DNA of 64,000 nt from contig NZ_QCZJ01000005.1 in the NCBI RefSeq assembly GCF_003075435.1, forward strand, positions 62,001-126,000, read 5' to 3'. The notes beneath the pieces were generated by a model. It saw nothing but the letters and a program-made list of their open reading frames with translations. It was not told the origin of the DNA and did no database searches. This stretch comes from Terrimonas sp. (GTDB taxonomy: Bacteria; Bacteroidota; Bacteroidia; Chitinophagales; Chitinophagaceae). Positions 1 to 64,000 of this stretch are shown here, in pieces. The translations under genes and the position numbers were made by a program. Position 1 is the stretch's first letter. The number at the start of each line of letters is the position of its first letter.

Positions 1-214
1 CTAATAATAGTTTGTTGTTTTTTATTTTCATCGGATAATAATTTAAATGTAAAAAAGCCTGGATAAGCTGTTGAAATAAACAGGCATAGTCACCAAATTG
101 TGATTAGTTTTATAAACTAAATGTATGCTTAAACTGTTAAGTATCAAAAAGAGCCCGGACGGTTATGCACAGTTTTAAATTTATAATGTATTATTGTAAA
201 CTGTATTAATATAC
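1..214. other. AT-rich intergenic start of window
   Basis: I see no coding sequence in this AT-rich stretch. It presumably holds the promoter of the GH5 gene that starts at 215, but I could not assign clear -33/-7 elements. Confidence 0.4.
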
Positions 215-1354
215 ATGAAAAGGAAAACTTTTATCAGGCAAGTTAGCTTAGCTGCTGCAGGTATTACCGTTGGAAATACATTAAATGTACCGGTTTTCAA
301 AACCAGGGAAAACCTGTTGCCCCGCTGGAGAGGATTTAACCTGCTTGATTTTTTTTCGCCTGATCCTGCGAACAACAGAAATATTACCACAGATGACCAT
401 TTGAAATGGATGCGTGACTGGGGGTTTGATTTTGTCCGCATCCCCATTGCATATCCTTCATACCTCAATATTGACAGAACAAAAAATATTACGCCTGATG
501 ATGTATATAAAATCAGTAATGAAGCGGTAGATAAGATAGACGCACTGGTAACCAAAGCTCATAAATATTCCCTGCATGTAAGTCTTAATCTTCATAGGGC
601 GCCTGGCTATTGTATCAACGCGGGATTTTATGAACCATATAATTTATGGAAGGATGAAGCTGCTCAAAATGCTTTTTATTTTCATTGGAATATGTGGGCA
701 AAAAGATACAGGAACATATCGCGTAAGAAAATAAGTTTTGACCTGGTGAATGAGCCTGCTATGAGGGAAGATATGAACGATCAACATTCTAAATCATCTG
801 CTGTTCCCGGGAATATCTATCGTAGGGTGGCACAGGGTGCCGCCGATGCTATCCGTAAAGAGAACCCGGACCACCTGGTGATTGCAGATGGCAACCAGGT
901 AGGTACAAAGCCCATTCCCGAAATAATTGATCTAAATATCGGGCAGAGCTGCAGGGGGTATCATCCGGGTAGTATTTCTCATTATAAAGCGCCCTGGGCT
1001 AATAAAGACATAAATAACCTGCCTCAACCAAAATGGCCGGGGCAGGTTGGCAATCAATACCTGAGTCGTGAAATGCTGGAAAGTTTCTATAAGCCCTGGG
1101 TAGAAATTATGCAAAAAGGAGTTGGGGTACATTGTGGAGAATGTGGCTGCTGGAACAAGACGCCCCATGAAATTTTTCTTGCCTGGTTTGATGATCTGCT
1201 TGATATTTTGACCAATGCCGGTATTGGTTATGCATTATGGAATTTTATCGGTGATTTTGGCATTATGGATTCACGCCGTACCGATGTTGATTACAAAGAA
1301 TGGTATGGACATAAGCTGGATAAAAAATTACTTACGCTGTTACAAAAAAAATAA
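215..1354 (+). CDS. Glycoside hydrolase family 5 (cellulase-like) protein, exported
   Basis: A 379-residue GH5 TIM-barrel enzyme, expected to cleave beta-linked glucans or mannans outside the cytoplasm. The N-terminus (KRKTFIRQVSLAAAG) resembles a secretion signal of the twin-arginine-like 'xRKxFIRQ' type, but it has RK rather than RR, so the export route is open. Motifs seen are RGFNLLDFF near residue 40, DWGFDFVRIP near 69, LHRAPGY, the acid/base Glu180 in FDLVNEP, YHPG around 250, and the nucleophile candidate Glu309 in HCGECGCW. ALWNF near 345 is the usual C-terminal strand. Length fits a single-domain GH5. It stands alone on the plus strand with thioredoxin convergent downstream. Substrate cannot be read from the sequence. 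Confidence 0.87.
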   Translation: MKRKTFIRQVSLAAAGITVGNTLNVPVFKTRENLLPRWRGFNLLDFFSPDPANNRNITTDDHLKWMRDWGFDFVRIPIAYPSYLNIDRTKNITPDDVYKISNEAVDKIDALVTKAHKYSLHVSLNLHRAPGYCINAGFYEPYNLWKDEAAQNAFYFHWNMWAKRYRNISRKKISFDLVNEPAMREDMNDQHSKSSAVPGNIYRRVAQGAADAIRKENPDHLVIADGNQVGTKPIPEIIDLNIGQSCRGYHPGSISHYKAPWANKDINNLPQPKWPGQVGNQYLSREMLESFYKPWVEIMQKGVGVHCGECGCWNKTPHEIFLAWFDDLLDILTNAGIGYALWNFIGDFGIMDSRRTDVDYKEWYGHKLDKKLLTLLQKK

Positions 1355-1471
1355 TATTAAGTTGTTTTTTATCTGCCGGGTTTGAAAACAGTAATGAAAC
1401 CGGGTAATGCTTTAGAAAAATAGTATCTGGTTGCAACATTGCACTGGAAATACTAAATCGAATTTATATAT

Positions 1472-1774
1472 TCAGTTATCTGTGTACCGGCGTATGATTT
1501 TTTCTAATTGATCGCCCGGCACAACTCCAGATTGTCTCCATAATATTTTTCCCTGCTTAAATAAAATAAGCGTAGGTACTCCCTGTATTTGATAGTTGCC
1601 GGCGGCAGCCGGATTTTTATCAACGTCAATTTTAATAATAGTTGCAGTATCGCCAATGGTGGCTTTCACTTTTTCAAGTACAGGCGCCATCGTTTTACAT
1701 GGACCGCACCATGTCGCAAAAAAATCTACCAGCACTGGTTTGTCTCCGTTGATAAGTTCCCCGAATTTTGACAT
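1472..1774 (-). CDS. trxA: Thioredoxin
   Basis: A 100-residue single-domain thioredoxin. The redox site WCGPC is at residues 22-26, and the cis-proline loop (GVPTL) is present near residue 65. The whole length is that of a cytoplasmic thioredoxin, without signal peptide, so the role is disulfide reduction of cytosolic proteins. It lies convergent to the GH5 gene and downstream of the acyltransferase gene on the same strand; the 70-base gap leaves it unclear whether they share a transcript. Confidence 0.95.
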
Positions 1775-1845
1775 ACATTTTGAGGCTTATGAATAATAAA
1801 ACTTAATCAGTAGAGTGGTTTACGGATATGGGGATTAGAAAAATA

Positions 1846-2496
1846 TCATTTTTTTTTGATAAGCTTTGCCGCAGGAACGCCGGTATATACACCCTCTTCG
1901 GTAATATTTTTTACAACAATACCTCCCATCCCTATGGTGACATTATTGCAAATGGTTATGCCCTGCTTTACCGCAGCGTTAGTGCCAAAATATACACATT
2001 CTCCAATTAAACAATTCCCGCTTATGTTTACAGCAGGAGCTGTGGTAAAGTAGTCGCCCAGGATACAATCATGTCCTATAGTAGTAGCAGCATTTAAATG
2101 AATATGCTTGCCCATTTTAATATTACTGGAAATAATAGAGCCGGCCATTATGATGCAGCCTTCATCAATATCTACCCATCTGTATATTATTGCACTTGGA
2201 TGAATAATGCTTGTATATTTTGTATCTGCCGGTAGATTTTCTACGAATTTTTTGCGAACCTGTGGATTGCCAATGGCAACAACAACATTGTGAGTGGAGG
2301 GGTTAAATTTAGATAATGGAATTACATTAATCCCCATGATTTGAGTTTCCCTGATATGATCATCACTTTGCATAAAACAAACATGATCCTCAGCTTTAAT
2401 TCCTTTTGGATCAAGCTCATCCAGAATATAGCTAAGCACCTCCCTTCCCAAGCCGCCCGCACCAGCAATACAAATCTTTTTTTCAAGGCTAATCAT
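1846..2496 (-). CDS. Sugar O-/N-acyltransferase, NeuD/PglD family
   Basis: A 216-residue protein with an N-terminal Rossmann-like nucleotide-sugar binding part (KKICIAGAGGLGREV, residues 6-20) and a C-terminal left-handed beta-helix made of hexapeptide repeats (about 100-210). His142 in TIGHDCILGD matches the catalytic base of PglD/NeuD-type acetyltransferases. Such enzymes move an acetyl group from acetyl-CoA onto a UDP-amino sugar or a sialic-acid-like sugar for surface polysaccharide or glycoprotein synthesis. No other glycan-synthesis gene is intact nearby, so it may be a leftover of a decayed locus (see the stretch to its right). Confidence 0.85.
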   Translation of the reverse strand: MISLEKKICIAGAGGLGREVLSYILDELDPKGIKAEDHVCFMQSDDHIRETQIMGINVIPLSKFNPSTHNVVVAIGNPQVRKKFVENLPADTKYTSIIHPSAIIYRWVDIDEGCIIMAGSIISSNIKMGKHIHLNAATTIGHDCILGDYFTTAPAVNISGNCLIGECVYFGTNAAVKQGITICNNVTIGMGGIVVKNITEEGVYTGVPAAKLIKKK

Positions 2497-2601
2497 ACAG
2501 TTAATTTATCAAACAGCAAGTTAAAGCGCTATTTAAATTTTAAATTAGAATTCTACGAAGATTATCAAGTTGAATTTATACAAATATATATGAGTTTGTG
2601 A

Positions 2602-3136
2602 AAGCCCAAAAAAGTTTTGATATCTGGTGGTGGGAATAAGTTTATGAATTGTTAACAACAATGATTTTGTTCTGTATTATAAAAGCAGTACTTGTATTAG
2701 TTTATATAATAATATGTTTGGTGGCGCTATATATTAAGAAGCTATCATAAGGAAAAGAAAAGCCTGATATGAAGTTGCTTTATACAGCGGGTAAGAATTT
2801 CTTCACCAGGGTAATATCAGTTATAAAGAAAGCCTTGTTGAAGCTATTAGTAAAGATGTTTTTGTAAATGGTTTTTTTGGGGAAACTGAGAGGATGGCAT
2901 TCAAATATTATGGAAAGTATTTGTGACTGAAAAGCCAAGGAAAGATAAATGATCTCAAAAGAAATTACAGCGCTTTCCGTAAAATAACAACAATATTTTG
3001 ATGCACAGCATACGGCTAATCCCGGAACAGATAACCCTGGAAGAAGCCATTAAATCCATCCGGGAACCGGTCCTTAAAAAAGGATATGATATATAATAAG
3101 CCTAATAGCTGATGGCTGGCCGTTGAAAGTCATCAG
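2602..3136 (+). pseudogene. Possible decayed coding remnant
   Basis: No long reading frame is present. Short protein-like pieces appear in changing plus-strand frames: one ends KYYGKYL before a stop near 2928, a second spans roughly 2930-3003, and a third (3001-3096) reads LEEAIKSIREPVLKKGYDI. This pattern of consecutive fragments suggests a gene broken by frameshifts, possibly part of a former glycan locus with the acyltransferase to the left. I do not recognise the family, and chance cannot be excluded. Confidence 0.25.
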
Positions 3137-5482
3137 TTATTTCGTTTTCAACTCTGTATTTATCAATTGCTGATTACGCATAACAGTTATAGGTATGCGG
3201 CCTGTCCAGTTTAAGGTTTGATAAATATCCATCAGTTGTTTTACATCAATGATGGTTTTGCCATCAGCGGTGCGGATTACGTCTTTATCCTGCAAACCAG
3301 AAAGTGAGAGTAAAGTATTATTCCCAGCAGATAAAATGACCACACCGGTTTCATCCGGCAAGCCATAAGCGGAACGATCGCCCAATCCATCTACCGATTT
3401 GATTGTGCCTCCTAAAAATGTAACGGCAACAGATTTGTCAGAAAGTCCTGCATCATTGATGAGCACCGGTATCTGTGGTTGTTGTGCTATTTTTTTGAGA
3501 GAGGCTTTTTGTACACCGAATGCATGCATCTCAAAATTTTTAAAACCGGTTTTTAAAGCCGGAGAACCTGCTGCAACAGTATAATCTCCTTTTGCAGGAT
3601 TTATAAACAGTGGGTCACCAGCTATACTGTTGCTGTCTGTTCCATGCAATTGCGCATCATGCAAAGCAGCCGTATCAGGAAACAGGTTGTGATTAATTTT
3701 ATTACCCCAGTCTCTCACCTGTATCGGTGCGTATTTTTTCATTACGATATTTCTTTCAAACACATCACCACTGTTTTTAAACCAAACATGCGGATGAAAA
3801 GAATTGTTGATCATAATATTGTTTTCAACAATGCGATAAAATCCCTCCCTCAATTTTAAGCCACCATTTAAACAAAGGTTATTATAAATATGATAATTAG
3901 AAGAACCGTCATCAAGGTCAATATCCCAACCATGATCGCAACGAAACCTGTTATTGCGAATAATAGTTTGCTTGTGTGCATCCAGTAAAATCAATTCAGG
4001 ATGTGCCGCTGCTAAACTATCCATATACTTTCTGTCAGGTGCCCAATATCTGTCGCGCCCCCACGAATTGAAGGAACCATGATCTCCTGTTTCTCTTACT
4101 GTATTAAATACATCATTGAACTCAATGATGTGTCCGCCGAATGCACCATCCCCTATATTAATTCCTGCCCTGGAAGTTTGATAAATACTGTTATAGCTAA
4201 CCGTAATTTCAGACGCGACCTGTATCTGCACCCCTGTTGCCTGTTTTTCAATGTCGCCTAGATCATGAAATAAATTATCTGTAACGATACACTGTTGCGG
4301 ATAATTATTGGCTAGTGGCCCTGGTGTTTTATCGAGTAAGTTATAGGGGATAAAATTTTCATACCCGAAGGAAGGGGAGCGAACGGCTTTTGTATCACCT
4401 ATAAAACAAACTGCGTTTGCTCCTGTATTGTAAATATGACAACCTGTGATAGTGTCGTGCTTATTATAATTGCTCACCATTATAGCATTACCGCCAATAC
4501 CTTCAAATACACAGTCAGAAATTTTACAATGCTCCGTTCCGTCCATTAATATAACGCCACCCCTGTATATAGTCCAGTCGCTGCGCAGCAGCGGCTCTTT
4601 CGTATCCATAAAGCTTCTTTCGTTATGAGTGAAATGAATACCTGATATACGGATATTTTTTAAAGGCTTTGTTTCTGTTCCTTTAAGCTCAATACTGTTT
4701 TTTAATCGAGCAACTATTATGGTTGCTTTTGCTATATCAATTGCTTTGGGCGGATAGTAATACAATAGGTTTTTATTTCTGTCGAGCCACCATTCTCCTG
4801 TCGCGTCCAGCTCTTCAAAAATATTTTCTACAAACCGGTATTGTTCATGCATTTTGTTAGGGCGGTTATTCTGCCATCCACCTTCCATTTGTAAATCACC
4901 TGAACTATCGGCACCGGTTATGCGATAATGAAACCCGCCCCATTCATGCGCATGTAAAGCATGTATATATCCACCAACTGGATTTTTCCATTTTTTTACT
5001 CTTTCCGGTGCAATGGCATTAGCAGCAGTACCGTGAAAAACTCTTGCAGATGAATCATAATTTGGATAACGCGCAAGTGGCTGAAGTATATTATTTACAT
5101 ACAGTCTTTCAAATGCAATACCTGCAGGCACTTCAGTTACATATATTCCATTTTGCCAGGGCTTCCATTTGGGAGTAAGTGGTTTGCCGGCGCTGATGGT
5201 TACAGTTTCGTTGTTATTAGATGTAATCAGCAATGATGAGGGCAGGAATTTATCTGTATGAATGGTAATAGTATTACCCGGGTAGTATATGCCTTTTTTA
5301 AGTACTATTATTACATTTTTTCCTTTTTGAGTAGAAGCAACCTTAATAGCTTGCTGTAAGGTTTTAAAAGGCTGTTGTATGGAGCCTTTGTGCTGATCGT
5401 TTCCGGTGGGAGAAACAAAAAACTTTACCTGTGCTATGCTAAACTTTACCGTAATAATTAACAATACAAGTGAATACTTCAT
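3137..5482 (-). CDS. Right-handed parallel beta-helix protein with C-terminal PDZ-like domain
   Basis: A 781-residue exported protein. A signal peptide covers about residues 1-17. It is followed by a DUF1565-type start (VSPTGNDQHKGSIQQPFKTL), then many beta-helix coils rich in N-x-I/F turns (ISGIHFTHN, NAIMVSNYN, GINIGDGAFGG) to about residue 600. This fold is that of pectate-lyase-like and alginate-lyase-like enzymes acting on polysaccharides. The last 80 residues (GVVILSAGNNTLLSLSGLQDKDVI... onward) look like a PDZ domain, which binds peptide tails. I cannot name catalytic residues with confidence. It is a single minus-strand gene without an evident operon. Confidence 0.8.
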   Translation of the reverse strand: MKYSLVLLIITVKFSIAQVKFFVSPTGNDQHKGSIQQPFKTLQQAIKVASTQKGKNVIIVLKKGIYYPGNTITIHTDKFLPSSLLITSNNNETVTISAGKPLTPKWKPWQNGIYVTEVPAGIAFERLYVNNILQPLARYPNYDSSARVFHGTAANAIAPERVKKWKNPVGGYIHALHAHEWGGFHYRITGADSSGDLQMEGGWQNNRPNKMHEQYRFVENIFEELDATGEWWLDRNKNLLYYYPPKAIDIAKATIIVARLKNSIELKGTETKPLKNIRISGIHFTHNERSFMDTKEPLLRSDWTIYRGGVILMDGTEHCKISDCVFEGIGGNAIMVSNYNKHDTITGCHIYNTGANAVCFIGDTKAVRSPSFGYENFIPYNLLDKTPGPLANNYPQQCIVTDNLFHDLGDIEKQATGVQIQVASEITVSYNSIYQTSRAGINIGDGAFGGHIIEFNDVFNTVRETGDHGSFNSWGRDRYWAPDRKYMDSLAAAHPELILLDAHKQTIIRNNRFRCDHGWDIDLDDGSSNYHIYNNLCLNGGLKLREGFYRIVENNIMINNSFHPHVWFKNSGDVFERNIVMKKYAPIQVRDWGNKINHNLFPDTAALHDAQLHGTDSNSIAGDPLFINPAKGDYTVAAGSPALKTGFKNFEMHAFGVQKASLKKIAQQPQIPVLINDAGLSDKSVAVTFLGGTIKSVDGLGDRSAYGLPDETGVVILSAGNNTLLSLSGLQDKDVIRTADGKTIIDVKQLMDIYQTLNWTGRIPITVMRNQQLINTELKTK

Positions 5483-5772
5483 GAATGCTGTTTATGTACT
5501 GAAGAAATGTAATTGCCAATTTCCTGAATTATCATTATAAATTCAGTATATATTTTAATACAAAAGCATATTTTATTGACTGCTGCGCTATGCCCACCAT
5601 AGCGATACAGTTGAAGAGTGCGACGAAGTTACATAGTAGTAATACTGCGGTCTCATAAAATAATGGCTTATACCTTATACGATATTCCCTCATCTAATAC
5701 TGTACCTTTTTTTGCCGGCCGCCATATTATGCAGATATTGCAGCATTATTCAATTGAATAAAGTTGTTTACG
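5483..5772. other. Intergenic region between divergent genes, with small hairpin
   Basis: This 290-base spacer must hold the promoters of the beta-helix gene (leftward) and pepP (rightward). A perfect 7-bp hairpin (cgctatg at 5586, catagcg at 5598) lies in its middle, in a stretch whose composition differs from the AT-rich surroundings. I could not identify promoter elements. Confidence 0.35.
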
Positions 5773-7062
5773 ATGAAATACCTGCCGTTAAATCCACAGA
5801 TATTTTTTACCAATAGAAAGCGCTTTGTGGCAAAAATGGAGAAAAATGCCATTGCCATATTTAATAGCAATGATGAGCTGCCAACGAATGGAGATGCGCT
5901 TTATCCTTTTAAGCAAAATGCTGACCTCTACTGGCTTACCGGAATTGTGCAGGAAGATACTATGCTGATCTTATTTCCTGATAATCCTGATAAAAAGTAT
6001 AAGGAAGTATTGGTGCTGGTTCGTCCTAATGAGCTGAAAGAAAAATGGGATGGTAAAAGATTACGGGCAAAAGAAGCGCAGGAAATATCGGGTATTTCAA
6101 CAATTATATGGCTTGATACTTTAGACGGATTTCTTCAACCGCTGATTCATCTTGCAGATACCATATATCTTAATACAAATGAAAATGATCGCAAAGCGAA
6201 TAAGGTAGCGGTTAGGGATTACCGTTATGCTGGAGAAATGCGCAGGCAATATCCATTGCACAAATATATGCGCAGCGCCAAAATTTTAAAAGAACTGCGT
6301 GCTGTAAAAATGCCGTTTGAGATTGAGGTGATGCAAAAAGCAATGGATATTACGGAAAAAACATTCCGCAGGCTGCTTTCTTTTATCCGCCCGGGTGTGA
6401 TGGAGTATGAAATTGAAGCTGAGATATTACATGAGTTCCTGATCAACAGGGCAACCGGTCCGGCTTATGGTTCTATTATTGCCAGTGGCGACAGGGCAAG
6501 AACGCTTCATTATGTTTCTAATAACGAAGAATGTAAAGCCGGAGAATTGGTATTGATGGATTTTGGGGCGGAATACGGCGGTTATTGTGCTGATCTTACG
6601 CGTACAGTGCCTGTAAACGGAAAATTTACAAAGCGGCAGAAAGAAGTATATAATGCCTGTTTGCATTTGCATAAATATGCCGCATCTATTTTAAAGCCCG
6701 GTATTTCTATTCTTGCATATACTGACAAAGTAGGAGAGGAGGCAACCAAACAATTTATTAAAATCGGCTTGTTGAAGAAATCAGATGTGAAAAATGAAGA
6801 TAAGGACAACAGGGCTTACCGTAAATATTTGTATCATGGCATTTCCCATCATCTTGGCATAGATGTGCACGACCTTGGTACAAGAACGGAGCCGATAAAA
6901 GAAGGAATGGTATTTACTGTTGAACCTGGTATTTATATTGAGGAAGAACATATGGGTATCCGTATTGAAAATAATTTCTGGGTCACAAAGCATGGCAATA
7001 AAGATCTGATGAAGAAAATTCCTATCACTGTTGATGAAATAGAAACTTTGATGAAACGTTAA
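5773..7062 (+). CDS. pepP: Xaa-Pro aminopeptidase (M24B)
   Basis: A 429-residue metalloaminopeptidase that removes an N-terminal residue preceding proline. The N-terminal creatinase-like domain (AMP_N, about 1-140) contains ALYPFKQNADLYWLTGI. The C-terminal pita-bread domain has all expected dinuclear metal ligands: Asp263, Asp274, His359, Glu384 (VEPGIY) and Glu399 (GIRIENN). I chose the ATG at 5773; an in-frame TTG three codons upstream is less likely. There is no signal peptide, so it should be cytoplasmic. pssA follows after 37 bases on the same strand and may be cotranscribed. Confidence 0.93.
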   Translation: MKYLPLNPQIFFTNRKRFVAKMEKNAIAIFNSNDELPTNGDALYPFKQNADLYWLTGIVQEDTMLILFPDNPDKKYKEVLVLVRPNELKEKWDGKRLRAKEAQEISGISTIIWLDTLDGFLQPLIHLADTIYLNTNENDRKANKVAVRDYRYAGEMRRQYPLHKYMRSAKILKELRAVKMPFEIEVMQKAMDITEKTFRRLLSFIRPGVMEYEIEAEILHEFLINRATGPAYGSIIASGDRARTLHYVSNNEECKAGELVLMDFGAEYGGYCADLTRTVPVNGKFTKRQKEVYNACLHLHKYAASILKPGISILAYTDKVGEEATKQFIKIGLLKKSDVKNEDKDNRAYRKYLYHGISHHLGIDVHDLGTRTEPIKEGMVFTVEPGIYIEEEHMGIRIENNFWVTKHGNKDLMKKIPITVDEIETLMKR

Positions 7063-7099
7063 ATAATACAGTGCATTTCTTTTTAAACCAATACTACAG

Positions 7100-7867
7100 A
7101 TGAAGCATATACCCAACCTCTTTACATTACTCAACCTGGCTTTTGGTTGTATGGCTATTATTGCCGTATTGCAAACCGGGGTGGTATTATTGAATACAGA
7201 AGAAGGATCGCAGATGCTGAGTATGCCGGAGCAAATTTTTATGGCCTCGCTTTTTATCGCGCTGGCAGGCGTGGTAGATTTTTTAGATGGTTTTGTGGCG
7301 CGGCTGTTAAAAGTTACTTCTGAAATGGGCAAACAATTGGATTCCCTGAGTGATGTGGTAAGTTTTGGCGTGGCGCCGGGAATGATCATTTACCAGTTTT
7401 TACGGCTGTCAATAGCGCGGGAAGAAGATGGGCTGAATGCTTCTGTAGTATGGCTTTTACCTGCATTACTTATTCCTGTGGCTGCTGCATGGCGACTGGC
7501 GAAGTTTAATATTGATGAAACCCAAACCTATCATTTTAGGGGCGTGCCAACACCTGCTGTTGGTTTATTGATAGCCTCTTTTCCGCTTATATTCTGGCAT
7601 AACAGTACGGATACTGTAATTAACCTGCTTTTAAATAAGTGGCTATGGTATGCCGTAATTATTTTGCTCAGTTACCTGATGGTTTCCAATATTCCCATTA
7701 TGAGCCTGAAATTCAAAGACTATTCTTTTAAAAATAACGGCTCAAAATGGATATTGCTGGCAATAGCTGCCGTATTGACCATTTTATTCAAATGGCTGGC
7801 AGTTCCGTTTATTTTTATAGCCTACATTCTGTTATCTTTGCCGCTTAAAAATAAAACAGCATCATGA
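7100..7867 (+). CDS. pssA: CDP-diacylglycerol-serine O-phosphatidyltransferase
   Basis: A 255-residue integral membrane enzyme that makes phosphatidylserine from CDP-diacylglycerol and serine, the precursor of phosphatidylethanolamine. The CDP-alcohol phosphotransferase signature D-x2-D-G-x2-A-R-x8-G-x3-D-x3-D is complete at residues 60-85 (Asp60, Asp63, Arg68, Gly77, Asp81, Asp85). Several hydrophobic segments follow, as in the family. The stop codon overlaps the start of purS by 4 bases (ATGA), showing translational coupling between two unrelated pathways. Confidence 0.94.
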   Translation: MKHIPNLFTLLNLAFGCMAIIAVLQTGVVLLNTEEGSQMLSMPEQIFMASLFIALAGVVDFLDGFVARLLKVTSEMGKQLDSLSDVVSFGVAPGMIIYQFLRLSIAREEDGLNASVVWLLPALLIPVAAAWRLAKFNIDETQTYHFRGVPTPAVGLLIASFPLIFWHNSTDTVINLLLNKWLWYAVIILLSYLMVSNIPIMSLKFKDYSFKNNGSKWILLAIAAVLTILFKWLAVPFIFIAYILLSLPLKNKTAS

Positions 7868-8109
7868 TATACGCGGTTCATATTAATGTAATGCCTTTAA
7901 AAGAGCTGCTTGACCCCCAGGGTAAGGCCGTAATGAGCGGCCTGAGCAATTTAGGTTTAAAAGGGGTAGAAGATGTGCGTATCGGCAAGCATATTACACT
8001 GCAGGTTGAAGCCGCTTCAAAAGAAGAAGCCAGAAAGATAGCGGAAGAAGCTTCACAAAAATTACTGGCCAACCAGGTAATGGAATATTTTGAAATAACG
8101 GTTAACTGA
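7864..8109 (+). CDS. purS: Phosphoribosylformylglycinamidine synthase subunit PurS
   Basis: An 81-residue protein matching the small PurS subunit that joins PurL and PurQ in the FGAM synthase complex of purine synthesis. The start MIYAVHINVMPLKELLDPQG and the segment LGLKGVEDVRIGKHI are typical, and the length is normal. It overlaps pssA by 4 bases. purL and purQ are not in the window, so the complex is assembled from distant genes. Confidence 0.92.
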   Translation: MIYAVHINVMPLKELLDPQGKAVMSGLSNLGLKGVEDVRIGKHITLQVEAASKEEARKIAEEASQKLLANQVMEYFEITVN

Positions 8110-8132
8110 TTGACATTGCCTGGTGTTATGTA

Positions 8133-8178
8133 AAACGTGAGATGTCAAAGGTGAGATGAACTTTCACATCTAACGTTT
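8133..8178. terminator. Stem-loop between purS and rsmI
   Basis: aaacgtgagatgt (8133) and acatctaacgttt (8166) form a 13-bp stem with one mismatch and a 20-base loop. It lacks a clear run of T, so it may be an intergenic palindromic repeat or a weak terminator. Confidence 0.4.
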
Positions 8179-8222
8179 CACTTCTTACAATTCTACAATT
8201 TATCTATCATAATCAATGTGCA

Positions 8223-8888
8223 ATGTTATATATTGTTCCTACACCTATCGGCAACCTTGCTGATTTTACTTTCAGGGCGGTAGAAATAGTAAAGCAGGTT
8301 GAGCTTATACTCGCGGAAGATACAAGAACATCCTCGCTGCTGCTTAAGCATTATAATATTCAAAAACCAATCACGCCTTATCATCAGCATAACGAACATA
8401 AAATAGTATCTCACCTTGCCGATCAGTTGCAGGCAGGAAAAACAATGGCATTACTCACCGATGCCGGCACGCCGGGCATCTCGGATCCCGCTTTTTTACT
8501 GGTAAGGGAATGTGTAAAAAGAAATATTAAAGTAGTATGTTTACCCGGCGCCACTGCTTTTGTGCCTGCATTGGTAAACAGCGGACTGCCAATTAACCGT
8601 TTTTGTTTTGAAGGTTTTTTGCCATTAAAGAAAGGGCGCCAGACTTTATTTAAAAAACTTGCTGAAGAAGAGCGCACCATTGTTTTCTATGAATCGCCCA
8701 TGCGGCTTGTAAAAACATTAGAGGAGTGTATTCAATATTTTGGTGCGGAACGTCAATGCTGTGTAAGCAGGGAGCTTACCAAAATGTTTGAAGAAAACAA
8801 GCGGGGAAGCCTGCGCGAAGTTTGCGATCATTTTATCGCCAAAGGCGTAAAAGGTGAGATTGTAGTGGTTATTGAGGGCGTGTCGTAA
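8223..8888 (+). CDS. rsmI: 16S rRNA (cytidine1402-2'-O)-methyltransferase
   Basis: A 221-residue SAM-dependent tetrapyrrole-methylase-fold enzyme that 2'-O-methylates C1402 in the decoding centre of 16S rRNA. Landmarks seen are LYIVPTPIGNLADFTFRA at the start, the EDTRTS segment near 38, TDAGTPGISDPA near 80 and LPGATAFVPAL near 112. The C-terminal extension found in E. coli RsmI (about 280 residues) is absent, as in shorter homologues. No partner gene is evident. Confidence 0.92.
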   Translation: MLYIVPTPIGNLADFTFRAVEIVKQVELILAEDTRTSSLLLKHYNIQKPITPYHQHNEHKIVSHLADQLQAGKTMALLTDAGTPGISDPAFLLVRECVKRNIKVVCLPGATAFVPALVNSGLPINRFCFEGFLPLKKGRQTLFKKLAEEERTIVFYESPMRLVKTLEECIQYFGAERQCCVSRELTKMFEENKRGSLREVCDHFIAKGVKGEIVVVIEGVS

Positions 8889-8952
8889 GTGCTGATGTTT
8901 TGAATTGAGCAAATATTACCTGGGCGAAGCAGTTTAATCCTGATTTTTGATT

Positions 8953-11451
8953 ATGTATTCTTACAATATACCCGATCATCTGAAAGGTCTTACAGAAGAC
9001 GAAATAAAGAAGTCAAGAGAGAAATTTGGATTTAACCAGGTATATATAGAAGGCAAAAGCACCTGGTGGCGTATGCTTGCAGACATACTGAAGGAACCAA
9101 TGCTCATTTTACTGATCATTATTTCTGTGATATATGTAATTGTAGGTAATTATGGCGAAGCTTTATTTATGCTGGCAGCCATTGTCGCTGTTTCAGGAAT
9201 TTCTTTTTACCAGGATAACCGCAGCAAAAAGGCGTTACAGGAACTGGAAAAGCTGAATGAGCCTTTAAGCACCGTTATCCGGGATTCAAAAATTATACAA
9301 ATACCCACTTATGAAATTGTTGTTGGTGATTTATGTGTAACAGAAGAAGGAAAAATAATAAATGCTGACGGGACGATTATTCATAGCAATGATTTCTCCG
9401 TTAACGAATCTTCGCTTACGGGTGAAAGCTTTTCTGTATTTAAAGACAGCGGATCTGAAGATAACAAAGTATATAGCGGAACTATTACCGTTTCTGGTCT
9501 CGCTATTTTTGAAGTGGAAAAAATCGGGAGGGAAACCAAGATCGGGGAAATAGGTGAATCACTGAAGGATATTAAAGAGGAAGACTCACCTCTTCAAATG
9601 CAGATCCGGCGGTTTGTAAAATTGATGGCGATTATTGGACTTACTATTTTTTTACTTGTGTGTATTGTCAGCTTTTCTCAAACGGGCAATGTTATAAACA
9701 GCTTGCTAAATGGATTAACGCTCGCCATGTCGGTATTGCCTGAAGAGATTCCGGTTGCCTTTACAACTTTTATGGCTTTGGGCGCCTGGAAACTGATGCG
9801 GGAAGGTATAATAGTAAAAAGAAGCAGTATTGTAGAAACATTAGGCAGCACCACAGTCATTTGCACAGACAAAACAGGAACTATCACTGAAAATTCCATG
9901 CAGTTGAAACTCCTTTATGATTTTAAAACGGATAAACTATTAGGCGAAAATGTTTTTGGCGATGCAAGTCTTTCAACACTTATTGATTATGCAATGTGGA
10001 GCAGCGAACCTGTTCCATTTGACCCTATGGAAAAAACGCTGCACAATACATATGAAAAAACACAACGGCATGATTTGAGGAAGGAGTTTCAATTGTTTCA
10101 TGAATATCCTCTTGAGGGCAAACCTCCAATGATGACACATCTTTTTGAGAATGATAAAAAAGAGAGAATCATTGCGGCTAAAGGAGCGCCGGAGGCTATT
10201 GTTAACGTCAGCCGGCTTTCTGATTCCCAAAAGAAAAGACTGAATGAGCTAACAGGTCAATTGGGGCAAAAAGGATACAGGGTGTTAGGCGTTGCCAAAG
10301 CAAATTTTGATGGAAACAATTTTCCCGTAAAGCAGCAGGAATTTGAATTTGACTTTTTGGGTTTTGTAGTGTTTTACGACCCACCCAAAAAAGGAATTAA
10401 AGAAGTGTTTCAAAAAGTTTATGATGCAGGCATTAAGGTTAAAGTTATTACCGGCGATAATGCAGAAACTACTAAGGCCATTGTTGAGCAGGCAGGTATA
10501 ATCAACGCTTATCCGGCCGTTAGTGGTATGGATATTCTAAGATATACCGGGGAGGAACTTATACAGGTTACCGAACGTACAACATTATTTACCCGGATGT
10601 TTCCGGAAGCCAAACTGGCTGTTGTGAATGCGCTTAAGAAAAAAGGAGAAGTGGTGGCAATGCTGGGTGACGGTGTAAACGACAGTCCGGCCCTGAAAGC
10701 AGCACATATCGGGGTGGCAATGGGAAATAAAGGAACTGAAATTGCGAAGTCAGCAGCTTCATTGGTTATTACTAATGATGATTTAGGCAAATTGATCACC
10801 GGTATTGCCGCGGGTAGAAGGATTTACTCCAATATAAAAAAAGCAGTTCAGTATATTATATCTATCCATATTCCTATAATACTCACAGTGTCGTTGCCTC
10901 TGTTCCTGGGCTGGGTATTTCCCCAGATATTCACACCGGTTCATGTTATTTTTCTGGAACTGGTAATGGGGCCAACCTGCTCTATTGTGTATGAAAATGA
11001 ACCTATTGAAAAAAACGCTATGTTACAACCTCCAAGAGTAATTACGAATACCTTTTTAAGCTGGCATGAGCTGACTATCAGTATAATCCAGGGATTGGTA
11101 ATTACCGCCGGAGTGTTATTTGTGTACCAATACACTGTTCAGAAAGGTGGTAATGAAGCAGAAACAAGAGCAATGGTATTTTCTACTTTAATTTTTTCAA
11201 ATATTTTATTGAGTCTTGCTAACCGTTCTTTTTATTACAGTATGCTGCATAGTTTTAAAAACCGCAACTCATTGCTGGTTGGCATAAATGCCATTACACT
11301 TGTGCTGCTTTTTTTAATTCTTTATTTCAAGCCCTTCTCTGCTTTTTTTAAAGTATCCTGTTTAAATGCTGCACAATTGCTCACAGCCCTGGCTATTGCT
11401 ACGGTTTCAGTTGTATGGTTTGAAGTGTATAAGCTCATCAAAAGAAACTAA
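8953..11451 (+). CDS. Cation-translocating P-type ATPase (Ca2+/H+-like, IIA group)
   Basis: An 832-residue membrane ATPase. The phosphorylated Asp306 lies in CTDKTGTIT, nucleotide binding is marked by AAKGAPEA, and hinge motifs by VITGDN and MLGDGVND. Membrane helix M4 carries PEEIP (263-267) where SERCA-like pumps have PEGLP or PEALP; the Glu supplies a cation ligand. There is an N-terminal cation-ATPase domain (DHLKGLTEDEIKKSREKFG) and no heavy-metal domain. Calcium is the best guess, but the ion is not certain. The ATG at 8953 is preferred to the TTG at 8947. It appears monocistronic. Confidence 0.88.
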   Translation: MYSYNIPDHLKGLTEDEIKKSREKFGFNQVYIEGKSTWWRMLADILKEPMLILLIIISVIYVIVGNYGEALFMLAAIVAVSGISFYQDNRSKKALQELEKLNEPLSTVIRDSKIIQIPTYEIVVGDLCVTEEGKIINADGTIIHSNDFSVNESSLTGESFSVFKDSGSEDNKVYSGTITVSGLAIFEVEKIGRETKIGEIGESLKDIKEEDSPLQMQIRRFVKLMAIIGLTIFLLVCIVSFSQTGNVINSLLNGLTLAMSVLPEEIPVAFTTFMALGAWKLMREGIIVKRSSIVETLGSTTVICTDKTGTITENSMQLKLLYDFKTDKLLGENVFGDASLSTLIDYAMWSSEPVPFDPMEKTLHNTYEKTQRHDLRKEFQLFHEYPLEGKPPMMTHLFENDKKERIIAAKGAPEAIVNVSRLSDSQKKRLNELTGQLGQKGYRVLGVAKANFDGNNFPVKQQEFEFDFLGFVVFYDPPKKGIKEVFQKVYDAGIKVKVITGDNAETTKAIVEQAGIINAYPAVSGMDILRYTGEELIQVTERTTLFTRMFPEAKLAVVNALKKKGEVVAMLGDGVNDSPALKAAHIGVAMGNKGTEIAKSAASLVITNDDLGKLITGIAAGRRIYSNIKKAVQYIISIHIPIILTVSLPLFLGWVFPQIFTPVHVIFLELVMGPTCSIVYENEPIEKNAMLQPPRVITNTFLSWHELTISIIQGLVITAGVLFVYQYTVQKGGNEAETRAMVFSTLIFSNILLSLANRSFYYSMLHSFKNRNSLLVGINAITLVLLFLILYFKPFSAFFKVSCLNAAQLLTALAIATVSVVWFEVYKLIKRN

Positions 11452-11577
11452 AGAAAAGTAAAAATCACGGCGAGCACGTTTTTTGATGAAGTTAATATTA
11501 AGAAATTTTTACAAACTTTTCTTTGCACGCACACTCATCTGGCACGAAATTGCACCTGTTAACAATAAATACAATTT

Positions 11578-12024
11578 ATGAAAAAGATATATTTTGTGGT
11601 ATTGCTTATATGTGCCGGCTTAATATTTACAGCCAATGCCCAGGTACGGAAAATACCCGCTGAAGTTACCAATGCATTTTCTGAAAAATATGCTGATGCA
11701 AAAAATGTAGAATGGAAAGATAAGCTCAGTGCTTTTGCCGCTACATTTGAATTGAACGGTGATAAGCTTGAAGCAAGATTTAATAAAAAAGGAGAATGGC
11801 AGGGAACAGAAAAAGAGCTCAATGCAGATGATCTCCCCTCTGCCGTAAAAGATGGATTCAGTAAAAGCAAGTATACTGATTGGGAAACAAAGACAGTATA
11901 CGAGGTTGAATTGCCGGATGATAAAAAAGAATATAAAATACATGTTGCCAAATCGAGCGTACAAAAGAAAATACTTTTGTTTGACGCTGATGGTAAATTG
12001 CTGAAAGATAATCTTACACTATAA
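11578..12024 (+). CDS. Secreted PepSY-like / BLIP-like repeat protein
   Basis: A 148-residue exported protein with a signal peptide ending near residue 22 (LIFTANAQ). It has two similar halves, each with the pattern 'A-V-x-x-x-F-x-x-K/S-x-x-D-A-K/x-x-V/W-E-W/T', typical of the PepSY-like beta-lactamase-inhibitor-like family (formerly DUF2874) common in Bacteroidota. Their function is unknown; a periplasmic inhibitor or sensor role has been proposed for PepSY relatives. It appears monocistronic. Confidence 0.78.
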   Translation: MKKIYFVVLLICAGLIFTANAQVRKIPAEVTNAFSEKYADAKNVEWKDKLSAFAATFELNGDKLEARFNKKGEWQGTEKELNADDLPSAVKDGFSKSKYTDWETKTVYEVELPDDKKEYKIHVAKSSVQKKILLFDADGKLLKDNLTL

Positions 12025-12112
12025 AATTTCCCGGTTTTCAGTGTGTTGGTGAGGAGTGAAATATTCACTTCTCACCATTTTTTTAGGCAGGTATAGTAAC
12101 GAACGCTTTAAT

Positions 12113-12120
12113 TACCTTTG
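12113..12120 (+). promoter_or_regulatory. Candidate -7 promoter element of the M1 peptidase gene
   Basis: TACCTTTG matches the Bacteroidota -7 consensus TAnnTTTG and lies 23 bases before the start codon at 12144. No good -33 TTTG is visible at the usual distance, so confidence is limited. Confidence 0.4.
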
Positions 12121-12143
12121 CGGCAGTTTAAAAAATAGCAATC

Positions 12144-14072
12144 ATGAGAATATTTGCGACCCTGGTTATTTGTTTTATAAGTATTAGTGTTTTTGCACAG
12201 CCTGATCGCTGGCAGCAGAAGGTGAAGTATGTGATGGATATTAATATGAATGTGCAAACCAATAGATTTACCGGTAAACAAAAACTGGAATACTGGAATA
12301 ATTCGCCCGATACTTTATACAAAGTATTTTACCATCTGTACTGGAACGCATTTCAGCCTAATAGTATGATGGATGCAAGGAGCCGTGAACTGGGTAAAAT
12401 TCAGTTTCGCGGAAGAGATGGAAACCCTGTTGGAGACTGGGATCCAAGAGTGCAGAATCGCATCCTTAACCTCAAACCAGATGAGATCGGTTACCAGAAA
12501 ATAAATACATTAAAATTGAATGGTGTTGACCAGCAGTTCAAAATATATGAAACCATCCTGGAGGTTAATTTATCAAAGCCTATACTTCCTAAATCGAAAG
12601 TGGTGTTTGATATGGATTTTGAAGCGCAGGTACCTTTACAGATACGTCGCTCAGGAAGAGATAACCCACGTACAGGCGTAAGATATTCTATGAGCCAGTG
12701 GTATCCTAAAATGTGTGAGTATGATTACGAAGGATGGCACCCTACACCGTATGTGGCAAGGGAGTTTTATGGTGTGTGGGGAGATTATGATGTGAATATT
12801 ACTATTGATAAGAATTATATTATTGGAGGAACAGGGTATCTGCAGAATGCCAGCCAGGTTGGTTATGGTTACGAAGACGCGGGTACGAAAGTCAATCGCC
12901 CCTCCGGCAACACGCTTACCTGGAAATTTAATGCGCCTAATGTGCATGATTTTATGTGGGCTGCTGATCCTGAATTCAAACACCTCACCCGTAATATTCC
13001 GAATGGTCCGGTTATTCATGTTTTATATAAAAACAAACCAAACGATGCAGCAAATGATGCTGCCTGGAAGGAAGTAGCTGATGCTGCGGTAACTGCATTA
13101 CCTTTTATAGAGAAGCATTTCGGAGAATACCCATACAAGCAATATTCGTTCATACATGGTGGTGATGGCGGTATGGAATACCCGATGGCTACATTGATTG
13201 CCGGGCCAAGCCTGGGCACTGTTTTTCATGAATGGATGCATAGCTGGTACCAGATGATGCTTGCAACAAATGAATCATTGTACGCGTGGATGGATGAAGG
13301 ATTTACCAGCTATGCGGAAGGATTGGTTTCAGCTTTTTACAAACAAAAGAAAGCCGGGCTTATTAGCGGGCTTGAGTTGCTTGCAGACCCTGCAAAGGCT
13401 GGTCAATCTGCAGATCTGCCATTATACCAGGATGATTCTTATACAGGATATTTTAATCTGGTAAGGAGCGGGCTGGAAGAGCCGTTAACCACTCATGCGG
13501 ATCATTTCAACACTAATTACGCTTACAGTAACGCAGCATACTCCAAAGGAGCCGTATTTCTTGAACAACTTGGATATATTATCAGCGATTCGCTGAGAGA
13601 TAAAACCCTGCTGGAGTATTATAAACAATGGCGGTTTAAACACCCCAATGCCAATGATTTTATTCGTGTAGCCGAAAAGGTTAGTGGCATACAATTAGAC
13701 TGGTATAAAGAATATTGGGTAAATACTACCAAGACCATTGATTATGCCATAGATAGTTTGTGGGAGCAGAATGGTAAAACCAATATCCGCCTAAAAATGA
13801 TCGGGCAAATACCGATGCCGGTAGATGTATCATTACAATTTAAAGATGGCTCAAAAGAAACCGCCTATATACCGCAGTTAATAATGTTTGGTGAAAAACC
13901 GCAGGAGGATACAACGCCAAGGGTAGTACGCGAACCCTGGAAATGGACGCATCCTGTTTATACTTTCGAGGTTAATCAAAAGCTGATGAATATTAAGTCT
14001 ATTGAGATTGACGCCACGCAGCGGATGGCTGATGTGAACAGGAAGAATAATAAGCTGGAGTTAAATTGGTAG
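12144..14072 (+). CDS. M1 family zinc metallopeptidase
   Basis: A 642-residue exported aminopeptidase-like protein with a signal peptide ending near residue 18 (ISVFAQ). The M1 zinc site is complete: His362-Glu363-x-x-His366 in HEWMHSW, and the third ligand Glu385 in WMDEGFTSYAE, 19 residues after His366. The substrate-binding G-x-M-E-N/Y motif appears as GGMEYP. The N-terminal beta-saddle domain (YVMDINMNVQTNRFTGKQ) is present. It probably trims peptides in the periplasm or at the surface. There is no operon partner. Confidence 0.92.
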   Translation: MRIFATLVICFISISVFAQPDRWQQKVKYVMDINMNVQTNRFTGKQKLEYWNNSPDTLYKVFYHLYWNAFQPNSMMDARSRELGKIQFRGRDGNPVGDWDPRVQNRILNLKPDEIGYQKINTLKLNGVDQQFKIYETILEVNLSKPILPKSKVVFDMDFEAQVPLQIRRSGRDNPRTGVRYSMSQWYPKMCEYDYEGWHPTPYVAREFYGVWGDYDVNITIDKNYIIGGTGYLQNASQVGYGYEDAGTKVNRPSGNTLTWKFNAPNVHDFMWAADPEFKHLTRNIPNGPVIHVLYKNKPNDAANDAAWKEVADAAVTALPFIEKHFGEYPYKQYSFIHGGDGGMEYPMATLIAGPSLGTVFHEWMHSWYQMMLATNESLYAWMDEGFTSYAEGLVSAFYKQKKAGLISGLELLADPAKAGQSADLPLYQDDSYTGYFNLVRSGLEEPLTTHADHFNTNYAYSNAAYSKGAVFLEQLGYIISDSLRDKTLLEYYKQWRFKHPNANDFIRVAEKVSGIQLDWYKEYWVNTTKTIDYAIDSLWEQNGKTNIRLKMIGQIPMPVDVSLQFKDGSKETAYIPQLIMFGEKPQEDTTPRVVREPWKWTHPVYTFEVNQKLMNIKSIEIDATQRMADVNRKNNKLELNW

Positions 14073-14101
14073 GGGAGGGGCAATGGTGAATAATCAATAA
14101 T

Positions 14102-14368
14102 GAATCAATGTCGTTTCCTTAAGAGTGCATAGCGTTTTTAAGGGCAAGTTGTTGATTGCCTCAAGCCGGCGGGCTTCGTAACCGGAACGCCGCTGCTTTT
14201 TGTCTTTTGAAAAAATATGCTCCGCATTTTTTCAATCCCACCTTCGGCGTGACCAGACAAAAAGAGGCGGCTTATCCGGTTACTGGTAACAGTGCGATAA
14301 ATCTCTGGGTTGCTGATAATTTAAAAGTTTTATGATGATTCTTATGCTAAAGGAAACGACATTGATTC
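14102..14368. repeat. Palindromic MITE-like element overlapping the desulfurase 3' end
   Basis: A perfect 19-bp inverted repeat (gaatcaatgtcgtttcctt at 14102-14120, its complement at 14350-14368) bounds a nested cruciform. Inner paired arms are gtaaccgg/ccggttac (14178/14276), gccgc/gcggc (14189/14267), ctttttgtc/gacaaaaag (14196/14256) and ttgaaaaaat/attttttcaa (14207/14226). The right end lies inside the last codons of the cysteine desulfurase gene. Size and structure resemble a non-autonomous mobile element or REP-type repeat; no transposase is inside. Confidence 0.6.
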
Positions 14369-15508
14369 CCCATTTACTATCTTCCCCACTTCCTCAATCG
14401 CAAAATTAATTTCTTCTTCGGTTGTAAATCTTCCCAAACCAAAACGTATAGAGTTTCTTGCGGATTCATCTGCAACGCCCATTGCTTTTAACACATGCGA
14501 AGGCTCAGGATTGGCAGATGTGCAGGCAGAGCCGGATGAAACAGCAATGGTTTTGGTAATAGCAGTGAGTAACTGGTTTCCCTTTATGTTATTAAAAGAA
14601 AGATTGGTTACATTAGGTAAGCGATGTTCAGTATCACCATTTACTGTTATTCCTCCGATGTTAAGTAATGCATCTTCAAGTTTGTCTCTCAGTTTTTTTA
14701 TGCGCAATGCTTCTTCCTGCATTTGTAATCTGCATAGTTCGGCTGCTTTTCCCAATGCTGCAATGCCAGGCACATTCAATGTGCCGCTGCGCAATCCTTT
14801 TTCATGACCGCCACCATCTATTTGAGGTGATAGCCTTACACGCGGATTTTTTCTCCTTACATATAAAGCGCCAACGCCTTTGGGTCCATATATTTTATGT
14901 GCGGAAAGACAGAGCAGGTCAATATTGTCGTCAATAACATTAACAGGTATTTTTCCAACAGCCTGCGTAGCATCAGTAAAAAACAAAATATTGTTTTCTT
15001 TCGCAACAGCACTAATATCGCGGATAGGCTGTATTACACCGGTCTCATTATTGGCGTACATAACAGTAATGAGTACTGTATCTTTTCTTATAGCATTCTT
15101 AATAGCCGTTGTATCAATAATGCCATTCTGCAGAACAGGAAGTATAGTTATTTCTGCTCCTTTTTTTTCAAGATGCCTGCAGGTATCAAGCACTGCCTTA
15201 TGTTCAGTAGCGCAGGTGATGATGTGTTTGCCATTATCCCCATACATTTCAAATACTCCTTTAATGGCGAGATTAACGGCTTCTGTTGCGCCGGAAGTAA
15301 AAATAATTTCACTGCTGTCAGCTCCGGTTAATGCCGCAACCTGTTCTCTCGCCAAATTAACCGCTTCTTCTGCTACCCAGCCAAAACTATGGCTCCTGCT
15401 TGAGGCATTGCCAAACTGGTTGGTAAGGTAAGGCATCATTGCATCAAGCACAGCAGCATCAATGGGAGTGGTTGCATTATTATCAAGATATATGGGAAGC
15501 CCGGGCAT
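14342..15508 (-). CDS. Cysteine desulfurase (NifS/IscS family)
   Basis: A 388-residue PLP enzyme that takes sulfur from cysteine for Fe-S cluster or thio-cofactor synthesis. The start YLDNNATTPID is classic, the PLP lysine is Lys205 in SAHKIYGPKG, and the persulfide cysteine is Cys329 in SSGSACTSA, giving the group I (NifS/IscS) type with a flexible loop. No iscU, nifU or regulator lies nearby. The last codons (SMSFPLA) fall within the inverted repeat at 14350-14368, so the tail may have been altered by insertion of that element. Confidence 0.94.
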   Translation of the reverse strand: MPGLPIYLDNNATTPIDAAVLDAMMPYLTNQFGNASSRSHSFGWVAEEAVNLAREQVAALTGADSSEIIFTSGATEAVNLAIKGVFEMYGDNGKHIITCATEHKAVLDTCRHLEKKGAEITILPVLQNGIIDTTAIKNAIRKDTVLITVMYANNETGVIQPIRDISAVAKENNILFFTDATQAVGKIPVNVIDDNIDLLCLSAHKIYGPKGVGALYVRRKNPRVRLSPQIDGGGHEKGLRSGTLNVPGIAALGKAAELCRLQMQEEALRIKKLRDKLEDALLNIGGITVNGDTEHRLPNVTNLSFNNIKGNQLLTAITKTIAVSSGSACTSANPEPSHVLKAMGVADESARNSIRFGLGRFTTEEEINFAIEEVGKIVNGESMSFPLA

Positions 15509-15666
15509 ACATTATTTGATAACGCAAGATACGAGTAAAAGAAAGAAATGTTTTCTCAGTTGTATTATTATGAGCAATGATAGAGCAGGATAGTTAATGC
15601 TGATGAATGGTTAATTTAGGCAGCCAAGCTTGCATGTATATGAATAAAAATATTGTTGAAATCAGC

Positions 15667-18600
15667 ATGATCAAAATCCGCATATTCACTTTTCCGTTAT
15701 TTATCGGCGTATTGTTTGCCGCAAGTTGTTTGCAAAAGAAAACACCTGTACATATATTAGACCCGGCTGCAGGTAGTCATATTGTTTTTATAGGCAATAC
15801 TTTTGCGGAGCGATTGCAGTACTATAATTATTTTGAGCCGTTGTTATACAGTAGTTTCCCTGGCAAAAACCTGGTGGTGAGAAACCTGGGCTGGAGCGCT
15901 GATGAGATTAATATGCAGTCGCGCCCAATGAACTTTCCTTCGCTGGATGAATACCTTACCCGGCAAAAAGCACAGATCATTTTTGCGTGTTATGGATTAA
16001 ATGAAGCGTTTAAAGGAAAAGACAGCCTGCAATCATTTAGAGAACAACTGGCAAAATATCTTCATCATCTGCGTGAGCAGAAATTTGATGGAGTGAATAA
16101 TCCGCAACTCATTCTTGTTTCACCCATTGCGCATGAAAAGCTTGGGGGCTTTTTACCTGACCCGGCTGCTCACAATAAAGATCTTGCATTGTATGTAAAA
16201 GCAATGCAGGCGGTGAGCGATGAAATGCATATACCGTTTATTGATTTGTTTGATGCTACCCGGCAGCTTGAAAAAAGTACAGATTCCATTACCATCAATG
16301 GTATTCACCTGAATGAAAAAGGCTATAAGGCGGTGAGTGAAATGATGGCTGCCGCATTGGGATTTAATGTATCTGCCTGGAAAGATGATCAATATAATCG
16401 CCATCTTAAAAAAATAATAGACCAGAAAAACCAGCAGTTCTTTTATTTATACCGCGCAGTAAACAGTGAATATATTGTTGGCAGGCGTAAAGAACCCTGG
16501 GTGCAACCTGCCGGTGGGCCAATTTCATATCCGGGAGAGTTGGCTAAACTTGGTGATATGGTAAATCGTTTGGATAGCGTAGTTTGGGAAACCGCGAAAG
16601 AGGATGTACCGGAAAACCTGGCTAAAGCAAATGGCATTATTAAGGATACCGTGCAATTTACCCAGCTTGATAAATCAACAATAAAAAAGCCGGCTGCAGA
16701 TATTCTTTCGATGCCTGAAGGCTACCAGGCAAACCTTTTTGCTTCTGAAGCGGATTTTGATCTTACAAATCCTGTAAAAATAGTGTTTGATACAAAAGGC
16801 CGGCTATGGGTAGCGGATATGGCTTCCTACCCGCAATATTTGCCCGGTGCGCCGCCAGATGATAAAATACTGATACTTGAGGATACGGATGGTGATGGTG
16901 AGGCAGACAAGCAAACTGTTTTTGCAGATAGTTTATACATGCCAAACAGCTTCGAATTTGGTAACGGTGGCGTATATGTAAGTCAGCCGCCTAACCTTTG
17001 GTTTATGAAAGATACTGATGGCGATGGAAAAGCTGACTGGAAGGAAATAGTGCTGCATGGTTTTGGAACAGAAGATATTCATCATACACTAAATACATTC
17101 ACCTGGGGCCCTGACGGAGCATTGTATTGGCATATGGGCACGTTTTTGCATACACAGGTTGAAACGCCGTATGGACCTGTAAGAAATGATTATGGCACTA
17201 CTTTTCGTTACGAGCCGCACACGCAAAAGCTTGAAACGCATGTTTCTTATGGTTATGCCAATCCCTGGGGGCATGTATTTACACGCAATGGTACCGAGAT
17301 CATCAGTGATGTTTCAACCGGCATGAATTATTTTGCGCCACCGCTCACTGTTGCTATTGATTATCCGGGCAAGCATACCGGTATGAAAGATTTTCTTACC
17401 ACAGATGTGAAGCCCAAAACTTGCGGTACCGAAATAATATCAAGCCGCCAGTTTCCGGGTGAAGTGCAGGGCAATGTGCTTTTCAATACGTTCATTGGTT
17501 TTCTGGGCGTAAAACAGCATCGCGTAACCGAAAATGAGAGCGGTATTATAGCACAAGAAATTGAACCATTGCTGCAGGCAAAAGACCCCAATTTCCGCCC
17601 GGTTGATTTGCGCTTCGGCCCTGATGGCGCTTTGTATGTGGCAGACTGGTATAATCCCATCATCAGTCATGGTGAAAGAGCTTTGCGTGATACGCTGCGT
17701 GATCATACGCATGGCAGAATATGGCGTATAATATACAAGAGAAAGGCGTTATTGAAGCCGGTTGATTTTTCAACGATGCCTGTTGAGCAATTGCTTGATC
17801 AGTTAAAAGTATATGAAGACAGGCACAGGTATACCACACGTACGCAACTGCGGCAATTGCCTGCAACCCAGGTATTGCCTGCATTACAAAAATGGATAAA
17901 GACGCTTGATGTAAATGATAAAGAATATGAACAGCATAAGTTGGAAGCGCTGTGGGTTTACCAGCAATTCAATCAACCTGAAAAAAATCTGCTTGATGAA
18001 TTATTAAAAAGCAGGGATGAGCATATACGTACTGCCGCAACAAGAGTAATGTTTTACTGGAAAGATGCGTTGCCTGATGTTGAGCAACAGTTGATCCATA
18101 TGTCGGGAGACAGCTCTGCAAAAGTGAGGTTACAGGCAATTATCTCGCTGAGCTATTTCAATACGGAAGCTGCTGTAAAAGCTTTGCTGGCAACGCTTGC
18201 AAAGCCGGTTGATTATTATATTGATTATGCTTTAAAAGAGTCATTCAGGCAGTTAAAACCCGTGTGGGTTGAAATGTTCAGGAAGGATAAAAATTTTCTT
18301 TCAAACGATACTGCGGCTGCAGATTTTATTTTAGGCGCCGTTACCGATACAAAGGTTTTGGAAGCGCCGGGCTTTATTCGTGAAGATCCGCAATGGAAAA
18401 AATATAACAGGGTTGGACTGACAGATAAAGAGTATGATGCATTGAAAGATGTTGTTGCGGTTACAAGGTTTAGAAATAGTATTACAAAGCCGGCAGAGCA
18501 GCAACAGCAGCCGGAAAGGAAATCTTTGGTAATATCTGGCAGAACAGTTATTGAGTTAAGTACAGTGCCTGCAAAAATGATTTTTAATAAAGAAGAGATT

Positions 18601-18915
18601 ATTGTTAAGGCTGGTGAAGCGATAACATTGATATTTGAAAATCCTGATGGCATGCCTCATAATATTGTGATTGGCAAACCCGGAAGTATAGAAAAGGTGG
18701 GCAAGGCTGCTGACGCGATGGCTGCACAAAAAAACGGGTATGAAAAAAACTTTGTTCCATCCATACCCGAAGTATTATTTTCAACGCCTTTAATACAAAG
18801 CGGCAAAAGTTACCGGCTTGATTTTAACGCGCCCCCAAAAGCCGGAGCATATCCATTTGTGTGTACATTTCCCGGTCACTGGCAAACAATGAAAGGAATA
18901 ATGAGAGTGGAATAG
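15667..18915 (+). CDS. Large lipoprotein: SGNH + PVC-type dehydrogenase propeller + HEAT + cupredoxin
   Basis: A 1082-residue protein from the ATG at 15667; the frame is open 20 codons further upstream, but this ATG gives a clean lipoprotein signal (FIGVLFAASC). Domains in order are: SGNH-hydrolase-like (30-240), where block I reads FIGNTFAE instead of GDS and a HLNEKGY block V is present; a beta-propeller of the PVC-type membrane-bound dehydrogenase group (about 345-690), with Ca-binding-like repeats DTDGDGEAD and DTDGDGKAD; HEAT-like repeats (about 770-850); and a C-terminal azurin/auracyanin-type cupredoxin (about 950-1082) with copper ligands His in MPHNI, Cys in FVCTFPGHW, His, and Met four residues on. 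No haem CxxCH is present, so electrons from sugar oxidation may pass to the copper. The role is inferred. Confidence 0.82.
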   Translation: MIKIRIFTFPLFIGVLFAASCLQKKTPVHILDPAAGSHIVFIGNTFAERLQYYNYFEPLLYSSFPGKNLVVRNLGWSADEINMQSRPMNFPSLDEYLTRQKAQIIFACYGLNEAFKGKDSLQSFREQLAKYLHHLREQKFDGVNNPQLILVSPIAHEKLGGFLPDPAAHNKDLALYVKAMQAVSDEMHIPFIDLFDATRQLEKSTDSITINGIHLNEKGYKAVSEMMAAALGFNVSAWKDDQYNRHLKKIIDQKNQQFFYLYRAVNSEYIVGRRKEPWVQPAGGPISYPGELAKLGDMVNRLDSVVWETAKEDVPENLAKANGIIKDTVQFTQLDKSTIKKPAADILSMPEGYQANLFASEADFDLTNPVKIVFDTKGRLWVADMASYPQYLPGAPPDDKILILEDTDGDGEADKQTVFADSLYMPNSFEFGNGGVYVSQPPNLWFMKDTDGDGKADWKEIVLHGFGTEDIHHTLNTFTWGPDGALYWHMGTFLHTQVETPYGPVRNDYGTTFRYEPHTQKLETHVSYGYANPWGHVFTRNGTEIISDVSTGMNYFAPPLTVAIDYPGKHTGMKDFLTTDVKPKTCGTEIISSRQFPGEVQGNVLFNTFIGFLGVKQHRVTENESGIIAQEIEPLLQAKDPNFRPVDLRFGPDGALYVADWYNPIISHGERALRDTLRDHTHGRIWRIIYKRKALLKPVDFSTMPVEQLLDQLKVYEDRHRYTTRTQLRQLPATQVLPALQKWIKTLDVNDKEYEQHKLEALWVYQQFNQPEKNLLDELLKSRDEHIRTAATRVMFYWKDALPDVEQQLIHMSGDSSAKVRLQAIISLSYFNTEAAVKALLATLAKPVDYYIDYALKESFRQLKPVWVEMFRKDKNFLSNDTAAADFILGAVTDTKVLEAPGFIREDPQWKKYNRVGLTDKEYDALKDVVAVTRFRNSITKPAEQQQQPERKSLVISGRTVIELSTVPAKMIFNKEEIIVKAGEAITLIFENPDGMPHNIVIGKPGSIEKVGKAADAMAAQKNGYEKNFVPSIPEVLFSTPLIQSGKSYRLDFNAPPKAGAYPFVCTFPGHWQTMKGIMRVE

Positions 18916-19040
18916 GAATAGCAAAGAGCGAAGAATTCGTTATTATGTTTGTTATGTATAGCCTTACCAGGCACAACGAGTTATTAATTGGAGTTTTTGT
19001 ACTTTGGAGCAAAAGCCACGATTATATGTCATGAATGATT

Positions 19041-19646
19041 TTATGATTTTTTATATGGTTTATTATAGTTCGCATAAAATTTATCCTCCGCCCATTTTGC
19101 AGGATTGTTGATGATGTAATTTGAAATGTTTTGATAGGATTTTTCATCCCGGATGATATGTTCATAATAATTGCGTTGCCACAATTTACCCATCGTTTCG
19201 TTTTTCGATTTATCAATATCCAGGCATCCATTTGCCGCCAATGATTTGTATGCGCCAATAATGTTGCCAACCGTGGTAGGGGCAGGGCTTGCCCCTGCCC
19301 CTACCACGGTATCATTCCCATCATCGTTAATGGGTACGTTTGTGCAGACATCCGTATTTTTATCCGGGGCACCCGCGAGGGGTGCCCCAACCAATGCGAT
19401 TATACCATGCATGTGGTTGGGCATTATCTGGAACACGTCTAATTCGAAATTGGGGAATCGTTCCGGTAATTTTATCCATTCATTGTAGGCGATTTGTCCA
19501 AATTCATTTAATACCATTTTTTTGTTTATTATTTCTCCAAATCTGCAAATTTTATGTTGGCAACAAATGGTAATGAAATATAATCCGGCCTTTGAATAAT
19601 CGTATCCTTTCAACCGGATAGACCTGCGGTGGTGGTGTTTGTTCAT
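19041..19646 (-). CDS. REP-associated tyrosine transposase (RAYT, Y1/HUH family)
   Basis: A 201-residue IS200-like single-copy transposase. The start RRSIRLKGYDYSKAGLYFITI is the family signature, the HUH metal motif is MPNHMHGI near residue 80, and the tyrosine helix region is WQRNYYEHIIRD near 165. Between them is an unusual insert of about 40 residues with GAPLAGAP and GAGASPAPTT, encoded by two strong DNA palindromes (separate entries). RAYTs move or process REP palindromes; no flanking insertion-sequence ends are visible. The frame is intact. Confidence 0.88.
   Translation of the reverse strand: MNKHHHRRSIRLKGYDYSKAGLYFITICCQHKICRFGEIINKKMVLNEFGQIAYNEWIKLPERFPNFELDVFQIMPNHMHGIIALVGAPLAGAPDKNTDVCTNVPINDDGNDTVVGAGASPAPTTVGNIIGAYKSLAANGCLDIDKSKNETMGKLWQRNYYEHIIRDEKSYQNISNYIINNPAKWAEDKFYANYNKPYKKS
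19270..19310. repeat. REP-like palindrome inside the RAYT gene (18-bp stem)
   Basis: accgtggtaggggcaggg at 19270-19287 pairs perfectly with 19293-19310 around a 5-base loop. In the transposase frame (minus strand) it encodes the Gly/Ala/Pro-rich GAGASPAPTT segment, so the palindrome is carried without breaking the gene. Confidence 0.85.
19366..19388. repeat. Second REP-like palindrome inside the RAYT gene (9-bp stem)
   Basis: ggggcaccc (19366) and gggtgcccc (19380) form a perfect stem with a 5-base loop. In frame it encodes the GAPLAGAP segment. It lies 55 bases from the larger palindrome. Confidence 0.8.
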
Positions 19647-19852
19647 ATTCTTTTACATTTCTGGAATTACTCCGGGCACAATTGTAGGGGTAGCTCTTAT
19701 AAAATTTGTTCAGTTTTTTAGTACGCTAATGTATGTTTTTATTATGTATTACGCTTGCCGTATTTAAAATCAAAAAGGGTAGAAGTTCTTCTTACCTCTA
19801 CCCCTTGCAAATGCCCAAAGCTGATAGCTGAACGCTGATAGCCGATAGCTTC
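19647..19852. repeat. Intergenic spacer with GCTGATAGC-type repeats
   Basis: Near 19777-19803 there is an imperfect hairpin (gggtag ... ctaccc). At 19810-19855 the unit agctgatagc occurs in degenerate repeats (agctgatagctgaacgctg and gatagccgatagct). The same unit recurs in other spacers of this window. Confidence 0.5.
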
Positions 19853-20503
19853 TTATGGCAACGGCTTCACATAAATATCTTTAAAGTATACAATACTGTT
19901 AGGATCATGCGCCTGTAAAGCAAATGTGCCGCTTTTTATTAAACGTCCCGGATGCCCTTTGGGTGCAGTCGCCCCTTCAGGCTCTGTCCAGTCAATGATC
20001 GTTTGTCCGTTAATTTTAGTAATTACATGTTTTCCTTCAACTCTGATAGACATTTCAAACCATTCATCGTCTTTTACATAAGTTTCCCTGGCTTCTGAGA
20101 TATCATACAAGCCCGCAGTTCTTTTCCAGTCTTTGTGCGAGTTGTTAACCTGCACTTCAAATCCGTCATCCGGAAACCCTTTTTGCTGAAACAGGGTGTG
20201 AAAGTAAAAGCCGGAATTAGAGTTCGGTTTAGTGAGGATCTGCATTTTTACTTCAAAGTTTTTGAAGTTATGGTTTTGTACAGGTCCGTCGTAATACAGA
20301 TGCGATCGTTTGCCCGCAACTTTAATAGCACCATTTTCAATACTGAAGGAAGGTCCTTCACTTTCTTTCCAGCCATCCAGTGATTTACCATCAAAAAGAC
20401 TGATCCATTCTCCGCTGCCGGAGTTATTATGACTGCCACTAATTTTTTTGTTGCTGCATGCGGCAAGCATTGTTATAGCAGCAATAAGAAGAAAATTTTT
20501 CAC
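19853..20503 (-). CDS. DUF1080 / 3-keto-disaccharide hydrolase family lipoprotein
   Basis: A 216-residue lipoprotein (signal MKNFLLIAAITMLAAC) with one DUF1080 domain: WISLFDGKSLDGW at the start, then a concanavalin-like jelly roll with FEVKMQILTKPNSNSGFYF, DGFEVQVNN and the C-terminal FALQAHDPNSIVYFKDIYVK. Pfam names this family 3-keto-disaccharide hydrolase. It is the last gene of a minus-strand run susC-susD-lipoprotein-Gfo-DUF1080, 61 bases after the oxidoreductase. I infer that it cleaves a glycoside oxidised by that oxidoreductase. Confidence 0.88.
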   Translation of the reverse strand: MKNFLLIAAITMLAACSNKKISGSHNNSGSGEWISLFDGKSLDGWKESEGPSFSIENGAIKVAGKRSHLYYDGPVQNHNFKNFEVKMQILTKPNSNSGFYFHTLFQQKGFPDDGFEVQVNNSHKDWKRTAGLYDISEARETYVKDDEWFEMSIRVEGKHVITKINGQTIIDWTEPEGATAPKGHPGRLIKSGTFALQAHDPNSIVYFKDIYVKPLP

Positions 20504-20564
20504 GATATAGTTTTAAATGAAAGAAAAAAAGAGTCCCGCATTTTTGTGCGGGACTTCAAAAGTA

Positions 20565-22010
20565 TTAAAAATCGAGTGTCCAGCCTTTGCGGTATTCTCT
20601 CTTCACAAATTGATTCACTTCATCGAGGTTGGTTACTTTCATGTTTTTATAATCCCAGAGCAACTTCATGTTTGCACCCGGGTAATCATTACCTCTTCCA
20701 TTAGCTCTTGGCTTTGGTGTATCTGCTGCCCTGATTCCTAAATTGGCCATTAAAATCGCTTCGGTAAGCGGCCCTGATTTAGAAAACGGAGCACTTAATT
20801 CCATATTACCATACCCTGCAATACAGCCCTCTACCCATTGTGCATAGTGTCCGTCAGCACTTCCGGGAACACGCTTAATAGTTTTGGGAACTTTTACTTC
20901 TTCGTTCCTCTTAAGCGGTAAAAGGCGTGGATTGGCTGCATATTCGCTGGCCATCATTTTGCCTTTTGTTCCAACAAATAAAATACCGCTGTTACCATCT
21001 CCAAATACTTCATTAGCACCCAGTTCAGCCGGACGTTCTGGTTTTATACCACCGTCCATCCAGTGCATAATTACTTCTCCTTTTGTTTTATTTGTTTTAG
21101 GGAAGGTAAGTGTTGCATGGGCAGAAGGGGGAAAGCTATCAGGGAAATAACCTCTTTTTCCAAAAGCAGTAAATACACTGGTTACTGAAGCCTGTACATC
21201 CAGTGCATATTGCAGACCAAGTACTCTGAAAGGTGCTTCCATAAGGTGACAACCTAAGTCGCCTAAGGCACCAGTACCATAATCCCACCAGCCACGCCAG
21301 CTTCCTGGGATCAAACCATCCACGTAGTCTTTCTGAGGGGCTGTACCCAACCATAAATCCCAATCTAAACCGGCAGGTACTGCTGGTTTTTCTGTAGGCC
21401 AGGGAATGCCCTGTGGCCAAATTGGTCTGTTGGTAAATATATATACGGAATGTACATCGCCAATAATACCGGCATCGTACCATTCAACCAACTGACGTAC
21501 ACCATCACCCGAAGCTCCCTGGTTACCCATTTGCGTAACTACTTTGTATTTTTCAGCAGCTTCAGTTAACACACGTGCTTCATAAATATCATGAGTTAAA
21601 GGCTTCTGCACGTAAACGTGTTTCTTCCTGCGCATGGCAGCCATTGCTACTACAGCGTGTGTATGGTCAGGGGTAGACACAGAAACAGCATCGAATGATT
21701 TTGCTTCCTTGTCAAATAATTCTCTCCAGTCTTTATAATATTTGGCCTTAGGAAAATTTTTTCTTGATTCTTCAGCCATGCGATCATCAACATCACACAA
21801 AAAACCAATTTCAGCTTTACCACTTTTGTAGAAATTAGCAATGTCTGAACGCCCTTTTCCACCGGCTCCAACGCCGGCAATAATCAGTTTATCACTTGGC
21901 GCTATATAACCTTTACCTAAAACATTGCGGGGCACGATCATAAAACCCGCTGCACCCATAGCGGTATTTTTTATGAAATTTCTGCGGGATTTGAATAGTT
22001 TCTTAGACAT
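20565..22010 (-). CDS. Gfo/Idh/MocA family oxidoreductase with Tat signal
   Basis: A 481-residue NAD(P)-dependent sugar oxidoreductase. From the ATG at 22010 the N-terminus is MSKKLFKSRRNFIKNTAMG, a clear twin-arginine signal, so the enzyme is likely exported folded with its cofactor. The Rossmann motif GVGAGGKG is near residue 48, and the family catalytic segment EKP appears as QKPLTHD near 130. The dimerisation domain includes GSWRGWWDYGTGALGDLGCH, typical of the Bacteroidota/Planctomycetes exported branch. It lies between a SusD-associated lipoprotein and DUF1080, which suggests C3-oxidation of an imported glycoside. Confidence 0.9.
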   Translation of the reverse strand: MSKKLFKSRRNFIKNTAMGAAGFMIVPRNVLGKGYIAPSDKLIIAGVGAGGKGRSDIANFYKSGKAEIGFLCDVDDRMAEESRKNFPKAKYYKDWRELFDKEAKSFDAVSVSTPDHTHAVVAMAAMRRKKHVYVQKPLTHDIYEARVLTEAAEKYKVVTQMGNQGASGDGVRQLVEWYDAGIIGDVHSVYIFTNRPIWPQGIPWPTEKPAVPAGLDWDLWLGTAPQKDYVDGLIPGSWRGWWDYGTGALGDLGCHLMEAPFRVLGLQYALDVQASVTSVFTAFGKRGYFPDSFPPSAHATLTFPKTNKTKGEVIMHWMDGGIKPERPAELGANEVFGDGNSGILFVGTKGKMMASEYAANPRLLPLKRNEEVKVPKTIKRVPGSADGHYAQWVEGCIAGYGNMELSAPFSKSGPLTEAILMANLGIRAADTPKPRANGRGNDYPGANMKLLWDYKNMKVTNLDEVNQFVKREYRKGWTLDF

Positions 22011-22181
22011 AAGTATTTGTTTAAGCAATCAAAATTGTGAGAGGTTTCTTATTGTCGTGAGACAGCGTATTTTACAAGCTACTCAATATGCAGGTATTAT
22101 TTAAAAAAAACCATTAAGAAATTAAGGTTAATTAACGTTTTTGTTAGTGTCTTAATTTCCTAATGGTTTATAATACCCGGA

Positions 22182-23345
22182 TTATTGTATTACGCTATTG
22201 TGCGTATATAAATTGCCTATTCTGTATTCAAACTCCGCGGAAGCGCCCGGCGTAAGTTTGGTTACTTTCAGCATTCCATATATCACATCAGATGCTGTGC
22301 CACCATTGACCAGTTTAAACACATATACTCCTGTGCCTGCAGAAGGATCAATGCTGGTAACAGGCGAACCTGCCGCGAATGCTGTTTTGGCATCATTTAC
22401 ACTGTTAAGGTTGTAGGTAGCTATGGTAGAAGGGACAAAACTGATACCCTTACCACCCGTTGCCCATGCGGCGCCCTGTGATAGGGTAAGATTTGCACCT
22501 AATGTAATTACTGCATTCGCATTGGTTGAAGCAACTGCTGCACCGGTGAGTAAATTAAATCCATCGTTTGTTGTACTGAGCGTGCCTGATTTTTTTAAGA
22601 AGAAATAAGGATTGCTGGCTACTATGGTTTTAATTACCTCGTTGGTATAGCTTCCCTGTGCAGTCACAAAAGAATAGATCATGGTGTCTTTACCAACAGC
22701 GAAGTCATCTCCGGAAACAGGAATGGCGTCAGAGGGTGAGAATGTGCCTACTGATTGCCATGCTTCATTTGTTCCATTCTTCTTTTTTACAACTACGTTC
22801 CCTGCATACGCTCCGGAAGCTGGCGCAACGGTTGCTTTAAAGCTTGCGGTGCCGGCAGATCTGATCACATCAACATCTTTTCCGTTATACTGCGGGTTAG
22901 ATACTACAGTCGCATCTTTAAGATTAACCCGGAATGTAGCGGCGTCGGTTTTGCCGGAAAAAGTAACCGTAACATAATCACCTGCGTTAACCAGTTTTGC
23001 TTCGGCTCTGGTATAACTAACTACAGCAGTTAAATCACCGCCCAGCGTTATTTCTTTTTGTGTGCCTGCCATAGGTAATAATTGTTGCGATCCACCGCCG
23101 GATGGTGTTTGTAATTGCAATAATTCTACTTTCATTACATCACCGCTTTTAGCATTAGGCAGGTATGATGTTACGGTAAAGCCATCATCAAGCGTGGTAA
23201 TACCGTCAGAGGTTGTTTTGGCTACCCCTGTAATAACAACATTTCCGTTTTCGTCTGTTGGTATTTCATAATAAGGCTGTTTAGTGCAACTCCATAAAGA
23301 AGCTGCAGTTGCCATTATGAATAAATTTTTTATGTATGTCTTCAT
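22182..23345 (-). CDS. SusD-associated surface lipoprotein of unknown fold (SusE-like position)
   Basis: A 387-residue lipoprotein from the ATG at 23345 (signal ends MATAASLWSCTK). It is rich in Thr, Ser, Val and Gly with beta-sandwich character and has internally similar segments (for example DGFTVTSYLPNAKSGD, then later DGFNLLTGAAVAS). I do not recognise a domain, although a DUF1735-like N-terminus is possible. It sits directly after susD, where SusE/SusF-type glycan-binding proteins are found, so a surface binding role is inferred from position only. Confidence 0.7.
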   Translation of the reverse strand: MKTYIKNLFIMATAASLWSCTKQPYYEIPTDENGNVVITGVAKTTSDGITTLDDGFTVTSYLPNAKSGDVMKVELLQLQTPSGGGSQQLLPMAGTQKEITLGGDLTAVVSYTRAEAKLVNAGDYVTVTFSGKTDAATFRVNLKDATVVSNPQYNGKDVDVIRSAGTASFKATVAPASGAYAGNVVVKKKNGTNEAWQSVGTFSPSDAIPVSGDDFAVGKDTMIYSFVTAQGSYTNEVIKTIVASNPYFFLKKSGTLSTTNDGFNLLTGAAVASTNANAVITLGANLTLSQGAAWATGGKGISFVPSTIATYNLNSVNDAKTAFAAGSPVTSIDPSAGTGVYVFKLVNGGTASDVIYGMLKVTKLTPGASAEFEYRIGNLYTHNSVIQ

Positions 23346-23379
23346 TGTATGATAATTATAGATACTCAATTCAATTTAC

Positions 23380-25029
23380 TTACTGTCCGGATTGTTTGGG
23401 CAGGTATCCGAAGTTTTGCAGGCACTGCGCATTATTGATGATTTCTGTACCTGAAACAGGAGCCAACAGGTTCATTGGTCCAAATTCGAAGCTGAAGTCA
23501 ACCGGGCGATGGCCAAAGAATGATTCAATAGCGGCAAACTGGCCTTCACCATCAACCAAACACATACGTGTGCGGCGCTGATCCCACAGCATTTTGTTTT
23601 CAAATACCAGTTCGTAAGCCCGCTCGCTCATTATTGCCAGGAGATTTATATCTGTAGCCCTGTAAGCAGGCAGCAGGGCTCTTGCTCTAACCAGGTTTAT
23701 ACCTTTTATCATATCATCATCGCTCACTGCTTCTCCCAGCGATCTTAATGTCCAGTTTACCTCGGTAAGCATCAGTAATATATCTGCATAACGATAGAAG
23801 CTCCAGTTTAATCCTGACTGGCCGGTTACCTTAATGGCACTTTGGTCGTAAAATTTATACAGGTAAGCCATACCAAATTTATCTGCAGGACCCTGGGAAG
23901 GATCATATTTAGTAGACTTGGTATCAGAAAAGTAAAACATTTGCCTGTCCTGTATACGTTTATCGGCGGGGTCGTAAGATTTAAAATAAGGAGTACTTGG
24001 GATGAAAGTGCCATATTCATCACCAAACATAGATACATGGCTAAGTCCTGGCAATGATGCCGCAATAATGCTATTATTGGTAACACCACTCAGGTATTGC
24101 GCCTGGAAAACTGCTTCACCCACATTGTTTTTTCCGGGGTCGTGCAGGTCATCATAGGAACCTAAAGTATAAGCGCCATATAATACATTTAGATTGGTTT
24201 GGGCTTTCTTTAAAAAGTCTTTAGCAGAAGCTGAATTTACAGGATATGTACTTGCAGACCATGATCCATCAACACACCAGTTTTTTTCAGGAGCAGTGGC
24301 TACTTCCTGATAAGGATAACCGGCACAGGTTAAATATACATCAGCCAGTATTGCCCGGGCCACATGTTTGGTAACCCTTCCATTGGTCGAACGGGCATCA
24401 GCCAGGGGGCTGTTAACTGCAAATTCAAGATCAGGGATTATTACTTCATCATATATCTGCTTGAGAGAAGTACGGGGCAATTGAACACTATCCAGCGTGC
24501 TTACTACAGTTGTAGTTAAAGGCACATCGCCAAAATAACGAACAAGGCAGAAATAATACCATGCCCTGAGTGTTCTTACTTCAGCCATTGCTTTTTGAAT
24601 GTCAGCATCAGACCATTCCGTAATGCCGGGTATTTTGGCAATGGAGAAGTTACAGTCTCTTACACCCTGGTACCAGTTATTCCATTGGTTGTTAAAATTA
24701 CCAAGCATATCGCCGGATATCTGGTTGGTTTGATATTTCCATATCTGCACGTGTGTATCAGATGTATAGGCTTTACCGGTTGGATATTCCAATGTAGCGG
24801 GCAGATAGTTACCCCAGTCGTCGGCACCGCCTGTCCATGATGCTAAAGAGCGGTAAGGTCCTATAACAAGAGCAGCGCCCTCCTGAGCTGTAGTAAAAAC
24901 AGTTTGATCTGTCATGTTGCCGGTAGGCACTTCTTCCAGGAATTTTTTACAACTACCCGTCATTATTACAATAAGGGTAAGTATTGCCTGGTATTTAAAA
25001 AATTGTATGATTTTTTTATTTGAACACAT
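23380..25029 (-). CDS. SusD/RagB family outer-membrane lipoprotein
   Basis: A 549-residue nutrient-binding lid of a SusCD complex. The lipoprotein box is LIVIMTGSC, followed by the family start KKFLEEVPTGNMTDQTVF, then TPR-like helices with VRTLRAWYYFCLVRYFGDVPL and the C-terminal SERAYELVFENKMLWDQRRT. It follows susC by 18 bases, so they are cotranscribed. The substrate cannot be read from the sequence, but the downstream oxidoreductase and DUF1080 genes suggest a glycoside. Confidence 0.95.
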   Translation of the reverse strand: MCSNKKIIQFFKYQAILTLIVIMTGSCKKFLEEVPTGNMTDQTVFTTAQEGAALVIGPYRSLASWTGGADDWGNYLPATLEYPTGKAYTSDTHVQIWKYQTNQISGDMLGNFNNQWNNWYQGVRDCNFSIAKIPGITEWSDADIQKAMAEVRTLRAWYYFCLVRYFGDVPLTTTVVSTLDSVQLPRTSLKQIYDEVIIPDLEFAVNSPLADARSTNGRVTKHVARAILADVYLTCAGYPYQEVATAPEKNWCVDGSWSASTYPVNSASAKDFLKKAQTNLNVLYGAYTLGSYDDLHDPGKNNVGEAVFQAQYLSGVTNNSIIAASLPGLSHVSMFGDEYGTFIPSTPYFKSYDPADKRIQDRQMFYFSDTKSTKYDPSQGPADKFGMAYLYKFYDQSAIKVTGQSGLNWSFYRYADILLMLTEVNWTLRSLGEAVSDDDMIKGINLVRARALLPAYRATDINLLAIMSERAYELVFENKMLWDQRRTRMCLVDGEGQFAAIESFFGHRPVDFSFEFGPMNLLAPVSGTEIINNAQCLQNFGYLPKQSGQ

Positions 25030-25047
25030 GATAATACGCTTTAAGAA

Positions 25048-28000
25048 TTAGAAACTAACATTAACGCCGAAGCTGTAGATAGAAGGATTGGGATATTGGT
25101 ATTTATCCACGTTCGGCACCAGTGAATACTGTTTATCCAGCGAGCTTCCTTCAGGATCGTACCCTTCAACATTGGTAATTAAGAAGAAATTAGCCGCGGA
25201 TATATAAGCTCTTATCTTTTGGAGTTTCCATGCCTGCACAGGAAAAGAATAGCCAATGGTTGCAGAACCGCCTCTTATAAAGGAAGCATCGCTGATCATA
25301 TGCGTATCGGGGTAGGATTGATAGTATGCGCCACCATTACCCGGCCGCATCTGTGCTATCATAGTATTTTGAGCGGTTGGACGCCATGCCTGCAACGTAC
25401 TGTTCAAACCACCTGATACCAATTGCCTGTCTTCTGCAGATTCATGCACAAAAGCTTTATTAACGCCTGACACAAACTGGATATTCAGGCTCGCATCAAA
25501 TCTTTTGTATTTAAAATAGTTATTAAAACCACCCAATACTTTCGGGAATGAGTAACCGATAATACCACCGTCTGAATACAGGTCGATCTTACCATCATCA
25601 TTCCTGTCAAGAAATTTCAGGTCGCCCGGCAACATGCCATAACGTGCGGCAAGAGAAGCTTCTTCTGTGCTGTAAGTACCAAGACGTGTAAGCCCGAAAA
25701 ATGCGCCAATCGGCTCTCCTACTTTCAGGATAGAAGTACCGTTACCCGCGCCAGTTTGCACATATATAGGTGCGCCGGTTGGTCCTAATGCCAGTATCTT
25801 ATTCTGGTTAAGACTTATAGAAATGTCTGTATTCCATTTAAAGTTTGCACCGTCAATTATTGCAGCGCCCAAACCAATTTCCCAGCCTTTGTTTTCAACA
25901 GAACCATAGTTCATTTTGGCTGTACCTGTTGTGGTAGAACGGGGCAAAGGCACATCTAACAACATATCCTTGGTTACTTTGTAATAATAATCGAGTGTAA
26001 GATTTATCCTGCCATCAAGCACACCTAATTCTAAACCCCCATCATATTGCGTGGTTGATTCCCATTTCAGATCAGGGTTACCCATCTGGCTGGGATAAAT
26101 ACCTGTTTGAGAAGAGCCACCCAATACCACGCTACCAACACCAACATAAGTTTGAGATACATAGCTACCAATTTCCTGGTTACCTGTTTTACCCATACTT
26201 GCTCTCAACTTTAATTCGCTTATGCCTTTAACATCTTCCAGGAATTTTTCCTGTGAAACTCTCCATGCCACACCGGCAGAAGGGAAAAAACCGTATTTGC
26301 TGTTAGGACCAAATTTGGAAGAACCATCTATACGACCTGTTGCCGTGAGTAAATACTTGTTTTTGTAAGTATAGTTTACCCTTGCAAAGTATGAGTTAAG
26401 TGCACTCTTACCATCGCTGCTACTAGGTACGGGACGTGTTTGCGCACCTGCGCCAATATTATGGTATTCGTAAAAATTGGAAAAGAATACAGAGTTGGAA
26501 GTGTTCAGGTATTCCCAGTTAAACTGTGTCCACGCTAAACCCAGCATAGCATTTATTTTATGTGCATCTCCTACTTTTTTATCGTAGTTAAAATAGTATT
26601 GGTTTTGCCAGTAAAAAGTATTTTGTGTATTGATAGTTGCTGTTCCGTTACCTCCGTATAATTTTCCACTATAGCCATTATACTTGTAAGCATTATAGTC
26701 AACAGAGAAATCGGTTTTAAGGCTCAGGTCAGGAGTGATCTTCGCATTCAACGCGATGCTTCCTGTAGTTTGATCGCGGTTGGTAAAAGCGAATATCTGT
26801 GATCTCCTGAAAACGATATTGTACCATTGTTCACCAACATTAAAATCTCCGTTAGTTCCCCATCTGTTGGCATAGGTACCCAGGCTTGGATCATTCGGAT
26901 ATTGTACGGGCAATATACTCCAAACCTCTGCAGTAGAACGCGTGATTCCGTCATCATTGGTTTCCTGGCTGCGTGCATATGAGATATTAGTGCTCATATC
27001 AAGCCATTTAGTAATTTTTACATCACCGGTAATTCTGCCGGTATATCTTTTAAACCATGATTTTGTCATTAAACCGCGCTGATCGGTATAGCCTAAAGAA
27101 GCAGAGTATTTAGCGTTCTCACCACCACCTCTGATATCAACGTGGTGGTTGTTAGAAGTAGAGGGTTTAAATGCTAGATCCTCCCAATTGGTATTATAAA
27201 TGGGTTTATAGTAGTTGCCATCTTTGCCTACAAGGTCTAATATATAATCGCCTTTTTCTACTTTTTCAAATAACCAGGGCATTTCAGAGTAGGAAATACC
27301 GGAAGCTGTAGCACCGCGAAAATCTTTAGCACGGTTAATAGTACCATATTTATCGCCATTTGCCATTGCCTGTTCATACACATACATTAATTGATCTGCA
27401 TCCATGGCATACAGGTGGCGTTGTAAAACATTACGTGAAACACTGCCACTGTAATCAACCTGTGTTTTGCCGTTTACACCTCTTTTGGTAGTGATCATAA
27501 TTACACCGTTTGCACCGCGTGCCCCGTATATAGCGGTAGCAGAAGCGTCTTTTAAAACTTCCATTGCCACGATGTCTTCAGGGTTTAATGTAGACAGCGC
27601 GTTGGCAACGCCAATAATTCCGTCAACAACAAAAAGCGGATCGCTGCTTGTGTTGATGGAGTTTGTACCGCGTATCCTGATCATAGGTTTGCCGCCTGGA
27701 ACGCCCGCGCCCTGGTTAACTACCTGCACACCCGCGATCTTTCCCTGTAACCCATTTCCCACGTTGGCAATCGGCCTGTCAACCAGCTTGTCGGCTTTAA
27801 TTTGCGCAACCGAACCAACCAGGTCGCTTTTCTTTGCAGTACCATAACCTACCACAACAATATCACTCAATCCTTCAACGGAGTCTTCAAGGGCGATAGT
27901 GATATTATTTTTGGCATCTACGGTTTGGGTTTTAAATCCTACGATGGAGATTACCAACTGTACTCTCTTATCTGAGTCTACGGTAATGGTAAAAACACCA

Positions 28001-28263
28001 TCTTTATTTGTTGTAGTACCACGCGACGTACCTGCAACAGTTACGGAAGCTCCTTCAAGCGGTAGCCCGTTTTTATCTACAACCTTACCCCGTATTTCTA
28101 TCGGCGGTAGGTTGTTTATTGATTTGTTTCCATCAAGCTCTCCTGCTTGTGTATTAAGTGAAAAGCTTAAAAACAAGACAAAAATTAGTTTCATGGCAAG
28201 AAACGACTTGTTGAGTTTTTGGTTGGTACAAAATTTTGGCTTGTACCTGGCATAAGCATTCAT
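25048..28263 (-). CDS. SusC/RagA TonB-dependent outer-membrane receptor
   Basis: A 1071-residue receptor, the barrel of the SusCD importer. It has an N-terminal extension before the signal (hydrophobic core LIFVLFLSFSLNTQA), a carboxypeptidase-regulatory-like domain (IRGKVVDKNGLPLEGASV, about 55-130), a TonB box region (SDIVVVGYG), the plug (MIRIRGTNSINTSSDPLFVV and IYGARGANGVIMITTK), and a 22-strand barrel ending in GVNVSF. No DUF4974/FecR pair is nearby, so sigma/anti-sigma control is not indicated. It is the first gene of the minus-strand operon. Confidence 0.95.
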   Translation of the reverse strand: MNAYARYKPKFCTNQKLNKSFLAMKLIFVLFLSFSLNTQAGELDGNKSINNLPPIEIRGKVVDKNGLPLEGASVTVAGTSRGTTTNKDGVFTITVDSDKRVQLVISIVGFKTQTVDAKNNITIALEDSVEGLSDIVVVGYGTAKKSDLVGSVAQIKADKLVDRPIANVGNGLQGKIAGVQVVNQGAGVPGGKPMIRIRGTNSINTSSDPLFVVDGIIGVANALSTLNPEDIVAMEVLKDASATAIYGARGANGVIMITTKRGVNGKTQVDYSGSVSRNVLQRHLYAMDADQLMYVYEQAMANGDKYGTINRAKDFRGATASGISYSEMPWLFEKVEKGDYILDLVGKDGNYYKPIYNTNWEDLAFKPSTSNNHHVDIRGGGENAKYSASLGYTDQRGLMTKSWFKRYTGRITGDVKITKWLDMSTNISYARSQETNDDGITRSTAEVWSILPVQYPNDPSLGTYANRWGTNGDFNVGEQWYNIVFRRSQIFAFTNRDQTTGSIALNAKITPDLSLKTDFSVDYNAYKYNGYSGKLYGGNGTATINTQNTFYWQNQYYFNYDKKVGDAHKINAMLGLAWTQFNWEYLNTSNSVFFSNFYEYHNIGAGAQTRPVPSSSDGKSALNSYFARVNYTYKNKYLLTATGRIDGSSKFGPNSKYGFFPSAGVAWRVSQEKFLEDVKGISELKLRASMGKTGNQEIGSYVSQTYVGVGSVVLGGSSQTGIYPSQMGNPDLKWESTTQYDGGLELGVLDGRINLTLDYYYKVTKDMLLDVPLPRSTTTGTAKMNYGSVENKGWEIGLGAAIIDGANFKWNTDISISLNQNKILALGPTGAPIYVQTGAGNGTSILKVGEPIGAFFGLTRLGTYSTEEASLAARYGMLPGDLKFLDRNDDGKIDLYSDGGIIGYSFPKVLGGFNNYFKYKRFDASLNIQFVSGVNKAFVHESAEDRQLVSGGLNSTLQAWRPTAQNTMIAQMRPGNGGAYYQSYPDTHMISDASFIRGGSATIGYSFPVQAWKLQKIRAYISAANFFLITNVEGYDPEGSSLDKQYSLVPNVDKYQYPNPSIYSFGVNVSF

Positions 28264-28841
28264 AATTCTGTGAATTGGGATGAATAAATAGTTTAGTTTC
28301 CTCGAAAATGTTTGCCGGCATGGTTTAATCCGCCGGCAATAGCCAAATATCAGTCACTAATATTTGGTGCTGGCATTGTTAATTTTTCATGTACATTTTT
28401 GGTTTTGGTTTAAGTTTTTAAATTAATAATACAGGTTCTTCACTTGTAGCTAGAATGTATATCAGCGGTGATTGCCTTTAAAGCACAAGGCTACATGTAA
28501 GCTGGCAAATCTTTGACTACTTTTAAAGCCTGGTGCAGACAAGCAGCTTATTAATAATTGAAATTTTGTACGAGATGGGATTGTAGCTGACAGATTTATT
28601 TGCAATTTCACTTATTCTGTTCCAATAGCAATTGAGTAAGATTTCAAATGCTATAAATTTTCTTATTGCAAAAGAATGAAACAACATTTTTCTGCAACGC
28701 ATGTTTTGGTTGGTTACGTTGTAATTCATATGACAAACTAGGATTGACGAAACGTTGGATGTCGTTTTCTACGGTTAACCTATTTACTTTTTCAATGGTA
28801 GAGGCGGGTTACGGTTATTGCCTGAAGTTTTTATTCAACTT
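28264..28841. other. Leader region upstream of susC with two hairpins
   Basis: No credible gene is seen in these 578 bases. On the susC leader side there are two perfect 8-bp stems: ttgccggc/gccggcaa at 28312-28339 and ccaaatat/atatttgg at 28343-28367. They lie about 50-105 bases upstream of the susC start and would fall in its 5' untranslated RNA or its operator. The right half is AT-rich and featureless. Confidence 0.5.
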
Positions 28842-29636
28842 CTACTTATGTATGGTACTTGTATCTTTTGGTGGATTTCGGCTATTGGACGGATATTGTT
28901 CAATCGTTAGTACCTGACCACTCACGGGGCCACTTTCATCAGATAAAAAATACACTGCGGCAGCAGCAATTTCTGCTGGCCAAATAATTCTTCTCGCTGG
29001 GGCATAAACCGTAGGTAAATCTTTATACCAGTCTTCTGCAAGCCCATGTTGTTTTTTACGGATGGTTTCATTTTCAGTAAGTACCCAGCCTGGGTTTATC
29101 TGGTTTACTCTTACTCCTTCTTCGCGGAATAAGGTATCGCCAAGATTATGGGTCAACGTCATAAGCGCCCCTTTGGATACACTATATGCAAACAGGTTCG
29201 GTTCGCCGCTGTAGGCATTTACCGAGCCAATATTTAATACACTTCCTTTTTGTTTTTTAAGATGCGGCAAAGCTGCTTTAATTAAAACAAATGGTGCAAC
29301 AGTATTCACTTCAATTACTTTACGCAGTAGGGTTGCATCTGTAGTATGCAGGTTGGAAGATGCTACAATGGCAGCATTGTTTACAACAGAATCTAACTTT
29401 CCAAACGTTTTAACGGCAAGCTGCACCAGGCGTTCTGCTGCCCCTTCGTTTGTAATATCTTCTATATGTAATATGGCATTTCCTTTTCCTAAAGTAGCAA
29501 CAACTTCTTCGCCCCATTCTTTTTCAAGACCATGCACAACAACTTTTGCGCCTTCTTCAACAGCACGCAAGGCAATGGCTTTTCCAATACCTGTGCAACT
29601 TCCGGTTATTATTATTACTTTATTTTTTAAGCGCAT
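28842..29636 (-). CDS. SDR family oxidoreductase
   Basis: A 264-residue classical short-chain dehydrogenase. The cofactor motif TGSCTGIG is at residues 11-18, NNAAIVAS is near 87, the catalytic Ser is in NIGSVNAYSG, and YSVSKGAL holds the Tyr and Lys. Sugar and sugar-acid dehydrogenases are common among its relatives. It is the third of three minus-strand genes (HPS-like, MDR, SDR), probably one catabolic unit, though the 210-base gap to the MDR gene leaves room for its own promoter. Confidence 0.88.
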   Translation of the reverse strand: MRLKNKVIIITGSCTGIGKAIALRAVEEGAKVVVHGLEKEWGEEVVATLGKGNAILHIEDITNEGAAERLVQLAVKTFGKLDSVVNNAAIVASSNLHTTDATLLRKVIEVNTVAPFVLIKAALPHLKKQKGSVLNIGSVNAYSGEPNLFAYSVSKGALMTLTHNLGDTLFREEGVRVNQINPGWVLTENETIRKKQHGLAEDWYKDLPTVYAPARRIIWPAEIAAAAVYFLSDESGPVSGQVLTIEQYPSNSRNPPKDTSTIHK

Positions 29637-29846
29637 AAGAATTAGTTTTAAACTTCACCTTCGCTCCCTATCCATGCAATGAAGAGGGAGCGAAGCTATA
29701 GAAGCAATTCCAAACTATATCACTACCATATTAACTTTTGAATATATCCAAGCTTTAGTTTACTGTATTCTTGTGTTTGTATTTCAATTCCACATTTTCA
29801 CATTCTTTCCCTCATTTTCAAATCTTCTAACTCACCAATCTTCTAA

Positions 29847-30872
29847 TCAAACAGGTTTCAACACACTTTTCACTACCTCTCCTTTGTGCATTTTTTCAAA
29901 AGCCTCACGCCATTCTGTTACAGGCCACACACCGCCAATAATTGGTTTAACATCTAATTGTCCGCTGGCGAGTAATGCAATTACTCTTTCCCAAATAGGC
30001 CAATTATGGCTAAAACTTCCCTGCAGCGTTACATTTTTTTGAACTAATGGGTCGAGCGAAAAATTCAATGGTTGAGGACCCCAACCAACTTTAGATATGG
30101 TACCTTTAGGGCGAACCAATTGTAATGCCATTTTTAAAGTAATGCTTGCGCCTGCAGCATCAATAACACAATCTGCGCCCATTCCATCTCTTGCTGTAGC
30201 CCAGGGCATGGCATCTCCAATAATACCTTCGCAGCCGTATTGTTTTGCAATCTCAATACGGTTACGGTCAGCTTCCAGTCCAACAATTGCTACTTCCGCA
30301 CCGCATAATCTTGCCATTGCAGCACATAAGATTCCTATAGTGCCAGGTCCCATTACTATCACCCGATCTCCTGGTTTTAATCTTGCGTTTTCTACTACAG
30401 CATTAAATGCAACACAGCATGGTTCTGTTAAACAGGCTTGTTCAAATGCAAGCTGGTCCGGAACTTTATGCAAACAGCGTGCAGGTACACGCACATATTT
30501 TGTCATTGCGCCATTCACTCCATAACCAAAACCTTTACGGCCCGGATCAAGATTGTATAAGCCACTCCTTGTCATCGGGCTGTTGGGATTAATTACTGCG
30601 GCTGTTTCACTAACCACGCGGTCACCCTCTTTCCAGCCGGTAACACGGCTGCCTAGCGCAACAATGTGTCCGCCAAATTCATGACCAAGCACTACAGGGT
30701 AATTTACCGGCCAACTATGATCGGCTGTCCATTGATGCAAATCGCTGCCGCAAACGCCTACATTGGCAACTTCGAGCAATACATCATCTTCGCCTATTTC
30801 AGGTTTTTCTATTTCCCGTATTTCAACTGACCCTTTTTCCGGTGCATAATTTACAACTGCTGCAGATTTCAT
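29847..30872 (-). CDS. Medium-chain alcohol/polyol dehydrogenase without structural-zinc lobe
   Basis: A 341-residue MDR enzyme with the catalytic-zinc region GVCGSDLHQW, the HEFGG motif and the ligand Glu in LTEPCCVAFNAV, followed by the Rossmann fold (VIVMGPGTIGILCA). The four-cysteine structural zinc lobe usual between residues 90 and 115 is missing; that stretch reads NSPMTRSGLYNLDPGRKG. Sorbitol-, threonine- and L-galactonate-type dehydrogenases are the nearest functional guesses. It sits between the SDR and HPS-like genes and likely oxidises a sugar or sugar acid in the cytoplasm. Confidence 0.86.
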   Translation of the reverse strand: MKSAAVVNYAPEKGSVEIREIEKPEIGEDDVLLEVANVGVCGSDLHQWTADHSWPVNYPVVLGHEFGGHIVALGSRVTGWKEGDRVVSETAAVINPNSPMTRSGLYNLDPGRKGFGYGVNGAMTKYVRVPARCLHKVPDQLAFEQACLTEPCCVAFNAVVENARLKPGDRVIVMGPGTIGILCAAMARLCGAEVAIVGLEADRNRIEIAKQYGCEGIIGDAMPWATARDGMGADCVIDAAGASITLKMALQLVRPKGTISKVGWGPQPLNFSLDPLVQKNVTLQGSFSHNWPIWERVIALLASGQLDVKPIIGGVWPVTEWREAFEKMHKGEVVKSVLKPV

Positions 30873-30984
30873 ATGTAGTTATTTATAGTTTGTCTTTTAT
30901 AGTTTATAATTTCGGATTTGCGGTCAACTATTAACCCAAAACCACAAACCATAAATATTTAGCTGATAGCTCATGGCCCATAGC

Positions 30985-31677
30985 TCACGGCATCTCATAC
31001 GCATGTATCTTATCACATATCAGCCTGAGTGAACTTTCCAGGTCACCATCTGCTGTTTTAAAAGCATCTGCATCTATAGTGAGTGGTGCGCCTAATACAA
31101 CCAGAGGGGCGCCATATTCAGGGCAGCGGATGGCTTGTTCTAATGTTAATCCCCCAACAGCCTGTACAGGTATACTAACGGCATCAACTACCTGTTTTAA
31201 TTGGTCAAGCGGGCTTGGCATTCTTTTGCCCTGTGCTGCTATACCTCTGCGTTCGTCATATCCTATATGATGAATTACATAGTCGCATCCTAAATCTTCC
31301 AGCCATCTGGCCGCGGCAACCATATCAGGGCAACCGAGGTTGTCACCCATTACTTTAGCGCCAAAATCTCTTCCTGCGCTTACCACGCATTTAATGGTTT
31401 CTTCATGCGCTCTTGCCATAACCACCACATGTGTAGCGCCGGCTTTAGCCATCATCTCCGCTTCAAGATATCCGCCATCCATTGTTTTAAGATCGGCAAC
31501 AATAGGAACTTTCGGAAATGCCTCCCTTAATTTTTTAACACCATGTAATCCTTCGGCAAGTATCAGTGGAGTGCCGGCTTCAAGCCAGTCAACGCCGGCC
31601 CGCATAGCAAGCGCCGCTGTTTCAAGTGCTTCATCAATATTAGTAAGATCGAGAGAAATCTGAACTATGGGCTTCAT
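30985..31677 (-). CDS. HPS/KGPDC-type (OMP decarboxylase superfamily) aldolase or decarboxylase
   Basis: A 230-residue (beta/alpha)8 protein of the orotidine-monophosphate decarboxylase superfamily. The signature D-x-K-x-x-D is present as VADLKTMDGG near residue 60, with GVDWLEAGTPLI near 28, as in 3-hexulose-6-phosphate synthase and 3-keto-L-gulonate-6-phosphate decarboxylase. Further motifs are GATHVVVMA and VQAVGGLTLEQA. The two activities cannot be separated here. No hexulose-phosphate isomerase or UlaE-like gene is adjacent. It is first in a minus-strand run with MDR and SDR dehydrogenases and is divergent from a LacI regulator, so sugar-acid catabolism seems likelier than formaldehyde fixation. 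Confidence 0.8.
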   Translation of the reverse strand: MKPIVQISLDLTNIDEALETAALAMRAGVDWLEAGTPLILAEGLHGVKKLREAFPKVPIVADLKTMDGGYLEAEMMAKAGATHVVVMARAHEETIKCVVSAGRDFGAKVMGDNLGCPDMVAAARWLEDLGCDYVIHHIGYDERRGIAAQGKRMPSPLDQLKQVVDAVSIPVQAVGGLTLEQAIRCPEYGAPLVVLGAPLTIDADAFKTADGDLESSLRLICDKIHAYEMP

Positions 31678-31726
31678 AAAATAAATTCAATCGTTTAAGT
31701 TAGTAGCAAATCTAATAAAATAAATT

Positions 31727-31742
31727 ATTTAAACGTTTAAAT
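31727..31742. promoter_or_regulatory. LacI-family operator between divergent genes
   Basis: atttaaacgtttaaat is a perfect 16-bp palindrome with the central CG typical of LacI/GalR operators. It lies 49 bases upstream of the HPS-like gene start and 64 bases upstream of the lacI start. A partial second site (tcgtttaagt at 31691) is close to the HPS-like gene. Confidence 0.72.
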
Positions 31743-31806
31743 TTTTTATTGGCATTTGTTGTAGATTTACCCACTAACATAATTTCTAACTATAATTTTT
31801 TCTTTT

Positions 31807-32841
31807 TTGAAAAAGATTGGGCTTAAGGATGTGGCTAACAGCGCCGGTGTTTCAATATCTCTTGTTTCATATGTTCTTAATGGGCAGGCGGTTCAAAAAA
31901 AGGTTAAGAAAGAAACGGCTAAGCGAATAATTGAAGCGGCGAATAATCTGAATTATAAACCGGATCTTATTGCCAAAAGCCTGAAAATGAGTAAAACTCA
32001 TAGCATTGGTTTAATTGTGGCTGATATAGATTACAGATACACATCAGGAATTACAAAGGCAATTGAGGAGGAAGCAAAAAGATGTAACTATACTGTGATA
32101 TATGGTAGTTCAAATGAACGCAGGGATGCATTTGTTGAACTTATCAATGTTTTTACAAACAGGAGAGTAGATGGTTTGATTATCATTCCGGTTGAAGGAT
32201 GTGAAGACCAGTTGCATTTATTGCAGGGATATGGTATTCCGTATGTGCTGGTTGACCGGCTTTTTAAAAATATTGATTCCAGTTATATTGGATTGGATAA
32301 TTTTCAGGCATCTTATAATGCCACAGAATATCTCATAAAACTGGGACATAAAAAGATATTTTTTTGTAATTATCACACTACTCTTTTTCACTTGCAGGAA
32401 CGCAACCGCGGATATAAGAAAGCCTTGCTGGATTATAAAATAAAATTTAAACCGGATTGGCTTATAGAAATTCCTAACATTCCGGAAGATAGATATGAAA
32501 ATGTTACTCATGGACTGAATGATGTTTTCGAAAAGAAAAAAGAATGTGATGCCGTTTTTTTTGCCTCGGATAATCTTGCTATTTGCGGATTGAAATATTT
32601 TATTGAAAAACAAATCAGAATTCCGGATGATGTATCAGTAATGAGCTTTGATGAATACGATGAATTTGAAATTTTTTATTGCTCTATTACTCATTCACGC
32701 CAGCCACTCAAGGAAATGGGAACACTGGCTGTTAAAACCCTGGTAAATCTGATAGAAAAACGGGGTGTTGGAAAACATATAACACTTAAGGCCGATTTAG
32801 TTGCAGGGAAGTCTTGCAAAGAAGGGATGATTAGTGTTTAA
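31807..32841 (+). CDS. LacI/GalR family transcriptional regulator (TTG start)
   Basis: A 344-residue repressor with an N-terminal helix-turn-helix (LKDVANSAGVSISLVSYVLN, residues 5-24), the hinge helix region NNLNYKPDLIAKSL and a periplasmic-binding-like sensor domain (SIGLIVADIDYRY onward). The frame opens at a TTG codon; no ATG gives the complete HTH, so TTG is taken as the start. It is divergent from the sugar-catabolic genes over a perfect operator and so likely represses them and itself. Its stop is one base from the end of the convergent MFS gene. The ligand is unknown. Confidence 0.92.
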   Translation: MKKIGLKDVANSAGVSISLVSYVLNGQAVQKKVKKETAKRIIEAANNLNYKPDLIAKSLKMSKTHSIGLIVADIDYRYTSGITKAIEEEAKRCNYTVIYGSSNERRDAFVELINVFTNRRVDGLIIIPVEGCEDQLHLLQGYGIPYVLVDRLFKNIDSSYIGLDNFQASYNATEYLIKLGHKKIFFCNYHTTLFHLQERNRGYKKALLDYKIKFKPDWLIEIPNIPEDRYENVTHGLNDVFEKKKECDAVFFASDNLAICGLKYFIEKQIRIPDDVSVMSFDEYDEFEIFYCSITHSRQPLKEMGTLAVKTLVNLIEKRGVGKHITLKADLVAGKSCKEGMISV

Positions 32842-32842
32842 T

Positions 32843-34063
32843 TCATTTTGTTATTGCTTTTTCAGTCCTAAACATCCGGTAAACCAGTATGGTGCTTATC
32901 AGCATCATAAAAGCTCCGAGTAAAAAAGGTGCGCCGGGAAAATATACCGGCGCAGATCTGCCGGTAAAATAAGCGAACAAATTTGTCATTAACGGAGGTC
33001 CAATGATTGTAGTAAAACTCATCATGCTGGTTAATGCGCCCTGCAATTCTCCCTGCTCATTAGGTGGAACATGATTTGAAATAACAGCCTGTAATGCAGG
33101 TCCCCCAATACCACCAAGGCAATAAGGAATTAAAAATACAAGCATCATCCAGCTCTGCGTAGCAAATGCGAATAATAGCAAACCGACAGTGTATAACGCC
33201 AAACCCACATAAATACTTTTTTCGTTGCCAAGTTTTGGATGTACTATTCTTATTAAACCGCCCTGCACAAGCCCTACCAGCAGACCAACAATTCCAAGGG
33301 AAATACCCACCATTTTTTCATCCCATTTAAATTTCTCCATATTAAAAAATGCCCAGGTGCTTTGTACGGAATGCACAGCAATATATACAAGCATCAGGGA
33401 AATAATAAGCCCGCTTAATGCCGGGTATTTACGCAGGTGTAATAAAGAACCAACTGGATTTGCCCGTTTCCAGGAAAATGAACGCCTGTTATTTTTATCT
33501 AAAGATTCAGGCAAAACAAAGTATCCATATAACCAGTTGAGCAATGTTAGTATAGCTGCAGCAATAAACGGAACTCTTGGTCCAACACTGCCTAATAAAC
33601 CACCGATTACAGGGCCTATGATAAACCCTAATCCAAATGCTGCTCCTATCATGCCAAAATTTTTTGCACGATCTTCGGGAGCGCTTATATCTGCAATATA
33701 GGCTGCGGCTGTGGTGAAACTGGCACCTGTGATGCCGGCAATAATTCTTCCTATAAATAACCAACCAATATCTGGCGCAATGGCAAGCAACAGGTAGTCG
33801 AGACCAAAACCAAACAATGAAAATAACAATATTGGACGCCTGCCATATTTATCACTCAGGTTACCCAGCACAGGTGCAAATACAAACTGCATGATGGCGA
33901 AAGCAAAAGTGAGCCACCCTCCCCAGCGTGAGGCATCACTGAGATTACCATGAATAAGTTGCTCGATCAATTTTGGCATAACAGGTATGATAATGCCAAA
34001 ACCAATAGTATCTATAAGAAGCGTTACGAAAATGAAGCCTAGTGCGGCTTGTTTTGATGCCAT
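32843..34063 (-). CDS. MFS transporter, TCR/Tet family
   Basis: A 406-residue 12-helix permease. The start [20 protein letters not shown] and motif A ([14 protein letters not shown]) are those of the TetA/TCR drug:H+ antiporter group, and motif C-like [13 protein letters not shown] is in helix 5. Many such chromosomal proteins are annotated as tetracycline-resistance-like without proof, so drug export is not established here. It converges on lacI with one base between the stops. Confidence 0.85.
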
Positions 34064-34080
34064 AAAGAAGGTTTGATATA

Positions 34081-34295
34081 AGCTGTCAGCTATTAGCTAT
34101 CAGTTGTCAGCTGTGTCGACTATCATCATTTGTTTTTATGATCACCCATGTTTGTCAGGCGTTAAATAATTTTTTGTGTTTGCTGAATACATGATGAGTG
34201 TCAGCAGTTAGCATCTTTTTCGATAAATAGTGAATTGTCGATTGCTGACAACTGACAACTGATAGCTGATTGCTAACAGCTATTAGCTATCAGCT
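34081..34295. repeat. AGCTGATAGC-type repeat cluster
   Basis: Two blocks of degenerate agctgatagc / gctatcagct units (34081-34115 and 34241-34295) flank about 125 unrelated bases. The blocks contain the unit in both orientations and can fold together. They fill the spacer between the MFS and ogt genes. Confidence 0.6.
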
Positions 34296-34298
34296 TTT

Positions 34299-34826
34299 TC
34301 ACCATCCCCCCAGTGTCTGTACCCCATTTGCAAATTTTGCTTCATGATCGAGCAGCCACTTTTTTCTCCACAGATCACCACCATAGCCTACAAGGTTACC
34401 ATTTGCGCCAATTACACGATGACAGGGGACAACAATGCACAATTGGTTTTTGCCGTTGGTAGTGCCAACTGCTCTTATGGCCTTTACATCACCGGTTCGT
34501 TTTGACAGTTCGAGATAGGATATGGTTTTGCCATAAGATATATCCAACAGTGCATTCCATACTTTCAATTGAAAAGCTGTTCCATCCTGCCTGAAAGGAA
34601 AATCAAATGTCATTCTTTTTCCTTCAAAATATTCGCTCAACTGTTGTGTGCAACGCTCAGCTATTGTATTTTTTTCAGGATTGGGTTGCAATGAAGACTC
34701 ATCCAGTTTCGGTCCTTTCCAGGTATTTACAAATAGTATGGCATTTATTGCTTCTTCATTAACCTTTATTTCTAACAGGCCAACAGGAGAGGAGTAATAA
34801 GTTGTATATATAGCTTGTTCTACCAC
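34299..34826 (-). CDS. ogt: Methylated-DNA-protein-cysteine methyltransferase
   Basis: A 175-residue suicide enzyme that removes alkyl groups from O6-methylguanine. The acceptor Cys135 is in IVVPCHRVIG, preceded by the helix-turn-helix segment AIRAVGTTNGKN and followed by GYGGDLWRKKWLLDHE. The N-terminal domain is short and lacks the AdaA zinc site, so this is the Ogt type. It is divergent from the MFS gene to its right. Confidence 0.93.
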   Translation of the reverse strand: MVEQAIYTTYYSSPVGLLEIKVNEEAINAILFVNTWKGPKLDESSLQPNPEKNTIAERCTQQLSEYFEGKRMTFDFPFRQDGTAFQLKVWNALLDISYGKTISYLELSKRTGDVKAIRAVGTTNGKNQLCIVVPCHRVIGANGNLVGYGGDLWRKKWLLDHEAKFANGVQTLGGW

Positions 34827-34962
34827 GGTAACATTTTAGGAGTGGTAAATGTAGCGGTTTATGTTATGTGATTTAGCTTCGTTGATAACTTTTTGTAAGA
34901 GTTTCCCGTATCTTAACACCGTAAATAACGAATTGCTTAAAGACGGGAATATATTATACAAC

Positions 34963-36219
34963 ATGCCATATCGCTACAGGGTTTTAATATTGCTATGTTC
35001 CTTAACCACGCTTACTTACCTCGATCGTATCTGTATTTCCCTGGTTGGTGTAAGGCTGAAGGCCGACCTGCAACTCAACAATGAACAATTCGGCTGGGTG
35101 CTGGCAGCCTTTACTTTAGCATATGCATTGTTTGAAATCCCATCGGGGATGCTGGGCGACCGAATTGGACCGCGTGCTGTTTTCATACGCATTGTTTTAT
35201 TCTGGTCGTTGTGCACAGCACTAACAGGAATGGTTAACGGGCTTATACTTTTACTTGTGATACGTTTTCTTTTTGGCATGGGAGAATCCGGCACTTATCC
35301 CAACGCGTTATTGGTTGTATCCAGGTGGTTTCCGGCACAGGAAACCGGCCGCTCACTTACCTGGGTGGGTATTGGTTCGCAGATAGGATCGGCTGTTGCG
35401 CCACTTATTATTGTTCCGCTGGCAGTGCATTATGGCTGGCGGATGCCTTTTTTTGTGAATGCTTTTATCGGGGTGATATGGGTGTGGATTTGTTATAAAT
35501 GGTTTCGTGATTTTCCCGCTCAGATGAAAGATATTTCGCCCAAAGAATTACAGTGGATTGAAAGCAACCGCCGTTTTTCATCAGAACAGCATCTTGTTTC
35601 ATGGAAAATTATTTTTCGCAACCGCACTTTATGGGCTTTAATGCTGATGTACTTCTGCTGCCAGTGGAGCAATTATTTTTTTGTAGCATGGATGCCGCTT
35701 TACTTACAGGAAGGAAGACATTTTTCTGAGAATGATATGAAAATAATAACCTTCATTTTATTTACTACCGGCATAAGCGGTTTTCTTGTGGGTGGATTTA
35801 TTGGCGACTGGCTGCCAAAGAAAAAGGGATTAAAATTCGGCCGCCGTTTTGTAGGACTCACAGGCCTGTGTTGTTGCGGGTTATTGATTTTTGTGGCAGC
35901 CATCGTACCTCAGAATGTGCTTTCTGTTATTTGTCTTATTGCGGCTAACGGATGTTTCGCTTTTGGCGTAATGGTATCTTATGCTGTATGTGCGGATATC
36001 GGGAGAAACAATACAGGCACGGTTACCGGCGCGATGAATTTTTTCGGACAGATGGGCGCATTTATTATGTCGCTCTTATTTGGTAAGATTGCCGATGCTA
36101 CCAACAACTTTAACCAACCTTTGTTTTTGGTGGGAATGGTAATGATAGCAGGTGGATTATTGTGGCTGGTAATTGATCCTACAAAGCAGCTCAAAATTGA
36201 TAAACCAATATATACCTGA
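34963..36219 (+). CDS. MFS transporter, anion:cation symporter (sugar-acid) family
   Basis: A 418-residue 12-helix permease from the ATG at 34963 (MPYRYRVLILLCSLTTLTYL), which starts right at the first helix; the frame is open upstream but that part is not membrane-like. Motif A reads GMLGDRIGPRAVF, and RFLFGMGESGTYPNAL in helix 4 is characteristic of the ACS family (hexuronate, glucarate and galactonate carriers). It probably imports the acid sugar handled by the HPS-like/MDR/SDR cluster 3 kb to the left, although it is not in the same operon. Confidence 0.87.
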   Translation: MPYRYRVLILLCSLTTLTYLDRICISLVGVRLKADLQLNNEQFGWVLAAFTLAYALFEIPSGMLGDRIGPRAVFIRIVLFWSLCTALTGMVNGLILLLVIRFLFGMGESGTYPNALLVVSRWFPAQETGRSLTWVGIGSQIGSAVAPLIIVPLAVHYGWRMPFFVNAFIGVIWVWICYKWFRDFPAQMKDISPKELQWIESNRRFSSEQHLVSWKIIFRNRTLWALMLMYFCCQWSNYFFVAWMPLYLQEGRHFSENDMKIITFILFTTGISGFLVGGFIGDWLPKKKGLKFGRRFVGLTGLCCCGLLIFVAAIVPQNVLSVICLIAANGCFAFGVMVSYAVCADIGRNNTGTVTGAMNFFGQMGAFIMSLLFGKIADATNNFNQPLFLVGMVMIAGGLLWLVIDPTKQLKIDKPIYT

Positions 36220-36470
36220 TAAAAATTAGCAATTGGTAATTTCCGGCGGCAATAGCCGTACGCCTCTTTTTTATTCGCCGGAACTTTTTACTTTTACTAT
36301 CTCCAATCTGAATATTCTTCTGATACACCCGATGCCCATTACCTGCAAACACTATTGAAACTAAATAGTTAAATAATACAGGAAACAAGCATTGAAGCTT
36401 GATGCCCGGGAAATAATTGTATGCACAAATGTTATCTAAAAAAATTTCACAAGCAATAAATATAGTTTCT

Positions 36471-37025
36471 ATGGACACAAATAAAGCCACCCAAGCTCTT
36501 GAACTGGAGATTCAGAAGGAATTAAAAAAGCGCGTAAAGAACATTGCCAGGGATTCCAGCCTGGCCCACATTATCTTGTGGGTTTCCATTATTGCAAGCT
36601 TTGCTTCAGCTATTATGGTTGCTTCAGGACAGCAGATCTTTGTAAATAATATCTGGCTGGCTATTGTAGCAGGTATTCCCGGGTTAGTAGTGCTGCTGGA
36701 CAAAACCTTTGATTTTGCCAGGAGATCTTCATCAGGGATTATGTACAAAATTGAATTGCAGGAATTAAAGAATGATTATGATTTCGGAAAGATAAACGCG
36801 TACAGGGCCGCCCAACGGCTTCAGGAAATAACGAGAAGACACGAGTCTTCATTTTTACGGGTTGGATTTTTAGCCGGTGAAAGGCAGCCCATGACGCCGG
36901 AACAATACTACAATGAAACTCCTGCTTACAGGGAGAATAAAGCAGAACAATCAGAAATAAGCACCCTGGCACAGAAAGCTCATAGCGCTAATGGAAATGG
37001 CGTTTCGGGCAATGGTGTGAAATAA
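36471..37025 (+). CDS. Two-helix membrane protein, SLATT/DUF4231-like layout
   Basis: A 184-residue protein from the ATG at 36471. A charged N-terminus (about 1-30) is followed by two transmembrane helices (about 33-53 and 58-77), then a long cytoplasmic helical part (RRSSSGIMYKIELQELKNDYDFGKINAYRAAQRLQEI) and a Gly/Asn-rich tail (GNGVSGNGVK). This 2-TM plus helical layout resembles SLATT domains, which act as membrane effectors in some nucleotide-signalling defence systems, but I cannot confirm the family and no cyclase or SLOG partner is adjacent. Confidence 0.55.
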   Translation: MDTNKATQALELEIQKELKKRVKNIARDSSLAHIILWVSIIASFASAIMVASGQQIFVNNIWLAIVAGIPGLVVLLDKTFDFARRSSSGIMYKIELQELKNDYDFGKINAYRAAQRLQEITRRHESSFLRVGFLAGERQPMTPEQYYNETPAYRENKAEQSEISTLAQKAHSANGNGVSGNGVK

Positions 37026-37030
37026 TACAA

Positions 37031-37066
37031 TTATCCCTAACCGGAGGTGACCCTGGTTAGGGATAA
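37031..37066. terminator. Bidirectional terminator hairpin
   Basis: ttatccctaacc (37031-37042) pairs perfectly with 37055-37066 around a 12-base loop, in the short gap between two convergent genes. The flanks are AT-rich but without a long T run. Confidence 0.7.
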
Positions 37067-37087
37067 TCAATTTGCAGCCATATTGAT

Positions 37088-37567
37088 TTATGCCTTTTCC
37101 GCATTTACAACAGTAATACCAAATACTGTTGAGCTTTGATAGCGGTTAGCAAAAAAAGAGCTGATAGATTGAAACATCTTCAGGCTTTCACTATCATTAT
37201 TTATAAGAAAAAATACATTTTTATCGTCCAGGTTTTTAATGATTACACCGTAGTCAGATGTGATTATTTCTGCAGAATGTATCCTGTTTATGTCAACCGT
37301 TTTAGTGCCCCGGATCTTTTCAATAAAGATCAGCTTGCTCCCGTTGTTATAATTCAGCACAATTCCGCTGTCATCACTTTCAATAGCAACATTTCCTGAA
37401 AGAATTTTACTGCCTGTTTTTTGGGCAGCTTCAATCATATCGTTTTGAATCACTGCATTTTTAGCAGCCTCTTTTTTACATGAGGAGATAAGTATAATAG
37501 CAATAAACACGGTTATCATACTTATGTATACAATACTTCCGTATAACTTTGAATTTTTAGTTTTCAT
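37088..37567 (-). CDS. Small lipoprotein of unknown function
   Basis: A 159-residue protein with a hydrophobic helix and a lipobox (IAIILISSCKK) placed unusually far from the start (around residue 30) because of a short basic N-terminus. The mature part is a soluble alpha/beta domain (IESDDSGIVLNYNNGSKLIFIEK) of no family I recognise. It is downstream on the same strand of the XRE regulator pair but separated from it by a hairpin. Confidence 0.6.
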   Translation of the reverse strand: MKTKNSKLYGSIVYISMITVFIAIILISSCKKEAAKNAVIQNDMIEAAQKTGSKILSGNVAIESDDSGIVLNYNNGSKLIFIEKIRGTKTVDINRIHSAEIITSDYGVIIKNLDDKNVFFLINNDSESLKMFQSISSFFANRYQSSTVFGITVVNAEKA

Positions 37568-37634
37568 TTTTCTACATTTGTTTTTGTTAATAAAATAGAA
37601 TGTCTGTATGTCTGCAAATTGATGTATGGACTTC

Positions 37635-37658
37635 AGCCTTCCGATTCATCGGAAGGCT
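37635..37658. terminator. Hairpin after the XRE regulator gene
   Basis: agccttccgat and atcggaaggct form an 11-bp perfect stem with a 2-base loop, starting 2 bases beyond the stop codon of the regulator. The T run (ttttt) is on the plus-strand side, so termination would be strongest for plus-strand transcription. Confidence 0.65.
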
Positions 37659-37660
37659 TT

Positions 37661-37861
37661 TTAATCTGCATCTTCAAGTGTAAATATTTCCTCTACTCTT
37701 TTTTGAAAAACCTTTGCAATCTTTAGCGCCAGCACAGTAGAGGGTACATATTTATTGCTTTCTATCGCATTAATGGTTTGCCTTGATACTTTTACCTTTT
37801 CAGCTAGGTCTGCCTGTGTTATATTAAGAATTGCCCGTTCAACACGTATTGTATTCTTCAT
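37661..37861 (-). CDS. XRE-family HTH regulator
   Basis: A 66-residue stand-alone Cro/C1-type helix-turn-helix protein (ITQADLAEKVKVSRQTINAIESNKYVPSTVLALKIAKV), of the small YozG-like group with a C-terminal EEIFTLEDAD. Its start overlaps the stop of the upstream membrane-protein gene by 4 bases (ATGA), so the two are translated together. An 18-bp palindrome before the operon is the likely binding site. Confidence 0.9.
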   Translation of the reverse strand: MKNTIRVERAILNITQADLAEKVKVSRQTINAIESNKYVPSTVLALKIAKVFQKRVEEIFTLEDAD

Positions 37862-38379
37862 ATATTACTCTGGTTAGTGTTTTTCCTGTCAAAATACAGC
37901 ACCAGGTTAAACCTTATGATGAAGAGAATAAGTGTAGTGCAAATATTGTAAGCCATTATGCTCAGGAATAATGTGCTATAAAAAAAGATGACAGATATAA
38001 TTATAAATATGGTATTTACAAATACGGCCCACAAAAGTGATTCCAGGCGTAACCTGGAAATTCTCTCGTCTTCATCCTTCTCTTTTGAAAAGGCAATCAT
38101 CAATAAACCGGCCAGCAACAAAATGCTTCCCACTTCGTCGGTGAAATTGTTATATTGGATGTTGAACAAAAAGCCATTATCAAAAGAGATATGGTGTATT
38201 CCTTTTTTTGCATAGTTGAGAAAAGGGAAGGTAAAATCAAAATGTATATTTAATATCATTAGTGCCAAAGCTGGAAGAGCAATCAGCCATCCCCAAAATT
38301 TGAACTTATTCGGCAATAGAAACTTTGTTTGCATAAATAGGAGTTGAAAGAAAAAGCTAAAGTAAAGAATAGTTTTCAA
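37858..38379 (-). CDS. Four-helix membrane protein paired with XRE regulator
   Basis: A 173-residue membrane protein with about four hydrophobic segments and a charged loop KEKDEDERISRLRLESLLWA between the second and third. Similar membrane-protein/XRE pairs are common in Bacteroidota, but their function is unproven. The start may be at 38379 or at an internal ATG 15 codons later (MQTKFLLPN). I infer that it holds or releases the small regulator depending on a membrane signal. Confidence 0.7.
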   Translation of the reverse strand: MKTILYFSFFFQLLFMQTKFLLPNKFKFWGWLIALPALALMILNIHFDFTFPFLNYAKKGIHHISFDNGFLFNIQYNNFTDEVGSILLLAGLLMIAFSKEKDEDERISRLRLESLLWAVFVNTIFIIISVIFFYSTLFLSIMAYNICTTLILFIIRFNLVLYFDRKNTNQSNI

Positions 38380-38402
38380 AAAGTAAAATAAACTTTACAT
38401 AA

Positions 38403-38420
38403 AGTAATGTATACATTACT
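38403..38420. promoter_or_regulatory. 18-bp perfect palindrome, likely XRE operator
   Basis: agtaatgtatacattact is a perfect palindrome 24 bases upstream of the membrane-protein/XRE operon start, a position overlapping its promoter. A near half-site (tttacat) lies just inside. It is the natural candidate for autorepression by the small XRE protein. Confidence 0.65.
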
Positions 38421-38431
38421 ATTTTATTCTT

Positions 38432-38456
38432 TTGAGGTGCCAAATTGGCTCCTCAA
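38432..38456. repeat. ORF6N palindrome, copy 1 (relic)
   Basis: A 25-base palindrome with 11 of 12 paired positions (arms ttgaggtgccaa and ttggctcctcaa). Read on the minus strand it encodes NLRSQFGTS, the same spot as the palindrome in the intact ORF6N gene, followed by a stop. It is a fragment of a former ORF6N gene or a mobile copy of the palindrome. Confidence 0.65.
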
Positions 38457-38525
38457 GTTGAAATGATTAATGTTATGCGGTGGGAACAGGAGTAATGGAA
38501 CTAATTAATAATGAGATGCGGGAGA

Positions 38526-38786
38526 AAGCCCGAAGGGCTTGAATGTGCATAGCCCTGAGTGCAACTCAGGGTATAAAAAGGATAAATGAACGGTACAACC
38601 CTGAAAGGGTTGAATAAAGTAGTTAAATCCTTTAAGACAATGTGATTTAGTTAGACGGTTGAATGCCTTTTTATACATATAGTTATGAAAGACCTGTTAC
38701 CGATTATGGAAGATAATGTCGCCTCTACGAGGCTTTGATAAATGGGCTTGGGTTCTACCAAAATATTGCCCTTACAGGGCTTGATT
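38526..38786. repeat. Array of short palindromes
   Basis: Five hairpins follow each other: aagcccgaagggctt (38526), ccctgagtgcaactcaggg (38553), caaccctgaaagggttg (38596), gcctctacgaggc (38721) and gcccttacagggc (38768). They are separated by AT-rich linkers. This pattern is a known type of Bacteroidota intergenic repeat in my memory, without an assigned function; a REP element moved by a RAYT is one possibility. Confidence 0.65.
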
Positions 38787-38998
38787 TAGACTTAATGATA
38801 AAATGGTAGTATTCATTCAATAATTAATAGACAAATCATCTTTTAATAAGCGTTCTTTTGTCCAGGTCGGTACGATCGATATTATCAGGTATGGGTTCGG
38901 AACTTTACTAAAGTTCCGAACCCTACCTCACTGCCTGGTGCAGGTTTCTGAGCTGTGTCAGGCTGTTGTTTTTGATTCAACGGGGAAAAGTATACTGA

Positions 38999-39760
38999 TC
39001 ATTTGAATATTCCTGAATACAGTTTAGTATCGTAATGAATGGTAATAAAACCGTTGCTATGGAATTTATTGAATAATTTCTGTAGATCATCTATCATCGC
39101 AGCATATCCTTCATCGCCTTCAGCAGGCATATAAGAGGAAGAAAGTAGTCTTCCTTTTAAACCTTCAAAATCGAAAACCTGCCGGTTGGAAAAAATTTGT
39201 AACCGGCATTTTTGAGGTTGAAAAAATTGCTCAATATTTTCCGTATTGATATTGCGGTGGTCAACCTTCACGTAGTCTTTGCCGTGCCTGACAATAAGTT
39301 GGTCATATGCTTCTTCAAAAGGGGAATGAGTAAGCCTCTCATTCCATATTAATATAACCAAACCTCCCGGCTTAAGAATTCGCAGGAATTCAGTTTTTGT
39401 TTTGGCAGCATCAAACCAATGAAATGCCTGCCCGGCAACAATAGCATCTATACTTTGGCCGAGGAGGGTAGTAGCTTCTGCAGTTCCGTTTATTGTTTTA
39501 AAATTTGTATGATCTTTTAGCAGGTGCTCCGACATCTTACGCATGGGCGCATTGGGCTCTACACCAAATACTGTATATCCATTCTTTAAAAAAAGATCTG
39601 CAGAAATGCCTGTTCCGGAACCGATATCTGCAATCACATTTGAAGCAGGAAATGTATAATGTGTTTGCAGCCATAATACAAGTCCTTCCGGGTAGCCGGG
39701 CCGGTATTTTACATAATTCTCAACACGGTTGCTGAACCGGGTGGTGCTGTTTGTTGGCAT
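38999..39760 (-). CDS. Class I SAM-dependent methyltransferase
   Basis: A 253-residue methyltransferase with motif I VIADIGSGTGISADLF (residues 38-53), the acidic strand FGVEPNAPM, motif II-like DAIVAGQAFHWFD and motif III LKPGGLVILIWNE. It belongs to the type-11 small-molecule group with the FHWFD box seen in many uncharacterised proteins. The substrate is not inferable. It stands alone between repeat-rich spacers. Confidence 0.86.
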   Translation of the reverse strand: MPTNSTTRFSNRVENYVKYRPGYPEGLVLWLQTHYTFPASNVIADIGSGTGISADLFLKNGYTVFGVEPNAPMRKMSEHLLKDHTNFKTINGTAEATTLLGQSIDAIVAGQAFHWFDAAKTKTEFLRILKPGGLVILIWNERLTHSPFEEAYDQLIVRHGKDYVKVDHRNINTENIEQFFQPQKCRLQIFSNRQVFDFEGLKGRLLSSSYMPAEGDEGYAAMIDDLQKLFNKFHSNGFITIHYDTKLYSGIFK

Positions 39761-39802
39761 AGATCTGAATTTTATAGCAAAAAGTGATGAACCAAAGTTA
39801 AG

Positions 39803-39943
39803 TCAGAGCATGTATTCGGGTAGATATTTTAAACCTCCCAAATTTGAGGTGCCAAATTGGTTCCTCAAGTTTTGCTATTCTTCAATAGTAAGTTCAAACA
39901 TGAAATCATCTGGATAGCGGCTAAGATCCCGGTCAGGAAACTT
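39803..39943 (-). pseudogene. ORF6N domain gene fragment with in-frame stop
   Basis: The minus-strand translation reads PDDFMFELTIEE, stop, QNLRNQFGTSNLG and then KYLPEYML, which aligns with EDFMFQLTETEWENLRSQFVTSSWGGRRYLP of the intact ORF6N gene 400 bases to the right. The fragment has lost both ends and carries one internal stop. It includes copy 2 of the palindrome (39844-39868). Confidence 0.75.
39844..39868. repeat. ORF6N palindrome, copy 2
   Basis: A 25-base palindrome (arms ttgaggtgccaa and ttggttcctcaa) inside the ORF6N pseudogene. One pair is T-T and one is G-T, so it is slightly worn compared with the perfect copy in the intact gene. Confidence 0.65.
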
Positions 39944-39975
39944 TCCTTACTATGTCGATGTCTGGCGGTTCTTAA

Positions 39976-40479
39976 TCATTTCTTAAATCCAATTCTTTCC
40001 CGATTGCTAAAATCCTCCTCCTTTTGCTTTTTATCAAGTAAATAATTGAGCGCTTCATAAGTATCCTTAAAACGTTTCTGAGTGGATTGTTCTATTTCAA
40101 ACAGTTTTCTGTTTAGCTCTTTATATTGTAGCCCTGCCTCTCTGAGTGTAATAAATGCTCTTACAACAGCAATATTCATTTGTATAGCCTTTTCGCTTTT
40201 TAACACGCTGGCAAGCATGGTAACGCCATGTTCTGTAAAAGCATAAGGCAGGTATCTTCTGCCGCCCCAACTTGAGGTCACAAATTGTGACCTCAAGTTC
40301 TCCCACTCTGTTTCGGTCAGTTGAAACATAAAATCTTCCGGGAAACGGTCAATATTTCTTTTAACTGCCTGGTTTAAAATTTTTGTTTCTACCTCATATA
40401 TCCCGGAAATATCAAAATCAAGTATCACCCGTTCGCCTCTTATAGTGAATATCTTTTGCTGGATAATGGTAAGTTGCAT
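39976..40479 (-). CDS. ORF6N domain DNA-binding protein
   Basis: A 167-residue protein with an N-terminal ORF6N domain (about 10-100): IRGERVILDFDISGIYEVETKILNQAVKRNIDRFPEDFMF, then LPYAFTEHGVTMLASVL and a C-terminal helical/coiled segment. ORF6N/KilA-N proteins are phage-derived DNA-binding proteins widely spread in Bacteroidota. The stretch coding for LRSQFVTS is a perfect 29-base palindrome (40270-40298). It has its own transcript away from rpsJ. The target is unknown. Confidence 0.88.
   Translation of the reverse strand: MQLTIIQQKIFTIRGERVILDFDISGIYEVETKILNQAVKRNIDRFPEDFMFQLTETEWENLRSQFVTSSWGGRRYLPYAFTEHGVTMLASVLKSEKAIQMNIAVVRAFITLREAGLQYKELNRKLFEIEQSTQKRFKDTYEALNYLLDKKQKEEDFSNRERIGFKK
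40270..40298. repeat. ORF6N palindrome, copy 3 (perfect, inside the gene)
   Basis: acttgaggtcac and gtgacctcaagt pair around aaatt, a 29-base palindrome with no mismatch except the centre. It is within the reading frame and has paired base differences from copies 1 and 2. Confidence 0.8.
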
Positions 40480-40558
40480 TGCTTGGTGTTTTTTAAATGG
40501 TTAATAGTTTCAAACATATTTAAATTTAATAAAATATCAAAAATTTTTGGTCAAAAGC

Positions 40559-40603
40559 GAGCTGCTAAAAGCCCATAGCCTCATGCCCACAGCTATAAAT
40601 TTT
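40559..40603. repeat. Degenerate AGCTGATAGC-type repeat before the S10 operon
   Basis: The stretch contains gagctgctaaaagcccatagcc and cccacagctataa, worn copies of the spacer repeat found elsewhere in the window. It lies just upstream of the rpsJ promoter. Confidence 0.35.
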
Positions 40604-40623
40604 TAAAAATTCTTTCCCAACTA

Positions 40624-40655
40624 TTTGGCAATAAATAATCATACACATACCTTTG
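40624..40655 (+). promoter_or_regulatory. Promoter of the S10 operon (Bacteroidota type)
   Basis: TTTG at 40624-40627 and TACCTTTG at 40648-40655 match the -33 TTTG and -7 TAnnTTTG consensus with a 20-base spacer. Transcription would begin a few bases after 40655, giving a short leader before rpsJ. Confidence 0.7.
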
Positions 40656-40686
40656 CACTCCCAAAATCAAAAGGGTACTTTACGGT

Positions 40687-40992
40687 ATGTCTCAAAGAAT
40701 CAGAATAAAATTACAGAGCTACGATCACAACCTGGTAGATAAATCAGCTGAAAAGATCGTAAAAACTGTACGCGGTACCGGCGCGGTGGTAACAGGTCCT
40801 ATTCCTTTACCTACCCAAAAGAAAATATTTACGGTATTGCGTTCACCCCACGTAAACAAAAAGAGTCGTGAGCAGTTCCAGTTAGCTACACACAAGCGTT
40901 TGCTGGATATTTATACTTCCTCTTCACGCACAGTAGATGCGTTGAGTAAGTTGGATTTGCCGAGTGGTGTGGATGTTGAGATCAAAGCGTAA
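40687..40992 (+). CDS. rpsJ: 30S ribosomal protein S10
   Basis: A 101-residue S10, complete ([20 protein letters not shown] to VEIKA), including the loop [19 protein letters not shown] that enters the head of the 30S subunit; S10 also serves as NusE in antitermination. It is the first gene of the long S10-spc cluster. fusA, rpsG and rpsL, which often precede it, are not present here. Confidence 0.97.
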
Positions 40993-41287
40993 AAGTAAAG
41001 TCCTCGCATTTCGGGGCAAACAAAAAGAAATTAGTTCTTACTATACTCCATCTGCCAAAACCTGTAAAAAGGAACAAAGCAGCGCTGGAACAGCCGGAGA
41101 AAACCAATAATATTGGTTCGGTATTTTGAGAATTAAATATGAACTAGCCCTTCGAGGTTAGTTTACCACTGGTACTTCCTCTTTCGCAAGGAGAAATACG
41201 GGAAAAGGTCGGTGGCAAACGGGGATTGAAGCATAGATATTTATATCTGTTCTGTCTCTTTAACCTAAAGGGTATAAATACAAAACA
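40993..41287 (+). other. Long rpsJ-rplC spacer
   Basis: This 295-base gap is unusually long for the cluster. The right part (41142-41287) is GC-richer with several short complementary runs, so a structured leader for rplC-rplD is possible, but I could not build a convincing fold or see a gene. Confidence 0.3.
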
Positions 41288-41908
41288 ATGAAAGGTATTA
41301 TTGGTAAAAAAATCGGGATGACCAGCATCTTCAATCCTGCCGACGGCAAGCAAACTGCCGTTACTATTATTGAAGCTGGTCCCTGCGTGGTTACGCAGGT
41401 TAAAACAAAAGAAACCGACGGTTACAGTTCTGTTCAATTAGGTTTTGGCGACAAAAACGACAAGCACACTACAAAAGCTGAAGCTGGTCACTACGCAAAA
41501 TCGAACACTCCCGCTAAAAAATTCGTAAAAGAATTCCGCGATTTTTCTCTCGAAAAAAATATTGGTGAAACAGTTACACTCGACATTTTTGCTGAAGGCG
41601 ATAAAGTTGATGTAGTTGGTACTACAAAAGGTAAAGGTTTCCAGGGTGTTGTAAAACGTCATGGTTTCCATGGTGTGGGTGAACAGTCACACGGTCAGCA
41701 TGATCGCCAGAGAGCTCCGGGTTCTATTGGTAACTCATCAGATGCTTCGCGTGTATTTAAAGGTATGCGTATGGCGGGCCGTATGGGTGCCGACAGAGTG
41801 AAGGTGAAAGGATTGAAGGTAGTAAAGCTTTTCCCTGAAAAGAATTACATCCTTGTAAGCGGAGCGGTTCCCGGTTATAATGGTTCAATTGTTTTAATTC
41901 AAAAGTAA
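41288..41908 (+). CDS. rplC: 50S ribosomal protein L3
   Basis: A 206-residue L3 ([20 protein letters not shown]), a primary binder of 23S rRNA near the peptidyl-transferase centre. The long internal loop reads [20 protein letters not shown] and then [11 protein letters not shown]. The glutamine methylated by PrmB in E. coli (GSIGQ) is replaced by Asn. Confidence 0.97.
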
Positions 41909-41958
41909 TGTCACTGCCGGTACACGGTTAAGCTGTGTACCGGCAAAATTTTTATACA

Positions 41959-42597
41959 ATGCAAGTAGATATTTTAAATAAGGAAGGGAAAAAAACAGGC
42001 CGTACTGCTGAGTTGCCTGATGATATTTTCGGAATTGAGCCGAATGATCACGTGATCTATCTTTCCGTTAAACAATTTTTAGCGGCACAGCGCCAGGGAA
42101 CACATAAAGTGAAAACCCGTGCTGAAGTGCATGGTGCAAGCCGCAAACTGCATCGTCAAAAAGGAACCGGTGGTGCCCGTAAGGGTAATATCCGTAACCC
42201 TTTATATAAAGGTGGTGGTACTGTATTTGGTCCTAAACCACACAGTTACGATATCAAGCTAAACCGTAAAGTAAAAGACCTGGCAAAAATTTCTGCGCTT
42301 TCTTATAAAGCAAAGGAAAACGCTATAGTAGTAGTTGAAGATTTAAAGCTTGATGCTCCTAAAACAAAAGATGCTGCGAGTGTAATCAAGAATCTGAACC
42401 TGGCGGAGAAAAGAACTTTGTTCGTATTGCCTGATTACAATGAAAACGTGCAATTGAGCCTTCGCAATATTCCTACAGTATTGGGTGTGTTGCTGGCAGA
42501 TATTAATACCTATGATATTGTTAACAGCGATGTGTTGGTATTGACTGAAAATGCAGCAAAGATTTTTTCAGAAGAAGCTCAGGAGGCTGAAGCATAA
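41959..42597 (+). CDS. rplD: 50S ribosomal protein L4
   Basis: A 212-residue L4 from the ATG at 41959 (MQVDILNKEGKKTGRTAEL); eight codons upstream are open but not part of the protein. The extended loop that lines the exit tunnel includes KLHRQKGTGGARKGNIRNP. E. coli L4 also represses its own operon, but I see no evidence for that mechanism here. Confidence 0.96.
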   Translation: MQVDILNKEGKKTGRTAELPDDIFGIEPNDHVIYLSVKQFLAAQRQGTHKVKTRAEVHGASRKLHRQKGTGGARKGNIRNPLYKGGGTVFGPKPHSYDIKLNRKVKDLAKISALSYKAKENAIVVVEDLKLDAPKTKDAASVIKNLNLAEKRTLFVLPDYNENVQLSLRNIPTVLGVLLADINTYDIVNSDVLVLTENAAKIFSEEAQEAEA

Positions 42598-42612
42598 TTA
42601 AAATTTGGAAAC

Positions 42613-42648
42613 ATTTTCAAATTTTCAAATTTTCAAATTTTCAAATTA
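42613..42648. repeat. TTTTCAAA tandem repeat between rplD and rplW
   Basis: Four tandem attttcaa units lie just before the rplW start, within the operon transcript. The same unit recurs in other spacers of the cluster. Confidence 0.7.
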
Positions 42649-42655
42649 GATAGAG

Positions 42656-42955
42656 ATGAAATTAGCAGAGGTTCTTATAAAACCTATTATCAGCGAAAAA
42701 AGCAATAAGCTTTCTGAAAAAAGAAATACATATGCTTTTCGCGTAGGCCGCAAGTCTAATAAGCTTGAAATTAAAAAGGCTGTAGAAGAGTTTTACGGCG
42801 TAAACGTAGTAAATGTGAATACTGTTGTAGCTCCCAGCAAAAGCAAATCAAGGTTTACAAAAGCAGGAGTGATCTCCGGCCGTAAGCCAGCTTTCAAGAA
42901 AGCTTATGTAACCGTAGCAGAAGGAGAAAATATTGATCTGTACGGCAGCTTGTAA
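42656..42955 (+). CDS. rplW: 50S ribosomal protein L23
   Basis: A 99-residue L23 (MKLAEVLIKPIISEKSNKLSE) at the tunnel exit, the docking site for trigger factor and SRP. The tail KKAYVTVAEGENIDLYGSL is of the bacterial type. It lies in the expected order between rplD and rplB. Confidence 0.96.
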   Translation: MKLAEVLIKPIISEKSNKLSEKRNTYAFRVGRKSNKLEIKKAVEEFYGVNVVNVNTVVAPSKSKSRFTKAGVISGRKPAFKKAYVTVAEGENIDLYGSL

Positions 42956-43010
42956 GAAATTAAATTATTATAGTTAGCGGAGCTGAAAAATTCGCAAAAA
43001 AGAATAAACA

Positions 43011-43847
43011 ATGGCAGTTAAAAAGTATAAACCGGTTACAGCAGGAACACGTTGGAGAATAGGTAATTCATATGCTGAAATTACTACCGACAGTCCTGAA
43101 AAAAGCCTTCTTGAAAAAAAATCAGGAACGGGCGGACGTAATGCCCAGGGTCGCCGTGCAATGAGATATATTGGCGGTGGACATAAAAAGAAATACCGTG
43201 TAGTTGATTTTAAAAGAGAGAAGAAAGGTATTAATGCAACTGTGGTATCAATTGAATATGATCCAAACCGTACAGCATTTATCGCTTTACTAAGCTATGC
43301 TGATGGTGAAAAAAGATACATCATTGCTCCGCAGGGATTACAGGTTGGCGCTACTGTAGTAAGTGGCGACAGCGTTGCTCCTGAAGTGGGAAATGCATTG
43401 CAGTTAAAAAATATGCCTCTTGGTACCAACGTACACAATATAGAATTACAGCCTGGTCAGGGTGGTAAGCTGGTACGCAGTGCCGGTTCTTCTGCACAGT
43501 TGAGCAACAAAGAAGAAAAATACGGTGTATTAAAAATGCCAAGCGGTGAGTTAAGAAAAATATTGATCAACTGCTATGCTACCGTAGGTGTGGTAAGCAA
43601 TAGCGATCATAGCCTGGAAAGAGCTGGGAAAGCCGGTGTGAACCGTTGGAAAGGTGTTCGCCCACGTACGCGTGGTGTTGCAATGAACCCTGTTGATCAC
43701 CCGATGGGTGGTGGTGAAGGTAGAGCTTCGGGCGGTCACCCAAGATCAAGAACCGGTAAATATGCTAAAGGTTTAAAAACACGTAAGCATAAAGGTTCTG
43801 ATAAGCTGATCATCCAGCGTAAGAATGGGAAGAAGTTAACCAAATAA
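43011..43847 (+). CDS. rplB: 50S ribosomal protein L2
   Basis: A 278-residue L2 ([16 protein letters not shown]), a universal rRNA-binding protein needed for subunit joining and peptidyl transfer. The conserved segment [20 protein letters not shown] holds the key His in VDHP. Complete and of usual length. Confidence 0.97.
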
Positions 43848-43848
43848 A

Positions 43849-43938
43849 TTTGAAAATGTGCTGATTTGAAAATTTGAAAATGGTTTTCAATCACACAAAA
43901 AGAGCAGAACATTTTCAAATTTTCAAATTTTCAAATTA
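43849..43938. repeat. Long TTTGAAAA / TTTTCAAA hairpin between rplB and rpsS
   Basis: The left arm has three tttgaaaat units and the right arm three attttcaaa units, so the spacer can fold into an AT-rich stem with a loop of about 25 bases in the mRNA. It may slow or stabilise the transcript; no T-tract terminator follows. Confidence 0.65.
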
Positions 43939-43949
43939 AGTAATTAGAT

Positions 43950-44222
43950 ATGGCTCGTTCAATTAAAAAAGGACCTTACGTAGCAGATTACCTCGAGAAG
44001 AAAGTACTTGCTATGAATGAGGGTAAAACAAAAAAGGGTGTTATCAAAACATGGAGCCGTCGTTCCACCATTACACCAGATTTTGTTGGGAACACTTTTG
44101 CGGTGCACAATGGCAACAAGTTTATTCCGGTATATGTAACGGAGTTTATGGTTGGTCATAAATTAGGTGAATTTGCACCAACAAGAAACTTTAAAGGACA
44201 CTCAAGCAAGAAAATAGCATAA
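43950..44222 (+). CDS. rpsS: 30S ribosomal protein S19
   Basis: A 90-residue S19 ([19 protein letters not shown]) that forms a complex with S13 in the 30S head. [20 protein letters not shown] is the conserved C-terminal part. The order follows the standard S10 operon. Confidence 0.97.
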
Positions 44223-44276
44223 TAAACAGTTGCAGGCTGCATGTAACGTGTAACCTGTAACCAGAAACTATAAAAA

Positions 44277-44618
44277 ATGGAAGCAGTAGCTAAACTCAGA
44301 AACTATCCTACATCTCCGCGCAAAATGCGTCTGCTGGCAGATGTTATCCGCGGCATGGATGTAGAGAAGGCTTTGGCAATATTGGAACATCATCCACAGC
44401 ATTCTTCTACACCGCTCTATAAATTAGTAAGAAGTGCAGTTAGTAACTGGGAGCAAAAGAATGAAGGTAAAAGTGCGGCTGACAGTGCGTTGCTGGTAAA
44501 AACCGTTTTTGTTGACGGTGGCAGAGTATTAAAAAGAATGTTACCCGCACCACAGGGAAGAGCTTACAGGGTTCGTAAGCGCAGCAATCATGTAACAGTA
44601 ATTGTTGACCAGAAATAA
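44277..44618 (+). CDS. rplV: 50S ribosomal protein L22
   Basis: A 113-residue L22 ([19 protein letters not shown]), whose beta-hairpin ([21 protein letters not shown]) lines the exit tunnel. Length is normal. Confidence 0.97.
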
Positions 44619-44643
44619 AAGTGAAAATATTCAAATAATAAAC

Positions 44644-45441
44644 ATGGGTCAGAAAGCAAATCCAATTGGTAACAGGTTAGGTATCATCCGCGGTTGGGAA
44701 AGCAACTGGTACGGAAACAAAAAGGATTTTTCTAAGAAACTGATTGAAGACAATAAGATCAGAACTTACCTGAACGCCCGTATTAATAAAGGCGGTATTT
44801 CAAAAATCGTAATTGAGCGTACGCTTAACAAGCTGATCGTTACCATACATACTTCAAAGCCTGGTATCATCATTGGTAAAGGTGGTGGTGAAGTTGACCA
44901 TATTAAAGAAGAATTGAAAAAGCTTACCGGCAAGGAAGATGTGCAGATCAACATTCTCCAGGTTCGCCGCCCTGAGCTTGATGCAAATATCGTGGGTGAT
45001 ACTATTGCCCGCCAGATAGAAAACCGTATCAACTACAAACGCGCTATCAAGTTGGCAATAGCCTCTGCGCTCCGTATGGGTGCTGAAGGTATCAAGATCA
45101 AAGTGAGCGGTCGTTTGGGTGGTGCTGAAATTGCCCGTACAGAAGAGATCAAACAAGGACGTGTTCCTTTACATACTTTCCGTATGGAAATTGATTACGC
45201 CAATGTATTTGCGTTGACAGTATACGGAAAGATCGGTATTAAAGTATGGATCTGTAAAGGTGAAGTATTAAGCAAACGTGATCTTAATCCTAACATCATT
45301 GAAGGTAATAAGGGTGAAGCCGGCGTAGGTGAAGGAAGAAGAGACGACAGGAGAGATGACAGAAGAGGTGGTGGAGACAGAGGAGACAGGAGAGGTGGTG
45401 ACAGAAGAGGCGGAGACAGAAGGGGTGGAGACAGGAGATAA
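44644..45441 (+). CDS. rpsC: 30S ribosomal protein S3 with Arg-Gly-Asp-rich tail
   Basis: A 265-residue S3 from the ATG at 44644 ([20 protein letters not shown]). The KH domain motif [17 protein letters not shown] is near residue 80. After the core ends near residue 215 there is an extension of about 50 residues, [18 protein letters not shown] then repeated RRGGDRR units. RGG-like tails bind RNA, so this may strengthen mRNA or rRNA contacts at the entry channel. The tail is encoded by near-identical gacagaagaggtggtga repeats. Confidence 0.95.
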
Positions 45442-45515
45442 GAAGAAGGTAAAAGGATTAGGGTATAGGGTGTAAGGGTAAAGAATAATATTTAAAATTT
45501 TCAAATTGTAATATA

Positions 45516-45938
45516 ATGTTACAGCCAAAGAGAACAAAACACAGAAAAGCACAGAAAGGAAGGATCAGAGAAGTGGCTAAACGTGGTGCAACTATATCTT
45601 TTGGTTCGTTTGCGTTAAAGGCTTTAGAGCCGATATGGCTTACCAACCGCCAGATTGAATCTGCACGTCAGGCAATGACACGTGCTATGAAACGTGAAGG
45701 TAATGTTTGGATCCGCATTTTTCCTGATAAGCCTATTACGCGTAAGCCAGCCGAGGTGAGAATGGGTAAAGGTAAAGGTAACCCTGAATTCTGGGCTGCT
45801 GTGGTAGAACCAGGCCGTATTATTTTTGAAGCTGATGGTGTGCCTATGCAGGTGGCAAAAGAAGCAATGGAACTGGCTGCTGCCAAATTGCCGATCAAAA
45901 CACAGTTTGTGGTTCGCCGTGATTATGCAGGGGCGTAA
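45516..45938 (+). CDS. rplP: 50S ribosomal protein L16
   Basis: A 140-residue L16 ([22 protein letters not shown]), near the A-site tRNA. The Arg-rich conserved part [20 protein letters not shown] is intact, as is the following [10 protein letters not shown]. The gene follows rpsC after a 74-base spacer. Confidence 0.97.
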
Positions 45939-45972
45939 TAACTAATGTTCTTAATTTTCAAACAGATAAGAA

Positions 45973-46179
45973 ATGTCAAAGAAATCTGAGTTTTTAAGTA
46001 GCCTGGTTGGGTTGAATGAGGTTGATTTGCAGGCTCGCATTAAAGAAGATGAAGTGCGTCTTAAGAAATTAAAGTTCGCGCATTCAACTTCTCCATTGGA
46101 AAATCCAATGAGCATTCAATTATTGCGTAGAGATATCGCGAGATTAAAAACAGAATTAAAGAAAAAAGCTAAAAGCTAA
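45973..46179 (+). CDS. rpmC: 50S ribosomal protein L29
   Basis: A 68-residue helical L29 ([20 protein letters not shown] to [15 protein letters not shown]) at the tunnel exit next to L23. It is separated from rpsQ by 4 bases. Confidence 0.94.
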
Positions 46180-46183
46180 TACA

Positions 46184-46441
46184 ATGGCTGAAAGAAATTT
46201 GCGTAAAACAAAGATCGGGGTGGTTACCAGTAACAGAATGGAAAAAACTGTTACAGTAGAAATTGAAACAAAAGTAAAGCACCCTATCTACGGTAAGTTC
46301 GTGAAAAAAACTACCAAATTCCATGCTCATGACGAGAAGAACGAGTGTGGTATAGGCGATACCGTAAAAATTATGGAATCCCGCCCGTTGAGTAAAACAA
46401 AACGCTGGCGCCTGGTAGAAGTAGTAGAAAAAGCGAAATAA
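46184..46441 (+). CDS. rpsQ: 30S ribosomal protein S17
   Basis: An 85-residue S17 ([20 protein letters not shown]), OB-fold, with the conserved [20 protein letters not shown]. It closes the S10-type half of the cluster. Confidence 0.96.
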
Positions 46442-46444
46442 TCA

Positions 46445-46530
46445 AGCTACCAGCTATCAGCTTTCAGCTGTTAGCCGGGAGACTATTAAATTGTATAAAC
46501 GCTGACAGCTAAAAGCTGACAGCCAAAAGC
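46445..46530. repeat. GCTGACAGC-type repeats between rpsQ and rplN
   Basis: Units such as agctatcagctttcagctg and gctgacagctaaaagctgac fill the spacer in both orientations and can pair in the transcript. The same family occurs outside ribosomal genes in this window. Confidence 0.6.
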
Positions 46531-46538
46531 TAAAAAAG

Positions 46539-46907
46539 ATGATTCAGCAAGAAAGCAGGTTAAACGTAGCAGACAACAGCGGTGCTAAAGAAGTGCTTTG
46601 TATTCGTGTGCTGGGAAACAGCGGTCAGGATTACGCAAAGATTGGCGATAAAATAGTAGTTACGGTAAAAGACGCCATTCCTGCCGGCGGTATTAAAAAA
46701 GGAACAGTTACCAAAGCGGTGATCGTTCGTACAAAAAATAAGTTACGTCGTAAAGACGGTTCTTATATCAGGTTTGATGATAATGCTGTAGTGTTGCTTA
46801 ACCAGGCAGATGAGCCGCGCGGCACACGTATCTTCGGACCGGTAGCCAGAGAATTGCGTGACAAAGGATATATGAAAATTATATCTCTCGCACCAGAAGT
46901 ATTATAA
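46539..46907 (+). CDS. rplN: 50S ribosomal protein L14
   Basis: A 122-residue L14 ([20 protein letters not shown]), an inter-subunit bridge protein and the binding site of RsfS. The signature [20 protein letters not shown] is intact, and the length is the universal 122. Confidence 0.97.
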
Positions 46908-46911
46908 GAGC

Positions 46912-46994
46912 ATTCAGCTGTTAGCTACCGGCTATCAGCGGATATAGAACATACACTTAAACGGCTGATAGCTGAAAGCTGACAGCCAAAAGCG
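46912..46994. repeat. GCTGATAGC-type repeats between rplN and rplX
   Basis: cattcagctgttagctacc and cggctgatagctgaaagctg form a second block of the same repeat family, again in opposing orientations, 470 bases from the previous block. Confidence 0.6.
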
Positions 46995-47001
46995 AAATAA
47001 A

Positions 47002-47337
47002 ATGAGCACAAGATTTAAACCCAAGTTTAACATTAAAAAAGGCGATTCAGTAGTGATCATTGCCGGCGATGATAAAGACGTTAAAAAACCACGTAAGGTT
47101 CTGGAAGTATTTCCTGACAAAGGGCGTGTTGTAGTTGAAGGCGCAAATATCATTACCCGTCACACAAAACCATCTGCGCAAAATACCAAAGGTGGTCTTG
47201 TAAAAAAAGAAGCGCCTATTCACATCAGTAATGTAAAGCTTTGGGATGCAAAAAAAGGTGAAGCTACCAAAGTAAAGCGCACCAGGGAAACCGGAAAATT
47301 AGTTCGCGTGTCTAAAAAGTCAGGCGCAACAATCTAA
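47002..47337 (+). CDS. rplX: 50S ribosomal protein L24
   Basis: A 111-residue L24 with the KOW motif KKGDSVVIIAGDDKDVKKPRK, an initiator of 50S assembly. Followed by the bacterial-type EGANIITRHTKPSAQNTKGG and PIHISNV. Confidence 0.96.
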   Translation: MSTRFKPKFNIKKGDSVVIIAGDDKDVKKPRKVLEVFPDKGRVVVEGANIITRHTKPSAQNTKGGLVKKEAPIHISNVKLWDAKKGEATKVKRTRETGKLVRVSKKSGATI

Positions 47338-47387
47338 AATAATTTTGGTATCCTTAAAGATACCGGACGAAATTAAAAGTTGAAAAG

Positions 47388-47957
47388 ATGAGCACTACAA
47401 AATATACTCCGAGGTTAGCCGATAAGTACAAAAAAGATGTTGTACCGGCATTGATGAAACGCTTTGCTTACAAAAGCATAATGCAGGTTCCTGCATTGGA
47501 AAAAATTTGTATCAACCGCGGTGTTAACGGAGCTGTAAACGATAAAAAACTGGTTGATATTGCAGTTGAAGAGCTTGGAAATATTACCGGTCAGAAAGCG
47601 GTGGCTACTGTATCTAAAAAAGATATATCAAACTTTAAATTGCGTAAAGGTGTACCTATTGGTGCAAGAGTAACATTGCGTGGTGTAAAAATGTATGAAT
47701 TTCTTGATCGCCTTATTGCTGCTTCACTGCCTCGTGTACGTGATTTTAAAGGCATCAACGAAAAAGCTTTTGATGGTCGTGGCAACTATACTTTAGGTAT
47801 CACTGAGCAGATCATATTTCCTGAGATCGATATTGATAAAGTAAATAAGATCACAGGTCTTGATATAACCTTTGTTACTTCAGCTAATACCAACGAAGAA
47901 GCGTATGAGTTGCTGAAGGAATTGGGTATGCCTTTCAGAAACACTAAAAAAGATTAA
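47388..47957 (+). CDS. rplE: 50S ribosomal protein L5
   Basis: A 189-residue L5, binder of 5S rRNA and P-site tRNA. The conserved segment [18 protein letters not shown] is present, followed by [18 protein letters not shown], with [13 protein letters not shown] after it. Slightly longer than the E. coli form (179) at both ends. Confidence 0.97.
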
Positions 47958-48022
47958 TCAACATAATATTATCACTCCGGTATAAAGCCGGAATGACAAT
48001 CAATAATCTGAATTAAAACAAT

Positions 48023-48292
48023 ATGGCAAAAGAATCAGTAAAAGCCAGACAAAGAAAAAGAGAACACCTGGTAGAACTTTATGCTGAAAAGCGTGCTGCT
48101 TTAAAAGCTGCAGGCGATTGGAAAGCGCTTGATGCGTTACCTAAAAACTCATCAAAAGTTCGTTTAAAAAACCGTTGCCAGGTTTCAGGCCGCCCGAGAG
48201 GTTATATCCGTTACTTCGGATTGTCAAGGGTAGCTTTTCGTGATATGGCTTTAAATGGTATAATACCAGGCGTAAAAAAGGCAAGCTGGTAA
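48023..48292 (+). CDS. rpsN: 30S ribosomal protein S14, zinc-free type
   Basis: An 89-residue S14 ([20 protein letters not shown]) ending in [20 protein letters not shown]. It has a single cysteine in [12 protein letters not shown], so it is the zinc-independent (C-minus) form rather than the short four-Cys form. Confidence 0.96.
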
Positions 48293-48359
48293 ATTTCAGA
48301 TTTGAAATTTCAGATTTGAAATTCGATAAATTAAATTTTCAACAGATTAATTCATAAAA

Positions 48360-48758
48360 ATGGTAACAGATCCTATTGCAGATTTTCTCACAAGAGTGCG
48401 TAACGCCCAGATGGCTGGACATCGTATTGTGGAAATTCCCGCTTCTAATCTAAAAAAGCGTATTACAGAGATACTGTACGATCAGGGTTACATTCTGAAA
48501 TATAAGTTTGAAGATGATAACAAACAGGGCGTGATCAAGATCGCGTTGAAATATGATGCCCAGACAAAGCAACCTGCTATCAGGTCTTTGGAAAGGATCA
48601 GCCGCCCGGGTTTACGTCAGTATTCAAAACCTGCAGATTTTAAAAGAGTGATGAATGGTTTGGGTATTGCTATTGTGAGCACTTCAAAAGGTGTGATGAC
48701 CGATAAGCAGGCGAAACTGCAGAATGTAGGTGGTGAGGTGCTTTGTTATATTTCTTAA
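48360..48758 (+). CDS. rpsH: 30S ribosomal protein S8
   Basis: A 132-residue S8 (MVTDPIADFLTRVRNAQMAG) with the RNA-binding C-terminus IAIVSTSKGVMTDKQAK. S8 is the feedback regulator of the spc operon in E. coli; here this is only an inference. Confidence 0.96.
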   Translation: MVTDPIADFLTRVRNAQMAGHRIVEIPASNLKKRITEILYDQGYILKYKFEDDNKQGVIKIALKYDAQTKQPAIRSLERISRPGLRQYSKPADFKRVMNGLGIAIVSTSKGVMTDKQAKLQNVGGEVLCYIS

Positions 48759-48855
48759 TTAAGCAAGAGGCTGATTGATAATTTAAGCTCTCTATACGGA
48801 GCTGAACACCTTCAGCCGGTAACAATAAATATAAAATTTTAAATTTCAAATTATT

Positions 48856-49410
48856 ATGTCTCGTATAGGTAAACAACCGGTTGTAGTTCCTGCAGGTGTT
48901 ACTGTTACAGTAGGAAACGATAATGTAATTACTGTTAAAGGTCCTAAAGGCGAATTAAAACAGGAGATTGATCGTGATATTAAAGTGGAAGTAAAGGACG
49001 GGGAAGTGAATTTCACACGTCCTACTGACCAGATCAGGCATCGCGCATTGCATGGTTTGTATCGTGCATTAACAGCTAATCTGGTTAAGGGTGTAACTGA
49101 AGGTTATAAAAAGCAGTTAGAGCTGGTGGGTGTGGGTTTTAAAGCATCTAACCAGGGTAATATGCTTGATCTTACTTTAGGGTATTCTCACAATATTATG
49201 TTTGAAGTGCCTAAAGAACTGAAAGTAGCTACTGCCCAGGAAAAAGGTCAGAACCCTACCATTACACTGGAAGGAACAGATAAGCAATTGCTTGGTCAGG
49301 TAGCGGCAAAATTGCGCAGCCTTCGTAAGCCAGAGCCATATAAAGGTAAAGGTGTTAAATACGCTGGTGAGCAGCTCCGTCGTAAAGCTGGTAAAGCTGC
49401 TGGTAAATAA
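48856..49410 (+). CDS. rplF: 50S ribosomal protein L6
   Basis: A 184-residue L6 (MSRIGKQPVVVPAGVTVTVG) of two similar halves, with the C-terminal signature KPEPYKGKGVKYAGEQLRRK. It lies near the sarcin-ricin loop. Confidence 0.97.
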   Translation: MSRIGKQPVVVPAGVTVTVGNDNVITVKGPKGELKQEIDRDIKVEVKDGEVNFTRPTDQIRHRALHGLYRALTANLVKGVTEGYKKQLELVGVGFKASNQGNMLDLTLGYSHNIMFEVPKELKVATAQEKGQNPTITLEGTDKQLLGQVAAKLRSLRKPEPYKGKGVKYAGEQLRRKAGKAAGK

Positions 49411-49455
49411 TTTTAATATTACTTCCGGCAGAATCGGAAGGAAAAATAAAGAAAC

Positions 49456-49809
49456 ATGGACGCAAAAGTTATCAGGAGACAAAAGATCAGGTACAACATC
49501 CGTAAGACAGTATCTGGTACGGCACAAAGGCCGAGATTATCAGTATTCAGAAGCAATACTGATATATATGCCCAACTTATTAATGATGAGAAAGGCGAAA
49601 CCATTTTGTCTGCTTCAACAAAAGATAAAGATATTAAAGCACAGAAAGCTCCTAAGGTAGAGTTGAGTGGTTTGGTTGGTAAAGCAATTGCTGCAAAAGC
49701 GATCGCTGCTGGTATCACAACGGTAGTATTTGATCGTGGAGGTTATTTGTATCACGGTCGTATTAAAGCAGTGGCAGAAGGTGCACGTGAAGGTGGATTA
49801 ACACTCTAA
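49456..49809 (+). CDS. rplR: 50S ribosomal protein L18
   Basis: A 117-residue L18 that binds 5S rRNA ([20 protein letters not shown] near residue 20, and [20 protein letters not shown] near the end). Length and order are as expected. Confidence 0.96.
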
Positions 49810-49852
49810 TGTTGGAGATAACAAATCATAAATACCAATAACAAGTATTATA

Positions 49853-50371
49853 ATGTCAAAAGTAAATTTAAACAAGGTAAAAGCCGGTGAAATAGAGTTC
49901 AAGGAAAAAGTGGTTGCGATTAACCGTGTGGTAAAAACAACCAAAGGCGGGCGTGCTTTCAGCTTTTCTGCATTGGTAGTTGTAGGTAACGAGAACGGAG
50001 TGGTTGGTCATGGTTTGGGAAAGGCTAAAGAAGTTCAGCAGGCTATTTCAAAAGGCATTGATGATGCCAAGAAAAACCTGATTAAAGTGCCTGTCATGAA
50101 AGGAACTATTCCTCACGACCAATGGGCAAAAGAAGGTGCTGCTAAAGTATTGATCAAACCAGCTGCACATGGTACTGGTGTGATAGCCGGAGGAAGCATG
50201 CGTGCGGTATTGGAAAGTGCCGGTATTACAGACGTTTTGGCTAAATCTCTTGGTTCTGCTAATCCTCACAACGTGGTAAAAGCAACTTTTAAGGCATTAG
50301 GCTTGTTGCGCGAACCGGTTGTTGTTTCAAAAGAAAGAAGGATAGCTCTTAAAAAAGTATTTAACGGATAA
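49853..50371 (+). CDS. rpsE: 30S ribosomal protein S5
   Basis: A 172-residue S5 with the N-terminal double-stranded RNA-binding domain ([20 protein letters not shown]) and the C-terminal [16 protein letters not shown]. It has roles in decoding fidelity. It is separated from rpmD by 4 bases. Confidence 0.97.
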
Positions 50372-50375
50372 CATC

Positions 50376-50558
50376 ATGGCAAAGATTAAAATAACACAGG
50401 TAAAAAGCGTGATCGACAGATCGGAGCGTCAGAAAAAGACAATTGAAGCGCTTGGACTTAAAAAGTTAAACGCTACTGTAGAAGTTGAAGCTACCCCACA
50501 AATACTGGGTATGGTTACTAAGGTTAATCACCTGGTGAAGGTGGAGGAAGTGAAATAA
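50376..50558 (+). CDS. rpmD: 50S ribosomal protein L30
   Basis: A 60-residue L30 ([20 protein letters not shown] to VEEVK) with the usual ferredoxin-like short fold. The order rpsE-rpmD-rplO is standard. Confidence 0.95.
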
Positions 50559-50637
50559 TTTGAAAATGTATGAATTTGAAAATTTGAAAATGTTGGATGA
50601 TCGCCGATCACTTAATTTCAAATTTCAAATTTCAGAT
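50559..50637. repeat. TTTGAAAA / TTTCAAAT hairpin between rpmD and rplO
   Basis: Left-arm tttgaaaat units face right-arm atttcaaat units around a GC-richer loop holding gatcgccgatc. It mirrors the hairpin between rplB and rpsS. Confidence 0.65.
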
Positions 50638-50694
50638 TCTTAATTAATAAAGCGAGCCCGAAGTTTTCCGGGCGTTGAGTAAAAAAGATAAACA

Positions 50695-51144
50695 ATGAAA
50701 CTGCATCAGTTAAGACCCGCAAAAGGAGCAACTCATAAAGAAAAACGTCTTGGTCGTGGTGAAGCATCAGGACATGGCGGTACATCTACAAAAGGTAACA
50801 AAGGTCAGCAATCAAGAACAGGCTATAAGTCTAAAATGGCGCATGAAGGTGGTCAGATGCCTATACAGCGTCGTTTACCTAAACGTGGTTTTAAAAACCC
50901 GCATCGTGTTGAGTATGCTGTATTCAATCTCGGTCAGATTGAACAGCTGTCACAAAAATATAATATACAGGAAGTTTCTGCTGAAACCCTGTATGTAAAC
51001 GGGCTGATTAAAAAGACCGACATAGTGAAGATTCTTGGTAATGGTGAATTAAAAGCCAAACTTACTTTCAAAGTAAACGCTGCAAGCGAAAAGGCAAAAT
51101 CTGCTATAGAAGCTGCCGGCGGAAGTATTGAGTTAGTAAAGTAA
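50695..51144 (+). CDS. rplO: 50S ribosomal protein L15
   Basis: A 149-residue L15 with the Gly-rich N-terminal arm (RLGRGEASGHGGTSTKGNKG, SRTGYKSK) and the globular end. It precedes secY by 72 bases. Confidence 0.97.
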   Translation: MKLHQLRPAKGATHKEKRLGRGEASGHGGTSTKGNKGQQSRTGYKSKMAHEGGQMPIQRRLPKRGFKNPHRVEYAVFNLGQIEQLSQKYNIQEVSAETLYVNGLIKKTDIVKILGNGELKAKLTFKVNAASEKAKSAIEAAGGSIELVK

Positions 51145-51216
51145 TTTTCCTTACCTTGCGTAACGCATTTAAAGTGCGTTATTTTCATTTTGGGCTCAAA
51201 CTAAAATACACTATTC

Positions 51217-52557
51217 GTGAAGAAATTCATTCAGACACTGAAGAATATCTGGACTATTGAAGAACTGAGGAACAAGATACTTGTAACACTATTGCTTGTA
51301 TTTATTTATCGCTTAGGTGCTCACATTGTATTACCAGGTATCGACCCTAATAAGCTTAATACTTTTTCACAAAATTCTCAAAAAGGACTATTAGGTCTCT
51401 TTGATACTTTTGCAGGCGGTGCATTTTCCAATGCATCTATTCTTGCACTGGGTATCATGCCATATATCTCTGCTTCTATCTTTATGCAATTGATGACCAT
51501 CCTGGTCCCATCTATGCAAAAAATACAGAAGGAAGGTGACAGTGGCAGAAAGAAGATCAATCAGTGGACAAGATATCTTACGGCTGCTGTTACTTTATTG
51601 CAGGCTGGTACCTTTGTTGCATACCTTACCAATCAAAACAGGGATGCACTTATCCCGGCATACCAACCTTATTTCTGGATTTCAACTGTAATTATTCTTA
51701 CTGCTGGTACATTATTCGTAATGTGGCTGGGCGAAAAGATACAGGATAAAGGTTTGGGCAATGGTACTTCCATTATTATCATGGTGGGTATTCTTGCGCG
51801 TCTTCCGCAATCTTTTATGCAGGAATTTGCTGCAAAAAATGTAAGAGGCGGTGGCGGCTTGATTTTCTTCCTGATTGAAATAGCTGTACTGATTGCTATT
51901 ATTCTTGGATTGATCATTTTGGTGCAGGGTGTAAGAAAGATTCCTGTAAACTATGCGAAGCAAATTGTTGGTAACAGGCAATTTACCGGTGCAAGGCAGT
52001 TTCTTCCTTTAAAGGTGAACGCGGCTGGTGTAATGCCAATCATCTTTGCACAGGCGATCATGTTCCTGCCAACATTGTTTTCTTTTACTTCTCTTGAGTC
52101 AGGACAGGGTATTGCAAGAATATTTTCAGACCATAGTAATGTGTGGTATATGGTTATATATGGCGTAATGGTGGTAGCATTTACTTTCCTGTATACCGCG
52201 CTTATATTTAATCCCAAGCAGATTTCTGATAGCCTGAAGCAAAGCAATGGTTTTATTCCCGGCGTTAAGCCCGGGCAGCCAACAACTGATTATATAGGAC
52301 AGATAATGGACCGTATAACATTGCCTGGTGCTATATTTCTTGCAGTGGTAGGTATATTGCCAGGGCTTGCTCAAAGGGCAGGTGTTACACCACAGTTTTC
52401 TACATTCTTTGGTGGTACATCGCTTTTGATCATGGTTGGTGTTATACTTGATACATTACAACAAATAGAAACGCATTTGCTCATGCGTCAATATGATGGA
52501 TTGATGAAGAGCGGACGTATACAGGGAAGACAAACTTCTTCTCCCGTTTCCTTATAA
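51217..52557 (+). CDS. secY: Protein translocase subunit SecY (GTG start)
   Basis: A 446-residue ten-helix core of the Sec channel. Motifs seen are VLPGIDPNKL in the first loop, the plug region GLLGLFDTFAGGAFSNASIL, and the C-terminal LLMRQYDGLMKSGRIQGR. The start codon is GTG (51217, VKKFIQTLKNIW). No adk gene follows; map is 7 bases downstream and clearly cotranscribed. Confidence 0.97.
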   Translation: MKKFIQTLKNIWTIEELRNKILVTLLLVFIYRLGAHIVLPGIDPNKLNTFSQNSQKGLLGLFDTFAGGAFSNASILALGIMPYISASIFMQLMTILVPSMQKIQKEGDSGRKKINQWTRYLTAAVTLLQAGTFVAYLTNQNRDALIPAYQPYFWISTVIILTAGTLFVMWLGEKIQDKGLGNGTSIIIMVGILARLPQSFMQEFAAKNVRGGGGLIFFLIEIAVLIAIILGLIILVQGVRKIPVNYAKQIVGNRQFTGARQFLPLKVNAAGVMPIIFAQAIMFLPTLFSFTSLESGQGIARIFSDHSNVWYMVIYGVMVVAFTFLYTALIFNPKQISDSLKQSNGFIPGVKPGQPTTDYIGQIMDRITLPGAIFLAVVGILPGLAQRAGVTPQFSTFFGGTSLLIMVGVILDTLQQIETHLLMRQYDGLMKSGRIQGRQTSSPVSL

Positions 52558-52564
52558 AGATATC

Positions 52565-53365
52565 ATGGTTTATTATAAAACGAATGAAGAGATCGAACTG
52601 ATCCGGAAAAGTAGTTTATTAGTTAGTGCCACCTTAGCTGAGGTGGCAAAATTTTTAAAGCCCGGTATCACTACTTTGCAGGTAGATGCTATGGCGGAGC
52701 AGTTTATCCGCGATAATGGCGCCGTACCTTCTTTTAAAAATTATAAAGGTTTTCCTTTTACGAGTTGTATTTCTGTGAACGATGCCGTAGTGCATGGATT
52801 TCCCAATAATATTGAATTAAAGGATGGAGATATTGTTTCGGTTGATCTGGGTGTATTCATGAACGGTTACCACGGTGATAGCGCCTATACATTTGCGCTA
52901 GGTTCTATTCCGGATGAAGTAAAAAAACTACTCAGGGTTACCAAAGAATCATTATACAAAGGAGTAGAAAAAGCTGTGGCCGGCAACAGGATTGGCGATA
53001 TTGCTTTTGCTGTACAGGAATATACCGAACGTCAGTACGGGTATGGTGTTGTTCGGGAACTTGTAGGGCACGGTTTAGGCAGGCATTTGCATGAAGATCC
53101 CCAGGTACCCAACTTTGGTAAGAGGGGAACCGGTTTAAAAATGAAAGAAGGGTTGGTGATTGCCATTGAGCCCATGATCAACCTGGGAAAGAAAGACGTA
53201 TATTATGACACTGATGGCTGGACGGTAAGAACAAAAGACGGCAAGCCTGCTGCGCATTATGAACATAATGTTTGTGTTAAAAAAAATAAACCTGATTTAC
53301 TTTCATCATTTACAGCGATAGAAGCAAACGAGAAGGCGAATAATAATCTGGATTCGTCATATTAA
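52565..53365 (+). CDS. map: Type I methionine aminopeptidase
   Basis: A 266-residue M24 enzyme that removes the start Met. The metal ligands are the two Asp in VDLGVFMNGYHGDSAY, the His in VGHGLGRHLHED and the Glu in AIEPM and YEHNV. There is no N-terminal SH3-binding extension, so it is type Ia. In many Bacteroidota infA follows; here the cluster ends. Confidence 0.96.
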   Translation: MVYYKTNEEIELIRKSSLLVSATLAEVAKFLKPGITTLQVDAMAEQFIRDNGAVPSFKNYKGFPFTSCISVNDAVVHGFPNNIELKDGDIVSVDLGVFMNGYHGDSAYTFALGSIPDEVKKLLRVTKESLYKGVEKAVAGNRIGDIAFAVQEYTERQYGYGVVRELVGHGLGRHLHEDPQVPNFGKRGTGLKMKEGLVIAIEPMINLGKKDVYYDTDGWTVRTKDGKPAAHYEHNVCVKKNKPDLLSSFTAIEANEKANNNLDSSY

Positions 53366-53516
53366 ACAACCCTCTGCTTACTCTCCGTTGCAGCAGAGAA
53401 GAAAGCCTGACTCCCAACAGTTTGAAAATGGTAAGAGTGGGTGCTTGTGGATACAATATACAGAGAAATGATAAGGTGCTAAACTTTGTGACTTACAGCC
53501 TCTGTAATTTACAGTT

Positions 53517-54689
53517 TCAAATCGTTACTTTATCCAGAAATCTTTTCTCTTCTGCAGGGATGATCAAATAGTTTTTCACTTCAAGAAAGAACACATATGC
53601 ATATACGGTACACCAACCTGTAAATGGTAATAGTGGAATCCATATCAGGAAGTGAATTGCGGTTACCAGGTGCAATATAATTGCTGCTACAAGAATATAT
53701 ATCGGATAGGTGATTGTTATCAGTCCGCATAACAAAGCATCGTAAAAAATTGAATCCTTTGTTTTTTGGGCAGCCCACCTGCTTGCCGGAAAATAGTACA
53801 ATGTGTTTAACAACAGCCCCCCAATCGCAGGGATGAGCAACAGTAAAAAAAGAAATACGCTTTTGTAAAAATGACGGCTGTTTTTAGCAATGTATTGCCG
53901 CGTAATATTACTTAAATCAGGTATAATATCTGATTGTTCTATTATACCTGCGGTGCTGTGTAGTTTATGTATGGTATTGCATGCATGTAGTTTGTTCAGT
54001 CCTTTAATCACAGTTTGCCACGCGTATATCTTTTCTTTTTGTTGGGAGCGCATACTGGGTACTACAGGTGCCATTTTTTCAAACAACATAGCGTTGAATG
54101 TTTGTTTCCATTGTCCGCTGCTCAACTGCTCATCTATTAAGCCAGGGCGGAAGCTATCTCCGCTTTGTATAACAATTGTTTTAGCCGGGTGATTATAATC
54201 GCTGTAGGTCAATCCTACCGGTAAAACAGATAGCTTTTCTTTCAAATCTTTATCTGTAATAGCGTGGTGTACAATTTTAGATATACCGCTTTTAATTGGT
54301 TTTAGATTCCAGTCGTGCAGTGTTTGACCCTCCGCAAATATGATAATGATGCCATTGTTTTTTAATATTTCCCTGCAGCGGTCAATCGTATCAAAATTTC
54401 TCCGAAGTTTATCTTTTTCCTCAGAGAACCGGTAAACAGGAATGCCATTCAGCCTGTTTAATAATATGCTGAATAGTTTGTTATTGAACATATCGCTCCT
54501 GATGGTAAAGTACACCTTTTGAGTGCAGCAACTACCAATTACAACCGCATCCATAAGAGAGTCTGGATGATTGGCGGCAATAATAGCCGGGCCTTTCAGT
54601 TCTTTTAATGATCTGCCACAAACTATTTTTTTTCTGAAGAAAAACAGTTGACTGAACCTTGCGATAATTTTTATAATGCTGTAAAACAA
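53517..54689 (-). CDS. PlsC-like acyltransferase with C-terminal membrane helices
   Basis: A 390-residue glycerol-phosphate-acyltransferase-fold protein. The catalytic block is AANHPDSLMDAVV, with a His-x5-Asp spacing rather than the usual His-x4-Asp, and the substrate block is IIIFAEGQTLHDW. After the catalytic domain (about 20-210) come hydrophobic segments (FLFLLLLIPAIGGLLL near 280 and further on to 370), a layout different from the short PlsC. It likely acylates a lipid precursor. It is divergent from the flavoprotein gene. Confidence 0.84.
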   Translation of the reverse strand: MFYSIIKIIARFSQLFFFRKKIVCGRSLKELKGPAIIAANHPDSLMDAVVIGSCCTQKVYFTIRSDMFNNKLFSILLNRLNGIPVYRFSEEKDKLRRNFDTIDRCREILKNNGIIIIFAEGQTLHDWNLKPIKSGISKIVHHAITDKDLKEKLSVLPVGLTYSDYNHPAKTIVIQSGDSFRPGLIDEQLSSGQWKQTFNAMLFEKMAPVVPSMRSQQKEKIYAWQTVIKGLNKLHACNTIHKLHSTAGIIEQSDIIPDLSNITRQYIAKNSRHFYKSVFLFLLLLIPAIGGLLLNTLYYFPASRWAAQKTKDSIFYDALLCGLITITYPIYILVAAIILHLVTAIHFLIWIPLLPFTGWCTVYAYVFFLEVKNYLIIPAEEKRFLDKVTI

Positions 54690-54755
54690 AAAATATATTT
54701 TTACTTTTCCTGTTTGCCGGGGCAGAAAATTGGCAGGATTAAATTACACAAATTA

Positions 54756-56000
54756 ATGAAGCAAAAACATCTTGTAGTGATTGGGGGAGGAGCTGCCGGT
54801 TTTTTTACTGCGGTAAATGCTGCCGCAATGAATACCGGTATTAAAGTGACCATACTGGAAAAAAGCAGTAAGGTACTTGCTAAAGTGCGTGTGAGCGGAG
54901 GAGGAAGATGCAATGTAACACATGCTTGCTTTGATATTGATGAAATGATCAGGCGATACCCGCGCGGTACTAATTTTTTGAAAAAGGCTTTTCATCATTT
55001 TTTTACTACAGATACCATACAATGGTTTGAAGAAAAGAGCGTGGAATTAAAAGCAGAAGCTGATGGAAGAATGTTCCCGGCATCAAATACTTCTGAAGCA
55101 ATTATTAACTGCCTGCTTAAAGAAGCCAATAAAAACGGAGTGGAAATAAGGATGAATGCAGAAGTGAGGAAGATAATAATTAATAAGGACGATGAAGCAA
55201 GATCTGGTTTCTACATACATCTTGCAAATGAAAATATACTACATGGTGATTATTTGTGCATTGCATGCGGTGGGTATCCCAAAGCAGCGCAGTTTGATTG
55301 GTTAAAGGAGTTGGGACATACTATCGCAACCCCTGTTCCATCCCTGTTTACCTTCAACATACCCGGCAGTGCTATTACAGGTCTTATGGGGGTAAGTGTT
55401 GAAAATGCGATCGTTAAAATTAAAGGAGCTAAATTATCAGAAAAAGGGTCATTGCTGATTACACATTGGGGACTGAGCGGGCCTGCTGTATTAAAATTAA
55501 GTGCATGGGGGGCAAGAGCATTGGCAGATATGCAATATAACTTCAGCATTACTGTAAACTGGCTGCCCGATTTTAATGAGCAAACATTACGTAATGAGTG
55601 GAGTATATTAAGGCAGCAGTATGGTGCACAAAAAATATATACCCGTAATCCATTTAGATTGCCTGCCAGGTTGTGGGTTTATCTCCTGGAAGAAACTAAA
55701 ATACAGGCAGAACAACGATGGAGCGATATAACCGCTGCACAACAGCAACTATTAATACAGCATCTTACTATGCATCATTTTGATGTGAAAGGGAAAACTA
55801 CTTTTAAGGAAGAGTTTGTTACCTGCGGCGGTATATCTTTAAATGATATAGACGTTAATACGATGCAAAGCAAAAAGCAGCCTGGTTTATTTTTTGCGGG
55901 TGAAGTAATAGATGTGGATGGAATTACAGGCGGTTTTAATTTTCAAAACGCATGGACAACAGGATGGATAGCCGCGAAAGCAATAGCTACAAAAGCATAA
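54756..56000 (+). CDS. BaiN/HI0933-family FAD/NAD(P)-binding oxidoreductase
   Basis: A 414-residue flavoprotein from the ATG at 54756 (MKQKHLVVIGGGAAGFFTAV); an upstream open stretch overlaps the divergent acyltransferase gene and is not used. The FAD motif GGGAAG is near residue 10, VSGGGRCNVTHA near 47, and the C-terminal motif GEVIDVDGITGGFNFQNAW near 385. Members reduce flavins or bile-acid intermediates, but the natural role is mostly unknown. Confidence 0.9.
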   Translation: MKQKHLVVIGGGAAGFFTAVNAAAMNTGIKVTILEKSSKVLAKVRVSGGGRCNVTHACFDIDEMIRRYPRGTNFLKKAFHHFFTTDTIQWFEEKSVELKAEADGRMFPASNTSEAIINCLLKEANKNGVEIRMNAEVRKIIINKDDEARSGFYIHLANENILHGDYLCIACGGYPKAAQFDWLKELGHTIATPVPSLFTFNIPGSAITGLMGVSVENAIVKIKGAKLSEKGSLLITHWGLSGPAVLKLSAWGARALADMQYNFSITVNWLPDFNEQTLRNEWSILRQQYGAQKIYTRNPFRLPARLWVYLLEETKIQAEQRWSDITAAQQQLLIQHLTMHHFDVKGKTTFKEEFVTCGGISLNDIDVNTMQSKKQPGLFFAGEVIDVDGITGGFNFQNAWTTGWIAAKAIATKA

Positions 56001-56125
56001 ATATAAATAGTGAGGTATGTTGGTCGTAACTTGCTGCATCATGTTGTGAAAAAAAACAATAAGTGTGAAATGCGCATGTTTCCCTTAACTTAATAGTTGA
56101 GTATATATAACAACAAACCTCCCTG

Positions 56126-57046
56126 ATGCAAAACAATACACCGTATATAGCATATAGCCCTGTTTATGCACATCCATTACCTGAGGGACACAGGTTTCCT
56201 ATGCTTAAGTATGAACTTATTCCACAGCAATTATTACATGAGGGAACAATAGCTGCAGATAATCTTTTTGTTCCAGGACTTTGTGACGATGATATTATTC
56301 TGTTAACACATACCAGTGAATATCTCCTGAAGCTGAAGGAGCAGGCGCTAACGGTAAGAGACCAAAGGGCAATCGGGTTTTCACAATCTCCTTTACTTAC
56401 AAATCGTGAGCTTATTATTACAAAGGGCACCATTGATTGTTGCAATATTGCAATGGAGAAAGGGGTAGCGTTAAATGTTGCCGGCGGCACACATCATGCA
56501 TTTACAAGCAGGGGAGAGGGCTTTTGTTTGCTGAATGATTTTGCTGTTGCGGCTAATCACCTGCTTGCTCAGCATACGGCTAAAAAAATCCTTATTATAG
56601 ATCTTGATGTTCACCAGGGAAATGGTACTGCCAGCATTTTTCAGCACGAAAACCGGGTGTTTACCTTTAGCATGCATGGAGCGCATAACTATCCTTTTCA
56701 AAAAGAACAAAGTGATCTTGATATCGGGCTTAAAGACGGAACTGATGACCAGGTATACCTTCCATTACTTGAGCAAAGACTTAAAAAGCTTTTGAACGAA
56801 GTAAAACCTGACTTCGTTTTTTACCAATCGGGCGTTGATGTATTAGAAACAGATAAGTTCGGCAAACTGAAACTTACACTCCGGGGTTGCAAACAAAGAG
56901 ATGAAATCGTTTTTTCTGCCTTAAAGGTTTTGCAAATTCCCTGTGTTGTAGCTATGGGTGGCGGATATTCCCCGGATGTTAAAATAGTTATGGAAGCACA
57001 TTGTAATACATTTCGTTCAGCTAAAGAGATTTATGAACTGGATTAA
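56126..57046 (+). CDS. Histone deacetylase family protein (class IV-like)
   Basis: A 306-residue zinc deacetylase. Motifs seen are the catalytic pair in VAGGTHHAF, the zinc ligands in IIDLDVHQGNGT and the Asp in YQSGVDVLETD, and the C-terminal MGGGYSP. Length and motifs match HDAC11-like bacterial proteins. Possible substrates are acetyl-lysine proteins or acetylpolyamines. Confidence 0.9.
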   Translation: MQNNTPYIAYSPVYAHPLPEGHRFPMLKYELIPQQLLHEGTIAADNLFVPGLCDDDIILLTHTSEYLLKLKEQALTVRDQRAIGFSQSPLLTNRELIITKGTIDCCNIAMEKGVALNVAGGTHHAFTSRGEGFCLLNDFAVAANHLLAQHTAKKILIIDLDVHQGNGTASIFQHENRVFTFSMHGAHNYPFQKEQSDLDIGLKDGTDDQVYLPLLEQRLKKLLNEVKPDFVFYQSGVDVLETDKFGKLKLTLRGCKQRDEIVFSALKVLQIPCVVAMGGGYSPDVKIVMEAHCNTFRSAKEIYELD

Positions 57047-57298
57047 ATATTGTTGCTGCACATAGTTTTTACAATACTCCGGAGCGTTGAAACATATCCT
57101 GCCCAGGATTTATTATGATAGATGAAGGCCTCTGCTGATAGATTTAATATTGCCTGTAATATTTTCCCCGGTTTCTACAGGATTGGTATAATTTTCATCA
57201 ATTCACAGCACTGCATACACATTTCAAGGGTAAATCCTATTAATGGCAACATTATTGGTTTGATGATCTATATTATTATTAAATCTAAATCTTTTATT

Positions 57299-57478
57299 AT
57301 GAAATTTCTTATGTTGTTTTTGTTTGTAGGTTTTTTGACAATCTCTTGTAATAATACACCAGATAATACAGATATGAGTGCGGATAGTACAAATGTATCG
57401 CCTGCACCTGCAGATACAACGGTAACCGATCCTGTTACACGTACAGACAGCACACAAAAAGCAGATACCATTAAATAA
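57299..57478 (+). CDS. Small Thr/Asp-rich lipoprotein
   Basis: A 59-residue lipoprotein starting at the ATG 57299 (MKFLMLFLFVGFLTISCNN). After the lipid Cys the protein is a disordered Asp/Thr/Ser/Pro tail. It precedes the copper-storage-like gene by 6 bases and so is probably cotranslated with it; a role in metal supply or only in anchoring is not known. Confidence 0.75.
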   Translation: MKFLMLFLFVGFLTISCNNTPDNTDMSADSTNVSPAPADTTVTDPVTRTDSTQKADTIK

Positions 57479-57484
57479 TTTTTT

Positions 57485-57814
57485 ATGGATAATAATTTTA
57501 AAGATTGCATTGATCAATGCCTGCAATGCATATCAGTTTGTAATGCATGTGCAATTGCGTGTTTAAATGAAACGCATATTGGCCATTTGCGCAAATGCAT
57601 ATCGCTCGATCTTGAATGTGCGGAAGTTTGCAGCGCTGCCGCTGCTGTTATGAGCATGAATGGGGTAATATCAAAAAAGCTTTGTGCTGTATGCGCAGAT
57701 ATTTGCGATCAATGTGCAGCAGAATGCAGTAAACATAAAGATATGGGGCATTGTGCAGCATGTGCTGAAACATGCGCCGCATGTGCCGCAGCATGCAGAA
57801 AGACGGCAGCTTAG
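57485..57814 (+). CDS. Four-helix-bundle copper-storage protein (Csp/DUF326)
   Basis: A 109-residue Cys-rich protein with 19 cysteines in C-x3-C, C-x2-C and C-x3-C spacing along helices (CIDQCLQCISVCNACAIAC at the start and AACAETCAACAAAC at the end), plus conserved His residues. This is the hallmark of Csp proteins, in which the cysteines face the bundle core and bind many Cu(I) ions. There is no signal peptide, so it is a cytosolic Csp3-type copper store. Its stop overlaps the convergent neighbour's stop. Confidence 0.92.
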   Translation: MDNNFKDCIDQCLQCISVCNACAIACLNETHIGHLRKCISLDLECAEVCSAAAAVMSMNGVISKKLCAVCADICDQCAAECSKHKDMGHCAACAETCAACAAACRKTAA

Positions 57815-58128
57815 GGATTGTTTTTTTGTAACCACCAGCTGTCTAACAACTCCTTCCTCGAAACATTGAGGGTGGAGTTGTTTTTATTGGTTAAAACAAT
57901 ATGCGCTCCATTTGATACATCAATGCCGCTTATACTGTAGACTTCATTTATCCTGTTACTATTTTCCTCAACCGGTTCATCTGTCACCTCATTGCTTATA
58001 TTGCCGGGATAAGCAGGAGCTACTTCGTCGCCGATATGTAACTCAGAAAAATTATCTTCTATAATCTTTAGCCACTTTCTTTTCTCCTGCGGGCAAAGCT
58101 GTGTTGATTTATTTTCTGCTATTTTCAT
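57811..58128 (-). CDS. Small protein of unknown function
   Basis: A 105-residue soluble protein (MKIAENKSTQLCPQEKRKWL onward), with an acidic middle and a beta-rich C-terminal half (YSISGIDVSNGAHIVLTN). I recognise no family. It is convergent with the copper-storage gene and overlaps it by 4 bases. Confidence 0.5.
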   Translation of the reverse strand: MKIAENKSTQLCPQEKRKWLKIIEDNFSELHIGDEVAPAYPGNISNEVTDEPVEENSNRINEVYSISGIDVSNGAHIVLTNKNNSTLNVSRKELLDSWWLQKNNP

Positions 58129-58303
58129 AAGCCTGTATTTAGTTATTCATTTTTACATATAAAAATGTACCAAATACATCCCCTGAGAATCACCAAGCGC
58201 TAAGCAGATTGTTCCCCAGGTTGAGGAATAATGTATACTTAAGTATAATTTATTTGCGGGTTTTGAATAATCATTACCAGTTGCACAGCAGGGTTACAAA
58301 AAG

Positions 58304-59431
58304 CTATTTTACAGCAGTGGTGGCTACTGCGATTTTTGAATCTGCCGTGCCGTAGTATAAAAACCATTCATTGTTGAACCGAACTAATCCTTCAATAAAG
58401 CAAACATGATTAACCTGTCCTGAGATTTCATAAGGTTTATCAGGTTTTATAAAATAGTTATCGCACCTGTCAATCACTTTTAATGGATCATTCTTATCCA
58501 GCAAGATCTGTCCTGCGGCATAAGTGCCTTCTGCTAAAGATCTATCCCCGGATACCGGGCTGTTCCTGCTGTTATAGAGAAATACAATACCTGCATTGGT
58601 AACCAGGGCCGGCGGACCCGGTTCAACCAGCTGACTATCGAATTTCCCCGGTCTTGGGCCAAATACAATTTTAAACGCTTCATAATTCCTGAGCGTATCA
58701 TATTGTTTTTTAGCGGGGTCGGTTTCTGGTAATGGCGTCCAGTCTATAAGATTATCAGAAGTGGCAGCATAGATATTTGATTCGCCCCAGTACATCCAGT
58801 ATTTGCCGTTTATTTTCGCGGCAACAATTTTTCCGTTTTTTATCTCACAAACTATTGAACCTGCTTTAGACCAATAGTTGATATACTTACCATTTTCCGC
58901 ATTTTTGAAAACAGAACCATGCTTTGTCCATTTTTTCAGGTCGGTGGAAGAAGCAATGAACAGCCTTGCTGTTGTGCCATCGTAAGCTGTATAGGTCATA
59001 TAGCAGGTGCCTTTGTCATCCTGCACTATTCTTGGATCTTCAACGCCGCCTTCGTTCTCATATTTCAGCATTGCATCATTATCAGGAAACAATACCGGCT
59101 GTTTGGATGTTGTAAAATGTAGTCCGTCTGTACTAACAGCCAGGCCTATACGTGATGTGCCTGCATATTTCTTCACCGTATCTTCCGCCCTGTACAGCAA
59201 ATGAATTTTCCCGTTTCGTACAATTGCGGCAGGGTTATATACATCCTGTGCTTCCCAACCGATATTTCTTTTTAATACCGGGTCAAAAAAAATAGTTGTT
59301 TTGGGTGTAAGGCAGGGATTAACATTATCCTGTTTTACAAATGGTCCCAGCATCCAGGGTTTTTCCTGTGCATTTACCCGGGATGTAGAAAATATAGCGG
59401 CAATTGTTAGTAGTAATGCAATCGACTTCAT
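58304..59431 (-). CDS. Exported glycoside hydrolase family 130 (mannosidase/phosphorylase-like)
   Basis: A 375-residue five-bladed beta-propeller enzyme with a signal peptide (about 1-21, ending RVNAQ). Motifs seen are NPAAIVRNGKIHLLYRAED, GGVEDPRIVQ, WGESNIYAATS, VEPGPPAL and the end YYGTADSKIAVA. This set fits GH130. Exported members are beta-mannosidases rather than phosphorylases, so hydrolysis outside the cytoplasm is likely. It is divergent from a LacI regulator with an operator-like site between them. Confidence 0.85.
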   Translation of the reverse strand: MKSIALLLTIAAIFSTSRVNAQEKPWMLGPFVKQDNVNPCLTPKTTIFFDPVLKRNIGWEAQDVYNPAAIVRNGKIHLLYRAEDTVKKYAGTSRIGLAVSTDGLHFTTSKQPVLFPDNDAMLKYENEGGVEDPRIVQDDKGTCYMTYTAYDGTTARLFIASSTDLKKWTKHGSVFKNAENGKYINYWSKAGSIVCEIKNGKIVAAKINGKYWMYWGESNIYAATSDNLIDWTPLPETDPAKKQYDTLRNYEAFKIVFGPRPGKFDSQLVEPGPPALVTNAGIVFLYNSRNSPVSGDRSLAEGTYAAGQILLDKNDPLKVIDRCDNYFIKPDKPYEISGQVNHVCFIEGLVRFNNEWFLYYGTADSKIAVATTAVK

Positions 59432-59702
59432 ACATATAATGACTAAAAACTTTGAAGGAGGCTTAGGTAAAAATAGCTATATAAGTTTGAATATGTATCG
59501 GGCTTATTAGGGCTAATACTCACCATCGCCATAATGCGGATAGGTAAGAGGAACGTAGCTACGAACAGATCAAGTATGATCATAGGGGAGAAGTAATGGC
59601 GGGAAAGCGCTGTTATGAAAGCTTTTTCTCATAAAATTTGGTTTATTCAAATAAAGACCGTTATTTTACTTAACCGATTAAGCAATTAAAGCGCCATATG
59701 AA
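59432..59702. other. Divergent regulatory region between GH130 and lacI
   Basis: These 271 bases hold both promoters and the LacI-type site at 59669. The rest shows no gene. Confidence 0.5.
59669..59682. promoter_or_regulatory. LacI-type operator before the second lacI gene
   Basis: cttaaccgattaag is a CG-centred near-palindrome with 12 of 14 symmetric positions, 21 bases before the start codon. It matches the sites downstream of the same gene. Confidence 0.6.
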
Positions 59703-60716
59703 GTGAAAACTTCTTTAAAAGATATTGCAGATTCTTTAAAATTGTCCAAGACGACTATTTCCTGGGTATTATCCGGTATGGGTGATGAAAAAGGGATTAG
59801 TAAGAAAACGCAGGAGCGTGTATTAAAATATGCACGGGATCTTAATTACGAACCAAATTTGCTGGCACGTGGTTTAAACACCGGGGTATCGGGGACCATT
59901 GGTTTGATTCTGCCATCTATTTCAGACTCCTTTTATTCCAGGGTTGCACGCGAAGTGGAATCAGCATCGGAAAAAAACGGGTATTCCATGATGATTGGAA
60001 GCTCTCATTCCGAGGTAGAAAAAGAAGACCGGATGATTCGCTTATTTAAGGGTAAGCAGGTAGACGGTATAATATTAGCTCCCACCAAAATTTCCAAAAA
60101 AGAAACTGAAAGATTAATAGAAGAAGGGTTTCCCTTTGTTTTATTTGACCGTTATTTTCATGATCTGGATACCAATTACGTAATTATCGATAACGAGGAA
60201 AGCAGCTACAAGCTTGTATCTCATCTGCTGCATAAAGGATTCCGGAAAATAGCTATTATTACTACTAACCCGCATTTGCGTACCTTAAATATGCGTAGAG
60301 AAGGTTATGCGCGGGCTATGATGGAATCAGGGGTGCAGGTTGATTTTAATCTTTATGGAGAAGTAGCTTATGTGAATTACGAAAAAAACCTGTTTAAAGT
60401 GCTGGACCAGATATTTGAAAACGTTCCGGATGTTGACGGTTTCTTTTTTACAACACATATACTGGCCCTGGAGGCATTCAATTATTTTTTTGAACGGGGA
60501 ATTGATATAAATAATGGGAAGTATGGACTGGCCTGCATACATGGAGTACCATCGTTTAAAGTGCTTGCCCCAAAAATGAATATCGCCTGGATGCCAATAG
60601 AAGAGATTGGAAAAAATACGGTGCGTATGTTGGTAAATGCCATCAACGCTAAAATGAGTAAGAAAAAAATTGCGACAGAAGGTTTGGTGTTGTCTTGTGA
60701 GCTGAGTTTACAGTGA
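59703..60716 (+). CDS. LacI/GalR family transcriptional regulator (GTG start)
   Basis: A 337-residue regulator with the HTH LKDIADSLKLSKTTISWVLS (residues 5-24), hinge ARDLNYEPNLLARGL and a sensor domain (TIGLILPSISDSFYSRVARE onward). The start is the GTG at 59703; the ATG just upstream runs into a stop. CG-centred palindromes lie both before it and in front of the downstream susC, so it probably controls itself, GH130 and the receptor locus. Confidence 0.92.
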   Translation: MKTSLKDIADSLKLSKTTISWVLSGMGDEKGISKKTQERVLKYARDLNYEPNLLARGLNTGVSGTIGLILPSISDSFYSRVAREVESASEKNGYSMMIGSSHSEVEKEDRMIRLFKGKQVDGIILAPTKISKKETERLIEEGFPFVLFDRYFHDLDTNYVIIDNEESSYKLVSHLLHKGFRKIAIITTNPHLRTLNMRREGYARAMMESGVQVDFNLYGEVAYVNYEKNLFKVLDQIFENVPDVDGFFFTTHILALEAFNYFFERGIDINNGKYGLACIHGVPSFKVLAPKMNIAWMPIEEIGKNTVRMLVNAINAKMSKKKIATEGLVLSCELSLQ

Positions 60717-61075
60717 GGAATATTTTTTTCTAAAATTACTTAACCGTTAAAGTAATTTATTGTTTATATAATTGATTGACATCTAATGTATTTTAAACGA
60801 TTGCTATATGAATATTGCCTGCACATATAACTTAATCGATTTAGTAGTGTTTGTACTAACTAATCCGCTGAAAAAGTGGCTGTTATTCATTTTTCCGGGA
60901 ATCATGCTCATCCTTCTGCTTTTAATACAGGCTTTACCGCCTCATATACCGGTAATTATGATAACCGGTTAATACAACAACTGTCATTATTTACCAGGAT
61001 AAAAATTTCCCTGCAGCACATCACTCATCAATATACTTTCTAAAACCTAAACAACAATCATCAAATCTCTTATTT
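60717..61075. promoter_or_regulatory. Regulatory spacer between lacI and susC with operator-like palindromes
   Basis: At 60733-60758 there is an extended palindrome (core cttaaccgttaaag, 22 of 26 symmetric positions), at 60830-60845 a second site (acttaatcgatttagt), and near 60791 a half-site (ttttaaacgatt). A hairpin (accggt ... accggt) is at 60948-60969. No clear gene is present. These sites probably bind the LacI protein encoded just upstream. Confidence 0.6.
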
Positions 61076-64000
61076 ATGCGTAAGAACAAAAGGCATTTGA
61101 AGTGGACATTTGTCTGTGTAATGTTACTGTATATACTTACCGGGGTTTCCATTGCCCAGGTCAATCCGGATAAAACCATCCAGGTTTCCGGAAAAGTAAC
61201 AAATGAACAGGGAAATCCTGTGGAAGCAGTTTCTGTTGTAGACCAGAAAACAAAAAAAGGTGTACAAACCGACGCAGGTGGAAACTTTAGTATTACAACA
61301 ACCACTAATGGTTCTTTAGCCATTTCTGCTGTTGGCTATGCTGATCAGGTTGTGGCGGTAAAAGGCTTATCAGGCATTGATATTGTATTAAAAAGCAATG
61401 TCAGCACTTTAAGCGATGTGGTAGTGGTAGGTTATGGACAACAGCGTGCAGCTACTGTAACCGGAGCGGTATCGCAAATTAAGTCAGACAAAATTACCGT
61501 AGCTCCAATTGCTAATGTAACCAATGCTTTAGCCGGTCAATTGCCAGGTTTAATATCAAAACAGGTATCCGGTATTCCGGGCTCTGATGATGCCAGTTTA
61601 AATATTCGCGGTTTTGGAAATCCTTTGGTAATTGTTGATGGTATTGAAACCAGCCTGAGTAATCTTGACGCTAACCAGATTGAAACAGTATCCATTCTTA
61701 AAGATGGTGCTGCTTCTATTTTTGGAGCGCGGGCAGGTAATGGCGTTATTTTGATTACTACCAAACGCGGTAAAAATTCAAAACCAACACTTACGGTTAA
61801 CAGTTCTTATACATTACAGGGGTCAACCAGGGTTATCAAACCTGGTACTTCAGCTGAACGTGCGCAATATGAAGTGGATAAGTGGTTAAACTCAGGTAAG
61901 CCTGCAGACCAGGTGCCATTTACGGCTGAAGAAATTCAGAAATTTAAAGATGGTACAGATCCTAAGTATTTAAATACAGATTGGTTTAATGCATCTATCC
62001 GAAAATTCGCTCCCCAGCAAAATCATAATCTTTCAGTATCCGGTGGTAATGAAAGAATAAAATATTATGGCTATTTCGGTGCCAATAAGCAGGAAACTAT
62101 TTTGAAAAAGAATGGCGGGCACTATGACCGGTATAATTTCCAGGTGAATATGGATGCCAAAGTAACAGACCAGCTTTCTGCTGCGATGGATGTTCAGTAT
62201 TTTAAAGAACAACGCTACTTTCCATCAGGTGCGGATGGTGTGGGCACCAATAATAATTTCTGGCGCGACCTGATTTATGCTGCTGATCCTTCGTATGCAT
62301 TAACATTACCTGATGAAACAATTATGGCTTATGCAGGTATTCCTTATGGAAGCCCGGTATGGGCTACCAATTCAGATTTAAGTGGTTATTCTGATCTTAA
62401 CAGGAACGTTACACAGTTTAAAGGAGAGTTGAAATACGATGTTGCACAGGTGCCGGGGTTAAATGCAAAAGGTACTGTTATTTACAGGTCAACTTCAGCT
62501 GATAATAAAGTAGCAAAAAACCAGGCAAAATTTTATACGTATAATGCGGATAATGATGAGTATACTTATGTGCGTAGCTCACAAGATCCCATGACGCTAA
62601 GCCGCTCTTCCGGCACAGATACCAAACTGGTTCAGCAGTATTCTTTAAACTATAATAAGTCTTTTAGTGGTTTGCACAGGGTTACGGGTATGTTTATGTA
62701 TGAGTATATACATGAAAAAGGGCAGTCATTTAGTGCATCACGCGGCGGTTACCAGTCAATGGCGCTTGAAGAACTATTTTCAGGAGATCCTACAACCGCT
62801 GCCAATAATTCATCAAGTTATGCTAATGGAAGAATATCATGGATTGGCCGGTTAAATTACAGTTATGACGACCGGTATATGCTGGAAACAATTTTGAGAG
62901 CTGATGCATCTTCCCGGTTTTCAAAAGCAAACCGTTGGGGATATTTTCCAAGCATATCATTAGGATGGAATATAGCCAGGGAAAAGTTTATGGAGCCTGT
63001 GGATATGTTTGACATATTGAAACTACGCGCAAGCTATGGCTCATCCGGCTACGATGCCGTAGCTAATTTTGCATACCTCACCGGCTATGGGTATGATGGT
63101 ACTTATACCATTGGCGGTGATCTTGTTTCGGGGCTGATTCCTACAGGTTTGGCCAACCCTGATTTAACCTGGGAAAAAATGGCTATTTATAACGCCGGTG
63201 TTGATTTTTCATTATGGCGCAGTAAGCTCTATGGCGAAGTTGAATTTTTTCACCGCAGGCGTTTAGGAATTCCCGGAAGCCGCGTTAACTCACTGCCTTC
63301 ATCATTCGGTGCAACACTTCCTCTTGAAAACCTGAACAGCCAAAGTACACAGGGTATTGAATTAAGATTAGGTACCGTAGGTAAAATAGGTGAAGTTAAT
63401 TATGACATTGTTGGAAATATAGCTTATTCAAGATCGAAATGGATTTCTTATGATGAAGCAGCATATACAGATGAAGATCAGATGAGAATGTATAAAAATA
63501 GCGGGCGTTATACTGATCGTCGTTATGGTTATGTTTTTGATGGATTATTTACCAGCCAGGAAGACGTTGACAAATGGCCTTTAAGCTTCGAAGGTCTGAA
63601 CAATGACAACTCATCCCTTCGCCCCGGCGATGCAAAGTATAAGGATTTAAATGGTGATGGTGTGATCAACTGGCGCGATCAGACAGAAATAGGAAAGGGC
63701 TCAATGCCACACTGGACTTATGGTTTGAACCTCTCATTAAGGTATAAAAACTTCGATTTCTCCGCGCTGTTCCAGGGGGCTTTTGGCTATACCACTTATA
63801 TTGACCTTGAGGCAGCTCCTACAGCTGTATTCTATAGTAATTACTGGAACGATGGCGCAAACAATCGTGCTGATGTACTGATACCAAGACCTGCCGGTTC
63901 ATCAACCAATTGGTTATATTCTGATTACAGAAACCATAACACAACTTACCTGAGATTCAGAAACATGTCATTGGGTTACCAGGTGCCGGTTGCTTTATTA
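61076..64000 (+). CDS. SusC/RagA TonB-dependent receptor (cut by window end)
   Basis: The first 975 codons of a SusC-type receptor starting at the ATG 61076 (MRKNKRHLKWTFVCVMLLYI). A signal peptide ends near SIAQ, followed by a carboxypeptidase-regulatory domain (VSGKVTNEQGNPVEAVSV), the TonB box region (SDVVVVGYG), the plug (LNIRGFGNPLVIVDGI and IFGARAGNGVILITTK) and barrel strands to LGYQVPVALL, which is near the usual C-terminal end. Its susD partner should follow just outside the window. It shares control with the LacI gene and perhaps with GH130. Confidence 0.94.
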   Translation, partial: MRKNKRHLKWTFVCVMLLYILTGVSIAQVNPDKTIQVSGKVTNEQGNPVEAVSVVDQKTKKGVQTDAGGNFSITTTTNGSLAISAVGYADQVVAVKGLSGIDIVLKSNVSTLSDVVVVGYGQQRAATVTGAVSQIKSDKITVAPIANVTNALAGQLPGLISKQVSGIPGSDDASLNIRGFGNPLVIVDGIETSLSNLDANQIETVSILKDGAASIFGARAGNGVILITTKRGKNSKPTLTVNSSYTLQGSTRVIKPGTSAERAQYEVDKWLNSGKPADQVPFTAEEIQKFKDGTDPKYLNTDWFNASIRKFAPQQNHNLSVSGGNERIKYYGYFGANKQETILKKNGGHYDRYNFQVNMDAKVTDQLSAAMDVQYFKEQRYFPSGADGVGTNNNFWRDLIYAADPSYALTLPDETIMAYAGIPYGSPVWATNSDLSGYSDLNRNVTQFKGELKYDVAQVPGLNAKGTVIYRSTSADNKVAKNQAKFYTYNADNDEYTYVRSSQDPMTLSRSSGTDTKLVQQYSLNYNKSFSGLHRVTGMFMYEYIHEKGQSFSASRGGYQSMALEELFSGDPTTAANNSSSYANGRISWIGRLNYSYDDRYMLETILRADASSRFSKANRWGYFPSISLGWNIAREKFMEPVDMFDILKLRASYGSSGYDAVANFAYLTGYGYDGTYTIGGDLVSGLIPTGLANPDLTWEKMAIYNAGVDFSLWRSKLYGEVEFFHRRRLGIPGSRVNSLPSSFGATLPLENLNSQSTQGIELRLGTVGKIGEVNYDIVGNIAYSRSKWISYDEAAYTDEDQMRMYKNSGRYTDRRYGYVFDGLFTSQEDVDKWPLSFEGLNNDNSSLRPGDAKYKDLNGDGVINWRDQTEIGKGSMPHWTYGLNLSLRYKNFDFSALFQGAFGYTTYIDLEAAPTAVFYSNYWNDGANNRADVLIPRPAGSSTNWLYSDYRNHNTTYLRFRNMSLGYQVPVALL

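Follow-up and report, generated by a model that had tools for sequence, protein, structure and literature searches.

Intragenic operators of bacterial repressors include lac O2, which lies in lacZ, and the internal operator of gal. Palindromes also occur in coding sequences as Rickettsia palindromic elements, selfish sequences of ~100-150 nt found in many unrelated genes (PMC4316617), and in the mitochondria of Nematomorpha, where coding palindromes of up to 284 bp are without known protein recognition (PMC6649704). The ORF6N and Bro domains of phages form a domain-swapping network (PMC10111431), and the protein encoded at the locus described here is a clear ORF6N protein (PF10543). In the open-access papers searched, which do not cover most subscription journals, no description of an in-gene target site or a base-recognition code for ORF6N was found.

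The window, i.e., the whole stretch of 64,000 nucleotides of Terrimonas sp. that was analysed, carries three copies of a palindrome together with an intact ORF6N gene and the remnant of another:

40269..40299, no strand assigned: in-gene palindrome, AACTTGAGGTCACAA-A-TTGTGACCTCAAGTT, perfect (CM R1, 45 bits)
39841..39871, no strand assigned: decayed palindrome in the ORF6N pseudogene (CM 31.3 bits; two mismatched pairs)
38429..38459, no strand assigned: stand-alone intergenic palindrome (CM 31.7 bits; one mismatched pair)
39976..40479, minus strand: intact ORF6N gene, 167 aa (Pfam PF10543, E=2.8e-37, and open reading frame)
39818..39931, minus strand: ORF6N pseudogene remnant (PF10543, E=1.4e-4, below the cut-off; one in-frame TAG)
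40351..40386, minus strand: recognition helix of the predicted helix-turn-helix, residues 32-43 (AlphaFold helix 32-41; code-bearing columns 36 and 40)
40369-40371 and 40381-40383, minus strand: codons of Q37 and K33, respectively, in the recognition helix

All three palindromes that the preliminary description had placed here are real, and a relaxed palindrome pattern gave six matches in the window (the three places on both strands) and none in 100 dinucleotide shuffles. The copy centred on 40284 lies inside the intact ORF6N gene (127.3 bits against PF10543, exceeding the Pfam gathering score of 27.8) and is perfect as had been said, with 15 of 15 bases paired; the exchanges from G-C to C-G and from C-G to A-T between the first and third copies were also correctly described. 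The copy at 39844 does belong to an ORF6N pseudogene, which is interrupted by an in-frame stop, and the mismatches of this copy fall in the fifth and sixth pairs from the centre; in the orthologue in genome G007 the decay is more advanced. The palindrome at 38432, which has a single T.T mismatch in the sixth pair from the centre, had been taken for a relic of an ORF6N gene, a view that we do not share, as only the palindrome itself is common to the two. No ORF6N remnant was seen around it outside the palindrome, and genome G005 has a homologous stand-alone palindrome situated beyond the stretch that is homologous to the 38432 neighbourhood, so that this copy is, as far as can be seen, a stand-alone site. 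The leader of the window's ORF6N gene contains no copy of the palindrome. Insertion of the ORF6N gene via a palindrome at the rpsJ locus was considered and rejected, since homology with the empty genomes stops near 40595 and not at a palindrome. Another inverted repeat, perfect over 15 bp, lies in intergenic DNA at 38893-38923 (GGGTTCGGAACTTTA / TAAAGTTCCGAACCC, around a single central nucleotide); its sequence bears no relation to that of the ORF6N palindrome.

A sample of 80 ORF6N genes from many phyla, with 29 more from viral contigs, shows that a palindrome at the place encoding LRSQFxTS is present in nearly all the ORF6N genes collected. The preliminary description had held that other ORF6N genes without a palindrome there would speak against its being maintained; at least 9 of 11 bases were paired within the loop in 107 of 116 genes, compared to 4% in synonymous-codon shuffles, and only 10 of 580 control windows of the same genes reached this level. 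Every pair of the palindrome was found as several Watson-Crick types among the ORF6N copies. Across 52 diverse copies 94.9% of cells were paired, 11 of the 12 pairs showed double changes, and compensated cells numbered 154, whereas shuffles gave 39.7 and slid controls 15-40; these 52 copies were preselected as palindromic, and the codon-shuffle comparison of the 116 genes is the unselected test. Pairing is therefore kept in the LRSQFxTS region of other ORF6N genes, for which the covariation check had been proposed, and the codon-shuffle control and covariation confirm on more than 100 genes that the DNA itself is maintained. Some ORF6N genes carry the palindrome in another reading frame (encoding ITNCDN) or further along the loop, and in the AlphaFold model the residues it encodes fall in a low-confidence surface loop that leads from helix 56-62 to strand 79-82.

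In a comparison of the palindrome's inner letters with each column of the protein alignment, column 40 (residue Q37 of the window protein), which is in the predicted recognition helix, gave a mutual information of 1.48 bits (z=52) with the inner pairs. The other columns that stood out belong to the same helix or are encoded by the palindrome, and all remaining columns had z<6. The residue at column 40 predicts the inner letters: TCAC for Gln, TCGC for Glu, TTCC for Lys and mostly TGCC for Arg, which by half-site corresponds to Gln-CA in 190 of 194, Glu-CG in 49 of 50, Lys-TC in 20 of 20 and Arg-GC in 33 of 44. At column 36, which corresponds to K33, Lys is accompanied by GG at pairs 7-8 in 149 of 166. 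Altogether 292 of 312 half-sites (93.6%) fit the protein of their own gene, compared to 42.7% with residues permuted (maximum 53%), suggesting that in ORF6N the sequence of the site is set by the recognition residues. Among the closest disjoint gene pairs that differ in the column-40 residue the site differs in 46 of 46, and among the closest pairs with the same residue it is the same in 69 of 70 (relatedness was measured outside the helix and palindrome, and the differing pairs were up to 86% identical). Relatedness does not explain the code, because in all 46 of these residue-differing close pairs the site differs as well. The window's own genome has four types of ORF6N paralogue (Gln, Glu, Arg and Lys), each with the matching type of palindrome, and the site at 40269..40299 (TCAC, the Gln type, with GG, the K33 type) agrees with residues Q37 and K33, making it the proposed target of the ORF6N protein of its own gene. 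Textbook base preferences are Gln for A, Lys or Arg for G and Glu for C, and the ORF6N pairings agree with them. In the AlphaFold model of the window protein, helices 21-28 and 32-41 form a block with pLDDT >90, and the coevolving columns are within helix 32-41; structural comparison gave no significant match in the PDB, and no solved relative of the fold was found. The link between residue and site is, as far as sequence can tell, the signature of a coevolving symmetric protein-DNA interface.

From the computed palindrome, covariation and residue-to-base code we infer that the palindrome is very probably the DNA target of the same gene's own protein, which would bind as a dimer via its helix-turn-helix and most likely repress its own gene. 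The preliminary description had named a self-binding target of the ORF6N protein among several options, and the code (292 half-sites, 46 contrasts) strongly supports this one; the case for the in-gene site as the protein's own target is strong, and autorepression would be its likely consequence. In such an interface the inner letters, pairs 4-5 counted from the centre, would be read by residue 37 (window numbering) and pairs 7-8 by residue 33, and any change of specificity would have to alter both arms; the compensatory exchanges in both arms would follow from the same helix being presented to each half-site. The pairing itself is most readily understood as the two-fold symmetry of a putative dimer site rather than as selection for a hairpin. 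The site falls in the part of the gene that encodes a disordered surface loop of the protein, which would tolerate nearly any residues, so that the gene and its matching site could travel together in horizontal transfer. Once bound within the reading frame, the protein would most likely block RNA polymerase there and so repress its own gene.

Copies were counted with a covariance model built from the palindrome, which found about 1-10 per genome in the genus. Among 61 genomes of the order, 23 had palindromes (E<=0.02) and 21 had ORF6N, with near-complete overlap; the element occurs almost only together with ORF6N genes. A pair-score scan around 117 ORF6N genes gave 117 in-gene matches, 95 of them at an identical offset, and about 27 further copies centred 24-160 nt upstream of the ORF6N start codon as well as several just downstream, with almost no matches in reversed-sequence controls. 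Stand-alone copies in intergenic DNA, which the preliminary description had suggested looking for, thus exist. These additional copies agree with the code of their own gene no more often than chance (32 of 80 half-sites, p=0.58), so that simple autoregulation via a promoter operator is unsupported; other ORF6N proteins may bind them, or they may be older sites. The spacings between leader and in-gene copies, judged by eye, showed no obvious helical phasing of the kind sought for DNA looping.

Some loci with extra copies are worth recording. Four tandem palindromes with four different arm sequences lie directly downstream of an ORF6N gene in L101 (6488-6662), and two of them are of a code type other than that of the gene's own protein. 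Nearly identical stretches of ~370 bp with a stand-alone palindrome occur in three genomes in different surroundings (L028, L029 and L023, near position 1512), and two of them adjoin what we take, by eye, to be AbiE-like toxin-antitoxin genes. At L196 3011 a stand-alone palindrome of the ORF6N type lies ~200 bp upstream of a DUF1016-like gene. One stand-alone copy stands beside what looks by eye like a Y1-like transposase (L193), yet that genome has only three copies, and a RAYT/REP link was rejected. Palindromes of type TGAGGTCTCAA, which lie between structural genes of phages, resemble terminators of a single phage lineage, and TGAGGTCTCAAnTTGAGACCTCA, which lies between two genes in one phage lineage (L224, L225, L227, L229 and similar viral contigs), is probably a terminator too.

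RhuM (PF13310) and DUF1016/YhcG (PF17761) genes from the same order likewise contain palindromes whose place in the gene is fixed. Of 28 RhuM genes, 14 formed at least 11 of 12 pairs, compared to 1.4% in codon shuffles, as did 12 of 29 DUF1016 genes, compared to 0.7%; control reading frames gave 0.7%. Covariation was as strong as in ORF6N, in copies preselected as palindromic. A palindrome was found in 44 of 50 RhuM genes, and the helix of an N-terminal HTH-like stretch shows a code similar to that of ORF6N (Thr/Glu or Thr/Tyr-CG, Ala/Lys-TC, Thr/Arg-GC, Asn/Met or Asn/Leu-AA), with Thr/Glu-CG in 14 of 14 and Ala/Lys-TC in 8 of 8. For DUF1016 the best column outside the palindrome-encoded residues reached z=5.5 at pair 7 (31 genes), and a link of the site to the FSxxNL stretch is suggestive only. 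Among the loci collected (RhuM, L390-L419; DUF1016, L420-L449) the DUF1016 genes often had two sites 108 nt apart. In Escherichia coli K-12 MG1655, yhcG (L450 7828-8955) contains three palindromes spaced by 39 nt, and a fourth, perfect one lies ~28 nt after the stop (L450 8983); they share the core CAGACAnTGTCTG and differ in their outer arms; because this gene carries four such palindromes, the idea is testable at once there. E. coli genomes differ in the palindrome copy number of yhcG and by replacement of a ~160-nt block that contains HTH-like residues together with palindromes; in natural strains, deletions of 80 nt and replaced blocks end at palindromes. The copy after the stop differs between strains by a compensatory exchange from G-C to C-G. 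What is proposed for ORF6N appears to apply to RhuM and DUF1016/YhcG genes too, and a general design is likely in which at least three mobile families (ORF6N, RhuM, DUF1016/YhcG) carry a self-matching in-frame site, with gene, specificity and target evolving as a unit and a partly shared code (Glu to CG, Lys to TC, Arg or Lys to GC).

Near-perfect pairing of arms that vary would also fit a palindrome that is kept as a folded hairpin, either mRNA structure or DNA cruciform, and recognised by its shape, with arms free to change as long as they pair; the different arms of the copies within one locus (L101) had suggested such a sequence-free hairpin. We consider it very improbable and dropped it given the residue-to-site code, as the arm sequence is predicted by the recognition-helix residues and hence is not free, and at position 2 almost all copies keep the central A-T pair, even though the loop that it would close is very small. 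G.U pairs would be expected to be favoured in an mRNA hairpin, but coding-strand mismatches in the ORF6N coding copies were A.C in 20 and G.T in 10 cases (13 and 13 in non-coding copies), so that the element most likely acts in DNA. With roughly 30 G.T against 37 A.C over coding and non-coding copies, and an Rfam search at the palindrome that matched no family, the RNA switch raised in the preliminary description is disfavoured: neither the tolerance of G-U above A-C nor the known family that would mark a structured RNA was found. It is very improbable that the palindrome is instead a mobile repeat comparable to Rickettsia palindromic elements or REP, using the ORF6N loop as a harmless refuge and kept perfect by copying between its arms. 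Stand-alone copies, loci with tandem or multiple copies and the differing copy number in E. coli yhcG would suit such a repeat, but the many dispersed copies in unrelated places that characterise REP and RPE were not seen: genomes have about 1-10 copies, nearly all with ORF6N, the position in the gene is the same across phyla, the site is matched to the recognition helix and palindromes have decayed in pseudogenes.

Own-gene binding might serve a purpose other than autorepression, such as guiding recombination, gene replacement or allele rivalry, with the extra copies of other code being targets of foreign or paralogous ORF6N proteins. We regard this as a tentative and rather unlikely alternative. 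It would account for the in-gene site being the only one to match its own protein, and the unit-wise replacement of the yhcG block, the deletions that end at palindromes and the nuclease C-terminal domain of YhcG point the same way, but the correlation between N- and C-terminal parts is unchanged at the ORF6N palindrome and the window's ORF6N locus has no empty/filled junction at a palindrome. Recombination or domain swapping at the ORF6N palindrome was rejected on the lack of any dip in this correlation, and the recombination or copying site suggested in the preliminary description is therefore unsupported in the ORF6N data, although palindrome blocks have been gained, lost and replaced in E. 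coli yhcG.

Recognition of its own gene by a self-targeting protein would give these common but uncharacterised phage and mobile-element families a likely function, sequence-specific recognition; a predictive residue-to-base code is rare, and RNA-like covariation in coding DNA would be explained without any RNA. Like Rickettsia palindromic elements, the ORF6N palindrome lies within protein-coding genes and leaves the frame unbroken, but it is 25-31 nt long, keeps to one fixed place per family at low copy number and is matched to a protein. The coding palindromes of Nematomorpha are likewise perfect inverted repeats retained in coding sequence and differ in belonging to mitochondrial genes and in reaching 284 bp. 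Lac O2 and the internal operator of gal are, like the proposed ORF6N site, palindromic protein-binding sites in a reading frame with a role in transcription (for ORF6N a proposed one); unlike them, the ORF6N site lies in the putative binding protein's own gene, where its position is the same from phylum to phylum and its sequence coevolves with the recognition helix.
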